Below the pieces are notes generated by a model. It was not told the DNA's origin. It worked only from the letters and a program-made list of their open reading frames with translations, and searched no databases. Below, one piece after another: positions 1 to 40,281 of a stretch of 40,281 nucleotides of DNA (within the stretch, counting starts at the first letter, position 1; the number at the start of each line of letters is the position of its first letter). This stretch comes from a virus: IMG/VR virus record IMGVR_UViG_3300048592_000655, positions 1-40,281 of that record; one strand, written 5' to 3'. The position numbers and the translations under genes are program-made.

Positions 1-496
1 CGATGCGACCGCCAAGCCTGTCGTCGACGGTGAATTCGGCCTGCGGCGTGATCAGGTTCACCACCCCGCCCATCGCGCCGCTGCCATACAACACCGAGCC
101 CGGCCCCTTCACCACCTCGGCGCGCTCGAGCAGGCCGAGATCGAGAAAGGAGGCGATCGCGCCCTGCGGCTGCGCGGAATTGATGCGCACGCCGTCGACC
201 ATGACGACCACGCTTTCCTTCTTCAGCCCGCGCAGCACCGGGTTCTGCCCCCAGGCGCCGTCGGACTGCAGCGCGAGGCCTGGCTTGCCGCGCAAGAGCT
301 CGCCGGCAACCGCGCCACTCGCCCCGGGGGCACTCAGGACCTCGACCGCCTGCGGGGTATCCAGCGTGTCGGCAGCATGCCCCGTGGCAGTGACCACCTG
401 CGCGTCGAGCATGGTTTCGGCGCGCGCACCATGGGAGAAGGGAAAAACGGACAGGCCGAGCATGACCAGCGCCAGCGGTTTCAGGCGAAACGGCAT
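1..496 (-). CDS. TonB-dependent outer-membrane receptor, N-terminal part (cut by window edge)
   Basis: The 165 visible residues start with a signal peptide (basic start, hydrophobic core, cut near HGARA). A TonB-box-like stretch (DAQVVTATG) and the first half of a plug domain follow, with typical signatures NPVLRGL, VMVDGVRIN, ERAEVVKGPGSVLYGSGAMGGVVN. These receptors sit in the outer membrane and import ferric siderophores, haem or other metal complexes using TonB energy; the substrate cannot be told from the plug. The ATG at 494-496 has a GGAGC ribosome site just upstream. A Fur-box-like palindrome at 582-600 lies before the gene, suggesting iron-repressed expression. This is host DNA outside the prophage; the barrel lies beyond the left edge. 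Confidence 0.93.
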   Translation of the reverse strand, partial: MPFRLKPLALVMLGLSVFPFSHGARAETMLDAQVVTATGHAADTLDTPQAVEVLSAPGASGAVAGELLRGKPGLALQSDGAWGQNPVLRGLKKESVVVMVDGVRINSAQPQGAIASFLDLGLLERAEVVKGPGSVLYGSGAMGGVVNLITPQAEFTVDDRLGGRI

Positions 497-581
497 CGAA
501 AGCTCCAGGAAAACGGGTTCCCGGGCTGGCTGGCGGCGGCTGGCTTGCCCGATCAATGAAATCAGGGCTCGATAGTAAAGC

Positions 582-600
582 AATGCGAATCATTCGCGTT
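582..600. promoter_or_regulatory. Fur-box-like operator
   Basis: A 19-base near-perfect palindrome, AATGCGAATCATTCGCGTT (arms AATGCGAAT and ATTCGCGTT around a central C, one mismatch), has the layout of a Fur site. It lies 86 bases upstream of the TonB-receptor start codon, where it could overlap the promoter. The small gene at 686 runs the other way, so both could be affected. Its role is inferred from motif and position. Confidence 0.7.
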
Positions 601-685
601 TGCGGTAGATCAAAAAATCCGCGCCTGCCGGCTGACGGCTATCATGCGCACCGCGCCTTACCGACTTCGCACGACCCGCCGGCCA

Positions 686-895
686 ATGAAACTTTCCCGC
701 CTCTACCGTCCCGACGACCGCCGCTTCTGGCTGATGATCGTGCTCAATATCCTCTCCGCGGTGCTCGCCTGGATCCTGCGCACCTGGCCGCTGGTGCCGC
801 TGGCGACCGCAGTGGTGGCGATCTTCGCGCTCGGCAACGCGCTGCTGGGCATGTTCATCGCGTATGACCTGATGCGCGACGAAGACAAGGACTAG
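686..895 (+). CDS. Small two-segment membrane protein, function unknown
   Basis: Predicted 69-residue protein beginning MKLSRLYRPDDRRFW, with two hydrophobic segments (about residues 14-32 and 35-62) and a charged tail ending DLMRDEDKD. I do not recognise the family. A start at 644 would add 14 Arg-rich residues, and neither start has a convincing ribosome site; 686 was chosen because the extension looks non-coding. It is divergent from the TonB receptor and shares its control region, so it might be iron-regulated too, but that is inference. This is the last host gene before the prophage left end. Confidence 0.6.
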   Translation: MKLSRLYRPDDRRFWLMIVLNILSAVLAWILRTWPLVPLATAVVAIFALGNALLGMFIAYDLMRDEDKD

Positions 896-975
896 CTTGC
901 GGGCGCGGATCTTCCCGCACCGCGCGGGCGGCAGGCAGCGTGTTGCGGGCGAGTTCGGCCGGGTGCCGGTCACCG

Positions 976-980
976 CGCTC
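976..980. repeat. Candidate target-site duplication, left copy (CGCTC)
   Basis: CGCTC occurs here and directly after the right terminus at 40275-40279. Mu-family transposition makes 5-base duplications, so this pair places the left end at 981. The inner sequence here starts AGATAAG, not the canonical TG, so the left boundary stays uncertain. Confidence 0.5.
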
Positions 981-1060
981 AGATAAGAACGAGTGAGATA
1001 TTCCCAGGGGGACGAGCGCGATAAATCTGGGATCTGGTGGGACGTTTGGGGATTTATCAG
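981..1060. other. Left prophage end with transposase-binding-like sites
   Basis: AGCGCGATAAAT at 1015-1026 recurs inverted at 40232-40243 near the right end. An inverted partner octamer is also present (GATAAATC at 1020-1027, GATTTATC at 1051-1058). GGGATCTGGTGGGA at 1029-1042 resembles a stretch I recall about 50 bases inside the Mu left end. Together these suit end sites recognised by the A transposase. Confidence 0.6.
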
Positions 1061-1072
1061 AGTCGGAATTTC

Positions 1073-1097
1073 AAAAGGGTTGCAGATTTGCACGCCC
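1073..1097 (-). terminator. Candidate terminator of the leftward late operon
   Basis: Read leftward, an imperfect hairpin (GGG..TGCA-AATC-TGCA.CCC) is followed directly by TTTT, just after the gpG-like stop at 1105. The stem has a small bulge, so its strength is uncertain. It could stop late phage transcription before the host DNA. Confidence 0.45.
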
Positions 1098-1104
1098 GGC
1101 GGCT

Positions 1105-1548
1105 TCAGGTCTGCAGGTAGTCGGAAACGAGATCGAGGATAGCCTGGCGGTCGCCGTCGGCGAGATCTGCGGACTCGGGGTCATCGAACAGCAGGCCGCG
1201 GCGGGGCATGCGTTTGGTGCCGAACTCGTGGTACGCGGCCGTCGCCGAACCAAAGCCGATTTTCGCCGATCGAGCGTCCGCGGTGTGGGTCAGGCTGCGG
1301 AGCATGTCGCCGTAGCGGTCGAGCAGCCGGCCGTGCCCGTCGTCCGGGTAGGCCGCCTTGGTGCTCTCGGCCCACTTGGTCCACTTTTTCCCGCCAGGAT
1401 CGGTCATGGTTTCGAAGCGGTTGCTGATGCGGGTCTCCATCAGCATGCCAATCTGGTCCAGAAGTGGCGCGGGATCGTCGATGCGCTTGCCGACCTGGTC
1501 GAGGTAGTCGGTGATGAACTTGGTGTCGGCGGTGATCGTGAGGGGCAT
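1105..1548 (-). CDS. Phage virion morphogenesis protein (Mu gpG-like)
   Basis: 147-residue protein beginning MPLTITADTKFITDYL. It carries the hallmarks of the phage virion morphogenesis family (Mu gpG, a tail-completion/head-tail joining factor): an N-terminal helix, a GKKW-x-KW stretch, the LLDRYGDMLRSL segment and a conserved YHEFGTKRMPRRGLL near residue 105. The ATG at 1546-1548 was preferred over a start at 1575 because GGAGG lies about 8 bases upstream and the extension overlaps the preceding gene's stop. It is the last gene of the leftward operon, about 120 bases from the prophage end. In Mu, gpG lies just before protease and capsid genes; here those are about 20 kb away on the opposite strand. 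Confidence 0.85.
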   Translation of the reverse strand: MPLTITADTKFITDYLDQVGKRIDDPAPLLDQIGMLMETRISNRFETMTDPGGKKWTKWAESTKAAYPDDGHGRLLDRYGDMLRSLTHTADARSAKIGFGSATAAYHEFGTKRMPRRGLLFDDPESADLADGDRQAILDLVSDYLQT

Positions 1549-1552
1549 GCGT

Positions 1553-1711
1553 TCAATCCTCCATCGGGTTGTCACCTTCGCCCAGCATCCAGCGGACTGC
1601 AGCTTCGACGCCCTGCTCGAAGGTCGCGCCGGGCCAGCGTGAGCCGGCGTCGAAGGCCTCCATGCACTGATTGAGTACTTCGTCGATTTCGTTTTGGGTG
1701 GGCGCGTGCAT
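1553..1711 (-). CDS. Small conserved-looking phage protein, 52 residues
   Basis: A 52-residue frame (start MHAPTQNEIDEVLNQCME, end EGDNPMED) fills the gap between the gpF-like and gpG-like genes. It starts 9 bases after the gpF-like stop and ends 5 bases before the gpG-like start, which is tight operon packing. It is acidic, probably helical, with no recognisable motif. Codon use matches the neighbours. Function unknown; by position it may be a small head-assembly accessory. Confidence 0.6.
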   Translation of the reverse strand: MHAPTQNEIDEVLNQCMEAFDAGSRWPGATFEQGVEAAVRWMLGEGDNPMED

Positions 1712-1719
1712 GGTGTCTC

Positions 1720-2502
1720 CTATCTCGTCTTCGAGCGGATCAGGTCGGCGAGTGCAGCTGCACGGGCTGCCGCCTTGCCGGCGTTGTAGCCGAAGCCGGG
1801 GTCTACGCCGATCGGGACCTGGCGGATCTCACCGGTGCGTCGGTCCACCCACTCGCGCATCCGTACCGGGCCGAAGCCGGTCTTGTTGAATCGGGCCCCA
1901 TCCGGCGCCACGCCCCGCTCGTAGTCTCGCTGCGAGACCGCCACCACCCGACACCGACAGCGCCAACCGTTGGGCGGCAGGTAGTAGTCCCAGAACGGGT
2001 CATCGACCGGGAGCACCAGGTTGTGGAGCGAGCGATGCGAGGCGCGCACCTTTTCGTCGCCCATCGTGATGTAGCGCAGGTACGGAAAGGCCGTCTTGGT
2101 GCGCTGGATGCGCTCCCATTGGCCTGCAGCGTAGGCAGTGCGGGTGTTGGTGTCGTAGATCAGCTTGAGGCGGCGAGCATCGAAGGTGGTGGTGCGCTGC
2201 TCACCGTCCTTGCCGGTGATCGTCTTCTCGCCCCACCAGCCCGCATCGACCAGTGCCCGCTTGATGTCGCGCATCCAGTCCCGGCGGGACAACTCGCCAT
2301 CGACCGATCGGGTGATCGCATCGCGAATCGTCTTGAGCAGGTCCGCTCGAGCCAGGCGCGACACAGTGAACTGGGCCGCATGTTCGTCCTGCCACAGCTC
2401 GTACCAGTCATCGGTGGTCGTGAGCAGATCGCGCGCCTGCAGATAGGCGATCGCCTCTTGGGGCGTGAGCTTGAAGACCTGGGCGAACTCTGCGGGCGTC
2501 AT
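1720..2502 (-). CDS. Phage head morphogenesis protein (Mu gpF / SPP1 gp7 family)
   Basis: 260 residues. The MuF domain is visible in the second half: a RLKLIYDTNTRTAYAAGQW helix (about 110-130), then RASHRSLHNLVLPVDDPFWDYYLPPNGWRCRCRV (about 153-187), whose P-P-N-G-W-x-C-R-C signature is diagnostic. MuF proteins are minor capsid components bound to the portal and used in early head assembly. The ATG overlaps the stop of the 80-residue gene upstream (ATGA), implying translational coupling. Position after portal and before gpG matches Mu order, although the whole block is leftward here. Confidence 0.92.
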   Translation of the reverse strand: MTPAEFAQVFKLTPQEAIAYLQARDLLTTTDDWYELWQDEHAAQFTVSRLARADLLKTIRDAITRSVDGELSRRDWMRDIKRALVDAGWWGEKTITGKDGEQRTTTFDARRLKLIYDTNTRTAYAAGQWERIQRTKTAFPYLRYITMGDEKVRASHRSLHNLVLPVDDPFWDYYLPPNGWRCRCRVVAVSQRDYERGVAPDGARFNKTGFGPVRMREWVDRRTGEIRQVPIGVDPGFGYNAGKAAARAAALADLIRSKTR

Positions 2503-2741
2503 TCATCACCCCCCTCATCGGGAAGTGGAGGTTGTGCCGCAACCAGCGCCTTTACGGCCTGTATGACGTCATCGATCTCGAACTCTCTTCGAGTGTCCCC
2601 AAGGGCTGTTCGGATGCGGCGGATGCCCATTTCCCAACGATCTTTCCGCACGATCTTGCCGTCTTCACGAAACTCGTAGTCATCGGGGTCGGCATCCCGA
2701 AACTCCGGCATACGGAAGTCCCGCTCAGTGACCTGTCTCAT
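2499..2741 (-). CDS. Small acidic phage protein between portal and gpF
   Basis: 80 residues beginning MRQVTERDFRMPEFRDADPD; highly charged, ending PPLPDEGGDE. The pattern of FR-x-A-DPDDYEFREDGKIVRKDRWE followed by a helical region occurs in small proteins of Mu-like phages with no known function. It starts 5 bases after the portal stop and overlaps the gpF-like start by 4 bases. A GTG at 2748-2750 overlapping the portal stop is an alternative start, adding three residues. Confidence 0.75.
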   Translation of the reverse strand: MRQVTERDFRMPEFRDADPDDYEFREDGKIVRKDRWEMGIRRIRTALGDTRREFEIDDVIQAVKALVAAQPPLPDEGGDE

Positions 2742-2746
2742 AACGT

Positions 2747-4315
2747 TCACCCTCCCGCATTTGCCGCCAGACGCGCCGCGCCGGCCAGTTGCGCGAGGCG
2801 CTCGGCGAGCGGGCCCGCGTCGGGGGCGTTTTCGGCGGCGAGCAACGCGCTGATGCGCTGCAGCACCTGCTCGGCGGTCTCGCCGGCGGCTGCGGCGTCG
2901 GCGATCGCGGCAAGCACTGGGTCGGTGATCGGCGTGATGACCTCCTCCCATTCGCCCAGCGCTTCATCCACGGCATCGTCGATCGCATCGCGCCCGCCGG
3001 GCTCGGCAAAGCTCGCCGTCGCCCCTTTCTGTGTCTCGGCTACAGATTCCTGTACTTCGCCATCAGATTCCGCGTTGTCGACAACAGGAACGGCTGCGGG
3101 GCGCTGCCCCGGCAGAACAGGCGGTTGTACGGGCGTCGGCGCCTTCTTCTCCCAGCCCTCTCCGTACTTCGCCCGCACCGCGTCCAGGTTGAGCTCGAAG
3201 CCCATCTCCGACACGTTCTTGTCCGTCTCGCTGCTCGCCTTCAGGTCTTCCTCCTCGGCGATCACGCGATACACCAGGCACGGTGCCAGCCCGTTGTACT
3301 CGCAGATCCAGCGGATCAAGGTGCTGTTGAGCGTATCGCTCAACAGATCGCTGTCGGCCTGCACCAGGTCGAGCCGCACCGCCGTACGCTCCTTGCTCGC
3401 CGCGGCCAACGCGCCGCCACCGCTCGTGCGCGGCTCTTGCCCGAGGAGCACGCCAGCGATCCAGTCGTCCATGTAGTTGCACAGCGATTCCTGCGTCGAC
3501 ACCGACCCCGTCAGCTTGCTCTCGAGCAGCTCGATCTGCATGCCCTCGGGCGTCATCACCACGCCATCGTTGCTGATCGCGCGCAGCGCATCGAACAGCG
3601 TGCCCTTCTCCTTCGGGCCGGCATTGCGCGGATACTTGCCCCACGGCGTGGGGCTGCCGAAGCGGTCGTTGAGCTTGTTCCAGGCGATGATGCCCTTGCG
3701 CTTGAAGAACACCGGCCAGTACAGCTGCAGACCCAGCCCCGTTCCGTAAGGGTTATCGTCCTCGGGATTGACCCGATGCACGATGAACTTGTGGTCCTTC
3801 AGCTTCACACCGGTCAGCATGTTCTCGTGCGTCAGCAGGCGCAGCTCGGGCGGTGCGTTTTCGTCCTGCTGGACGAACCGGAAGCGGCGCTGCGCCCGCT
3901 TCACCACCCGCTCGGGCACGATCCTCCCGCCGCGCACCGCCCACACGATCTCGCTCACCGCAAAGCCGCGCAGCAGTGCGTCCATCAGGTCACGGCACAC
4001 CTGGTCGAACGCACAGTGCTTCAGGATATCGGTCACCACCTCCGCGGAGGCTGTCCCGGCCTCGCCGTCCTCTACCGGCTCCACCTGCCATGGGCGCGAG
4101 ATCAGCGCCAACTGGCGCTTCTGCAACCCCTCGAAGACTTTCCCGTCGCGCTTCAGGTCGCGGTACAGCTCGCCGTTCGGGTCGCCCTTCTCCAGCAGCA
4201 GTGGATCGTTCGTCTGCAGCACGCCCATGTACGTGCTCTCAAACGGATCACGTAGCCGGTTGGCGACTTCAGTGCCCAGCTCGGGCGCGGGAAGGCGCGT
4301 CGTTTTCTTAGCCAT
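2747..4315 (-). CDS. Portal protein, Mu gp29 / DUF935 family
   Basis: 522 residues, full length for DUF935. The N-terminal MAKKTTRLPAPELGTEVA leads into a portal core with LKRDGKVFEGLQKRQLALISRPW (about 55-77), FAVSEIVWAVRGG (about 118-130), NPYGTGLGLQLYWPVFFKRKG (about 187-208) and RFGSPTPWGKYP (about 218-229). The last ~100 residues are Ala/Glu-rich and helical. The protein forms the ring at the capsid vertex through which DNA enters and to which the tail attaches. The start overlaps the terminase stop by 8 bases, a normal Mu pairing. Confidence 0.93.
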   Translation of the reverse strand: MAKKTTRLPAPELGTEVANRLRDPFESTYMGVLQTNDPLLLEKGDPNGELYRDLKRDGKVFEGLQKRQLALISRPWQVEPVEDGEAGTASAEVVTDILKHCAFDQVCRDLMDALLRGFAVSEIVWAVRGGRIVPERVVKRAQRRFRFVQQDENAPPELRLLTHENMLTGVKLKDHKFIVHRVNPEDDNPYGTGLGLQLYWPVFFKRKGIIAWNKLNDRFGSPTPWGKYPRNAGPKEKGTLFDALRAISNDGVVMTPEGMQIELLESKLTGSVSTQESLCNYMDDWIAGVLLGQEPRTSGGGALAAASKERTAVRLDLVQADSDLLSDTLNSTLIRWICEYNGLAPCLVYRVIAEEEDLKASSETDKNVSEMGFELNLDAVRAKYGEGWEKKAPTPVQPPVLPGQRPAAVPVVDNAESDGEVQESVAETQKGATASFAEPGGRDAIDDAVDEALGEWEEVITPITDPVLAAIADAAAAGETAEQVLQRISALLAAENAPDAGPLAERLAQLAGAARLAANAGG

Positions 4316-5723
4316 GCAGGAATCCTTGGATGTCGGCGCCGCGCGGGGACGCGCTCATGTACTCGATCGGCGCCGCCGGGTTCGCCGCGGCGTGGATCGC
4401 CAGCGCGAGCGCCCAGAAACGGTCGGCGTGGCCATCCGGCGTGCTTTCGGCCACGAAGCGGACGTTGCCGGCCGCCGTGGTCACCTTCTGCACCTTGCGC
4501 AAGTCGGCACGGATCATCGGATCGTCCGGGATGCGCAGCCCCCGGTCTTCCATTGCGCCCTTGAGCGGGTAGGCCAGCGCCTCCTTCACCTGCGCGGAGA
4601 AGTTCACCGCCTCCACCCGGTGCTCGCCGAACTCATCCTGCGCGTCGTCGGCCCAGCCGATACCCATGCCCGTGGCGTCGATGCAGATCCGGTCCGCGCG
4701 CGCGAACCACGGCCACAGGACCGCCTCCTGCGCGCTCTTGCGCATGCGCTCGAGCGCCTCCACGTGCCGCGTGTACAGCACGTCGCCGAGCTGCTCGACC
4801 ACCCACAGCACTGTCAGATCCTTCTTGCGGCCGATGTCCACGCCGCAGAACACGCGCCCGGTGAAGGGGTCGTCCACATCCCGCTGCCAGTCCGCACCCG
4901 CGCCGTACTCGCAGCCGGTGATCAGCTCGTACTCGATGAACTTGGCGTCGTCGTCGGCCGGGATGCACATATATTCCTGGTCGAACGATTCGGCATCGGC
5001 CGCGCCGGCCTTCACGAAGTCGAAGTACTCGGCCTCGGTCATGTCCTGCTGCTCGGCGTCGGCCGGCAGCGCCTGCTGAAGCTTGTAGAGAAAGCCCTGG
5101 TCGAGCGCGTCCTGCAAGGTCACCCGGTGCAGGCTGATCTTCTTCGGGTTGTCCTTCTCGCGGATCTCGCGAACCAGCCCGTTGAAGAACGAATTGCTGC
5201 CGCGGTGCGTGCTCACCAACTCCATGCTGCCGCCCCAGGTGATGCCCGGGTACGCGATCGCCCACATCTTGCGCTGGTCGCGGTGCAGGGCGAACTCGTC
5301 CAGGATGCGGCTGCCGCGCTTGCCCGCCTGCGCGTCCGGGTTGCTGCTCATGCTATGGATGCGTCGGCCGCTGGCGAACTGCAGCACGTAGGCGCTGAGC
5401 TTCTTGTCGGCATCGACCACCACTTCGCCCAGGTCCTGCGCGGCCATGTGCATGATGCCCGCCCACAGCTTGCAGTCCTCGATGAACAGCCGCGCCTGGA
5501 TGTCGTCGCGGCTGCTCACCCATTCGTCGTGGCGCGCCCCCTTGGCGGCGGCGCGCTCGACGGCGCCGTAGGCCGTCGACCAGCTGATGCCGATCTGGCG
5601 CGACTTCTCCATCAGCTTCAGTCGCGATGGATCCTGAATCCATGCGGACTGGAACGGCAGAAAGATCGCGTCCGGGTTGGCCGGGATCACGCGGGCGCGG
5701 CCCTTGGGCTTGGTGGTCATCAC
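4308..5723 (-). CDS. Terminase large subunit (Mu gp28-like)
   Basis: 471 residues. ATPase domain: Walker-A-like EKSRQIGIS at 39-47 and Walker B RILDEFA at 139-145, with a coupling-like SMELVSTHRGSN near 166-177. The C-terminal RNase-H-like nuclease has candidate metal-binding Asp at 296 (CGVDIGRKKD) and 349 (ICIDATGMG), plus Asp in the IPDDPMIRADLRKV segment. It packages DNA into proheads and cuts it; Mu-like phages use headful packaging that takes in host DNA at the ends. It overlaps the gp27-like gene by 4 bases upstream and portal downstream. Confidence 0.94.
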   Translation of the reverse strand: MMTTKPKGRARVIPANPDAIFLPFQSAWIQDPSRLKLMEKSRQIGISWSTAYGAVERAAAKGARHDEWVSSRDDIQARLFIEDCKLWAGIMHMAAQDLGEVVVDADKKLSAYVLQFASGRRIHSMSSNPDAQAGKRGSRILDEFALHRDQRKMWAIAYPGITWGGSMELVSTHRGSNSFFNGLVREIREKDNPKKISLHRVTLQDALDQGFLYKLQQALPADAEQQDMTEAEYFDFVKAGAADAESFDQEYMCIPADDDAKFIEYELITGCEYGAGADWQRDVDDPFTGRVFCGVDIGRKKDLTVLWVVEQLGDVLYTRHVEALERMRKSAQEAVLWPWFARADRICIDATGMGIGWADDAQDEFGEHRVEAVNFSAQVKEALAYPLKGAMEDRGLRIPDDPMIRADLRKVQKVTTAAGNVRFVAESTPDGHADRFWALALAIHAAANPAAPIEYMSASPRGADIQGFLHG

Positions 5724-6280
5724 ACGATCCCCAGCGCCTCACGGATCGCCCGCTTGGTGTCTTCGGTCACGCCCCCCTTGCTGCCCATCGCCTCGAGCTT
5801 GGCCTTCTGCTCCTCGAGCAGCTTCTCGCGCGCCGCCTTCGCCACCGCCTGGCGCTCCTTCAGGTTCAGGCTGCGCGCCTCCTGCGCAGCCTTCGCCGCA
5901 CGCGCCAGGTCGAGCACGTCGCCGATCTCCAGCGTCTGGTCGGACTGGATCGCGTTCATCGCCGTCTTGCTCGCCAGCGTCGTCACTGCCTGGGCCAGCA
6001 GCGCGCCGCTCTTGGCGTCGAACTCCTCGCCCAGCTCCGCCACCAGCGCTTCGGCCGCGGCCGCCATTTCGCGCTCGTGCGCCACGATCTCCTGCACGCC
6101 CTGGCCGAACCGATGCAGCGCGCTGCGGCTGGGCAGCTCACCGCTGGCTGCGGCGTCTGGAAAACTCGCATGCAGATCCGCGATCAGCTCGTCGAGCGTC
6201 AGGCGGTTCTCGCGCAGCCGGCGCAGGATGTGCGCACGCACGCCTGGCGACTGCCTATCGACGGATGATTTGCGGCCCAC
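5720..6280 (-). CDS. Mu gp27-like protein (DUF3486), probable small terminase
   Basis: 186 residues from a GTG at 6278-6280 (VGRKSSVDRQSPGVRAHIL...). That opening is the usual N-terminus of DUF3486, so the longer reading from 6448 is rejected: its extra residues are Arg/Gly-rich and lie opposite the gp26-like gene. An HTH-like region (RAHILRRLRENRLTLDELIADL) is followed by long helices and a Lys/Glu-rich C-terminus. In Mu this gene precedes the large terminase and is thought to be its DNA-recognition partner. It starts 2 bases after the upstream stop and overlaps the terminase start by 4. Confidence 0.88.
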   Translation of the reverse strand: MGRKSSVDRQSPGVRAHILRRLRENRLTLDELIADLHASFPDAAASGELPSRSALHRFGQGVQEIVAHEREMAAAAEALVAELGEEFDAKSGALLAQAVTTLASKTAMNAIQSDQTLEIGDVLDLARAAKAAQEARSLNLKERQAVAKAAREKLLEEQKAKLEAMGSKGGVTEDTKRAIREALGIV

Positions 6281-6282
6281 GG

Positions 6283-6573
6283 TCAGGCCCTCGGCCGCGC
6301 AATGCCGTCGATCGTCACTCGCCCCTCGGCCGCGTCCTGCCCGCGTTCGGCCAGCGTCGCCACCAGCACCGACCCAGCCTCGTCCACGGCGAGCGTGCCC
6401 ACCTCGGCCAGCCAGCGCAGTTCGGCCTTCACCTGGTCGCGCGTCCACGAATGCCCGAGCTGGTGCAGCAGGTTCGTGATCACCGAGCTGTTGCCCCGGT
6501 AACTCGGCAGCTCGGACAGGATGCGCAGGATCACCAGGCGCATGTCACGGCGAAGAAAGTCGGAATAGCTCAT
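6283..6573 (-). CDS. Mu gp26-like winged-helix-type phage protein
   Basis: 96 residues beginning MSYSDFLRRDMRLVILRIL. Helices, then LGHSWTRDQVKAELRWLAEVG (39-59), a hairpin-like VLVATLAERGQD (70-80) and IARPRA at the end give the look of a winged helix. This matches the small family found between gp25 and gp27 in Mu-like phages (annotated as VpaChn25_0724-type). Biochemical role unknown; context suggests packaging or head assembly. A clear paralog sits at 10226-10549 in the lysogeny-side operon. Confidence 0.82.
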   Translation of the reverse strand: MSYSDFLRRDMRLVILRILSELPSYRGNSSVITNLLHQLGHSWTRDQVKAELRWLAEVGTLAVDEAGSVLVATLAERGQDAAEGRVTIDGIARPRA

Positions 6574-6580
6574 CGGTCGC

Positions 6581-6883
6581 TCACTTGTGCTGCAGCAGGT
6601 AATCGTTGATGCGGTCCAGGCTGCGCGCCAGCGGCTGCATGCTGTCGGTCACGCCCTCGAGCTTGGCGTCCAGCCGCTCCAGCCGGCCCATCAGCTCGTT
6701 GAGCTGGTTGTGGCTCGGCACCGCGCGCATCTCCGCCTCCAGCGTGGTGATGCGCGTGCGCAGCTCCAGCAACTCCTTGGCGCTCGCCGCCTGGCGGCCG
6801 ATCAGCCACGAATAGATGCCGATCACCCCGATCACCACCCATTGCATCGTCCCGAAGCCGAAGTTCAGCTGCTCGATGTTCAT
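6581..6883 (-). CDS. Mu gp25-like membrane/coiled-coil protein (DUF2730)
   Basis: 100 residues. One transmembrane helix (about 13-30, MQWVVIGVIGIYSWLIG) is followed by a long coiled coil (about 34-95) with heptad-like LLELRTRITTLEAEM and LMGRLERLDAKL. This architecture and place are typical of DUF2730 proteins. Function unknown. The ATG overlaps the end of Rz by 4 bases, linking lysis and packaging genes in one transcript. Confidence 0.85.
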   Translation of the reverse strand: MNIEQLNFGFGTMQWVVIGVIGIYSWLIGRQAASAKELLELRTRITTLEAEMRAVPSHNQLNELMGRLERLDAKLEGVTDSMQPLARSLDRINDYLLQHK

Positions 6884-7407
6884 CGAGGCGCCCCCTCCTC
6901 ATGCCAGCCGATCAACGCATCGAGCCGGCGCCGGCACTCGTCGTACCGCCCGCCGGCATCGAGCGCCCAGCGGGCGACGTGGGTATCGGTGGCAACGTGT
7001 CCGGCATCCGCTCGAGCAGCGCCGCCGGCGGCGTCGGGCAAATCGGCATCGAGGCCGGGGGCGCCGTCGAGCACCCGCAAAGCAGGCTCGTCCAGGCACA
7101 CACGGCCAGTGGTCGTGCGGGAAATCGCATCGTCTCGCTCCTTGCGCAGCCGCCCCGTTTCACGGGTCGCGGCGGCCAGCTGGCGGCTCAGCGTGTCGCC
7201 GCGCGTCTGCGCAGCCTGCAGGCGCTCGAGCGCCTCGCGGGTCGCCGCCTGTTCGGCCTGCAGGGTGCGCTCGCGCTCGGCAGCGGCCGCGCGTGCGCCG
7301 CTCGCCGCGCCGGCCTGGTAGCTCATCCAGCCCACCACGGTCAGCACCACCAGCAGCGCCGCGCCCATCGCCAAGGCAAGCGCCCCGTCGAAGTACTTGC
7401 CGATCAT
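6880..7407 (-). CDS. Rz-like inner-membrane spanin
   Basis: 175 residues from the ATG at 7405-7407, which overlaps the endolysin stop (ATGA). A single N-terminal membrane segment (about 7-32, ALALAMGAALLVVLTVVGWM) precedes a long periplasmic coiled coil rich in Ala, Glu and Arg, then a Cys-containing tail ending WHEEGAPR. This is the i-spanin layout: with the lipoprotein Rz1 it bridges and fuses the inner and outer membranes in the last step of lysis. A start at 7443 adds residues lying within the endolysin gene and is less likely. An embedded gene in another frame (6912-7130) has the Rz1 features. Confidence 0.85.
   Translation of the reverse strand: MIGKYFDGALALAMGAALLVVLTVVGWMSYQAGAASGARAAAAERERTLQAEQAATREALERLQAAQTRGDTLSRQLAAATRETGRLRKERDDAISRTTTGRVCLDEPALRVLDGAPGLDADLPDAAGGAARADAGHVATDTHVARWALDAGGRYDECRRRLDALIGWHEEGAPR
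6912..7130 (-). CDS. Rz1-like outer-membrane spanin lipoprotein, nested inside Rz
   Basis: 72 residues read in a different frame wholly within Rz. It starts MRFPARPLAVCAW and has a lipobox-like LLCGC around residues 16-20, so Cys20 would be lipidated. A Pro-rich mature part (CSTAPPASMPICPTPPAA...) is typical of Rz1. Nesting of Rz1 in Rz is known from lambda-like phages. The 83-residue reading from 7163 is rejected because its added residues spoil the signal peptide. Confidence 0.78.
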   Translation of the reverse strand: MRFPARPLAVCAWTSLLCGCSTAPPASMPICPTPPAALLERMPDTLPPIPTSPAGRSMPAGGTTSAGAGSMR

Positions 7408-8177
7408 GCCCAGCCCTCGTGCCGCTGCCGGTAGCGATTCCACAGCACCACGGCGCCTACGATCAGCGCCACGGCCGCCACCACCAGCAAAGGATCGATG
7501 CCCAGGCCCGTAGCCACCGCGCGCACATCGGCGGATGTCGCCGAGGCCATCGCAATCGCCCCCGTCGCCATCGACACCGCCCCCGACTGCGCGATCGGGC
7601 TCGCCGCCATGCGCGACTCGGGCTCTGCCGCCGGCATGTCTGCCATCGCACCCGCTGCCGCATCGGGCAGCGCATCCAGCGGCGGGTGATACGAACTGTC
7701 ACGGCTCAGGTACAGCGCCGCCTCGCGCGCACGCCGCGCGGTCAGCCCGCGCACCTCTTCCAGCACACCCCGCACGCGCGCCTTGTTCCACAGCCCGAAG
7801 GCCCGCGCCGCCGCCAGCGCATTGCCGGCGTTGTGGGCGCGCAGCACGCTCGAGCGCGCAAAGCCCGCCAGGCCCACGTTGTAGGCCAGGCTCACCATGG
7901 CCGCGAGCTGGTGCGGCGTCGCAGTGCGGGCCAGCAACGCCTCCACGTGCTGTGCAAACTCGCCCAGCCGGCTGCAAAGCAGCCGATCGGCCTCGTCCTG
8001 GGTCATCACATCGCCGGGGCGAACGTTTTCCGTCTCGCCCCAGCCGATGGTCCACACCCCTGCGATGTCGCGGTACGCCCGCAACCGACAGCCCTCGCTG
8101 CGCGCAACCTCGACCACGCCCGGCCAGATGATCGGCCAGTGCAGTGCACTGTTAGGCAGAATCTCCACGGCGCCCAC
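7404..8177 (-). CDS. Endolysin: T4-type lysozyme (GH24) with C-terminal membrane anchor
   Basis: 257 residues. The lysozyme domain covers about 15-165, with catalytic Glu28, Asp37 and Thr43 in SEGCRLRAYRDIAGVWTIGWGET, the same E-8-D-5-T spacing as T4 lysozyme. It cleaves the MurNAc-GlcNAc bond of peptidoglycan. There is no N-terminal signal. An Ala/Met/Ser-rich linker (about 170-225) leads to one hydrophobic helix (about 229-246, LLVVAAVALIVGAVVLW) and a short basic tail, NRYRQRHEGWA. That anchor is unusual and may replace a separate export step. First gene of the leftward late operon, about 47 bases downstream of a late-motif copy. Confidence 0.92.
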   Translation of the reverse strand: MGAVEILPNSALHWPIIWPGVVEVARSEGCRLRAYRDIAGVWTIGWGETENVRPGDVMTQDEADRLLCSRLGEFAQHVEALLARTATPHQLAAMVSLAYNVGLAGFARSSVLRAHNAGNALAAARAFGLWNKARVRGVLEEVRGLTARRAREAALYLSRDSSYHPPLDALPDAAAGAMADMPAAEPESRMAASPIAQSGAVSMATGAIAMASATSADVRAVATGLGIDPLLVVAAVALIVGAVVLWNRYRQRHEGWA

Positions 8178-8182
8178 CCCCT

Positions 8183-8214
8183 GAAAATGACAACGCCCTC
8201 ATGATCGAGGGCGT
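8183..8214 (-). terminator. Hairpin terminator between the lysogeny-side and late operons
   Basis: ACGCCCTC (8193-8200), loop ATGATC, GAGGGCGT (8207-8214): a perfect 8-bp stem. Read leftward it is followed by TGTCATTTTC, a moderate U-tract. It would stop transcripts from the membrane-protein gene at 8264 before the endolysin. It lies just after the late motif, so late transcripts must start beyond it or read through. Confidence 0.6.
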
Positions 8215-8223
8215 GTGAGGGTG

Positions 8224-8245
8224 GGGCTAAATGAAGAGGTTCAAT
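8224..8245 (-). promoter_or_regulatory. Late-promoter motif, copy 3 (minus strand)
   Basis: Read leftward this is ATTGAACCTCTTCATTTAGC followed by CC, matching the two copies at 22121 and 29108 (consensus AWTGAAnnnCTTCATTTAGC; dyad TGAA-N4-TTCA). It lies 47 bases before the endolysin, the first gene of the leftward late operon. Recurrence before each late operon suggests an activator-binding site; this is inferred. Confidence 0.7.
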
Positions 8246-8263
8246 GCTGCGGGGAGAGCATGG

Positions 8264-8860
8264 TCAATGCTTCGACCCGCTCGCCGGCCACTCGATAGAT
8301 CTGTTCTTCGAGGCAATCTGTCGCTGGATATCGTCACCAATTCCGGAGGGCTTCACCGCCACAGCCAGCGCCTCTTCTGCTTTGGCGACGCGCTCGCGCT
8401 CGCGGAGTGAGGAGCGGAAACGCCGGAGTTCCTCCTGCCAGTACGCGTGCGCCACGATCGAGTGGGTCGAAAAACCCACGGCAGCGCCTGCCAGTGCGAC
8501 GGCGAACGCATAGACCGGCATCTTCCCCTCGACAAGCACCGAGGGCACGAGGACCAGGATCGCCGCCAGCACATTGCCCGCGGCGTACAGCCACACGGTC
8601 TTCACGGCCTTGCGCGCCTTCGCCTCGAGATCCCGGTGTTCGGCCGGGGAAAGGTTCGGCGCCTCGGTCACATCCGCAACCTTGAGGGCAAACGCCATCA
8701 CCGTCACCCAGACCGTACCGATGAACACGGCCGAGGTCTTCGAAACCGCCCCGATCAGGTGATAGGGCGACCAGAGAAAAATAGCCCACCCCGCGAGCGC
8801 CCCGAGCAGCATGAGGCCCGCTTGAGAAACACGTCCCGCCGGATTGAGCTTGATCTTCAT
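8264..8860 (-). CDS. Membrane protein with four predicted helices, function unknown
   Basis: 198 residues, MKIKLNPAGRVSQ at the start with GAAGG just before the ATG. Four hydrophobic stretches appear at about 13-38, 41-62, 88-110 and 116-141, in two pairs split by a charged loop (NLSPAEHRDLEAKARKAVK). The last ~55 residues are a soluble, helical, Arg/Glu-rich tail. It is not a holin I recognise, but its place beside the endolysin leaves holin or superinfection exclusion open. A TATAAG hexamer about 10 bases upstream of the start may be its own -10. It is separated from the endolysin by a terminator and so probably belongs to the lysogeny-side genes. Confidence 0.75.
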   Translation of the reverse strand: MKIKLNPAGRVSQAGLMLLGALAGWAIFLWSPYHLIGAVSKTSAVFIGTVWVTVMAFALKVADVTEAPNLSPAEHRDLEAKARKAVKTVWLYAAGNVLAAILVLVPSVLVEGKMPVYAFAVALAGAAVGFSTHSIVAHAYWQEELRRFRSSLRERERVAKAEEALAVAVKPSGIGDDIQRQIASKNRSIEWPASGSKH

Positions 8861-9072
8861 GCCTTCAGCTTATACGGGGATCTGCCTGCTTTCCACCAAC
8901 TCTTTCAGCCACACAGACATCGCCGAGAAGGCCTTGTCGGCCAACAAAACGCCCTCTCTGGACTCGATTCTGCAGTTCTTCGAGAGCTTGAGCTCGCCAT
9001 CCTTGTTGTCTGGCGTTTATGGGTTTTACTGCGGTCCCGGTCGCCAAGCATTGACCGCCATCCGAGAGCTCG
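8861..9072. other. Gap without a convincing gene
   Basis: About 210 bases between the membrane protein and the 89-residue gene. An open frame on the plus strand (8844-9197) crosses it, but it runs opposite to both neighbours and lacks a good ribosome site. Base composition is less GC-rich than the phage average. Only a possible leftward promoter (TATAAG near 8868-8873) is visible. Confidence 0.4.
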
Positions 9073-9342
9073 CTATTCCGGCTTATCCAATTGCTCTCGG
9101 CAGTACGCCTCAAGCTCCGCCACGCTCGTTCGGCACCGCCGCATCTCCCGCAGGGGCATCGTCGGCACGTGCGAGGCGCCGCGGTAGCTTTCCGTGACGG
9201 CATCCACCAGGCGCCGCAGGGCAGGGTCATCGCTGTAGGCGCGAACCTTCGCCAGCTTGTTGAAAATGCGCGTCTGCGTCGGCGCGCAAATCGAAACGGC
9301 TTCCAACGTCAGCTTGAGAAGATCCCGGGCCGCCTTGCTCAT
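9073..9342 (-). CDS. Small helical phage protein, function unknown
   Basis: 89 residues, MSKAARDLLKLTLEAVSICA at the start, ending YCREQLDKPE. Mostly helical and charged; the pattern QTRIFNKLAKVRAYSDDPALRRLVDAVTESYR suggests a compact helical bundle. I do not recognise a family. AGGCAGG-type sequence before the ATG could serve as ribosome site. The upstream extension to 9633 overlaps the YbjQ-like gene in another frame and is rejected. It belongs to the leftward lysogeny-side cluster, so it may act in the lysogen. Confidence 0.6.
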   Translation of the reverse strand: MSKAARDLLKLTLEAVSICAPTQTRIFNKLAKVRAYSDDPALRRLVDAVTESYRGASHVPTMPLREMRRCRTSVAELEAYCREQLDKPE

Positions 9343-9371
9343 GTCCTGCCTCTTCCTGCTGCTTATGATGA

Positions 9372-9617
9372 CTACCCCTTCAGCCTCACCGCCGTCCCGG
9401 TCGCCACCACGAACAGCATCGCCCGCCCGCCCCCCGAGAACTCGCTGTAATCCAGGCTCACCCCCACCACCGCATCCGCACCGACCGAAAACGCCTCGTG
9501 CCGCAGCTCGGTCATCACCTGGCGCCGCGCGTCGCGGAGCGTGTTCTGGATCGCCCCGCTGCGGCCGCCGACCGTATTGGTGATCGCCGGAAAAAGGCGC
9601 CGAAGCCGGAAGAGCAA
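9372..9617 (-). pseudogene. Truncated YbjQ/UPF0145-type protein
   Basis: 81 residues clearly match the C-terminal two thirds of the YbjQ (heavy-metal-binding-domain) family: [18 protein letters not shown], then ALGADAVVG-type [18 protein letters not shown] and [14 protein letters not shown]. Full-length members have roughly 25-40 more residues before VGGRSG, including the T-E-Y-x-G-V-V-x-GE strand, and no ATG is available; the frame opens only with TTG at 9615-9617 or a CTG just after the stop of the neighbouring gene. It reads as a fragment left by a deletion that joined it to the MuB-like gene at 9630. Non-ATG expression cannot be excluded. Confidence 0.65.
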
Positions 9618-9629
9618 GATTGCCGCCAG

Positions 9630-10091
9630 TCATGTCGCCCGTTCAGCACTGAAGATGTCACTGGTGTGCACACAGAATGCGGCGCGCTGGTAGAACCCTG
9701 CATACGCCTGAGTCGCGACCTCGATACACGCAGGATCGCCAACCAGGACGATTACAGCCGCTTCCGCGCAGCAAATGCGAACACCGTCCATTACACGTCC
9801 GTTGAGTAGGTGGGCATCCTCAATCACGAGCGCCAGTGGGTCGATGGTGTTACGGACGAGTTCAGCAAACACCTCCGCTCGCTTATTTCGAGCATGGGGA
9901 ATGTCGTTGGGTGTAATGGCGTCGAGCCACTTCGTAACCAGCCGAAAGACGTCATCGCCCGCTTCCGCAGTTACCTGCCAAACCTCGATTCGGCATTTCC
10001 CGTTTGGCGGCAATCTGTCGGTTACCCACAGTTTTCCGTGATCCATGAAACCGCAGAGCGTAGCGCCACGCGAGCTAATCCAAGTTCTCAT
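9630..10091 (-). CDS. MuB-like AAA+ protein lacking the P-loop
   Basis: 153 residues, with a near-perfect ribosome site (AGGAGGTGA six bases before the ATG). The middle resembles this phage's own B ATPase: HARNKRAEVF at 66-75 (QARNKRVRDL in B), then Walker-B-like LALVIEDAHLL at 86-96 (LLVIEEAHRL in B) and sensor-like VIVLVGDP at 113-120 (VVLIGQPE in B), at nearly the same spacing. No Walker A is present and the N-terminal HTH of B is missing. B proteins bind target DNA, stimulate the transposase and set target immunity; a P-loop-free relative could not hydrolyse ATP normally. Being downstream of the repressor, it may be made in the lysogen and affect B; this is inference. Confidence 0.7.
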   Translation of the reverse strand: MRTWISSRGATLCGFMDHGKLWVTDRLPPNGKCRIEVWQVTAEAGDDVFRLVTKWLDAITPNDIPHARNKRAEVFAELVRNTIDPLALVIEDAHLLNGRVMDGVRICCAEAAVIVLVGDPACIEVATQAYAGFYQRAAFCVHTSDIFSAERAT

Positions 10092-10107
10092 GATTCACCT
10101 CCTGTCA

Positions 10108-10218
10108 TCATCGAGAGCGACGGATGCCGCTCACAGGGATCCCATCCTCGTCTGCAATCCAGTCCAACCCACAGCGCCACCTTGTGGGGCCACAACACGA
10201 AGCGGAAGGCTTGTCCAT
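10108..10218 (-). CDS. Possible 36-residue Cys-containing peptide
   Basis: An open frame of 36 residues (MDKPSASCCGPTRWRCGLDW..., ending SGIRRSR) occupies most of the 134-base gap between the second gp26-like gene and the MuB-like gene. It has three Cys residues that could suit a small metal site, and composition like the neighbours. No clear ribosome site precedes the ATG at 10216-10218, and no family is recognised. Listed as a possibility only. Confidence 0.3.
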   Translation of the reverse strand: MDKPSASCCGPTRWRCGLDWIADEDGIPVSGIRRSR

Positions 10219-10225
10219 AAGTAGG

Positions 10226-10549
10226 TCAGGCGCTGGGCTCAGGGCGCGCAACGCCTGGTTGTAGCGCACGCCCACGACCTACATCGCCCCCGCGCCGAGA
10301 GAGCGTGGCGACATAAACATCGCGATCAAGTATTTCGAGGTCAAGGAGCCCTTGTTCGCCAAGCCACGCTAGTTCGGTGCGCAGGAGGTCAGAAGGCACC
10401 GAGTGGCCCAGCGTCGACAACACGGCATCAAGAGCGGCTTCGTCTAGCGTGTAGCCAGGCGCTTCCATCAGGCATTGCAGGATGCGCAGCCTCCTACTTG
10501 GGCGAATCACCGTAGGCAGGACTTGCCGTATCGCCAATTGAGTTTTCAT
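10226..10549 (-). CDS. Second gp26-like winged-helix protein, in the repressor operon
   Basis: 107 residues, MKTQLAIRQVLPTVIRPSRR at the start. It shares with the packaging-operon protein at 6283-6573 the motifs LGHS (47-50), ELAWLGEQG (59-67) and VATLSRRG (80-87), and a GR-x4-G-x-ARP end. They are therefore paralogs of one winged-helix-type family. The ATG overlaps the repressor stop by 4 bases (ATGA), implying translational coupling. Because it is co-transcribed with the repressor, a regulatory role in lysogeny is more likely than a structural one, but nothing in the sequence proves it. Confidence 0.75.
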   Translation of the reverse strand: MKTQLAIRQVLPTVIRPSRRLRILQCLMEAPGYTLDEAALDAVLSTLGHSVPSDLLRTELAWLGEQGLLDLEILDRDVYVATLSRRGGDVGRGRALQPGVARPEPSA

Positions 10550-10896
10550 GCCGCCCCCGCTTTCTGCTTCATCAACCTTGCCGATCTCGCTGCGAGATCG
10601 GCTGCGCCTTCGATGACGCGCTTGCCCGCCTCGTCTGCCGCCTCGTAGTTGTCGAGCAGGGCGCGGGCGCATGGAGCGATGGGCGGCGGCGAGCTTCCCG
10701 ATTCTTGTCCTGTGATGATCCACATGACATTCGCGCCAGCCTCGGCAAATGCCGCTAGCGCAGCCGCATCTGGATACGACTCGTCGTGCTCCCAGCGAAT
10801 CTGCGACTTCTTTGAAGCCCCGACCAGCGCTGCAAAGTCCGTCTGCGTGTAGCCCAAGCGCTCACGTTCCTTCTTGAGTCGATCCCCAATCCCCAT
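10546..10896 (-). CDS. XRE-family transcriptional regulator, probable phage repressor
   Basis: 116 residues from the ATG at 10894-10896 (MGIGDRLKKERERLGYTQTDF), with AAGGGG about 8 bases upstream. An HTH_3 domain covers about 4-60 (GYTQTDFAALVGASKKSQIRWEHDESYPDAAALAAFAEAGANVMWIITG), followed by a helical tail. This is the typical repressor of Mu-like phages, keeping early genes off. The reading from 10932 is rejected because it runs through the operator palindrome. It is divergent from the gp16/Ner-like gene, and heads a leftward operon with the second gp26-like and MuB-like genes. Confidence 0.85.
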   Translation of the reverse strand: MGIGDRLKKERERLGYTQTDFAALVGASKKSQIRWEHDESYPDAAALAAFAEAGANVMWIITGQESGSSPPPIAPCARALLDNYEAADEAGKRVIEGAADLAARSARLMKQKAGAA

Positions 10897-10912
10897 TTTT
10901 GACCCCTTGACG

Positions 10913-10930
10913 GGTCCCAAAATTGGGACC
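10913..10930. promoter_or_regulatory. Operator-like inverted repeat, GGTCCCAA-N2-TTGGGACC
   Basis: Perfect 8-base arms around AA, 16 bases upstream of the repressor start. It lies in the 102-base divergent region between repressor and early genes, the expected position of a repressor or Ner operator. It is the strongest dyad in the region. Confidence 0.65.
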
Positions 10931-10945
10931 ATGATTCACATCACA

Positions 10946-10962
10946 CAACGCGTCACGCGTTG
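10946..10962. promoter_or_regulatory. Second inverted repeat, CAACGCG-TCA-CGCGTTG
   Basis: Perfect 7-base arms with a 3-base spacer, 37 bases before the gp16/Ner-like ATG and 15 bases right of the first operator. Its sequence is unrelated to the first dyad, so two different regulators (repressor and Ner-like) may each have a site. Confidence 0.55.
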
Positions 10963-10998
10963 CAAACACAGTCATTCACCAGCCGGAGGAGCACGCAA

Positions 10999-11199
10999 AT
11001 GGCTACCCCCAACGCCAATCAGATCAAGCACGCCCTGCGCCAACAGGGCCACACCCTCAAGTCGTGGTCCGAAGCCAACGGCTTCAAGTACCGCGACGTC
11101 TCCGAAGTCATCCGCGGCATCCGCCGCGGCAACTACGGCACCGGCCGCGACATCCGCCTCAAGCTCGGCCTGCCGGTCGACGAGCAGCTCGCCGCCTGA
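10999..11199 (+). CDS. Small DNA-binding regulator (BcepMu gp16 / Ner-like)
   Basis: 66 residues, MATPNANQIKHALRQQGHTLKSW, with GGAGGAG about 9 bases upstream of the ATG at 10999. The helix-turn-helix region (TLKSWSEANGFKYRDVSEVIRGI) and the RRGNYGTGRDIRLKLGL end match the phage-associated BcepMu gp16 family. First gene of the rightward early operon, directly opposite the repressor; likely role is Ner-like negative control of early transcription and repressor. The longer reading from 10960 lacks a good ribosome site. Confidence 0.82.
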   Translation: MATPNANQIKHALRQQGHTLKSWSEANGFKYRDVSEVIRGIRRGNYGTGRDIRLKLGLPVDEQLAA

Positions 11200-11207
11200 G
11201 GCCCGCC

Positions 11208-11741
11208 ATGCAACTCGCCCTCCACCTGCCCAACCCGCTCGCCGCCCGCGAGGTGCTGTTCCTCTCGACCGACGGCCAGCCCTTCACCACGTCCCGCGCC
11301 GTCGCCGAGCGCTTCGGCAAGCGGCACGACACGGTCCTGCGCGCCATCAAGAATCTTCTCGACGCACTGCCCGATCCGGAGTTCGGACGCCGCAATTTTG
11401 CGGAGTCCTCCTACCTCAACGAGCAGAACAAACCTCAACCCGAATACCGCCTCACCCACGACGGCTTCGCCTTCCTCGCCATGCGCTTCACCGGCGCCGA
11501 GGCGATGGCCTGGCAGATCGCCTTCCTCCAGGCCTTCAACGCCATTGAGGCCGAGCTGCGCGCCAAGACAGAGCGTTTCGCCCACGCCCTCGACCAAGTG
11601 CGTCCGATGTTGCGCCCGGTGGTCGAGTGCACCGAGGCCGGCTATTCCCGCGCCGACATCGCCGCGCCCCTGGGCAAGTCGCCCGCCGCCATCACCTACC
11701 ACCGCCGCGCCGCCCGCCGGCTCGGCTTGCTCGCCGCATGA
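11208..11741 (+). CDS. Rha-family phage regulatory protein
   Basis: 177 residues. The N-terminal Rha domain (about 15-115) shows FLSTDGQPFTTSRAVAERFGKRHDTVLRAIKNLL, then SYLNEQNKPQPEYRLTHDGFAFLAMRFTGAEA and WQIAFLQAFNAIEAEL, the standard signature. A C-terminal HTH-like part (YSRADIAAPLGKSPAAITYHRRAARRLG) may bind DNA. Rha proteins are phage regulators that interfere with growth in hosts lacking IHF in some systems. It starts 8 bases after the preceding stop, with leader GCCTGAGGCCCGCC directly before the ATG. An almost identical leader follows Rha's own stop at 11736-11752. Confidence 0.88.
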   Translation: MQLALHLPNPLAAREVLFLSTDGQPFTTSRAVAERFGKRHDTVLRAIKNLLDALPDPEFGRRNFAESSYLNEQNKPQPEYRLTHDGFAFLAMRFTGAEAMAWQIAFLQAFNAIEAELRAKTERFAHALDQVRPMLRPVVECTEAGYSRADIAAPLGKSPAAITYHRRAARRLGLLAA

Positions 11742-11761
11742 GGCCCGCCATGACCACCCAT

Positions 11762-12211
11762 TCAGCTTCCCCCGCCATGCCTGCACACGGGGCACCACCA
11801 GTAGCCGTCCCCGTTGCCGCACAGCACGACCTTGTTGCCCGTCTCGAAGCACGGCTGGCAGACGAAGTGGGGCACCTCGTCGGCGCGCTCCAGCAGTTCT
11901 CCGGCGCGACGCAGGCGATACGCAAAGAACTCCCCGCCGACGCCCAGTACGGCCAGCTCATAACGCTCTTTCTCGGCACGGCCAGCCTCCAGCTCGCGTA
12001 TGCGCTGCTCAAGGACGGGAACCTGCCGCTGCTGCTCGGCGACGGCACCGAGCACCTGCAAAAGCTGGGCCTGCGCTTCGATGAGCTTTTCCGTGAACTC
12101 GATGTGGATGGTCGCCGCTTTCTGGCGGTCGCGCTCGTGTAGCAGCAAGCCGCCGAGCTCCTTCAGCACCGTGAGGCTGCTGGCGACGCCGCCGATCCAT
12201 GACCCGTCCAT
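11762..12211 (-). CDS. Coiled-coil protein with C-terminal zinc ribbon, antisense in the early operon
   Basis: 149 residues, with GGGAG about 7 bases before the ATG. An N-terminal amphipathic segment (SWIGGVASSLTVLKELGGLL) is followed by a long coiled coil (about 25-85, EKLIEAQAQLLQVLGAVAEQQ...) and a C-terminal four-Cys ribbon (FVCQPCFETGNKVVL...WWCPVC, C-x2-C...C-x2-C). Proteins of this layout occur as cargo in prophages and genomic islands; function unknown. It runs against the early operon and has its own start region beside 12211, so it is probably expressed independently in the lysogen. A plus-strand frame of 130 residues overlaps it, but the Cys pattern favours this strand. Confidence 0.72.
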   Translation of the reverse strand: MDGSWIGGVASSLTVLKELGGLLLHERDRQKAATIHIEFTEKLIEAQAQLLQVLGAVAEQQRQVPVLEQRIRELEAGRAEKERYELAVLGVGGEFFAYRLRRAGELLERADEVPHFVCQPCFETGNKVVLCGNGDGYWWCPVCRHGGGS

Positions 12212-12257
12212 CCGTGGCTCCCTTTCTTCATCGCGCCCTCGATTCTACGACGGGCAA

Positions 12258-12818
12258 ATGATTTTCAAGGCAGAAAAAATGCTCACCGTATTCATTCCCG
12301 ATCTCCCCGCCGGCTGGGAAGGCCAGCAACGCAGGATCGCCGCCGATCTCACCGTGCAGGTGCAGGGCAAGCGCTATCCCGTCGGCGGCACGCCGGGCCA
12401 CCTGGTGACGCTGGTCCGCGCCACCGACGAGCCGTTGATCGACGAACTGGTCGCCGAAGGCGTGCGCCGCAACGGCAAGTGCCTCACGTCCCGGGTTGAT
12501 GCCCGCGCCAAAGCCCAAGCCTTTGGAACTGGCGATACAGCATCTTCCTCGCCTCAAGCAGTTCTGCCGTCTCGTGAAAGTCTTCGGCCTGCCCAGAGTT
12601 CGCTTCCACCTGCTCGAAGCGTTCTGCCGCCGCACGCCACATCGGCTCGAGGTAAGTCGCCGCTTCGGGGTTTGCCTTCAGCAGAGGGAGTAGCGCATCG
12701 GTCAGGGCAACAAGGACTCCATTCGCCCGGTCATCGAGCCGGTCCACTTCGGCGCGCAGTCGCGCGACTTCTTGCCGCAGTTCTTCTTCGTTCATCACGG
12801 CCTCCTTCGGGTTTGTGA
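12258..12818 (+). CDS. Small early protein whose 3' half reads across an antisense gene
   Basis: The first ~75 residues (MIFKAEKMLTVFIPDLPAGWEGQQ... to VRRNGKC) look truly coding: a compact alpha/beta pattern with phage-like codon use. After about 12484 the frame continues only as low-quality Ser/Pro/Arg-rich sequence, exactly opposite the minus gene 12484-12798. The original stop has probably been lost through insertion of that gene, leaving a fused or truncated product of up to 186 residues. Start may be 12258 or the inner ATG at 12279. Function unknown. Confidence 0.5.
   Translation: MIFKAEKMLTVFIPDLPAGWEGQQRRIAADLTVQVQGKRYPVGGTPGHLVTLVRATDEPLIDELVAEGVRRNGKCLTSRVDARAKAQAFGTGDTASSSPQAVLPSRESLRPAQSSLPPARSVLPPHATSARGKSPLRGLPSAEGVAHRSGQQGLHSPGHRAGPLRRAVARLLAAVLLRSSRPPSGL
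12484..12798 (-). CDS. Helical coiled-coil protein, antisense in the early operon
   Basis: 104 residues with an excellent ribosome site (GGAGG five bases before the ATG). The N-terminus (MNEEELRQEVARLRAEVDRLDD) is a clear coiled coil; the rest is helical (LVALTDALLPLLKANPEAATYLEPMWRAAAERFEQVEAN) and Trp-containing at the end. No family recognised. Codon use here looks real, while the overlapping plus-strand frame looks poor. It is the second leftward gene inside the rightward early operon and may be lysogen-expressed cargo. Confidence 0.7.
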   Translation of the reverse strand: MMNEEELRQEVARLRAEVDRLDDRANGVLVALTDALLPLLKANPEAATYLEPMWRAAAERFEQVEANSGQAEDFHETAELLEARKMLYRQFQRLGLWRGHQPGT

Positions 12819-12903
12819 CGCCTGCATCTTAGCCAACGCAAAAGTCATTTCCCCGTCCCGAAAACGACATTTGTTTCGACCCGCCCCCGATCGAGCCCTT
12901 CCA

Positions 12904-13365
12904 ATGACCCGCCGCCATTCTTCCCCCGTGCCCAGCTCGCTGCGCGCCGCGTTCGAAGCGGACAAGCTGAGTGCGCTCAAGCACCGCCGCCTCAACGTCG
13001 AGCGCCTGGCCGAGCTGCTCGGTACCACCCCGGCCACCCTCTACAAGTGGATCGAGACCGACACCATGCCGGTGCGCGCCCTCATCGCCTGGCAGCACCT
13101 CACCGGCGCAGTCCACGTGGTGCGCTACCTCGCCAGCCGCGAGGGCGCGGTGGTGGTCGCCATCCCCACCGGGCGCACCGCCAGCGCAGACGAGGTGCAT
13201 GCCCTGCAGGCCGCGCTCAACGACGCCATCGGCGCCTTGCTCGACTACCTCGCCGGCAAGCTCGACCGCGACAGCACCCTGGGGCTGCTTACCACCGGCC
13301 TCGAATCGCTCGCCTGGCACCGCGCCAACGTCGAGAAGGCCGACCAACCCGAACTGGAGTTCTGA
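12904..13365 (+). CDS. HTH-containing phage regulator, CII-like
   Basis: 153 residues, MTRRHSSPVPSSLRAAFEAD. An HTH-like core (LNVERLAELLGTTPATLYKWIETDTMPVRALIAWQHLTG, about 29-70) is followed by HVVRYLASREGAVVVAIPTG and a helical C-terminus. This pattern occurs in phage regulators resembling the CII/CP76 group. It restarts the early operon after the antisense genes, with a 105-base leader. Probable DNA-binding regulator; partner and target unknown. Two bases separate its stop from the next start. Confidence 0.65.
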   Translation: MTRRHSSPVPSSLRAAFEADKLSALKHRRLNVERLAELLGTTPATLYKWIETDTMPVRALIAWQHLTGAVHVVRYLASREGAVVVAIPTGRTASADEVHALQAALNDAIGALLDYLAGKLDRDSTLGLLTTGLESLAWHRANVEKADQPELEF

Positions 13366-13367
13366 CC

Positions 13368-13697
13368 ATGAGCACCTTCATCCCCGCCGACCTCGTTGTC
13401 GACCAGGCCCGTCTGCGCATGCAGACCTGCCTCCAGGACGCCCGCATCGCCGCCGACCTGCTGCGCGCCGGGCGCATCGACTGGCTTACCGCTCACCACC
13501 TGGTCGGCGCCCAGCAGACCATGGTCAACACCACCAGCTGGACGCTCGAGGCCGTGCTCGACGCCGCCGGCGTGGCTGACGCGCTCGGGAAGGTGATCGA
13601 TCTGCGCGACACCACCCAGGCCGCCCTGCAGGCCCTGCAGGACGTGCTGCGCGAGCGCCACCTCTTCGACGGCCCCGCCGCGCGGAGGGCCGCATGA
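13368..13697 (+). CDS. Small helical early protein, function unknown
   Basis: 109 residues, MSTFIPADLVVDQARLRMQT. Entirely helical by composition (two or three helices), with no motif recognised. It starts 2 bases after the preceding stop and overlaps the next ATG by 4, so it is translated as part of a tight early operon. It may form a complex with the neighbouring HTH proteins, but this is only suggested by position. Confidence 0.65.
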   Translation: MSTFIPADLVVDQARLRMQTCLQDARIAADLLRAGRIDWLTAHHLVGAQQTMVNTTSWTLEAVLDAAGVADALGKVIDLRDTTQAALQALQDVLRERHLFDGPAARRAA

Positions 13698-14011
13698 GCC
13701 GCAACACCGACTACACCAACGCCGCGCAGCAGCGCCTGCTGCGCCTGCTCGTGGTGCTCTTCGGCGACGTGGTCAACGGCTACGCCGCCGGCGCCCTGGC
13801 CAAGGCCGTGGGCTGCTCGCCCGGCGTGATGACGCGCGACCTCGACAACCTGCGTACCGCCGGCATGGCCGAGAAGGACGAGGACACCGGCCTGTGGCGC
13901 CTCACCGCCCGCCTGCCGCAGCAGGCCGTGAAGGTCTATACGGCCATCGGCCGCGCCGAAACCCGCCTGGCCGAGGCCAAGGCTGCCATTCACCGCAACA
14001 GCGATTACTGA
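13694..14011 (+). CDS. Winged-helix (IclR/MarR-like) early protein
   Basis: 105 residues. The core RLLRLLVVLFGDVVNGYAAGALAKAVGCSPGVMTRDLDNLRTAGMAEKDEDTGLWRLTARL (about 14-74) is a standard winged helix: helix, recognition helix, then a two-strand wing. A helical tail follows. Such proteins precede the transposase in several Mu-like phages. It is likely a DNA-binding regulator; target unknown. The ATG overlaps the upstream stop. Confidence 0.72.
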   Translation: MSRNTDYTNAAQQRLLRLLVVLFGDVVNGYAAGALAKAVGCSPGVMTRDLDNLRTAGMAEKDEDTGLWRLTARLPQQAVKVYTAIGRAETRLAEAKAAIHRNSDY

Positions 14012-14037
14012 ACCACCTATCCAGGGAGCCAGAAAAA

Positions 14038-14988
14038 ATGACCGCAGGACGCAAACCCCTCGCCGTGCCGCAGATGACCGAGCCCGAGGCCGAGATGGCC
14101 CGCGCCGGCGAAGGCTTCGAGCTCATGCGCGACGAACAGCGCGGCGCCATCGCCCGCAACATCCAGGCCGAACAGCACGTGCGCGCCGTGGCGCTGCAGG
14201 TGGGCTACCAGTTGCCCGGCGAGGGCATCGACCCCGATCTGATCCAGCGCGACATCAGCGCCAACATGCGGCGCTCGGTCGAGGCCTGCCTCGAGGTGGG
14301 GCGCGGGCTGGCGGTGCTCAAGGCTGCGTGCGAGCACGGCCAGTTCATGGCCCGGCTGGATGTGCTGGGAATTGAGGATCGCGTGGCCCGCCGGTTCATG
14401 CAGGCCGCAACGAAGTTCTCAAATCGGGCGACGTCGCCCGTTTTGCTCAAGGCCGCCGGGACGCAGTCCAAGCTCTTCGAGCTGATGATGCTCGACGACG
14501 AGCAAGTCGATGAGCTCGCCCTGACCGGGCAGACCGGCGAGCTGAAGCTCGACGACGTGGCGACCATGTCGGTGAAGGAGCTGCGCCTGACCGTGCGCGA
14601 GGAGCGGGCCGAGAAGAAGGCGTTGGAAGAACTGCTCGCCGAGAAGAATCAGCAGATCGACGCGGAGCGCGCGAAGGCCAGGCGTATCGCCACTCTGCCG
14701 CCCGACGAGCGTCACAGCGAGTTGATGAAGGAAGCGGGAGGCTTGGTCGCAGAGGCGCTGGGAATCCTGCAGGGCAAGGTCCGGCAGGCCTTTCTGGCAC
14801 TGGCCAGCGCGTCGCCGAACGATATGGCTGCGCCTGACTCGCGCCAAATCATGGCTGGCCATGTCGCCGAGATCCAACAGCGCCTCAACGAACTGCGAGA
14901 AGAGTTTGTTCTGGATGACCACGTTGGCGACGGCACGCCCAGGTGGGCTAGCGCATTTCCAGTCGGCGCGGATACGGCTGAGGGGTGA
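14038..14988 (+). CDS. DUF3102-like phage protein
   Basis: 316 residues. The part around 80-150 (SVEACLEVGRGLAVLKAACEHGQFMARLDVLGIEDRVARRFMQAATKFSN) has the DUF3102 pattern, also seen in KilA/ParB-like phage proteins. A coiled coil follows (about 175-215, VKELRLTVREERAEKKALEELLAEKNQQ), then a helical C-terminus. Members are common just before the transposase in BcepMu/D3112-type phages; no activity is established. Start chosen at 14038 for the phage-like N-terminus; AGGGAGCCAG lies about 8 bases upstream. Confidence 0.75.
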   Translation: MTAGRKPLAVPQMTEPEAEMARAGEGFELMRDEQRGAIARNIQAEQHVRAVALQVGYQLPGEGIDPDLIQRDISANMRRSVEACLEVGRGLAVLKAACEHGQFMARLDVLGIEDRVARRFMQAATKFSNRATSPVLLKAAGTQSKLFELMMLDDEQVDELALTGQTGELKLDDVATMSVKELRLTVREERAEKKALEELLAEKNQQIDAERAKARRIATLPPDERHSELMKEAGGLVAEALGILQGKVRQAFLALASASPNDMAAPDSRQIMAGHVAEIQQRLNELREEFVLDDHVGDGTPRWASAFPVGADTAEG

Positions 14989-14991
14989 GCC

Positions 14992-16731
14992 ATGAACCCG
15001 GTGCTGATCGAGATGCTGCTCGACGTTCAGTCCCGCGCCGCGGCGGCCGGGCATGGCGGCAAATGCGCCGTGTATGACGACGCCTGCCGCCGCCTGGCGA
15101 TGAGCCGCGCCACGCTGCTGCGCAGGCTGAAGGATATTGCTGTCAAGCCGGAGCGTAAGCGCCGATCGGATGCGGGGGCGTGCAAGCTGAGCTGGAAGGA
15201 GGCGTGGGTCATCAGCGCCTTCATGATGGAAGGCTTCCGTGCCAACAACAAGAGTTTGATCTCCGTCGGGAAGGCGCTGGAAGTGCTGCGCGGGAACGGC
15301 CGCGTGCGCGCAGAGTGGGTCGATGCCGACGGGGTGGTGCGGAGACTTTCCGAAAGCGCGGTGGCACGCGCACTGCGCCAGTACGCGTTGCACCCGCAGC
15401 AGCTACGCCGGGCACCGGCTGCGCAGCCGCAGGGGAGCGATTACCCCAACGACGTCTGGCTGATCGACGCTTCCATCAGCACGCTGTTCTATGTGCCTGA
15501 AGGCGGGCTCGAGGACATGTCGCCGGCGGTGTTCTACAAGAACAAACCGGGCAATTTCGAGCGCATCAAACGCCAGCGACTCACCCGCTATGTGATCACC
15601 GACCACTGCTCGGGCTGCATATTCGTGCACTACGTGGCCGGCGGCGAAAGCATCGTGAACCTCACCGAAAGTTTTCTGGCGGCGATTGCCCAGCGGTCCA
15701 ACCAGCAGATGTACGGCGTGCCCTTCCATCTGGTGATGGACCCGGGTTCCGGCGACACCATCTCCTTCAAGACGCTGCTGCGCCGGCTGCAGGTGGTGGC
15801 GGTGGTCAATGCGGTGGGCAACCCACGCGCCAAGGGGCAAGTGGAAGGGGCGCACAACCTGGTGGAGCGCGACTTCGAGAGCGGCTTCAAGTTCACCCAT
15901 GTGCCCGACATCGCCTGGATCAACGCCCAGGCTGCGCGCTGGATGCGCTGGTTCAATGGCACCAAGGTGCATTCGCGCCACGGGAAAACGCGCTACGCCA
16001 AGTGGATGGAGATCACGGCGGCGCAGTTGCGCCTGGTGGATGTGGAGCTGGCGCGCAAGCTCATCACCAACAAGCCCGAGGAGCGTACGGTCGATCAGTG
16101 GCTGAACGTGCAGTTCGACGGGGCATCGTGGGATGTGCGCGAGGTGCCTGATGTGGCGGTGGGCGAAAAGCTGCTCGTCACCTACAACCCCTTCCGCCGC
16201 GACGCCGCCTTCGTGGTGCTGGCCGATGCTGTGGGGGGCGAGCATCTAGTGGAGATCCCGAAGGTGCTCACCGACGAGCATGGCTTCGTCGAGGGCGCGC
16301 CACGCATCGGCCGCGAATACAAGTCGATGCCCGACACCCGGGCAGATGAGAACCGCAAGCTCATCGAGCGCCTGGCCACCGGTACCGAAACCGATGCCGA
16401 TGCGAAGGCAGCACGCAAAGCTAAGAAGCTGCCCTTCGGCGGCGAGATCGACCCCTACAAGCACCTGGATGACGTGCCGGACGTGGTGCCGCTGCCGCGC
16501 CGCGGTACCGAGCTGGTGCCCCAGGTGCGTACGGCCAGTGTCGTGCCGATTGTGCGCCTGACCGCATTCCAGGCATTGCAAGCACTGAGCCGCATGGGGG
16601 TCACGCCCACCGCCGACACCCACGCCCGCATCGCCGAGTGGTACCCGGACGGCGTGCCCGAAACCGACATCGAGCAACTGAAGCACCGCCTCACCGTGCG
16701 CAGCGGTCTGCGCGTGGTGGGCGGGCAATGA
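14992..16731 (+). CDS. DDE transposase (Mu A-type, BcepMu/TniA-like)
   Basis: 579 residues. An N-terminal HTH region (CRRLAMSRATLLRRLKDI, about 32-49) precedes an RNase-H-fold integrase core with a visible catalytic triad: Asp159 (WLIDAS), Asp250 (LVMDPG) and Glu285 (KGQVEGAHN), the last two 35 residues apart, as in IS3/Tn552-like enzymes rather than Mu A itself. A beta-barrel C-terminal domain (about 370-440) and a tail that could contact the B ATPase follow. The enzyme joins phage ends to target DNA for integration and replicative transposition. It overlaps the B gene by 4 bases. Confidence 0.95.
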   Translation: MNPVLIEMLLDVQSRAAAAGHGGKCAVYDDACRRLAMSRATLLRRLKDIAVKPERKRRSDAGACKLSWKEAWVISAFMMEGFRANNKSLISVGKALEVLRGNGRVRAEWVDADGVVRRLSESAVARALRQYALHPQQLRRAPAAQPQGSDYPNDVWLIDASISTLFYVPEGGLEDMSPAVFYKNKPGNFERIKRQRLTRYVITDHCSGCIFVHYVAGGESIVNLTESFLAAIAQRSNQQMYGVPFHLVMDPGSGDTISFKTLLRRLQVVAVVNAVGNPRAKGQVEGAHNLVERDFESGFKFTHVPDIAWINAQAARWMRWFNGTKVHSRHGKTRYAKWMEITAAQLRLVDVELARKLITNKPEERTVDQWLNVQFDGASWDVREVPDVAVGEKLLVTYNPFRRDAAFVVLADAVGGEHLVEIPKVLTDEHGFVEGAPRIGREYKSMPDTRADENRKLIERLATGTETDADAKAARKAKKLPFGGEIDPYKHLDDVPDVVPLPRRGTELVPQVRTASVVPIVRLTAFQALQALSRMGVTPTADTHARIAEWYPDGVPETDIEQLKHRLTVRSGLRVVGGQ

Positions 16732-17960
16732 ACCCTGGAGATCCTGTGCTGAACCTGAAACTGCTGCTGCTGCAATTGGGCACCAACCAGAGCGAGCTGG
16801 CGCGCGCCGCCGAAGTCAGCCCGGCCACCGTGGCGCAACTGGCCAACCACGGCATGTGGCCGCGCAACAGCGCCCGCCGCCGCGCCCTGCGCACCGCCAT
16901 CGAGCAGGCGCTGGCCGCCGCGGGCGCCACGCCGGCGCAAGTGGAAAGCGCATTCGAACACGGGCCCCGGTCGCGCAAGGGTGGCGCCGCCGGCGCGGCC
17001 GATGCCCTGGAACACCCCGAACCCACCGACTCACCTGATCCGCACGACGAGGACGAGCAGATGCTACTTCGCAACGAAACCCTGACCCCGGATGCGTGCG
17101 CGCACTTCGGCCTGCCGCGCAGCCCCTTCGTGGATGACGTGCGCGCGCTCGACGACGTCTTCGCCAGCGCCGCCACCCGCCGCACCCGTGCCGCGCTGAT
17201 GGACTGCGCGCTCAACCAGGGCTTTCTGGCCCTCGTGGGCGAATCGGGCAGCGGCAAGACCACCTTGCTCGAAGAGCTCGAGGAGCGCATCCGCATCGAG
17301 AACCGCCCGGTGGTGGTGATCAAGCCCTATGTGATGGAGATGGAAAAGACCGAGCGCAGCGGCAAGCCGATGTGGGCCGGGCAGGTGTCCGAGGCCATCA
17401 TCCGCGAGTTCGACCCCTCGGGCAGCATCCCGAGCTCGACCCAGGCGCGCAACAAGCGCGTACGTGACCTGCTCGCCGCCAGCCAGCAGGCCGGCTACAA
17501 CAACCTGCTGGTGATCGAAGAGGCGCACCGCCTGCCGGTGAGCACGCTGCGCGCCCTCAAGGGCTACATGGAGCTCAAGGTCGGCCTGCGCCGGCTGCTC
17601 GGTGTGGTGCTGATCGGCCAGCCCGAGCTCGACAACACGCTCAGCGACAAGCTCGGCGACGTGCGCGAGATCGTGCAGCGCTGCGAGCGTCGCGAAATGC
17701 TGCCGCTCGACGACGATCTGCGCCCCTACCTGGCGCACAAGTTCGCCCGCGCCGGCACGCCGATCGACAGCGTGCTCGACGAGGCCGCGATCGACGCCAT
17801 CCGCGTGCGCCTGGTGCGCCGCCCGCGTGGCGGCAGCCCGGCCGAGGCGCGCAGCATCTGCTACCCGCTGGTGTGCAACAACCTGGTGGTGCGCGCCATG
17901 AACGCCGCAGCCGCGGTGGCCATGCCGCGCGTGACCGCCGACGTGATCGCGGGGTGCTGA
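16728..17960 (+). CDS. Transposition target-DNA-binding ATPase (Mu B-like)
   Basis: 410 residues. N-terminal HTH (about 15-60, TNQSELARAAEVSPATVAQLANHGMWP), acidic linker (95-112), then an AAA+ domain with Walker A GESGSGKTT (171-179), Walker B LLVIEEAH (260-267) and a sensor region GVVLIGQPE near 290. B binds DNA as an ATP-dependent filament, delivers target DNA to A and protects phage DNA from self-insertion. Coupled to A through ATGA. The HTH-plus-AAA arrangement is that of Mu B. A P-loop-free relative is at 9630-10091. Confidence 0.94.
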   Translation: MNPGDPVLNLKLLLLQLGTNQSELARAAEVSPATVAQLANHGMWPRNSARRRALRTAIEQALAAAGATPAQVESAFEHGPRSRKGGAAGAADALEHPEPTDSPDPHDEDEQMLLRNETLTPDACAHFGLPRSPFVDDVRALDDVFASAATRRTRAALMDCALNQGFLALVGESGSGKTTLLEELEERIRIENRPVVVIKPYVMEMEKTERSGKPMWAGQVSEAIIREFDPSGSIPSSTQARNKRVRDLLAASQQAGYNNLLVIEEAHRLPVSTLRALKGYMELKVGLRRLLGVVLIGQPELDNTLSDKLGDVREIVQRCERREMLPLDDDLRPYLAHKFARAGTPIDSVLDEAAIDAIRVRLVRRPRGGSPAEARSICYPLVCNNLVVRAMNAAAAVAMPRVTADVIAGC

Positions 17961-17962
17961 CC

Positions 17963-18178
17963 ATGGCGACCCAGCATGAGATCGAGACCGCGCTCAACAT
18001 CGCCGACCGCGGCGCCCGCGTCACCCTCACCGCGGGCGAGCTCGTCGATGGAGACGTCGGCCTGGTGGTGCACCTGGTGAGCGGCTGCAGCACTCCGCGC
18101 CGCATCGGCCACCTGCGCCTGAGCGAGGCTGCCGCGCTGGCGCTGACCGTGCAGCTGGGGGAGGCGCTCGGGCTATGA
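17963..18178 (+). CDS. Small early protein, 71 residues
   Basis: MATQHEIETALNIADRGARV..., ending AVQLGEAL-type QLGEALGL. Alternates strand and helix; no Cys or charged cluster stands out. It begins 2 bases after the B stop and overlaps the next ATG by 4, so it belongs to the same transcript. Not recognised; position suggests an early or middle accessory factor. Confidence 0.65.
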   Translation: MATQHEIETALNIADRGARVTLTAGELVDGDVGLVVHLVSGCSTPRRIGHLRLSEAAALALTVQLGEALGL

Positions 18179-19116
18179 CCTCGCTCGCATCCGCCGCGCC
18201 GGCCGCCGCCGCCGCACTCGCCGACCGCATCCTCGCCGCGATCGCGCCCAACAACAGCAAGCGCCCGGCCCGGGCGGCCGACATCGCCGCCCAGCTCGGC
18301 GGCGACGAACGGCACTTCTGGGCGGCGCTCGAGCAGATCCGGGCCGGCTGCGCCATCAATACCGCGCACATCCAGCGCGGCGCCGATCCGGCCCCCTGGC
18401 TGGCCATCTGGCCGACCGGGCTGCCCGTCGCACACCACAGCTGGCGAGACCTTAACGTCCGCGGCGGCTTCGCGGTGCATCGCACTGAAACCCCGCGCCG
18501 CTTCCCACAGTCGCCGGCCGCCCGGCGCGCAATCGAGGAGAACACCATGAGCAACAAGCCCCGCCGCCGCCCCTCCGGGAAAGACCGTCGCGACCGCATC
18601 GCCGAGCTCGTCCGCGGCCGCCCGCTCGCGCAAGGGCTCACCTACGAAGAGGTGGCGCGTGAGCTGGGTCTGAGTTCCCAAGCGGTGGGCTATCTGGTCA
18701 AGGAGATGCTGGGCGGCCTGCGCGTAGCCCGGGGCTGCCTGCCCGGCGAGCGCGCGAACCGCTTGTACGACCCGGCGGCAGCGATCGACCATTCCGTCGT
18801 CCCCGCCGAAAGGGTCGAGGTGCCTGCCGCCACGACACCGCCCGCCGTGCCGGCAGCCAACGTCGTCGCCGGCCTGGCCGCCATCGCCGATGCCCTCGGC
18901 GGCATGGAGCCCGCCGACGACATCGATATCGGTGCCGCCGCGGCCCAGGTGGCCGAGGCGCCGCGTGTGCAGATCCACTTTGCCTTGTGGGACGACGGTG
19001 GCCTGTCGATCTACGACGGCGACGACCTGCTGCAGATCGCGCCCGCCGACGTGGCCCGCCTGGCCCGCCTGCTCGACGGCCTGGGCCGCGTGCGGGCCAG
19101 CGAGGTTGCCGCATGA
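18175..19116 (+). CDS. Multi-HTH early protein, possibly with an internal start
   Basis: 313 residues. The first part (about 15-70, ADRILAAIAPNNSKRPARAADIAAQLGGDERHFWAALEQIRAGCAINT) looks like a winged helix. A second HTH (about 137-182, RDRIAELVRGRPLAQGLTYEEVARELGLSSQAVGYLVKEM) follows a basic linker. An Ala-rich part and an alpha/beta end (VQIHFALWDDGGLSIYDGDDLLQIAP) complete it. An in-frame ATG at 18547 preceded by GAGGAGAACACC may give a second product of about 189 residues, or mark a fusion of two genes. Likely DNA-binding; role unknown. Confidence 0.65.
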   Translation: MTSLASAAPAAAAALADRILAAIAPNNSKRPARAADIAAQLGGDERHFWAALEQIRAGCAINTAHIQRGADPAPWLAIWPTGLPVAHHSWRDLNVRGGFAVHRTETPRRFPQSPAARRAIEENTMSNKPRRRPSGKDRRDRIAELVRGRPLAQGLTYEEVARELGLSSQAVGYLVKEMLGGLRVARGCLPGERANRLYDPAAAIDHSVVPAERVEVPAATTPPAVPAANVVAGLAAIADALGGMEPADDIDIGAAAAQVAEAPRVQIHFALWDDGGLSIYDGDDLLQIAPADVARLARLLDGLGRVRASEVAA

Positions 19117-19610
19117 AAACCCGCTGCCCCAACTGCGGCGCCGTGATGAGCCTGGACGCGCTGATGTCGCACGAGGGCGCGCGCGAGGCGCTCGCCCTGG
19201 TCTTCCAGCTCTCGGGGGCGCTCGGCGCGGCGGTCACGCGCTACATCGGCCTGTTCCGGCCGGCGCAGCGCGAGCTGAGCCTGGACCGTGTCGCCAAGCT
19301 GCTGCGCGAGATCGTGCCCGACCTGCAGGCCCAGCGCATCGAGCGTGCCGGCGCCACCTGGCCGGCGCCGCCCGAGGCCTGGATCTGGGCCATCGGCCAG
19401 GCGCTCGAGGCGCGCGACGCGGGCCGCCTCAAGCTGCCGCTCACCTCCCATGGCTGGTTGTACGAGGTGATCAGCGGCTGGCGCCCGGCTGCCGTGGCGG
19501 CGGCGCCGCTGCCCGCCCAGGGGGCCGCCAACCTGCCCACGGCACGCCCCGCGCAGCCCTCGCGCACCCTGGGCGCCATCGCCGCCCTGGAGGACCGCGC
19601 CCGTGGCTGA
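19113..19610 (+). CDS. Early protein with N-terminal zinc-knuckle motif
   Basis: 165 residues starting MKTRCPNCGAVMSLDALMSHEGAREAL. The CPNCG knuckle at 5-9 is suited to metal binding, although a second Cys pair is not obvious. The remainder is helical, with Trp-rich PPEAWIWAIGQALEA and SHGWLYEVISGW. Proteins with this start are common downstream of A and B in Mu-like phages of proteobacteria; function is unknown. Overlaps both neighbours. Confidence 0.7.
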   Translation: MKTRCPNCGAVMSLDALMSHEGAREALALVFQLSGALGAAVTRYIGLFRPAQRELSLDRVAKLLREIVPDLQAQRIERAGATWPAPPEAWIWAIGQALEARDAGRLKLPLTSHGWLYEVISGWRPAAVAAAPLPAQGAANLPTARPAQPSRTLGAIAALEDRARG

Positions 19611-20028
19611 GATCGCCCGCTGGATCGAGCGCGAGGTGGCCCGCGGCCTGCAGGGCCTGGTCGCCCTGCGCCTGCCCGGCGCACCGGGCGAGGACGCGGT
19701 CACGCTCACCCTCGACATCTGGCTGGCGGCGCTGGCCGTGCGGGCCGCGAGCTGGGCCGAAGCGCAGGATGCGCCCCGCCTGCAGGCCGCCTTCCGCGCG
19801 CTGTACGCGCAATGCACCACCTGGCCGGCGCCGCGTCAGCTGCTCGATGCGCTGCCCATCCGCGCACCGCCCACCGCGCTGCCGCCCCCGCCGATGACGG
19901 CCGAAGAGCGCGCCGCCAACCGCGCCCGCCTTGCCGCACTGATGCAACAGCTTTCCACCCGCATGACAGGACACGACCATGACCACCCCGAACACCCCCA
20001 GCGCCACCCGCGCAACCTCGGCGCATGA
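19603..20028 (+). CDS. Early protein of unknown function, GTG start
   Basis: 141 residues from a GTG at 19603 overlapping the previous stop. Helical N-terminal part (MAEIARWIEREVARGLQGLVALRLPG), a Pro-rich patch (IRAPPTALPPPPM) and a His-rich end (GHDHDHPEHPQRHP). The last 50 bases overlap the start of the DUF3164 gene in another frame, so the His-rich tail is partly dictated by that gene. No family recognised. Confidence 0.6.
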   Translation: MAEIARWIEREVARGLQGLVALRLPGAPGEDAVTLTLDIWLAALAVRAASWAEAQDAPRLQAAFRALYAQCTTWPAPRQLLDALPIRAPPTALPPPPMTAEERAANRARLAALMQQLSTRMTGHDHDHPEHPQRHPRNLGA

Positions 20029-20635
20029 CGACGCCCCCGCCGGCTACATGCGCAACGCCGCCAACCACCTGGTGCCGATCGACCAGGTGCGCGAACAGGA
20101 CCTGCTGCGCGACCAGGTCGCGCGCGAGATCGCCGTCGAGGCGGTCGCCCTCAACCAGCGCCTGCGCGAATTCAAGGCCCGCGCCCTCGGCGACGTGGCC
20201 GACCTGGTGCGCATCGCCGGCGAAAAGTACGAGGTGAACCTCGGCGGCAAGAAAGGCAACGTGCAGATCAGCACCTACGACGGCCAGTACAAGGTGGTGC
20301 GCCAGGTGGCCGAGCGCATCGCCTTCACCGAAGAGCTCGAAGCCGCCAAGGCGCTCATCAACGGCTGCATCGACCGCTGGAGCGAAGGCGCCAACCCGCA
20401 CATCCGCGCCCTGGTCGATCGTGCCTTCCGCACCGACACCAAGGGCCAGATCAAGACCACCGCGGTGCTCGAGCTGCTGCGCCTGGAGATCGACGACGCC
20501 GAATGGCTGCGCGCCATGGAGGCCATCCGCGACAGCATCCAGAGCACCGGCACAGCCACCTATGTGCGCGTGTACCAGCGCATCGGCGACTCGGACCAGT
20601 ACCGCGCGATCGCGCTCGACCTGGCGGCGGTGTGA
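19979..20635 (+). CDS. DUF3164 family phage protein
   Basis: 218 residues. The DUF3164 pattern is clear: GYMRNAANHLVPIDQVREQDLLRDQ near the N-terminus, then EKYEVNLGGKKGNVQISTYDGQYKV (about 81-105), and ALVDRAFRTDTKGQIKTTAVLELLRLEIDD. The family is nearly always found in Mu-like early or middle operons and is annotated only by position; its activity is unknown. An overlapping start with the preceding gene suggests coupling. Confidence 0.9.
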   Translation: MTTPNTPSATRATSAHDDAPAGYMRNAANHLVPIDQVREQDLLRDQVAREIAVEAVALNQRLREFKARALGDVADLVRIAGEKYEVNLGGKKGNVQISTYDGQYKVVRQVAERIAFTEELEAAKALINGCIDRWSEGANPHIRALVDRAFRTDTKGQIKTTAVLELLRLEIDDAEWLRAMEAIRDSIQSTGTATYVRVYQRIGDSDQYRAIALDLAAV

Positions 20636-20636
20636 C

Positions 20637-20858
20637 ATGACCTACCCGATCGAAGTCGCCGTGCGCGATCGCAACGGCACCTATAGCTGCCGCTTCCCAA
20701 ATGGAAAGTGTGCAAGCAGCACGAACAGCCCGCAGGTCGCCGTCGAGCGCCTGATGGACAAGGTCTGGGCGCCGGGCACGCACCGTGCTACCCAGATCGA
20801 CCGCATCGGTGACACCACCTACTTCCAGATTCACCCGATCGAAGCGGAGGTGAGCTGA
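20637..20858 (+). CDS. Small beta-rich early protein, 73 residues
   Basis: MTYPIEVAVRDRNGTYSCRFPNGKCASSTN..., ending FQIHPIEAEVS. A repeated strand pattern and internal two Cys suggest a small beta fold. It overlaps the preceding stop by TGACATGA spacing and ends 2 bases before GemA. Not recognised; GC content here is slightly lower than in its neighbours. Confidence 0.6.
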   Translation: MTYPIEVAVRDRNGTYSCRFPNGKCASSTNSPQVAVERLMDKVWAPGTHRATQIDRIGDTTYFQIHPIEAEVS

Positions 20859-20860
20859 CC

Positions 20861-21295
20861 ATGGTCTCCGCCGCCCTCACCGCCGCCCGAGCGGCGCAGC
20901 ACGCCCAGTTGATCCGCCAGATCCACACCGCCAAGCGCGACCTGGGCCTGGATGACGACACCTACCGCCTTACGCTGGCGCGCTTTGCCGCCGGCAAGAC
21001 CAGCAGCAAGGACTGCAGCGCGGCCGAGCTGCACGCCGTCATCGAGCACTTCCACGATTCGGGCTGGCCGCGGGCCGGCGGTGCGCATCAAAAGCCGCTT
21101 TCGCCCCGGCAAAAGAAGATGTGGGCGCTGTGGCAGACGCTGGCCGACCAGGGCAAGGTGCGCAACCGCCGCATGGCAGGCCTGCTGGGCTGGATCGCCG
21201 GGCAGACCGACAACCAGGTGCAACGCCTGGACTGGCTCACGAGCGCGCAGGAGCACACCCTGATCGAGTCCCTCAAGCAATGGGAGGCCCGCTGA
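20861..21295 (+). CDS. gemA: GemA-like regulator (Mu gp16, DUF1018)
   Basis: 144 residues. The family pattern is plain: LIRQIHTAKRDLGLDDDTYRLTLARFAAGKTSSKDCSAAELHAVIEHF (about 16-65), then SPRQKKMWALWQTLADQGKVRNRRMAGLLGWIAGQT. In Mu, GemA alters host gene expression and DNA supercoiling, and the gene is just before mor. That order is kept here: the Mor-family gene begins 2 bases downstream. Confidence 0.93.
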   Translation: MVSAALTAARAAQHAQLIRQIHTAKRDLGLDDDTYRLTLARFAAGKTSSKDCSAAELHAVIEHFHDSGWPRAGGAHQKPLSPRQKKMWALWQTLADQGKVRNRRMAGLLGWIAGQTDNQVQRLDWLTSAQEHTLIESLKQWEAR

Positions 21296-21296
21296 C

Positions 21297-21734
21297 ATGA
21301 GCGCCGCGCCGAGCCGCCTGGCCCGCGCCACGGTCGACGAGCTGGCCCCGCTCGCTGCGCTGCTGGACCCGGCCTACCCGGAGAACTGGGCGCGCATCGC
21401 CGAGCGCCTGTACCTGTCGCTGCGCGACCGCCTGCCTGGTGAGGCCACGGCGCATGCTCACCTCGCGCTCGAGCTGGCCGAAGGGCTGCGCGCCGAGCTC
21501 GGCGGCAGCCAGTTCTATCTGGCCAAGGGCCAGGGCTACGAGCTGAGCCTGCGCGACCGCCAGATCCTGGCGCGCTTCACCGGGCACAACCACCGCGCCC
21601 TGGCGCAGGCCTTCGGGGTGACCGAGCGCCACGTGTACTCCATCGTCGAGCGCCGCGGCCGCGAGGAGTTCGAGCGCCGGCAGGGCAAGCTGCCCGGACT
21701 GGACGCAGGCGGCGTTGCCGAGGGCAGATCGTGA
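21297..21734 (+). CDS. mor: Mor-family transcription activator (middle/late regulator)
   Basis: 145 residues. The conserved half (about 60-130) has GGSQFYLAKGQGYELSLRDRQILARFTGHNHRALAQAFGVTERHVYSIVERRG, with the dimer-forming beta region and C-terminal HTH of Mor/C proteins. Mor activates transcription by binding a dyad upstream of weak -10-type promoters with help from RNA polymerase. In this phage it is the last clearly identified early gene before late operons, so it or its neighbour at 21832 is the best candidate to act on the repeated late motif. Confidence 0.9.
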   Translation: MSAAPSRLARATVDELAPLAALLDPAYPENWARIAERLYLSLRDRLPGEATAHAHLALELAEGLRAELGGSQFYLAKGQGYELSLRDRQILARFTGHNHRALAQAFGVTERHVYSIVERRGREEFERRQGKLPGLDAGGVAEGRS

Positions 21735-21756
21735 AATCGGCCCGCCGTGCCGTTTG

Positions 21757-21774
21757 CGGGGCGCTGCCGCCCCG
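21757..21774. other. Hairpin downstream of mor
   Basis: CGGGGCG-CTGC-CGCCCCG forms a 7-bp perfect stem between the Mor stop (21734) and the next start. No T-run follows, so it may be a rho-aided stop, a pause site, or a chance GC-rich dyad. Confidence 0.4.
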
Positions 21775-21814
21775 GATGCCTGCGCGCGAGGGCGTTCGTG
21801 GCGCCAGGGGCTTT

Positions 21815-21820
21815 TATAAA
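21815..21820 (+). promoter_or_regulatory. Candidate -10 element before the HTH gene at 21832
   Basis: TATAAA lies in CTTTTATAAAAAGG, an AT-rich island within very GC-rich DNA, about 12 bases before the GTG at 21832. No good -35 is seen, which suits an activator-dependent (Mor-type) promoter. Confidence 0.4.
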
Positions 21821-21831
21821 AAGGCGCAGGG

Positions 21832-22125
21832 GTGGCCGCGGTGAAATCGAACGCGGCCGATGCGCCCGACCTCACCGAACTGCTGTCGCTGTTCGCTCGC
21901 CTGCGCCCCGGGGCGCCCGCCAACTGGAGCACCCGCTACCGCATCGGGGTGATCCTGTCGAAGCACCTGGACGCCCACTGCACGCTGGCCGAGCTCGGCC
22001 GCGCGCTCGGGGTGACCCCGCAAAACGCGTACACTGAGTCGGTGCTCGCCCTGGGCACCCTGGTGTGCGCGCTGTATGTGCGCATGCACTTCGGCCGGTA
22101 CCCGCTGCCGGCCGGAAAGCAATGA
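21832..22125 (+). CDS. HTH protein between mor and the capsid operon, possible late activator
   Basis: 97 residues from GTG at 21832, or 94 from GTG at 21841 (AGGGG 9 bases before). The C-terminal half has HTH character (CTLAELGRALGVTPQNAYTESVLALGTLVCALYVRM). Position directly after mor and immediately before the first rightward late motif recalls gene C of Mu, but sequence similarity to C is not evident. DNA binding is likely; role in late control is inferred. Its last bases overlap the late motif at 22121. Confidence 0.65.
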   Translation: MAAVKSNAADAPDLTELLSLFARLRPGAPANWSTRYRIGVILSKHLDAHCTLAELGRALGVTPQNAYTESVLALGTLVCALYVRMHFGRYPLPAGKQ

Positions 22126-22142
22126 AGCGCTTCATTTAGCGC
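22121..22142 (+). promoter_or_regulatory. Late-promoter motif, copy 1
   Basis: AATGAAGCGCTTCATTTAGC followed by GC. The core ATGAAGCGCTTCAT (22122-22135) is a perfect 14-base palindrome. It is 30 bases upstream of the protease/scaffold start and matches copies before the tail and leftward late operons. Probable activator site; inferred. Confidence 0.75.
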
Positions 22143-22172
22143 CCCCATCCCCGCGCGGACACAGTGCGGGGC

Positions 22173-23183
22173 ATGGCTACCGCACAGCTTCCTCCCTCCA
22201 TCGAGATCTTCCGCCCCGGTCGGCACATCGACGACGCGGGCGCGGTGCATGAATTCTCCGACGCCGACGTGGCCGGCATGGTCGAGGCCTACGACCCGGC
22301 CGTGCGCGAAGCGCCGCTCACCGTCGGCCACCCCGCGCACAACCTCCCGGCCTACGGCTGGGTGAAGCGCGTGGCGCGCAACGCCGCCGGCCGCCTGGTC
22401 GTCGATGCGCACCAGGTCGAGCCGCAGTTCGCCGAAATGGTGGCCGCCGGCCGCTTCAAGAAGCGGTCGGCCTCGTTCTACCCCCCGCAGCACCCCAACA
22501 ACCCCAAGCCCGGCCAGTGGTACCTGCGGCACGTCGCCTTTCTGGGCGCGCAGCCGCCGGCCATTGCCGGGCTCAAGGACTTTGCCGACGACGACGCCGG
22601 CACCGTGAGCTTTTCCGAGGGCGAGCCGGGGCCGGCCGCCAATCCACCCCATTCCCCCCACCAGGAGCAATCCATGACGCAGGAAATCAAGGACGCGCAG
22701 GACCGCGCCGCCAAGGCCGAAGCCGACGCCAAGGCCGCCCTCGACGCCAAGACCGCGGCCGAGGCCGAGGCCGCCGCCGCCAAGGCGCAACTGGCGCAGT
22801 TCGCCGAACAGGCGCGCCGCGACCGCCATGCCGGCTTCGTGTCGTTTGCCGACGACCAGGTCAAGGCCGGCCGGCTGCTGCCCAAGGACAAGGACGCCGC
22901 GGTGGCCGTGCTCGAAACCCTGGCCGACGCTCAGCCGGTGAAGTTCGCCGAGGGCGGCGCCACCAAGGAAGTGCCCCCGGCCGAATGGCTCAAGGGCCTG
23001 CTCGCCGCGGCCCAGCCGGTGGTGAGCTTCGGCGAGTTCGCGCCCGGCACCGCCGCGCCCACCGCCGGCAGCGCCCAGGGCCTGTCCGATGCCGAGATCG
23101 ACTCCCGCGCCCGCGCCTACGCCGCGCAGCACAAGGTGAGCTACGCCGAGGCGGTCTCCGCCGTCGCCAGCTTCACCGCCTGA
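22173..23183 (+). CDS. Mu-like prohead protease (gpI) with in-frame scaffold
   Basis: 336 residues. The N-terminal 150 residues contain the Mu protease pattern: FRPGRHIDDAGAVHEFSDADVAGMVEAYDP, APLTVGHPAHNLPAYGWVKRV, FAEMVAAGRFKKRSASFYPP and LRHVAFLGAQPPAIAGL. These suit the I32-type prohead protease, with catalytic Ser in RSASFY and His in TVGHPAHN. The C-terminal half is a coiled coil (about 168-215) plus a helical end used as scaffold. The protein guides capsid assembly and then degrades the scaffold. Start at 22173; a GTG at 22164 is an alternative. Confidence 0.9.
   Translation: MATAQLPPSIEIFRPGRHIDDAGAVHEFSDADVAGMVEAYDPAVREAPLTVGHPAHNLPAYGWVKRVARNAAGRLVVDAHQVEPQFAEMVAAGRFKKRSASFYPPQHPNNPKPGQWYLRHVAFLGAQPPAIAGLKDFADDDAGTVSFSEGEPGPAANPPHSPHQEQSMTQEIKDAQDRAAKAEADAKAALDAKTAAEAEAAAAKAQLAQFAEQARRDRHAGFVSFADDQVKAGRLLPKDKDAAVAVLETLADAQPVKFAEGGATKEVPPAEWLKGLLAAAQPVVSFGEFAPGTAAPTAGSAQGLSDAEIDSRARAYAAQHKVSYAEAVSAVASFTA
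22674..23183 (+). CDS. Internal in-frame scaffold protein (Mu Z-like)
   Basis: An ATG at 22674, in frame with the protease, has AGGAG about 6 bases upstream (CCAGGAGCAATCCATG) and would give a 169-residue product, MTQEIKDAQDRAAKAEADA.... It consists of a coiled coil followed by a helical C-terminus ending VSAVASFTA. In Mu, scaffold Z is made from just such an internal start within protease gene I. The nested start is therefore expected to supply free scaffold in excess over protease. Confidence 0.75.
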   Translation: MTQEIKDAQDRAAKAEADAKAALDAKTAAEAEAAAAKAQLAQFAEQARRDRHAGFVSFADDQVKAGRLLPKDKDAAVAVLETLADAQPVKFAEGGATKEVPPAEWLKGLLAAAQPVVSFGEFAPGTAAPTAGSAQGLSDAEIDSRARAYAAQHKVSYAEAVSAVASFTA

Positions 23184-23211
23184 CCCCCCTATATAGAAGG
23201 ACGCCGCCGCC

Positions 23212-24174
23212 ATGATGACCCCCGCCGAGATCCGGCTGAAGCAGAACCCCATCCTCACCAACCTGCTGCTCGGCATGGGCCAGGGCAGCTACGTGGCCGA
23301 GCGCCTCATGCCGCGCCTGCCGCAGAGCCTGTCGTCGGTGACGCTGGCGCAGATGGGCGATGAGCGCTTCCGCCGCTACAGCCTGCGCCGTGCGCCGGGC
23401 ACCGTGACCAAGCGCGTGAACATCAAGTACCAGGACAAGACCTACTCGGTCGACCAGTACTCGGTCGAGGTGCCGATTCCGCGCGAGCTGATCCGCGAGG
23501 CCGACGAGGCGCGCCGGCTCAACGTGGGCGCCAACCTCGACATCAGCCGCATCGCCATGACCACGGCCAACGACATCCTCGGCCTGGACTACGAGCTCGA
23601 GGTGGCCACGCTGGCCACCACCGTGGGCACCTATGCCGCGGGCCACACCCTGGCGCTGGCCGCCGGCACCAAGTGGAGCGCCTCGACCGGCACGCCGGTG
23701 ACCGACATCACCGCCGCCAGCGAGATCATCCGCAAGAAGATCGGCAAGCGCCCGAACACGCTCACGCTGAGCGCGGACGCCTGGAACGCGCTGCGCTTCA
23801 ACGAGCAGGTGCGCACCTACCTGCCCGACAGCCAGATGGGCCCGGCCACCAACGAGCAGCTCAAGAACATCCTCAACCTCGAGGAGATCCACGTCGGCGA
23901 TGCGGTGTGGATCGACGACACCGACACCGGGCAGGACGTGTGGGGCAACAACGCGGTGCTGGCCTACGTGCCGCGCATCGGCGGCGCAGGCACCAGCGAC
24001 ATCAGCCTGGCCGAGCCCGGCTTTGCCTTCACCAACGTGCTCGAGGGCCACCCCTTCGCCGAGACGCCGTACTACGAGGCCGGCCTCAAGAGCTGGGTGT
24101 ATGGCGCCACCTACGAGCGCCGCCCGAACGTGGCGTACAACACCGCCGCCTTCCTGTTTCAGAACCCGAAGTGA
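23212..24174 (+). CDS. Major capsid protein
   Basis: 320 residues, MMTPAEIRLKQNPILTNLLLGMGQ. Features of an HK97-fold shell protein of the D3112-type: long N-arm (VAERLMPRLPQSLSSVTLAQMGDERFRRYSLRRAPGT), central PIPRELIREADEA, IGKRPNTLTLSADAWNALRFNEQVRTYLP, and VWGNNAVLAYVPRIG near the C-terminus. It directly follows the scaffold, with AAGGA about 11 bases upstream. It differs from Mu gpT in sequence. Forms the icosahedral head with the portal at one vertex. Confidence 0.9.
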   Translation: MMTPAEIRLKQNPILTNLLLGMGQGSYVAERLMPRLPQSLSSVTLAQMGDERFRRYSLRRAPGTVTKRVNIKYQDKTYSVDQYSVEVPIPRELIREADEARRLNVGANLDISRIAMTTANDILGLDYELEVATLATTVGTYAAGHTLALAAGTKWSASTGTPVTDITAASEIIRKKIGKRPNTLTLSADAWNALRFNEQVRTYLPDSQMGPATNEQLKNILNLEEIHVGDAVWIDDTDTGQDVWGNNAVLAYVPRIGGAGTSDISLAEPGFAFTNVLEGHPFAETPYYEAGLKSWVYGATYERRPNVAYNTAAFLFQNPK

Positions 24175-24185
24175 GGCGCGAGCAC

Positions 24186-24533
24186 ATGAGCCAGCGCCTG
24201 ATCGCCCATGTGTGCGTCGCCGGCGTCGCGCTGCTGCTCGACGGCGTGCGCGTCAACTTCAAGCCGGGCGAGACGCTGCCCGACGCGCTGCCGCTGACCG
24301 TGCTCGACGAGCTCGTGAGCCTGGGCGCGGTCGAGAGGCGCATCGCCGAACCGACCTCTTTCGTGAGCGAAGCCGCCGGCAGCAATGAGGCGGGCGCAGC
24401 CGGGGGCGCAATCCCCGGCACCCATACCTCCGCCGGCGAAGGCTCGGGGGCCGCGGACGAGCTTGCCGCGGCCCCTGCGACGGACGCCGCGGCGGACCCC
24501 GCCGTGCCCGCTGCCGGCAAGAAGAAGACCTGA
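24186..24533 (+). CDS. Small phage protein with a compact N-terminal domain and Ala-rich tail
   Basis: 115 residues. The first ~50 (MSQRLIAHVCVAGVALLLDGVRVNFKPGETLPDALPLTVLDELVSLGAVE) form a small domain with a G-x2-F-x-P-G-E signature and a LVSLGAV end, resembling the 60-residue protein at 29810-29992 and the DUF7210-type proteins near capsid and tail genes. The rest is low-complexity Ala/Gly/Glu and ends AGKKKT. Probably a head accessory; function unknown. Confidence 0.7.
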   Translation: MSQRLIAHVCVAGVALLLDGVRVNFKPGETLPDALPLTVLDELVSLGAVERRIAEPTSFVSEAAGSNEAGAAGGAIPGTHTSAGEGSGAADELAAAPATDAAADPAVPAAGKKKT

Positions 24534-24556
24534 CCGCCACCACTTAGGAGCCCGCC

Positions 24557-24922
24557 ATGGGACGCCAGTACGACAAGCAACACGCCGCCACCGTGGTGGC
24601 CACCGCCGCGATCGAGAAAGCCCGCTTCGTCGGCTTCGGCGGCGCGCACGCCACCGCCGCCGGCGGCACCTCGGCCGATTCGATGGGGGTGAGCGAGCAC
24701 GCCGCCGCCATCGGCAGCACGGTGTCGGTGATCACCGGCTACAGCGCGCTGGTCGAGGCCAGCGCCCCGATCGCCGCCCACGCCTTCGTCAAGCCCGCGG
24801 CCGACGGCAGCGGCAAGGCGGCCGTGGGCAGCAACACCGACCACTGCGGCAAGGCGCTCGAGGCTGCTACCGCGGCCGGGCAGATGATCGAGGTGGTGTT
24901 GTACCGCCACCTGCACGCGTAA
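24557..24922 (+). CDS. DUF2190 capsid-decoration-type protein
   Basis: 121 residues. The N-terminus (MGRQYDKQHAATVVATAAIEKARFVGFGGAHATAAGG) and the VVLYRHLHA end, with repeated beta strands between (STVSVITGYSALVEASAPIAAHAFVKPAADG), match DUF2190, a trimeric decoration protein bound at capsid threefold axes in several phages. AGGAG lies about 8 bases upstream. Position after capsid supports it. Stabilising role is inferred from the family. Confidence 0.82.
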   Translation: MGRQYDKQHAATVVATAAIEKARFVGFGGAHATAAGGTSADSMGVSEHAAAIGSTVSVITGYSALVEASAPIAAHAFVKPAADGSGKAAVGSNTDHCGKALEAATAAGQMIEVVLYRHLHA

Positions 24923-24944
24923 CGCGTAGCCCCGAGGAGCCGAC

Positions 24945-25364
24945 ATGCCCAGCTTCATCTTCAACAGCGCCGTCCGCGACGAAGCGACCGGTGCCATCGA
25001 CTACGACACCGACAACTTCAAGGTCATGCTGCTCACCGCGGCTGCCGCACCCAACAAGGACACCTGGGCCAAGCGCAGCGACGTCACCAACGAAGTCGTC
25101 GGCACCGGTTACACCGCTGGAGGTGCCGCAGTCGTCGTGGCAGTAGGCGCGGTCGACACCGTAAACGACCGTGTCGACATCTCGCTCGGCGGCGCGACGT
25201 GGGCCAACGCCACCATCACCGCCCGCTACGCGGTGTACTACAAGGCGCGCGGCGGCGCGGATACGGCCGACGAGCTGGTGGCGGTGAATGACTTTGGCGC
25301 CGATGTCGCCAGCACTGCGGCCGCCTTTGCGTTGGCGGAATCGACCTACCGCAAGCAGAACTGA
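24945..25364 (+). CDS. Structural protein of unknown role, beta-rich
   Basis: 139 residues, MPSFIFNSAVRDEATGAIDYDTDNFKVMLLTAAAAPNKDTWAKRSDVTNEV, followed by alternating strands (AVVVAVGAVDTVNDRVDISLGGATW). The N-terminal pattern IDYDTDNFKVMLL recurs in phage structural proteins encoded near head or tail genes. A ribosome site (GAGGAG) precedes it. Probably a virion component; position cannot decide head or tail. Confidence 0.7.
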   Translation: MPSFIFNSAVRDEATGAIDYDTDNFKVMLLTAAAAPNKDTWAKRSDVTNEVVGTGYTAGGAAVVVAVGAVDTVNDRVDISLGGATWANATITARYAVYYKARGGADTADELVAVNDFGADVASTAAAFALAESTYRKQN

Positions 25365-25368
25365 CGCC

Positions 25369-25800
25369 ATGGCCGGCGTGCAGTTGGCGCTCTACAAGCC
25401 GCACCGCGCGATGGACATCGGCGGGCGGCTTATTTGTTTTTGGACCCGCAGCCGGTACTCGCACGTCGAGGTGGTCATCGACGGCATCTGCTACTCGTCG
25501 AGCCTCCGAGACGGCGGGGTACGGGCCAAGCGGATCGATCTGACTCCCGGCTGGTGGCGCGTGATCCCCGTCACCTGGCGCGACCCCGAGGCTGCGCTGC
25601 GGATCTGGAGGATCTACGAGGGGGAGCCCTACGGATGGGGCGATCTACTCGTGCAGCACGTCCTGCGCCTGCCTGTCGATGACCCAGGCCTGCTGTGCTC
25701 GGAGTTGTGCGCCCGAATGCTCGGCCTGCCCGAGTCTATGTCTCGAGGCATCACTCCGGGGCAGATCGTGGACTACGTTGAAATGAGGAGCATGAAATGA
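25369..25800 (+). CDS. Permuted NlpC/P60-type (papain-fold) hydrolase
   Basis: 143 residues. The order SRYSHVEVVIDG (His in about 30-41) before LLCSELCARMLGLPE (Cys near 110) is the circularly permuted NlpC/P60/YiiX layout: catalytic His first, Cys later. WWRVIPVTWRDPEAALRIWRIYEGEPYGWGDLL provides the middle of the fold. Such enzymes cleave peptidoglycan peptides or acyl bonds. In tailed phages they can help penetrate the wall, but this copy lies between decoration and connector genes rather than with tail-tip genes. Confidence 0.75.
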   Translation: MAGVQLALYKPHRAMDIGGRLICFWTRSRYSHVEVVIDGICYSSSLRDGGVRAKRIDLTPGWWRVIPVTWRDPEAALRIWRIYEGEPYGWGDLLVQHVLRLPVDDPGLLCSELCARMLGLPESMSRGITPGQIVDYVEMRSMK

Positions 25801-26208
25801 CTGCCGAAGAGATCCGCGCCGCAATCGCCGCCGACCCTGCATTGCAGGCGCTCGTGCCCGACACTGTGGCTATCGCCGCTGCGCTGTCTCAAGGGCGCAC
25901 CCGCTGGAAGCACACCGACATCGGCGTGGGCACGATCATCGAAGTGCTCGGCCTCGCCGCAGCAAACCCGGTGCTCGATGCGCTCTACGCCTCACCCGTA
26001 CCCCCACGTCAAGCCGCTGCTGGACCAAGGCAGTTTGCGGCTGGATACCGTCGCGCAAGCCGGGATGCTGCAACCACTCGTCACGGGCGGGCTACTCACG
26101 CAAGCCCAGCTCGACGCGCTCATCGCTCGGGCGAAAGAGCCTGCACCCGTCGCTGAATACGACGTGCGCGTGGCGATCTACAACGACGACGGCTCCATGA
26201 AGGTGTAA
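25797..26208 (+). pseudogene. Frameshifted phage structural gene (reads in two frames)
   Basis: The first frame from ATG 25797 gives MTAEEIRAAIAADPALQALVPDT...LAAANPVLDALYA and is normal; after about 25990 it becomes Arg/Ala-rich nonsense ending at 26156. The next frame, open over 25978-26208, continues with YPHVKPLLDQGSLRLDTVAQAG and ends EYDVRVAIYNDDGSMKV, which suits this kind of protein. A single extra base, probably in the CCCCC run at 25999-26003, explains the break. The intact protein would be about 135 residues. Programmed +1 shifting or a sequencing slip are alternatives to a true mutation. Confidence 0.75.
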
Positions 26209-26210
26209 CG

Positions 26211-26588
26211 ATGGCACTCACGAAAAACGACACCACGATCATCGCCAGCGCGAGCAACGCAGCGGGCGCAACCACGCGCGGCACGATTGACCTCAGCAGC
26301 GCCTACGGCGGCATCGTCACCATGAAGATCACTAACGGCGCAACCGGCCCCACGGTGCAAGCCGAAGGGCGCGTGCTGGTCTCGCACGCCGACACGCTGC
26401 CGACTGCTGCGAGTGCGGGCGCGGACTGGAAAACCATCTGGCGATTCGGCGGCGGCGTGACGGGTAGCGCGGTGACCGAGCAGAGTTTCCAGTTCGGCCC
26501 CGAGGTGCGCCACCTTGAGGTCGAGTTCACCGGCAATGTGGGGCAGGCCGTGACCGTCGAAGCCCTCGCATCGACCTATACGGTGTAA
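26211..26588 (+). CDS. Beta-rich structural protein, function unknown
   Basis: 125 residues. MALTKNDTTIIASASNAAGATTRGTIDLSSAYGGIVTMKITNGATG... shows alternating strands, a jelly-roll-like appearance, and ends VEALASTYTV. It begins 2 bases after the preceding stop. I do not recognise the family, but similar proteins sit beside LamG-type proteins in phage structural regions. Likely virion accessory. Confidence 0.68.
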   Translation: MALTKNDTTIIASASNAAGATTRGTIDLSSAYGGIVTMKITNGATGPTVQAEGRVLVSHADTLPTAASAGADWKTIWRFGGGVTGSAVTEQSFQFGPEVRHLEVEFTGNVGQAVTVEALASTYTV

Positions 26589-26591
26589 GTC

Positions 26592-27368
26592 GTGACCGCG
26601 ATCATCATCCCGCGCCGCCACTACACTCAGCCGCAGGGGCGGGTGGAGGTTGCGCCTGAGTGGGCTGATGGGCTGATCGGGGTGTTCCTGCCCCCGGCGA
26701 TGTCGCCAGAGTGGCAGATCACCGGCACGACAGGGCTGCTTGTGCCAAGGCGAGACGGGATCGCATTCGACACGGAGGGCGGCACGACATACGTGAGCAA
26801 GCCGGTGGCCGAGCATCAAAACACCGGGTTTACTATGCTGGTGTCCGGTGTAACGAAAAACAATGCCGCCAAGGACTACGCAGGCTTCTATGACGGCGGT
26901 ACATACCAAGGACTGCTGTACTCAACAGGCTCGTTAAAATTCAGCTACTACCCGCGTAACGGACTAGGCGTTGTATTCGATGCTGCGCCTAGTCTTAGAG
27001 CAGCAGGCGGCGATGAATACACGCTAATTTGCGGAGGTAACGGCGCAACACACGCAGGGGCGCTGATGCAAAACGGGGCGCTGTTCCGACTGTCCGGGAC
27101 GTACAGCGGCACCAGCGCATACGACAGAGTTCACACTGGCTGTCGTTTTTATAGCAATGGCGCCGCGTCAAATACACTGAGCGCATTCTGGCGGAAGTTT
27201 CTCGTGGCGGACGCCCAGCGCGAGCTTGCGCTCAACCCTTGGCAGCTTTTCAGAGCCGACCCAATCCGCATCTACAGCCTGCCGGCGGGCGCAATCACGC
27301 TCAACAGCCTGACCATGGGCAACATCACGCAGACGACCGCGCGCGCAACGCTGTCCGTGACAAGGTAA
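26592..27368 (+). CDS. Concanavalin/LamG-like structural protein, possible receptor-binding
   Basis: 258 residues, GTG start. Long beta-rich domain with TEGGTTYVSKPVAEHQNTGFTMLVSGVTKNN, FYDGGTYQGLLYSTGSLKFSYY and the end LALNPWQLFRADPIRIYSLPAG. The NPWQLF ending is typical of phage proteins with a C-terminal LamG/concanavalin fold that bind glycans or decorate virions. A block at about 26800-27180 is visibly AT-richer than its surroundings, which may reflect recent exchange. Confidence 0.7.
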   Translation: MTAIIIPRRHYTQPQGRVEVAPEWADGLIGVFLPPAMSPEWQITGTTGLLVPRRDGIAFDTEGGTTYVSKPVAEHQNTGFTMLVSGVTKNNAAKDYAGFYDGGTYQGLLYSTGSLKFSYYPRNGLGVVFDAAPSLRAAGGDEYTLICGGNGATHAGALMQNGALFRLSGTYSGTSAYDRVHTGCRFYSNGAASNTLSAFWRKFLVADAQRELALNPWQLFRADPIRIYSLPAGAITLNSLTMGNITQTTARATLSVTR

Positions 27369-27372
27369 CGAC

Positions 27373-29016
27373 ATGGCAACGTTCTACCTCGTCATCCAGC
27401 GCGACACCGTCGAGGGCGTTCCCGCGTCCGCGCCGACTTGGGCGCGTGCCAACATCGGCACGGACTCTGGCTGGACCGCTGGCGCAGGCGGCACGATCGT
27501 CTATCACGACGCCGACACGGACCCCGGCAGCGGCTCGACGTACCAGTTCGACCCCGATGCGACCGGGCTGACTGCAGACACGGCGTATGTGTCCTACGCA
27601 GTGTGGGACGACGGCAGCACGACTGTGGGGCCGGTTACGGCGGCGTGGACGACGAATGCCGGCAGCGCCGCCACGGCATTCGGCGCCACCATTGCGTGCG
27701 CGTCTGTCCTTTCCCCCGGTGCGGCCTCGGGTGCGGCTGCGATTGCAGGGGCCTTTGCGTCGTGTGCGGTATCGCTGGCCGTGGCCGGTGCACCGGCCGC
27801 GGCAGGGGCCGCCGATGGGAAGACGCTCTCTGTCGCGGCCGAGCTGATACCGGGGCATGCAGCCGGCGCGGCATCCGGCGAGGCGCCAGGCGCTACGCTG
27901 ATCACTGCGGCAGCGTTTGTACCGAGCGCCGCCGCCGGACAGGCCGCCTGCTCCGGCGCAACTGTTTCTGCTGGCGGTGCTCTCGTGGCGGGCGCGGCAA
28001 CCGGATCCTCAGTCTCCAATGGGCACGTCATTACGCAGGCCGTCACGCTAATTCCCGGCGCCGTCACGGCCGGCGGGGGCGTCGATGCGCCCGGCGCGAT
28101 CATTGTCGCTGCAGCGTCGATTGCCCCAGGGGTGGCGACGGGCGGGGCTGCGCCCGCAGGCGCAGTGCTCGCATCGGCGGTCGCTCTCATCTCCGGCGCC
28201 GCCGCGGGGGCCGCAGCGGCCAGCGGGCCCGCGCTTTCGCTTGGCGCAAGCCTGTTGCCCGGTGCTGCAGCCGTGGGAGTCGGCGCGACGGCGCCGGGCG
28301 CCACCGTCATCGCGCTCGCCGACCTCGCCGCAGGCGCAGCAAGCGGTGCAGCGAGCGTACCGGCGCACATCTGGCAGGCCTTCCTGGCTTTGATCGCCGG
28401 ATCGGCCGCCGGAGAGACCGCCGCCGATCCAGCTGGCACCGCCCCCGGCGCCGAGTTCGCCGCCTTCCTCGCTTTGATCGTCGGCGAAGCCTCCGGCGTC
28501 GTCCTGGATGAATACCCCATGAAATACGCCACCCTCGCAGACATGGTCACCCGCTTCGGGCAGGCCGAACTGGTGCAGCTCACCGACACGCTGCACCGCC
28601 CGCCGACCACGATCGACACCACGCGCGTGCAGATCGCGATCCACGATGCGCAGATGGAGGTCGACAGCGCGATCGGGCGCATCTACCGTCTGCCCTTGGC
28701 GGGGTGCGTACGCCCGCCGGTGCCCCCTGCGACCGAGCCGTCTGTTGTGGCGCCGCCCCAGCTCACCCGCCTGACGTGCGACATCGCACGCTATTTCCTG
28801 TACGACGACGCAGCCCCCGAGAACGAGGTGGTGCGTCGCTACAAACAGGCCCGGGCCACGCTGGACGACCTTGCCAGCGGCACCCTGCAGCTCGCGTGCC
28901 CCTGGGGCGGTTCGCCCGGCGAATTGATCGCCGCCGATGCCCAGTCGGGCAGCGCCGAGGTGTACGACTTCTTCGCCCCGCGCCAGATCACAGACGACGC
29001 CCTGCGCGGCTTCTGA
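27373..29016 (+). CDS. Ala/Gly-rich repeat protein fused to gp36-like (DUF1320) connector
   Basis: 547 residues. Residues 1-100 form a beta-rich domain (MATFYLVIQRDTVEGVP...). Residues 103-380 hold about 12 repeats of 22-24 residues with consensus around A-x3-A-x2-L-I-P-G-A-A-x-G-x3-A-x-G. From residue 383 (MKYATLADMVTRFGQAELVQL) it is a full DUF1320 domain, as in Mu gp36, a head-tail connector protein. An in-frame ATG at 28519 could yield the 165-residue gp36 alone. In other Mu-like phages gp36 is free-standing, so this is a fusion or readthrough arrangement. The repeats may project from the virion. Confidence 0.85.
   Translation: MATFYLVIQRDTVEGVPASAPTWARANIGTDSGWTAGAGGTIVYHDADTDPGSGSTYQFDPDATGLTADTAYVSYAVWDDGSTTVGPVTAAWTTNAGSAATAFGATIACASVLSPGAASGAAAIAGAFASCAVSLAVAGAPAAAGAADGKTLSVAAELIPGHAAGAASGEAPGATLITAAAFVPSAAAGQAACSGATVSAGGALVAGAATGSSVSNGHVITQAVTLIPGAVTAGGGVDAPGAIIVAAASIAPGVATGGAAPAGAVLASAVALISGAAAGAAAASGPALSLGASLLPGAAAVGVGATAPGATVIALADLAAGAASGAASVPAHIWQAFLALIAGSAAGETAADPAGTAPGAEFAAFLALIVGEASGVVLDEYPMKYATLADMVTRFGQAELVQLTDTLHRPPTTIDTTRVQIAIHDAQMEVDSAIGRIYRLPLAGCVRPPVPPATEPSVVAPPQLTRLTCDIARYFLYDDAAPENEVVRRYKQARATLDDLASGTLQLACPWGGSPGELIAADAQSGSAEVYDFFAPRQITDDALRGF
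27679..28512 (+). repeat. Twelve Ala/Gly-rich protein repeats
   Basis: About 834 bases encode roughly 12 units of 22-24 residues. Typical units end in A-P-G or A-A-x-G and carry LIPG or VPSA near the middle. Copies differ at DNA level, so they are not a recent tandem duplication. They form the central part of the protein at 27373. Confidence 0.75.
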
Positions 29017-29107
29017 CCCCTTCTGCCGGCCCCCGGCTGGCACGCTCGATCGAGCATCCCCGCGCGCCGCCATGCTCCGCGCAATCTGATCGGCCGCCTC
29101 CGCCGAC

Positions 29108-29129
29108 AATGAACCCCTTCATTTAGCGC
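29108..29129 (+). promoter_or_regulatory. Late-promoter motif, copy 2
   Basis: AATGAACCCCTTCATTTAGC followed by GC; it differs from copy 1 at only two of 22 positions. It lies in the 233-base gap before the tail genes, 120 bases before the gp37-like start. Apart from this motif and a perfect dyad GCTCGATCGAGC at 29044-29055, the gap holds nothing I recognise. Confidence 0.72.
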
Positions 29130-29249
29130 TCCGGGCGCATGAGGACGAAGATCGCGGCACATCCACTGCCCGCGACCTGCGACCGATCCCATGCTGGCCC
29201 GCGCTCTCTCCCTTCGTTTCACCCCTCCTGCTGCCACGGGTTGCTGCTG

Positions 29250-29711
29250 ATGGCCGCCGAGCCGATCGACTTCATGGCGCTCGAGCCGCTGTTGCTCGAC
29301 CGCCTGCGCGCCGCGCTGCCGGCGCACGTGCATGTGCTGGCGGCGCGCGACCTGGCGGGGCTGACCGAGGGCACCCAGCTCACCCCGGCGGTGCATGTGT
29401 TGTACCGCGACTACCGCCCGGGCCGCGCGCCCGCGAGCGGATGGGAGGAGCTGGATCAGCTGTGGCTCACAGTGATCGCCGTGCGCAACGTGAGCACGCT
29501 GGCCACCAACGAGGCCGTGCGGGCCGATGCAGGCCCGTTGATGGGGGCGGTGATCGGCGCCCTGGGCGGATGGCGGCCGGACCTGCGCGGCTACAAGCCG
29601 CTCAGCCTGGATGGGGCGCCGGCCGCCGGCTATCGCGCGGGGTTCGGCTACTTCCCGCTGGGATGGCGCGCGCCGATGCGAGTGCGTGCGGCCTGCACAG
29701 GAGAGCCGTAA
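29250..29711 (+). CDS. Gp37-like tail terminator
   Basis: 153 residues from the ATG at 29250. MAAEPIDFMALEPLLLDRLRAAL, then VLYRDYRPGRAPASGWEELDQLWLTVIAVRNVS and DLRGYKPLSLDGAP match the Mu gp37 family, whose members cap the tail tube or join tail to head. The frame is open back to 29139, but those residues look random. First gene of the tail operon, about 120 bases after late-motif copy 2. Confidence 0.8.
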   Translation: MAAEPIDFMALEPLLLDRLRAALPAHVHVLAARDLAGLTEGTQLTPAVHVLYRDYRPGRAPASGWEELDQLWLTVIAVRNVSTLATNEAVRADAGPLMGAVIGALGGWRPDLRGYKPLSLDGAPAAGYRAGFGYFPLGWRAPMRVRAACTGEP

Positions 29712-29809
29712 CGATGAAACGCTGAGCGCCGACCCGAATGCATGCCGGCCGCGCCGCAGCGGCGCGACGCCGAGCACCACCCCCCGACCGCAACCATGGA
29801 GACCCCGAG

Positions 29810-29992
29810 ATGACGCGGATCAAACTGAAGTCGGCCCATACCCATGCGGGCCGCAAGTACCCCGCCGGCGCCGAGCTGACGATGCCGGCGCCGCAGGCCG
29901 GCTGGCTGATCGGCATTGGCGTGGCCATGCCCGCCCCCCCGCCTGCCGCGGGCGATGAAGCCCCGGCGAAACCCCCGAAAGCCAAGGAGTAA
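29810..29992 (+). CDS. Small DUF7210-type phage protein
   Basis: 60 residues, MTRIKLKSAHTHAGRKYPAGAEL, with a short beta part and a Pro/Ala/Lys-rich tail. It shares the small-domain pattern (G-x-x-Y-P-A-G-x-E-L and a G-W-L-I-G-I-G-V end) with 24186-24533. It sits 4 bases before the tail tube gene. Function unknown. Confidence 0.7.
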   Translation: MTRIKLKSAHTHAGRKYPAGAELTMPAPQAGWLIGIGVAMPAPPPAAGDEAPAKPPKAKE

Positions 29993-29995
29993 CGC

Positions 29996-30778
29996 ATGAA
30001 CCAGAACACCCCGATCATTTGGGACGGGCAAGGGCCGGTAATGATCGGTCGCTACGACCCGATCAATGGCACGCCCGACATGGGCTATCTCGTGGATCTG
30101 TACCGCATCGGCTGCGGCACCTCGTCGCTCACCACGTCGCTGTCGGTCGAGAAGGCGCGGATCGCGGAGAGCTGCTCGGGCCAGCGCCTGACCCTGAAGG
30201 AGCGCACCACGGGCAAGAGTCTTTCCGTCTCGCTCTCCATGGTGCAGTTCTCGGGCCGCACCCTCGCCGCCGCCTTCTATGGCGACGCCGTGCTGCAGGC
30301 CGCGGGCACGGTGACCTCCGAAGTCCTGCCCCAGCTCGCCGTCGGCGACTACTTCACGCTGCGCCACCCCGACGTGACCAACGTCGTGATCGAGGACAGC
30401 ACTGCGGTGACCCCGCTCGTGTACGTCCTCGATACGCACTATGCGATCGAGGACGCGAAGCACGCCCGCTGCCGCCTGATCGCGCACCCCGCCGCCCACG
30501 TCGAGCCGGTCAAGGTCGATTACAGCTACGGCGAATACACCAACATCGCCGCATTCGCGACGACGAACGTGGAGCGCGGGGTGATCTTCAATGGCGTCAA
30601 CGACGACGGCCAGCGGGCACGCATCGTGATCCCGCGCGTGAGCCTGGCGATGGGGGGCGATTTCTCGTGGCTCGGCGACGACGAGGCGTCGCTGGAACTG
30701 AGCGGCGAGGCGCTCTTCGTGAGCGAGATGCAGTCCGACGCGGACTACGGCGGCTTCATGCGGATCTCGTTGATCTGA
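29996..30778 (+). CDS. Major tail tube protein
   Basis: 260 residues with AAGGAG directly upstream. MNQNTPIIWDGQGPVMIGRYDPINGTPDMGYLVDLYRIGCGTSSLTTSL is typical of tail-tube proteins of transposable siphophages, followed by DYFTLRHPDVTNVVIE and YGEYTNIAAFATTNVERGVIFNG and an IPRVSLAMGGDFSWLGDDEASLELSGE end. It builds the non-contractile tube. It lies between the gp37-like gene and the tape measure, as expected. Confidence 0.82.
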   Translation: MNQNTPIIWDGQGPVMIGRYDPINGTPDMGYLVDLYRIGCGTSSLTTSLSVEKARIAESCSGQRLTLKERTTGKSLSVSLSMVQFSGRTLAAAFYGDAVLQAAGTVTSEVLPQLAVGDYFTLRHPDVTNVVIEDSTAVTPLVYVLDTHYAIEDAKHARCRLIAHPAAHVEPVKVDYSYGEYTNIAAFATTNVERGVIFNGVNDDGQRARIVIPRVSLAMGGDFSWLGDDEASLELSGEALFVSEMQSDADYGGFMRISLI

Positions 30779-30790
30779 GTCAGCTGCGAA

Positions 30791-30817
30791 GGGCGCTCGC
30801 GATCCAGGCGAGCGCCC
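30791..30817 (+). other. Strong intercistronic hairpin after the tail tube gene
   Basis: GGGCGCTCGC, loop GATCCAG, GCGAGCGCCC: a perfect 10-bp stem starting 13 bases after the tube stop. No T-run follows, so it may protect or partly stop the tube transcript, lowering tape-measure expression. A second, weaker dyad (GCCCCG...CGGGGC) is at 30840-30860. Confidence 0.6.
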
Positions 30818-30860
30818 ATACCGGCAAGGCTGTGTCGATGCCCCGGAAGCTAGGCGGGGC

Positions 30861-31016
30861 TTACGACATGGCCTGGCCGATCAGGTCCAGCACGGCCAGC
30901 ACGACGCCCAGGCCGAGCGCCAGCAAGGCGCCGGTGATGGCCCAGCCCGCACCGCCCAGGCTGACCAGGAACAGCAGCAAGGCCAGGGCGAAGCATTGAA
31001 GAGATAAGCGCGTCAT
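30861..31016 (-). CDS. Small two-helix membrane protein, antisense between tube and tape measure
   Basis: 51 residues, MTRLSLQCFALALLLFLVSLGG, with two hydrophobic segments (about 6-22 and 24-46). Its ATG (31014-31016) overlaps the tape-measure ATG on the other strand, and no good ribosome site is visible. The hydrophobic pattern is too regular to be chance, and the opposite frame looks like a shadow. This slot normally holds rightward tail-assembly chaperones. It may be an antisense holin-like or exclusion gene; function unknown. Confidence 0.55.
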   Translation of the reverse strand: MTRLSLQCFALALLLFLVSLGGAGWAITGALLALGLGVVLAVLDLIGQAMS

Positions 31017-34000
31017 GGCGAACCCGATCGAAACCAACGTCGTCATTAAAGTGGACACCGCCGGCGATGGCAAGCTGGCGGCGCTGTCGCGCGAGGTGGC
31101 CGGCCTGGGCGAGGGGGCGGGCGATGCGGCGCCCGAGTTTCAGCGCCTGGCCGAGGAGATCGACGGCCTGGCCGCGAAGGAGCGCTTGGTCGGCGCGTTT
31201 GCCGAGGCCAAGCGCGAGACGGTGGCCTACGCCGAGGCGCTGCAGACCGCACAGGCGGCCACGCGCGCCGCGGCCCAGGAGCTACGGGCCAAGCAGGCGA
31301 CGCTCGCTGCAGCCACTACGGCCGAGCGCGAGGCCGCAGCGGCGCTCGGCGAAGCCCGCACGCGTCACGACGAGCTGAAGGTGTCGGTGGCCGCCGCCGC
31401 GGCCGAGCTCAAGTCCCTGCGCACTGCTTCGAAGGCGAGCGGCGCCGACACCGCCGAGTACGCCGGCCAGATCCGCGAGGCGCGGACACGGCTTGCGGAG
31501 CTGCGCAAGGAGAGCGCGACCGTCGGGCAGGCCGTGCGCACGCTCGCCGGCGATTACCGACCAACGGCGCAAGCACTCAAGGAAGCCGGGAGTGCGGCCG
31601 ACAAGGCGCAGCGCGCGTTCGAGCAGAACCGCCACGAGGCCGGCCGCGCCAAGACGGCCTACGAGGCGCAGCGCCTGGCGCTGCACAACACCCGCCAGGC
31701 GCTGGCCAGCGCGGGCATCGCATCGACCGATCTGGCCGGCGCCCAGGTGCGCCTGGCGGGCAGTGCGCAGCAGGCGGCGCAGCGCGCCGGGGAGTTGCGC
31801 GCTCGCCTGGCAAGCGTAGGTAGCGACAGTGCTGCGGCTGCGGGCAACGTGTCGAGGCTGGGTGGCGTTGCCAATGAGACCGCCGGCAAGCTGAAAGGCC
31901 TTGCGGCTGCGATCGGGGTGTCTGGAGTGCTGCAGACGGCGGCCAGCATGGAGGCGTTGCGCGCCGGCCTGGCTGCGGTGTCTGGCGATGCCGGTAAGGC
32001 CGCGGCCGATCTGGACTTCGTAAAGGCGGTGGCGAACCGCGCGGGCACGGAGGTACAGGGCGCCGCGCAGGCGTTTCTGTCGCTTTCGGCGGCGACCAAG
32101 GGCACGGCGGTTGAGGGGGATGCGACGCGCAGGGTGTTCGAGGCGGTGTCCTCGTCCATGGCGGTCGCGGGGAAGAGCAGCGCGGACACCCAGAATGCGC
32201 TGACGGCCTTGGCGCAGATGGCTGGCAAGGGCGTGGTGAGCATGGAGGAGCTGCGCGGGCAGCTCGGCGAGGCGCTGCCCGGCGCAATGAACGCTGCAGC
32301 CAAGGGTCTGGGCGTGACCACGCAAGAGCTGATCGCGCTGACGGAGAGCGGCCAGCTGACGGCGCAGCAGCTGTTCCCCGCGCTGGTGGCTGGGCTGGAG
32401 GATCTGTACGGCGCAGGCACGCAGGCGGGGCAGACGCTGGGGCAGGAGTTCGCGAACATCAAGAACGCGTTCGTGGACCTGGTCGACAACCTGCAGAACT
32501 CGGGGGGCTTCGACGGCCTGAAGCGGGGCGCGGAGGTGGCGCAGGCGGCCATCGTGCTGCTCGATGTGGCGATCGTGGGCATCGGCAAGACGATCGGCGC
32601 GCTTGCGGGCGCGGTGGCGACACTGGACTTTTCCGGGCTGAAAGCCGCTTTCGCGGATATCGAGGCCGAGGCGAGGAAGAAGCTGCTGGGCGCGGCGCAG
32701 CACAACGATACGCTGCGCGCGTCCATGGGGCTGAGCAAGGAAGAGGCCGCGCGACTGGCCACGGAGGCCGGGCTCGCGGGCGTAGCGGTGGCGGGGCTGG
32801 GCAGCGCGGCTGCGGCTGCGGCGCCGGGCATGCAGGGCCTGGCTGCCGCGGCAGGCGAGGCGGAGGTGAAGGCCGCTGCGGCGGCGCTTGCGCTGGGCAA
32901 GGGCATCCCCGAGGCGATGGCCAAGATCGAGGGCGGCGAGCTGCAGCAGCTGGCCGACGCGACCCTGCCGGCGTTGCGCGAGCAGATTGAGTGGAGCGCC
33001 GCGTCATTCGATGCGATGGCCAAGGCGAACGCCGAGGCGAAGGCAAGGCTGGCAGAGACCGATGCGGCCTTCGTGTCGCTGGCTGCGAGCGGAGCCGCGA
33101 CACAAGAGCAGTTGCGTGGCGCGCTGGATGCCGTGAGCGCCGCGACGGATGAGGTTGCGGCGACCGCCGATGCGATGCGGGTGGTGCAGGAATACACCCT
33201 TTCGAAGACGGCAGAGCTGAATACGGCTCTGGAGGCGCTGGGCACGCGCGCGGCCCAGGTGCTGGGCGTCGATCTCGTCGAGTACAGCAGCAAGGTGTCA
33301 GAGGAGTTCGCCAAGTCGAGCCAGGCGCTCGAGTTCCTGATCGCGAACTTCGCGCCGCTGAAAGATGCGGGCGTGAATGCCGGTGCGGCCGTGGCTGCTG
33401 CGATCGGGCAGATGACCGAGGCTGCGCGAAACCCGGCCGAGCTGCAGAAGCTTGGCGAAGTGGTGAAGCAGCTGGGCACTGAGGGGAAGCTGGCCGGTGA
33501 TGCAGTAACGACAGCGCTCGAGCAGATCCGCAGGAAGGCGGATGACATCACGCCGGGGGTCAATAGCGTCGAAGAGGCTTTCCGCAAGCTGGGGGTGACG
33601 TCGCAGAAGGAGATGGACCGCGCGGCCGCGGAGGCGAAGCAGGCGTTCGAGGTGATTCGCGAGTCGGGCAAGGCGACGGCGGAAGAGCTCCAGGCCGCGT
33701 TCACGGCCTACGCCGAGCAGGCGGTGGCGGCCAATGGCGGCGTGGCGGATGCGACGGTGAAGGCGCAGGCGTCGGCGCTGGGTTTGGCGGTGGAGGTCGA
33801 CAAGACCGGCAAGGTGATCGTGCAGACGATGGCCGAGGCGGCGTTCGGGGTGAAGGGCGCCGGACAGGCGCTCCAGGACGCCGCCGACAGCGCGCGCGAG
33901 CTGGGCGAGGCTGCCGGCGAGGCGGGCGAGAGCATGGTGGAGGCCGCGCGCGCGCAGAACGCGGCGGTGAAGTCGGTGACGGTGTCGCTGGTGGATGCGA

Positions 34001-34680
34001 CGACGGCGCAGAGCCGCTACGCGGATGAGGCGAAGCGGGTGGCGTCGGCGGTCTACAACAGCGCGCTCGACCAGGCGAACTCGTTCCGCGCGAGCGCGGG
34101 GGCAATCGACGGTGCGCGTGCGGCGGCACGGCTCTACATCGAAGAGATGGAGCGCCTGGACGCCAGGCAGCAGGAGTTCAGCAGCAACGCGGCCGAGGGC
34201 GTGGAGCAGCTGCGCCTGCGGCTGCTGGAGCTGAACGGGACCGAGGAGCAGATCGCCAGCGCGCGGCAGTCACGCGACCAGGCCGAGGTGCTGCGTACGA
34301 TCGAGCTGACGCGGCTGGATCTGCGCCGGGCCGAGCTGCGCAAGGATGCGGGCGAGGTGGAGCGGCTGCAGCGCGAAATCAATTTGCTGCAGGAGCAACT
34401 GGGGCTGATCGACCAGATCTACCGCGCGGAGCGGCGCAACCGCAGCAATGCGGCGTCGCCGGCGGGTATGGGCGGCACGGGGGCGACCTCGAGCGGCTCG
34501 GCGGGTGGCGCGGGGGTGCAGGCGGCGGCGCCGTCGCAAACCTTCGGCGCCAGGCAGACCACGCTCAACATCAATCTGCCGGGGTCCGGCATTTTCTCGG
34601 GCGACCGCGCAAGCCTCGAGGCGTTTGCGCGCCAGCTCGGGCCGGTGATCACGGATCTGCAAAGGAAAGGGGCGCTGTAA
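31015..34680 (+). CDS. Tail tape measure protein
   Basis: 1221 residues. Long Ala/Glu/Lys-rich helices and coiled coils run through most of its length. The N-terminal tape-measure signature is visible at about 300-470 (GLAAVSGDAGKAAADLDFVKAVANRAGTEVQGAAQAFLSLSAATKGT... GKGVVSMEELRGQLGEALPGAMNAAAKGLGVTTQELIALTESGQLTAQQLFPALVAGLEDLYG). The C-terminus has a Gly/Ser linker and ends in a conserved NINLPGSGIFSGDR segment. It sets the length of the tail and is injected with DNA; this size suggests a tail of about 180 nm. Confidence 0.92.
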   Translation: MANPIETNVVIKVDTAGDGKLAALSREVAGLGEGAGDAAPEFQRLAEEIDGLAAKERLVGAFAEAKRETVAYAEALQTAQAATRAAAQELRAKQATLAAATTAEREAAAALGEARTRHDELKVSVAAAAAELKSLRTASKASGADTAEYAGQIREARTRLAELRKESATVGQAVRTLAGDYRPTAQALKEAGSAADKAQRAFEQNRHEAGRAKTAYEAQRLALHNTRQALASAGIASTDLAGAQVRLAGSAQQAAQRAGELRARLASVGSDSAAAAGNVSRLGGVANETAGKLKGLAAAIGVSGVLQTAASMEALRAGLAAVSGDAGKAAADLDFVKAVANRAGTEVQGAAQAFLSLSAATKGTAVEGDATRRVFEAVSSSMAVAGKSSADTQNALTALAQMAGKGVVSMEELRGQLGEALPGAMNAAAKGLGVTTQELIALTESGQLTAQQLFPALVAGLEDLYGAGTQAGQTLGQEFANIKNAFVDLVDNLQNSGGFDGLKRGAEVAQAAIVLLDVAIVGIGKTIGALAGAVATLDFSGLKAAFADIEAEARKKLLGAAQHNDTLRASMGLSKEEAARLATEAGLAGVAVAGLGSAAAAAAPGMQGLAAAAGEAEVKAAAAALALGKGIPEAMAKIEGGELQQLADATLPALREQIEWSAASFDAMAKANAEAKARLAETDAAFVSLAASGAATQEQLRGALDAVSAATDEVAATADAMRVVQEYTLSKTAELNTALEALGTRAAQVLGVDLVEYSSKVSEEFAKSSQALEFLIANFAPLKDAGVNAGAAVAAAIGQMTEAARNPAELQKLGEVVKQLGTEGKLAGDAVTTALEQIRRKADDITPGVNSVEEAFRKLGVTSQKEMDRAAAEAKQAFEVIRESGKATAEELQAAFTAYAEQAVAANGGVADATVKAQASALGLAVEVDKTGKVIVQTMAEAAFGVKGAGQALQDAADSARELGEAAGEAGESMVEAARAQNAAVKSVTVSLVDATTAQSRYADEAKRVASAVYNSALDQANSFRASAGAIDGARAAARLYIEEMERLDARQQEFSSNAAEGVEQLRLRLLELNGTEEQIASARQSRDQAEVLRTIELTRLDLRRAELRKDAGEVERLQREINLLQEQLGLIDQIYRAERRNRSNAASPAGMGGTGATSSGSAGGAGVQAAAPSQTFGARQTTLNINLPGSGIFSGDRASLEAFARQLGPVITDLQRKGAL

Positions 34681-37600
34681 ATGTCGATCTCGGTGAACCG
34701 GATTCTCTCCAACAAGCACAACCGCGTGTCGGCCGCGACGCTGACGGCGAGCGCACAGCGCGCCAGCGACGACGTGCGCCTGGTGGCGCAGTCGCGCCAG
34801 GGCGGCGGCCGGCTGGTGGTGAGCGGGAGCTATACGGGCGCGGCGGATACGGTGGTGGATGTGGAGGTGGTGTCGGGCTCGGGCGGGGCGCTGACGCCGT
34901 CGGCGCCGGTGATTCGGGGCGTGGGCAATGGGGTGCTGTCGATCGACGCGCTCGATGTGTCGGCGGTGCCGGAGTCGCTGACCTTTGCGTTGCTGGACGC
35001 GGGCTCGGCGCCGGTGCCGGCGGCGCTGGAGTTCTATGGTGCGGCGCTGGTGGCGCGGGCGGCGGGGGTGGCGGGCAACGCGCTGGCGCTGTCGGTGACA
35101 CGCAACCTGACGCTGACGCCGATGCAGTACGCGACGATCGAGCCGATTGCGGCCGGAACGGACAGCCTGGAGGGGCCGCAGTGGGACTGGGGCCAGCCGG
35201 CGGCGACGGACGCGGGCATCCCGGATGCGGCGCTGCGGGTGCAGTTCGAGGGCTTTCCGGCGGTGCATCGGGCGTGGAAGACGTGGGAGGGCGGCCGGTT
35301 CGTGTATCGCCTGGACCCGGCGACGGCCTACGAGATTCCGGCGGATGTGCGGCTGCTGCAGGTGGCGGGCGACTACGCGCTGTCGATGACGGATGGCGTG
35401 AGCACCGAGGCGTATGCGGCGGTGACGATCTACGACTTCCTGGCCCAGGTGGAGGCGCGCAGTGCGCTGGCGCGGGTGCGCGGCCTGGTGGCGCGTGATA
35501 CGGCGCCCGGCGGCATGGCGGTGACGGATATCCCGCTGCGCACCGATGCGCATGCGCTGCCGGCGACCGGCGGCGTGGTGGAGGTGGTGGAGGTGGCGCC
35601 GGCCGCGCCGACGGAGAACCTGACGCTGACGTATGCGGGCCAGGGGGCCGGGCTGTGGTCGGTGCGCGGCGGGGTGTCGGGCGAGCTGCCCGCCGCGGTG
35701 GCCGGTGATCTGTATACGAGTGGTCCAGTGCGGTTCCGGATTCCGTTGCCGGCGAGCAATGCGGAGGGCGCGCGCATCAGCAGCGTGGTGAGCCTCGTCG
35801 CGCGAGAGGAGGACGAGGGACTCCCAGGGTTGTGCTTCAAGCCGCTGATGCTGGGTGCGGCGGCGACGGACAAGAGCATCACGTTCACGTACCGCAAGCG
35901 CCCGCCGGCCGATTGCGTGTGCGCAGACTTGCCGGCGCTTAACCTCTCGGGCGCATGCCTGGGGCTGGATGTGGGAGGTACGGGTATGGCACTCGATGCG
36001 GCGTATCAGACGCGGCTGGTGCAGTTGTATGCGTGGCGGGCGGATTTCATCGAGTCGAACGTCTCGCTGGTCCAAAATTGGGGGACGTCGGATAGCGTGC
36101 GCGCCGACAGTGCGGATATCCAGTTCGCGAATTTGATGGTGCGGGCGCTGGCGGGATGCCTCTCGGAAATCTACGGGGATGCTGCGGCGCTGGCTCAATG
36201 GGATGCCTACTGGGCTAGCCTGCAGCTGGACCTTGACCCGTATGAGGGGGCTGGCGGGTCGGCGATCAGGGCGACGCCGTACCAGGCGGGCTACCCCATC
36301 ATGAATATCCCCTATCAAGGGTTCAGCCCGGAGAGATACTTGCGCAGCTCGACCCCCACTGGCCGGCTGTACCGGATCTTGGGTGGTTTAGCGACCAATG
36401 ATGTGCTGGGTTCTCCGGAGCCGTCGTGGTCGGGAGAGGGGCCGTGGATCGACTCGCAAGATGCGTCGATCTCGTATGAGGCGATGCCGTACTACTGGCG
36501 GCCTTCGGCTGCAAAGGCTGTCGGCGAGCGGATAGCCCCAGGCAACGGTTGGTTCTATCGCGTGAAGGCCGCGGGCACGACCGGCGCCGCCGAGCCCATT
36601 TGGGCGACCGATGGGGCGGACGTGACGGACGGGACGGTGGTGTGGGAGCTGACGCCAAGCGGACGGCTTGAGCCCTGGGGTAGTGGCGATCTTCACTGGG
36701 CGGACAAGGTCGGCTCGATGATGGATCACGTCCGGGCGATGGCGGGCATTGTCCCAAAATCTGACGCCAGCAGCGCAGGTGCGAGCGGGGGCAGCTGCTG
36801 GCGCGACTTTCCGGAGGCCGATCACTGGTGGGTGGACGAGTCCGGCGAGTATCTCCCCGCATTCACGAATCAGCCGTATGTGTCGGCGGTGCTCGGGTGC
36901 GACGGCACGCCAGCATCGAGCCGGGAGTTCGGGTTCGGCATCGTCACGGCGTGCGAGCACCGGCTGAAGGACGGCGACAAGGTCACGGTCACGATCCGCG
37001 GGACCGGGCTCGCGGGCTACAAGCAGGGCGACAAGATCGTGATCCCGGTGGTAGCCGCGAGCAGCGCGCCGTTCTCCGGCGGCGCGGCTGGCGACCCGAC
37101 GCAGACGTGGACGGTACGCGGGACGGTTTCGGGCTCCCTGCCGGATTGGTTGTTCGATCCGTCGGCGCCGGCGCAGTACGTGGCCGGGCCGGTGACGGCC
37201 TCGCTCGCGCCGGGTGGCATCCCGTTCGAGGTCGGCGACGCGATCGACGTGTCGATCGAGGGCGGGTCGCTGCGGTGGCGGCGTGACGGCGGGGCCTGGA
37301 CGGTGGGCGATCTGTTCGGGGCGACGCACGCCCTGGGCGATGGGCTGAGCCTGGTGGCGACCCCGGGCGCGGCGCCCAGCTTCGTCGCCGGCGACTCGGC
37401 GAGCTACCATGCGGTGGCGACGTACGGGACGAGCAGGATGCGCCAGCCGCGCATCGGCGAGGGCTTTGCGTGGTCCGGCGCTGCGGTGACGATCGACGTG
37501 GATCTGCTGGCGGTGCACGACGTGGAGGCGGTGCTGCTAGGGCTGCACACGCTGCCGGCCGGCTGCGCGGTGACGATCTCGGGCGGCGTGGCAGCGGTCG

Positions 37601-38115
37601 GCGAATGGACGGCGACGCCGGCGTGGCATGCATCGGCGGTGCTGGCGGTGCTGCCGGCCGGGACGCAGGCGCGCTATCTGCGCGTGGCGGTGACCGGGGC
37701 GGGCGCCGGCGGGTCGATCGGCTGGCTGTGGGCCGGCGTGGGCTGGCAGCCGAGCGTGGGGGCGTCGGATCTGACGATGCGCAGGCAGTACGGCCTGGCG
37801 CGCGGCCAGGGCATCAACCCGGCGGCGCTGTACCGCGGCCGCGGCACGGGCGGGGCGTGGCGCTGGGAGCTCGACGAGGGGGGCGCGCTGATCGGGGCCA
37901 ACGTCGACGCGCTGTTGGGGATCGTGGATCACTCCGCAGAGCAGGGCATGGAGCCGGTGTGCATCGTGCCCGACGTGCGCGTGCCGGCGCGCGCGGCGAT
38001 CGCGGTGATCGATGCGGACGAGATCGTGCTGACCGAGCACATGGGCTGGCAGGCCGAGGGCGTGGCCGAGCCGATGGTGTCGGTGGAGCTCCCGTTCAGG
38101 GCGGTGTTGGCATGA
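34681..38115 (+). CDS. Large tail protein, 1144 residues
   Basis: Begins directly after the tape-measure stop. Mostly beta structure. Two related stretches, WSVRGGVSGELPAAVAGDLY (about 325) and WTVRGTVSGSLPDWLFDP (about 810), suggest an internal domain duplication. A Cys pair (DCVCADLPALNL) lies near 420. The central part (about 430-640) is aromatic-rich. The end includes VPARAAIAVIDADEIVLTEHMGW. Likely a tail-tip or distal tail component of a transposable siphophage. I do not recognise a precise family. Confidence 0.72.
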   Translation: MSISVNRILSNKHNRVSAATLTASAQRASDDVRLVAQSRQGGGRLVVSGSYTGAADTVVDVEVVSGSGGALTPSAPVIRGVGNGVLSIDALDVSAVPESLTFALLDAGSAPVPAALEFYGAALVARAAGVAGNALALSVTRNLTLTPMQYATIEPIAAGTDSLEGPQWDWGQPAATDAGIPDAALRVQFEGFPAVHRAWKTWEGGRFVYRLDPATAYEIPADVRLLQVAGDYALSMTDGVSTEAYAAVTIYDFLAQVEARSALARVRGLVARDTAPGGMAVTDIPLRTDAHALPATGGVVEVVEVAPAAPTENLTLTYAGQGAGLWSVRGGVSGELPAAVAGDLYTSGPVRFRIPLPASNAEGARISSVVSLVAREEDEGLPGLCFKPLMLGAAATDKSITFTYRKRPPADCVCADLPALNLSGACLGLDVGGTGMALDAAYQTRLVQLYAWRADFIESNVSLVQNWGTSDSVRADSADIQFANLMVRALAGCLSEIYGDAAALAQWDAYWASLQLDLDPYEGAGGSAIRATPYQAGYPIMNIPYQGFSPERYLRSSTPTGRLYRILGGLATNDVLGSPEPSWSGEGPWIDSQDASISYEAMPYYWRPSAAKAVGERIAPGNGWFYRVKAAGTTGAAEPIWATDGADVTDGTVVWELTPSGRLEPWGSGDLHWADKVGSMMDHVRAMAGIVPKSDASSAGASGGSCWRDFPEADHWWVDESGEYLPAFTNQPYVSAVLGCDGTPASSREFGFGIVTACEHRLKDGDKVTVTIRGTGLAGYKQGDKIVIPVVAASSAPFSGGAAGDPTQTWTVRGTVSGSLPDWLFDPSAPAQYVAGPVTASLAPGGIPFEVGDAIDVSIEGGSLRWRRDGGAWTVGDLFGATHALGDGLSLVATPGAAPSFVAGDSASYHAVATYGTSRMRQPRIGEGFAWSGAAVTIDVDLLAVHDVEAVLLGLHTLPAGCAVTISGGVAAVGEWTATPAWHASAVLAVLPAGTQARYLRVAVTGAGAGGSIGWLWAGVGWQPSVGASDLTMRRQYGLARGQGINPAALYRGRGTGGAWRWELDEGGALIGANVDALLGIVDHSAEQGMEPVCIVPDVRVPARAAIAVIDADEIVLTEHMGWQAEGVAEPMVSVELPFRAVLA

Positions 38116-38375
38116 GGGCGCAGCTGCGAATCGAGACGGTGCCGCCGGTGGTGCTCGATGTGCTTGAGACCGGCGCCGAGCGCGCTGCGCTGAACGGCGA
38201 GGTGCCGAGCGTGGCCGTGGTGCTGGACAACGCGCGCGGCGAGGCGGCCGCGCGGCTGTCGGTGCCGCCGCTGCGGGCGCGGGCGCAGCTGCTGTTGGAT
38301 GGGGTGGCGGTGTTCGTGGGCTCGGTGCAGGCGGTGACGCTGGCCGAGGTGGCGACGCTGGCGCTGGAGGGCTGA
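38112..38375 (+). CDS. Small tail protein
   Basis: 87 residues starting ATGA over the previous stop. MRAQLRIETVPPVVLDVLETGAERAALNGEVPSVAVVLDNARGEAAARLSVP forms strands and helices, ending LAEVATLALEG. Such short proteins occur between large tail-tip genes in D3112/B3-type phages. Function unknown; probably a tip assembly element. Confidence 0.68.
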   Translation: MRAQLRIETVPPVVLDVLETGAERAALNGEVPSVAVVLDNARGEAAARLSVPPLRARAQLLLDGVAVFVGSVQAVTLAEVATLALEG

Positions 38376-38378
38376 GCG

Positions 38379-39644
38379 GTGATGCGACTGCTGTCTGACG
38401 TGCTGCCGCTGCGCGTGGCGGCTGATCTGCCGAAATATCGCGCAGATGCCGCATCGCGGGTGCTGCCGTGGGTGTATGGCCGCGTGACGCTTGCCCCGGT
38501 GCCGCTGGATGAGGCGGGGTTGGAGTGGTTGGTGGCCGATCATCCCGTGGTGGCTGTCGAGGCGGTGCGCGCCGCGGGCAAGGCGCTCGACGGCTGGCAG
38601 CTGGTGCAGCGACTGGACGAGACCGGCCGCGCGATCGCGACCGTGCGCCTTACGCGGGCGCCTGAGGCCGAATTGGCGGTGCAGGTAGTGGGTCGGCGCG
38701 ACGACACGAGCGGCGCGCTGCTCGAGCACCCGGCGGCGATCGCGGCGGATCTGCTGCGGCGCTGCGGGTGGTCGCCGGCCGCGGATGCGTTCCAGGGGCT
38801 GCGGGATGATTTTCCAGGGATGGCGCTCGGGCTGGTGTTTGCCGAGCGCCAAACGGCATTGCGAGCGGCGATCGGGCAGGTGATCGAGCCGCTGGGGGCG
38901 GTGTGGTTTGCTGACCCGCCGACCGCGCGGCGCCGCGCGCTGGGCGTGCCGGTGGCGACGCTCGACGTGCGGGTCGTGGATCAGGTGACGGCGGAGGCGT
39001 CTGCTGGCGATTTGGCCACGGTCGCGCGGGCGGCCTTCGCGTATGACTGGGCGGCCAACGGGGCGCGGCAATCGGTGACGGTGCAGGCGCCGGACGCGGT
39101 GCGCGAGTTTGGCCTCATGGAGGTGGAGATGGACCTGGGCGGCGTGCGCACGGCGCGCGATGCGCTGGCGATCGCGCGGGCGCGGCTGGCCGACCTGGCG
39201 CGGCCAAGCTGGACAATTCGCGCCACGGTGGATGGCGGCCTGCAGGTCGAGCGAGGGGAAAGCGTGACGATGGCGCATCCGCGCGCGCCGGCGGGGGCTG
39301 CGCTGGTGCTGAGCACGGCGCGAGACCGCGCGCGCGGCACCCTTGAGCTGGTGCTGTGGATGCCGGCCGGTGCTGCGCCCCGGGTCGAGATGACTCAGCG
39401 CGCCCAGGCTGTGGATGCTGCGCGGCCCGACGACAGCGTGACGTTCCGCGACGGCGTGGCGACGTTCACGATCTCCGACCACGGCGGCAACCCGCTGGCT
39501 GGCGCGGCGGTGACGCTGGACGGGCAGGACACGCGCGAGACCGATGCGCAGGGGCGGGTGCAGTTCAAGACGCAGCGCGGGGCGCACACGCTCGACGTGT
39601 ATCTGGCTGGCTACGCGCCGTTCTCGATCGAGGTGATGGTGTGA
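38379..39644 (+). CDS. Tail hub-like protein with C-terminal Ig-like/CarboxypepD_reg domain
   Basis: 421 residues (GTG at 38379, or ATG at 38382). The main part contains VYGRVTLAPVPLDEAGLEWLVADHPVVAV and, later, EFGLMEVEMDLGGVRTARDALAIARARLADLARPSWTI, which resemble hub proteins of siphophage tips. Residues about 350-421 (VTFRDGVATFTISDHGGNPLAGAAVTLDGQDTRETDAQGRVQFKT) form an Ig-like carboxypeptidase-regulatory fold, often used for adhesion. Part of the tail operon. Receptor contact is inferred. Confidence 0.7.
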   Translation: MMRLLSDVLPLRVAADLPKYRADAASRVLPWVYGRVTLAPVPLDEAGLEWLVADHPVVAVEAVRAAGKALDGWQLVQRLDETGRAIATVRLTRAPEAELAVQVVGRRDDTSGALLEHPAAIAADLLRRCGWSPAADAFQGLRDDFPGMALGLVFAERQTALRAAIGQVIEPLGAVWFADPPTARRRALGVPVATLDVRVVDQVTAEASAGDLATVARAAFAYDWAANGARQSVTVQAPDAVREFGLMEVEMDLGGVRTARDALAIARARLADLARPSWTIRATVDGGLQVERGESVTMAHPRAPAGAALVLSTARDRARGTLELVLWMPAGAAPRVEMTQRAQAVDAARPDDSVTFRDGVATFTISDHGGNPLAGAAVTLDGQDTRETDAQGRVQFKTQRGAHTLDVYLAGYAPFSIEVMV

Positions 39645-40180
39645 TGCGAGTGGTGCAGCGCACGCCCAATCTGGGCCTGTCGATCCGCCTCCAGCGCCAG
39701 GCCGCGGCGCCGGACTCCCTGCCGCCGCCCCCCGCCCCCGACCCCGACCCTGATCCTGATCCGGGCGGATGCCCGTGCGATGCGACCGGCGTAACGTGGG
39801 CGATCGTCCCGGATGCGGTCTTCGTTGGGGACGGCTACTACCCGAGGTTGCCGACGCTGCAGTTTCAGACGCAGCCGCACCAGACGTCGCTTTCCATCGT
39901 GGCGGCCGGATCGGATGGATTCGCGGCGCCAACGTGGAGGCTCATCGGGGCTCCGCTCGGCGTCCATGTTGGCGGCGTCACGTGGGATATCAGCTGGTCT
40001 GCTCCATCCGTGTTCGGCGAATCCGCAACTGCTGCCGGGCCTGTGCTGGTGGTCTCCATCCCGCCGTCGGACTACGCTTCTGGCGGGGCTATCGTCAATA
40101 CCCTCACGGCGACAGCGTACTGCGGCGAAGATCCCGTCGGCACGCTCACGCTACGACTGCGGAAGCCCCAGCCCGTCTAG
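39644..40180 (+). CDS. Terminal tail protein with Pro/Asp-rich hinge
   Basis: 178 residues, ATG overlapping the previous stop. An N-terminal anchor (MRVVQRTPNLGLSIRLQRQ) leads to a DP-repeat hinge (PPPPAPDPDPDPDPGGCPC, about 27-45), then a beta-rich domain (about 50-175) resembling an Ig or receptor-binding head. It is the last phage gene, about 90 bases before the right end, where adhesins commonly lie in Mu-like phages. Family not recognised. Confidence 0.68.
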   Translation: MRVVQRTPNLGLSIRLQRQAAAPDSLPPPPAPDPDPDPDPGGCPCDATGVTWAIVPDAVFVGDGYYPRLPTLQFQTQPHQTSLSIVAAGSDGFAAPTWRLIGAPLGVHVGGVTWDISWSAPSVFGESATAAGPVLVVSIPPSDYASGGAIVNTLTATAYCGEDPVGTLTLRLRKPQPV

Positions 40181-40182
40181 CG

Positions 40183-40208
40183 TTGCGCGTTGCGCAATTC
40201 TATTTGCC
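40183..40208 (+). terminator. Terminator of the tail operon
   Basis: TTGCGC, loop GTT, GCGCAA (40183-40197), followed by TTCTATTT. It begins 3 bases after the last gene. The short stem and mixed U-tract make it moderate in strength, but position supports termination before the prophage end. Confidence 0.6.
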
Positions 40209-40274
40209 CGTACGCAAGGCGAGTGCTGCCCATTTATCGCGCTTTCTAGCCGTGATTTTTCGCGGCGCGCTTCA
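40209..40274. other. Right prophage end
   Basis: Contains ATTTATCGCGCT (40232-40243), the inverse of the left-end motif, then GTGATTTTTCGCGGCGCGCTTCA near the boundary (40252-40274). This closely resembles the Mu right end as I remember it (CATTTATCG..., ...CGCTTCA). The final CA at 40273-40274 is the expected transposase joining site. Confidence 0.75.
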
Positions 40275-40279
40275 CGCTC
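40275..40279. repeat. Candidate target-site duplication, right copy (CGCTC)
   Basis: CGCTC follows the terminal CA and matches 976-980. With only two more bases before the window edge, the right host flank cannot be identified. Confidence 0.55.
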
Positions 40280-40281
40280 GA

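Follow-up and report, generated by a model that had tools for sequence, protein, structure and literature searches.

What switches on the late genes of a transposable phage when they lie in separate blocks on both strands? We addressed this question in a whole virus record of 40,281 bases (here called the window), which belongs to a Mu/B3-like transposable siphophage. Its MuA-like and MuB-like transposition genes, GemA and Mor are followed by head genes and then tail genes, and its minus strand encodes lysozyme, spanin, terminase, and portal. The host is Thauera or a close relative of it, since a protease with 100% identity to that of the phage was found in Thauera phenylacetica B4P; one contig of this strain bears a near-identical prophage. 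Between the head and tail genes, the open reading frame (ORF) at 25288 to 25800 matched phrog_1128 and carries an enoyl-CoA hydratase-like label that is probably misleading.

One motif precedes each late gene block

The original prediction held that a motif is present in three copies, each upstream of a late operon. We found AWTGAANNNCTTCATTTAGC with 0 mismatches at exactly the three predicted places in the 40,281-base window: 22121 to 22140 (plus strand), 29108 to 29127 (plus strand), and 8226 to 8245 (minus strand). The gene blocks behind these copies also agreed with the prediction (protease/capsid, tail, and endolysin/packaging). The first opens with the head protease, followed by the major head protein; the second with the tail terminator, followed by the major tail protein; and the third, on the minus strand, runs from lysozyme through spanin and terminase to portal. 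The ORF at 21832 to 22125 ends inside the 22121 copy, so that its stop codon and the motif overlap.

No further copy had been noticed by eye, and none was detected in the window when up to 3 mismatches were allowed; the motif was also absent from 100 out of 100 shuffled sequences. The dyad TGAA-N4-TTCA was confined to the three motif places (0.14 occurrences expected). A position matrix was built from 32 sites in other phages; neither the window nor any near-identical relative contributed to the training set. This matrix ranked the three copies first (scores of 44.7, 36.7, and 34.1), followed by a fourth place at 11.2; the best score in ten random sequences was 13.7. An exact-pattern scan of IMG/VR matched at least 118 stretches of unsorted phage types and was not used as evidence.

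Predicted promoter anatomy at the three sites

The TGAA-N4-TTCA dyad had been proposed as the constant part of the motif. It was constant, and the conserved unit proved to be larger, reaching from the dyad across an asymmetric TTTAG as far as a hexamer 31 nt away. At all three window sites, an nAnnnT hexamer starts exactly 31 nt past the dyad axis (+31), and TTTAGC sits between dyad and hexamer. The unit is asymmetric because TTTAGC occupies the −35 position on one side of the dyad. The predicted elements and the genes behind them are as follows.

22122 to 22135, plus strand: activator dyad ATGAAGC|GCTTCAT of the protease/capsid promoter (7/7 symmetric)
22135 to 22140, plus strand: −35-like TTTAGC of the protease promoter, its first T shared with the dyad (TTTAG conserved in a 34-site count)
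22160 to 22165, plus strand: −10 hexamer CACAGT of the protease promoter, with its start at the conserved spacing of 31 nt from the dyad axis
22173 to 23183, plus strand: head maturation protease, predicted to have a leaderless mRNA (ATG 7 nt past the −10 hexamer; Shine-Dalgarno sequence absent)
29109 to 29122, plus strand: activator dyad ATGAACC|CCTTCAT of the tail promoter, followed by TTTAGC at 29122 to 29127
29147 to 29152, plus strand: −10 hexamer GAAGAT of the tail promoter, predicted transcription start near 29159 to 29160
29250 to 29711, plus strand: tail terminator, first large gene of the tail operon (PF23840 over residues 38 to 183 of the longer ORF from 29139)
8231 to 8244, minus strand: activator dyad TTGAACC|TCTTCAT of the lysis/packaging promoter, followed by TTTAGC at 8231 to 8226
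8201 to 8206, minus strand: −10 hexamer GATCAT of the lysis/packaging promoter, predicted transcription start near 8194
7404 to 8168, minus strand: phage lysozyme, first lysis/packaging gene (start GTG 8168 inferred from sequence)

Because the ORF-list starts at 29139 and 22164 lie upstream of the predicted transcription starts, they are probably too early, and translation probably begins at ATG 29250 and ATG 22173 instead. The predicted leader of the tail operon contains a short ORF (29191 to 29253; MLARALSLRFTPPAATGCC) whose stop codon overlaps the start of the tail terminator (TGATG). It is possibly a leader peptide with translational coupling.

The same promoter occurs in related phages

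We collected related viral records via the protease and added a further test set of 19 new loci from a genome collection. With a scoring that favored a spacing of 31 and an ATG, which makes both fractions somewhat generous, 26 of 29 related records had a protease gene at which nAnnnT follows the dyad at 31 nt and precedes the ATG by 6 to 7 nt, and 15 of the 19 further loci fit with axis spacings of 30 to 32. The misses in the latter set were among the most distant proteases. Among all ORF starts, with the true sites counted in, 4.7% reached the score limit. Since this procedure favored a spacing of 31, the test was repeated on non-protease sites chosen by dyad similarity alone. An nAnnnT hexamer stood at +31 in 13 of these 22 sites, compared with 0 to 1 at other offsets, and the dyad-selected sites in relatives precede endolysin, holin-like, and tail genes.

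The dyads vary among phages (TGAA/TTCA, CTAAA/TTTAG, and TGACG-like) yet are alike within one phage, and many of the −10 hexamers match the consensus poorly. In three relatives (G015, G019, and G021) the protease starts fit poorly and the Mor proteins belong to a different-looking subfamily; the Mor gene lies far from the protease in G015 and G021. Near the lysis genes of four relatives, the dyad is flanked by a +31 nAnnnT hexamer in both directions (oriented coordinates: G020, 6386; G005, 4615; G013, 10163; G014, 9324), and in G020 an ATG follows 6 to 7 nt past the hexamer on both sides. Judging from their layout, such two-sided dyads may be single sites that drive two divergent promoters. 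An additional site was seen behind mor in G014 (22779) and G018 (21290; both in oriented coordinates), before a small MSPTAFDITGRRAILKGLPWSFR-like gene with the leaderless arrangement described below (phrog_1084 in G018).

Comparison with Mu and B3-like phages

In the C-activated Mu promoters Plys (TAGACT) and Pmom (TAAGAT), the −10 hexamer starts 31 nt past the dyad axis, as in the window. At Mu Pm, the Mor dyad is reported to be centered at −43.5 and to span −51 to −36 (PMC4287176); a −10 hexamer at −12 to −7 would again put the distance from the axis at 31 nt. The dyad center of Pm is thus at the position predicted for the window sites, and Mu Mor (1rr7) is the closest solved relative of the window protein. 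Pm is, however, a middle promoter, whereas the Mor-like protein of the window appears to drive late operons directly. Mu late promoters and the window also have in common a Mor/C-family activator and the placement of sites at the lysis, protease/head, and tail operons. They differ in the half-sites (TGAA/TTCA in the window and TTAT/ATAA for Mu C) and in the −10 hexamer (nAnnnT in the window group and TAnnnT in Mu). The TTAT/ATAA half-site is a species-level feature and is not expected of the whole class of Mu-type promoters. The original reading of the sites as late promoters is strongly backed by the conserved geometry, the match to Plys, Pmom, and Pm, and the recurrence at the same kinds of operon.

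The Pseudomonas phages B3 and Fc02 have gene content like that of the window phage and a single annotated Mor homologue beside GemA. In Fc02, three right-arm clusters, lysis/packaging included, are turned on after induction (PMC9936078). A simple spacing scan detected no clearly repeated dyad promoter in B3, D3112, RcapMu, or phiSHP3; by eye, the phiSHP3 protease start (GAACAT ggcggc ATG) is similar. Our literature search found no published late-promoter motif for the B3-like group.

The protease mRNA is predicted to be leaderless

At the protease gene of the window, the hexamer ends 7 nt ahead of ATG 22173, and there is no Shine-Dalgarno sequence. Transcription usually starts 7 to 8 nt past the −10 hexamer, so synthesis of the protease RNA would begin at the A of ATG 22173 or one base before it. 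A Shine-Dalgarno strength of −4 kcal/mol or lower was found at 4% of protease starts, compared with roughly 80% of other genes (P = 3e-12). In the relatives, which are mostly betaproteobacterial prophages, the hexamer-to-ATG distance is 6 to 7 nt at the protease and, in many of them, also at the lysis and tail operons. At 17 non-protease sites, an ATG 6 to 7 nt past the hexamer opens a plausible late gene. The base before the protease ATG was C in 23 of 24 cases (background, 52%).

In the window, neither the tail nor the lysis operon has an ATG 6 to 8 nt past the −10 hexamer. The first large ORF begins 134 nt past the axis in the tail operon and 60 nt past it in the lysis operon, i.e., 97 and 23 nt past the hexamer. 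ATG 29250 of the tail terminator lies about 90 nt into the predicted transcript, and GTG 8168 of the lysozyme is preceded by AGGGGG (8182 to 8177), as in a normal short leader. Both operons would keep short leaders, and within the window a leaderless mRNA is predicted for the protease operon only.

The Mu lys and com/mom transcripts have leaders with Shine-Dalgarno sequences, unlike the window protease, and in a Mu-like Chromohalobacter phage the hexamer before the protease (GATACT) is followed by a normal leader with GGGAGG. Leaderless mRNAs occur in phages and bacteria, lambda cI being one example. The window protease resembles them in having its start codon at the (predicted) 5′ end and no Shine-Dalgarno sequence. 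It differs from them in being the first gene of a structural operon, with an activator-dependent promoter and an arrangement conserved across a phage group.

An inverted repeat (CCCCGC...GCGGGG, 22145 to 22171) flanks the −10 hexamer of the protease promoter and appears as CCGC...GCGG in relatives. Such a repeat was present at about half of the protease promoters and absent at the tail site of the window. If the promoters are of the Mor type but the protease transcript starts farther upstream, this GC-rich repeat could form a 5′-leader hairpin that controls translation. Of 21 protease sites, about half showed more hairpin potential around the hexamer than shuffled sequences did (z averaged −1.4, with several values of −2 or lower). 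Several protease sites lack the hairpin, however, and the position of the hexamer and its distance to the ATG are the same at sites without it; the Shine-Dalgarno sequence is missing either way, and the +31 hexamer stands where Mu Plys and Pmom have their −10. We therefore regard a leader hairpin as unlikely and favor a protease RNA that starts at its start codon.

The Mor/C-family protein is the likely activator

The original prediction had left the choice of activator between a Mor-family protein and the HTH protein encoded at 21832. Our analysis favored the former and rejected the latter as the general binder.

21297 to 21734, plus strand: Mor/C-family activator, the proposed binder (PF08765, E = 6.8e-21; phrog_532, late transcriptional activator)

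The solved structures closest to this protein are 1rr7 (Mu Mor) and 9l0x (Mu C). It is the only Mor/C-family protein of the window, and a Mor-family match over the cutoff was found in 26 of 30 related records, mostly one per relative. Its location, family, and single copy make it the likely activator at the three dyads. Covariation between the dyad and the Mor recognition helix seemed convincing by eye, but it was not significant in Mantel tests (simple Mantel P = 0.08; partial r = 0.02), and the pairing of Mor with the dyad therefore draws on location, family, and single copy. The strongest correlation with the dyad came from Mor residues 20 to 30 before the recognition helix; it was found by window scanning and is a lead only.

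It is very improbable that the HTH ORF at 21832 to 22125 supplies the dyad-binding protein instead of Mor. Although encoded directly upstream of the protease promoter, it had no family match, and tblastn matched it only in G001 and G002, two near-identical records, while the promoter is common in phages without this ORF. The sequence before the protease of G016 resembles a diverged copy of it.

Many DNA-binding proteins typically recognize dyads of this size, and the sites might be repressor operators or sites of DNA transactions (transposition or packaging) that stand at operon starts by chance. The fixed 31-nt spacing to a −10-like hexamer, the presence of TTTAG on one side only, and the known activator geometry leave this reading with very little probability. 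Least probable of all is a host regulator, possible in principle and without support in our data, since the dyads differ among phages while staying similar within a phage, and since three Thauera genomes (3 to 5 Mb), each carrying the window prophage or a related one, had the motif on the prophage contig only, 3 times in each, even with 1 mismatch allowed. The motif is a phage signal and not a host regulon.

A single-activator model of late transcription

We are confident, from sequence comparisons, that the three sites are Mu-type late promoters, almost certainly under the single Mor/C protein, and we predict a leaderless protease mRNA. A Mor/C dimer would bind the 14-bp dyad, whose center lies some 43 bp before the transcription start and which adjoins a weak −35 element (TTTAG), and would recruit sigma-70 RNA polymerase of the host to a −10 hexamer (nAnnnT) that is likewise weak and lies 31 nt past the axis. 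Because the Mor gene lies at the end of the early region, the appearance of Mor would switch on all three late blocks. The sites, their spacing and recurrence, the single Mor gene, and the missing Shine-Dalgarno sequence were observed directly, whereas we infer protein binding, activation, and the actual 5′ ends.

Mu uses a Mor-then-C cascade with two Mor/C proteins, whereas the window encodes a single Mor/C protein and no separate C gene. Given this and the Mu-like geometry, the simplest model would have Mor act directly on the late operons without a C protein. Mu already offers examples of the promoter class; what looks new is the layout with a single activator, together with the leaderless arrangement that the group conserves.

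Implications for B3-like transposable phages

For B3-like transposable prophages of Burkholderiales and Rhodocyclales, the arrangement amounts to an exact and transferable rule (dyad, 31 nt, nAnnnT, 6 to 7 nt, ATG) by which late promoters can be located together with the first late genes. It also corrects start codons and points to a candidate activator. Beyond the window, a broad and mostly betaproteobacterial group of transposable siphophages probably shares the whole scheme, in which a single Mor-family activator serves several late operons and the leading late gene (almost always in the case of the protease, and often in that of endolysin/holin and tail genes) is read from a leaderless mRNA. 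If so, these phages have a built-in translation program for late infection that Mu lacks. Should the leaderless prediction be true, they would also offer a compact natural system for studying leader loss in late structural and lysis operons, and would raise the question of why a virus would drop its ribosome-binding leader late in infection.
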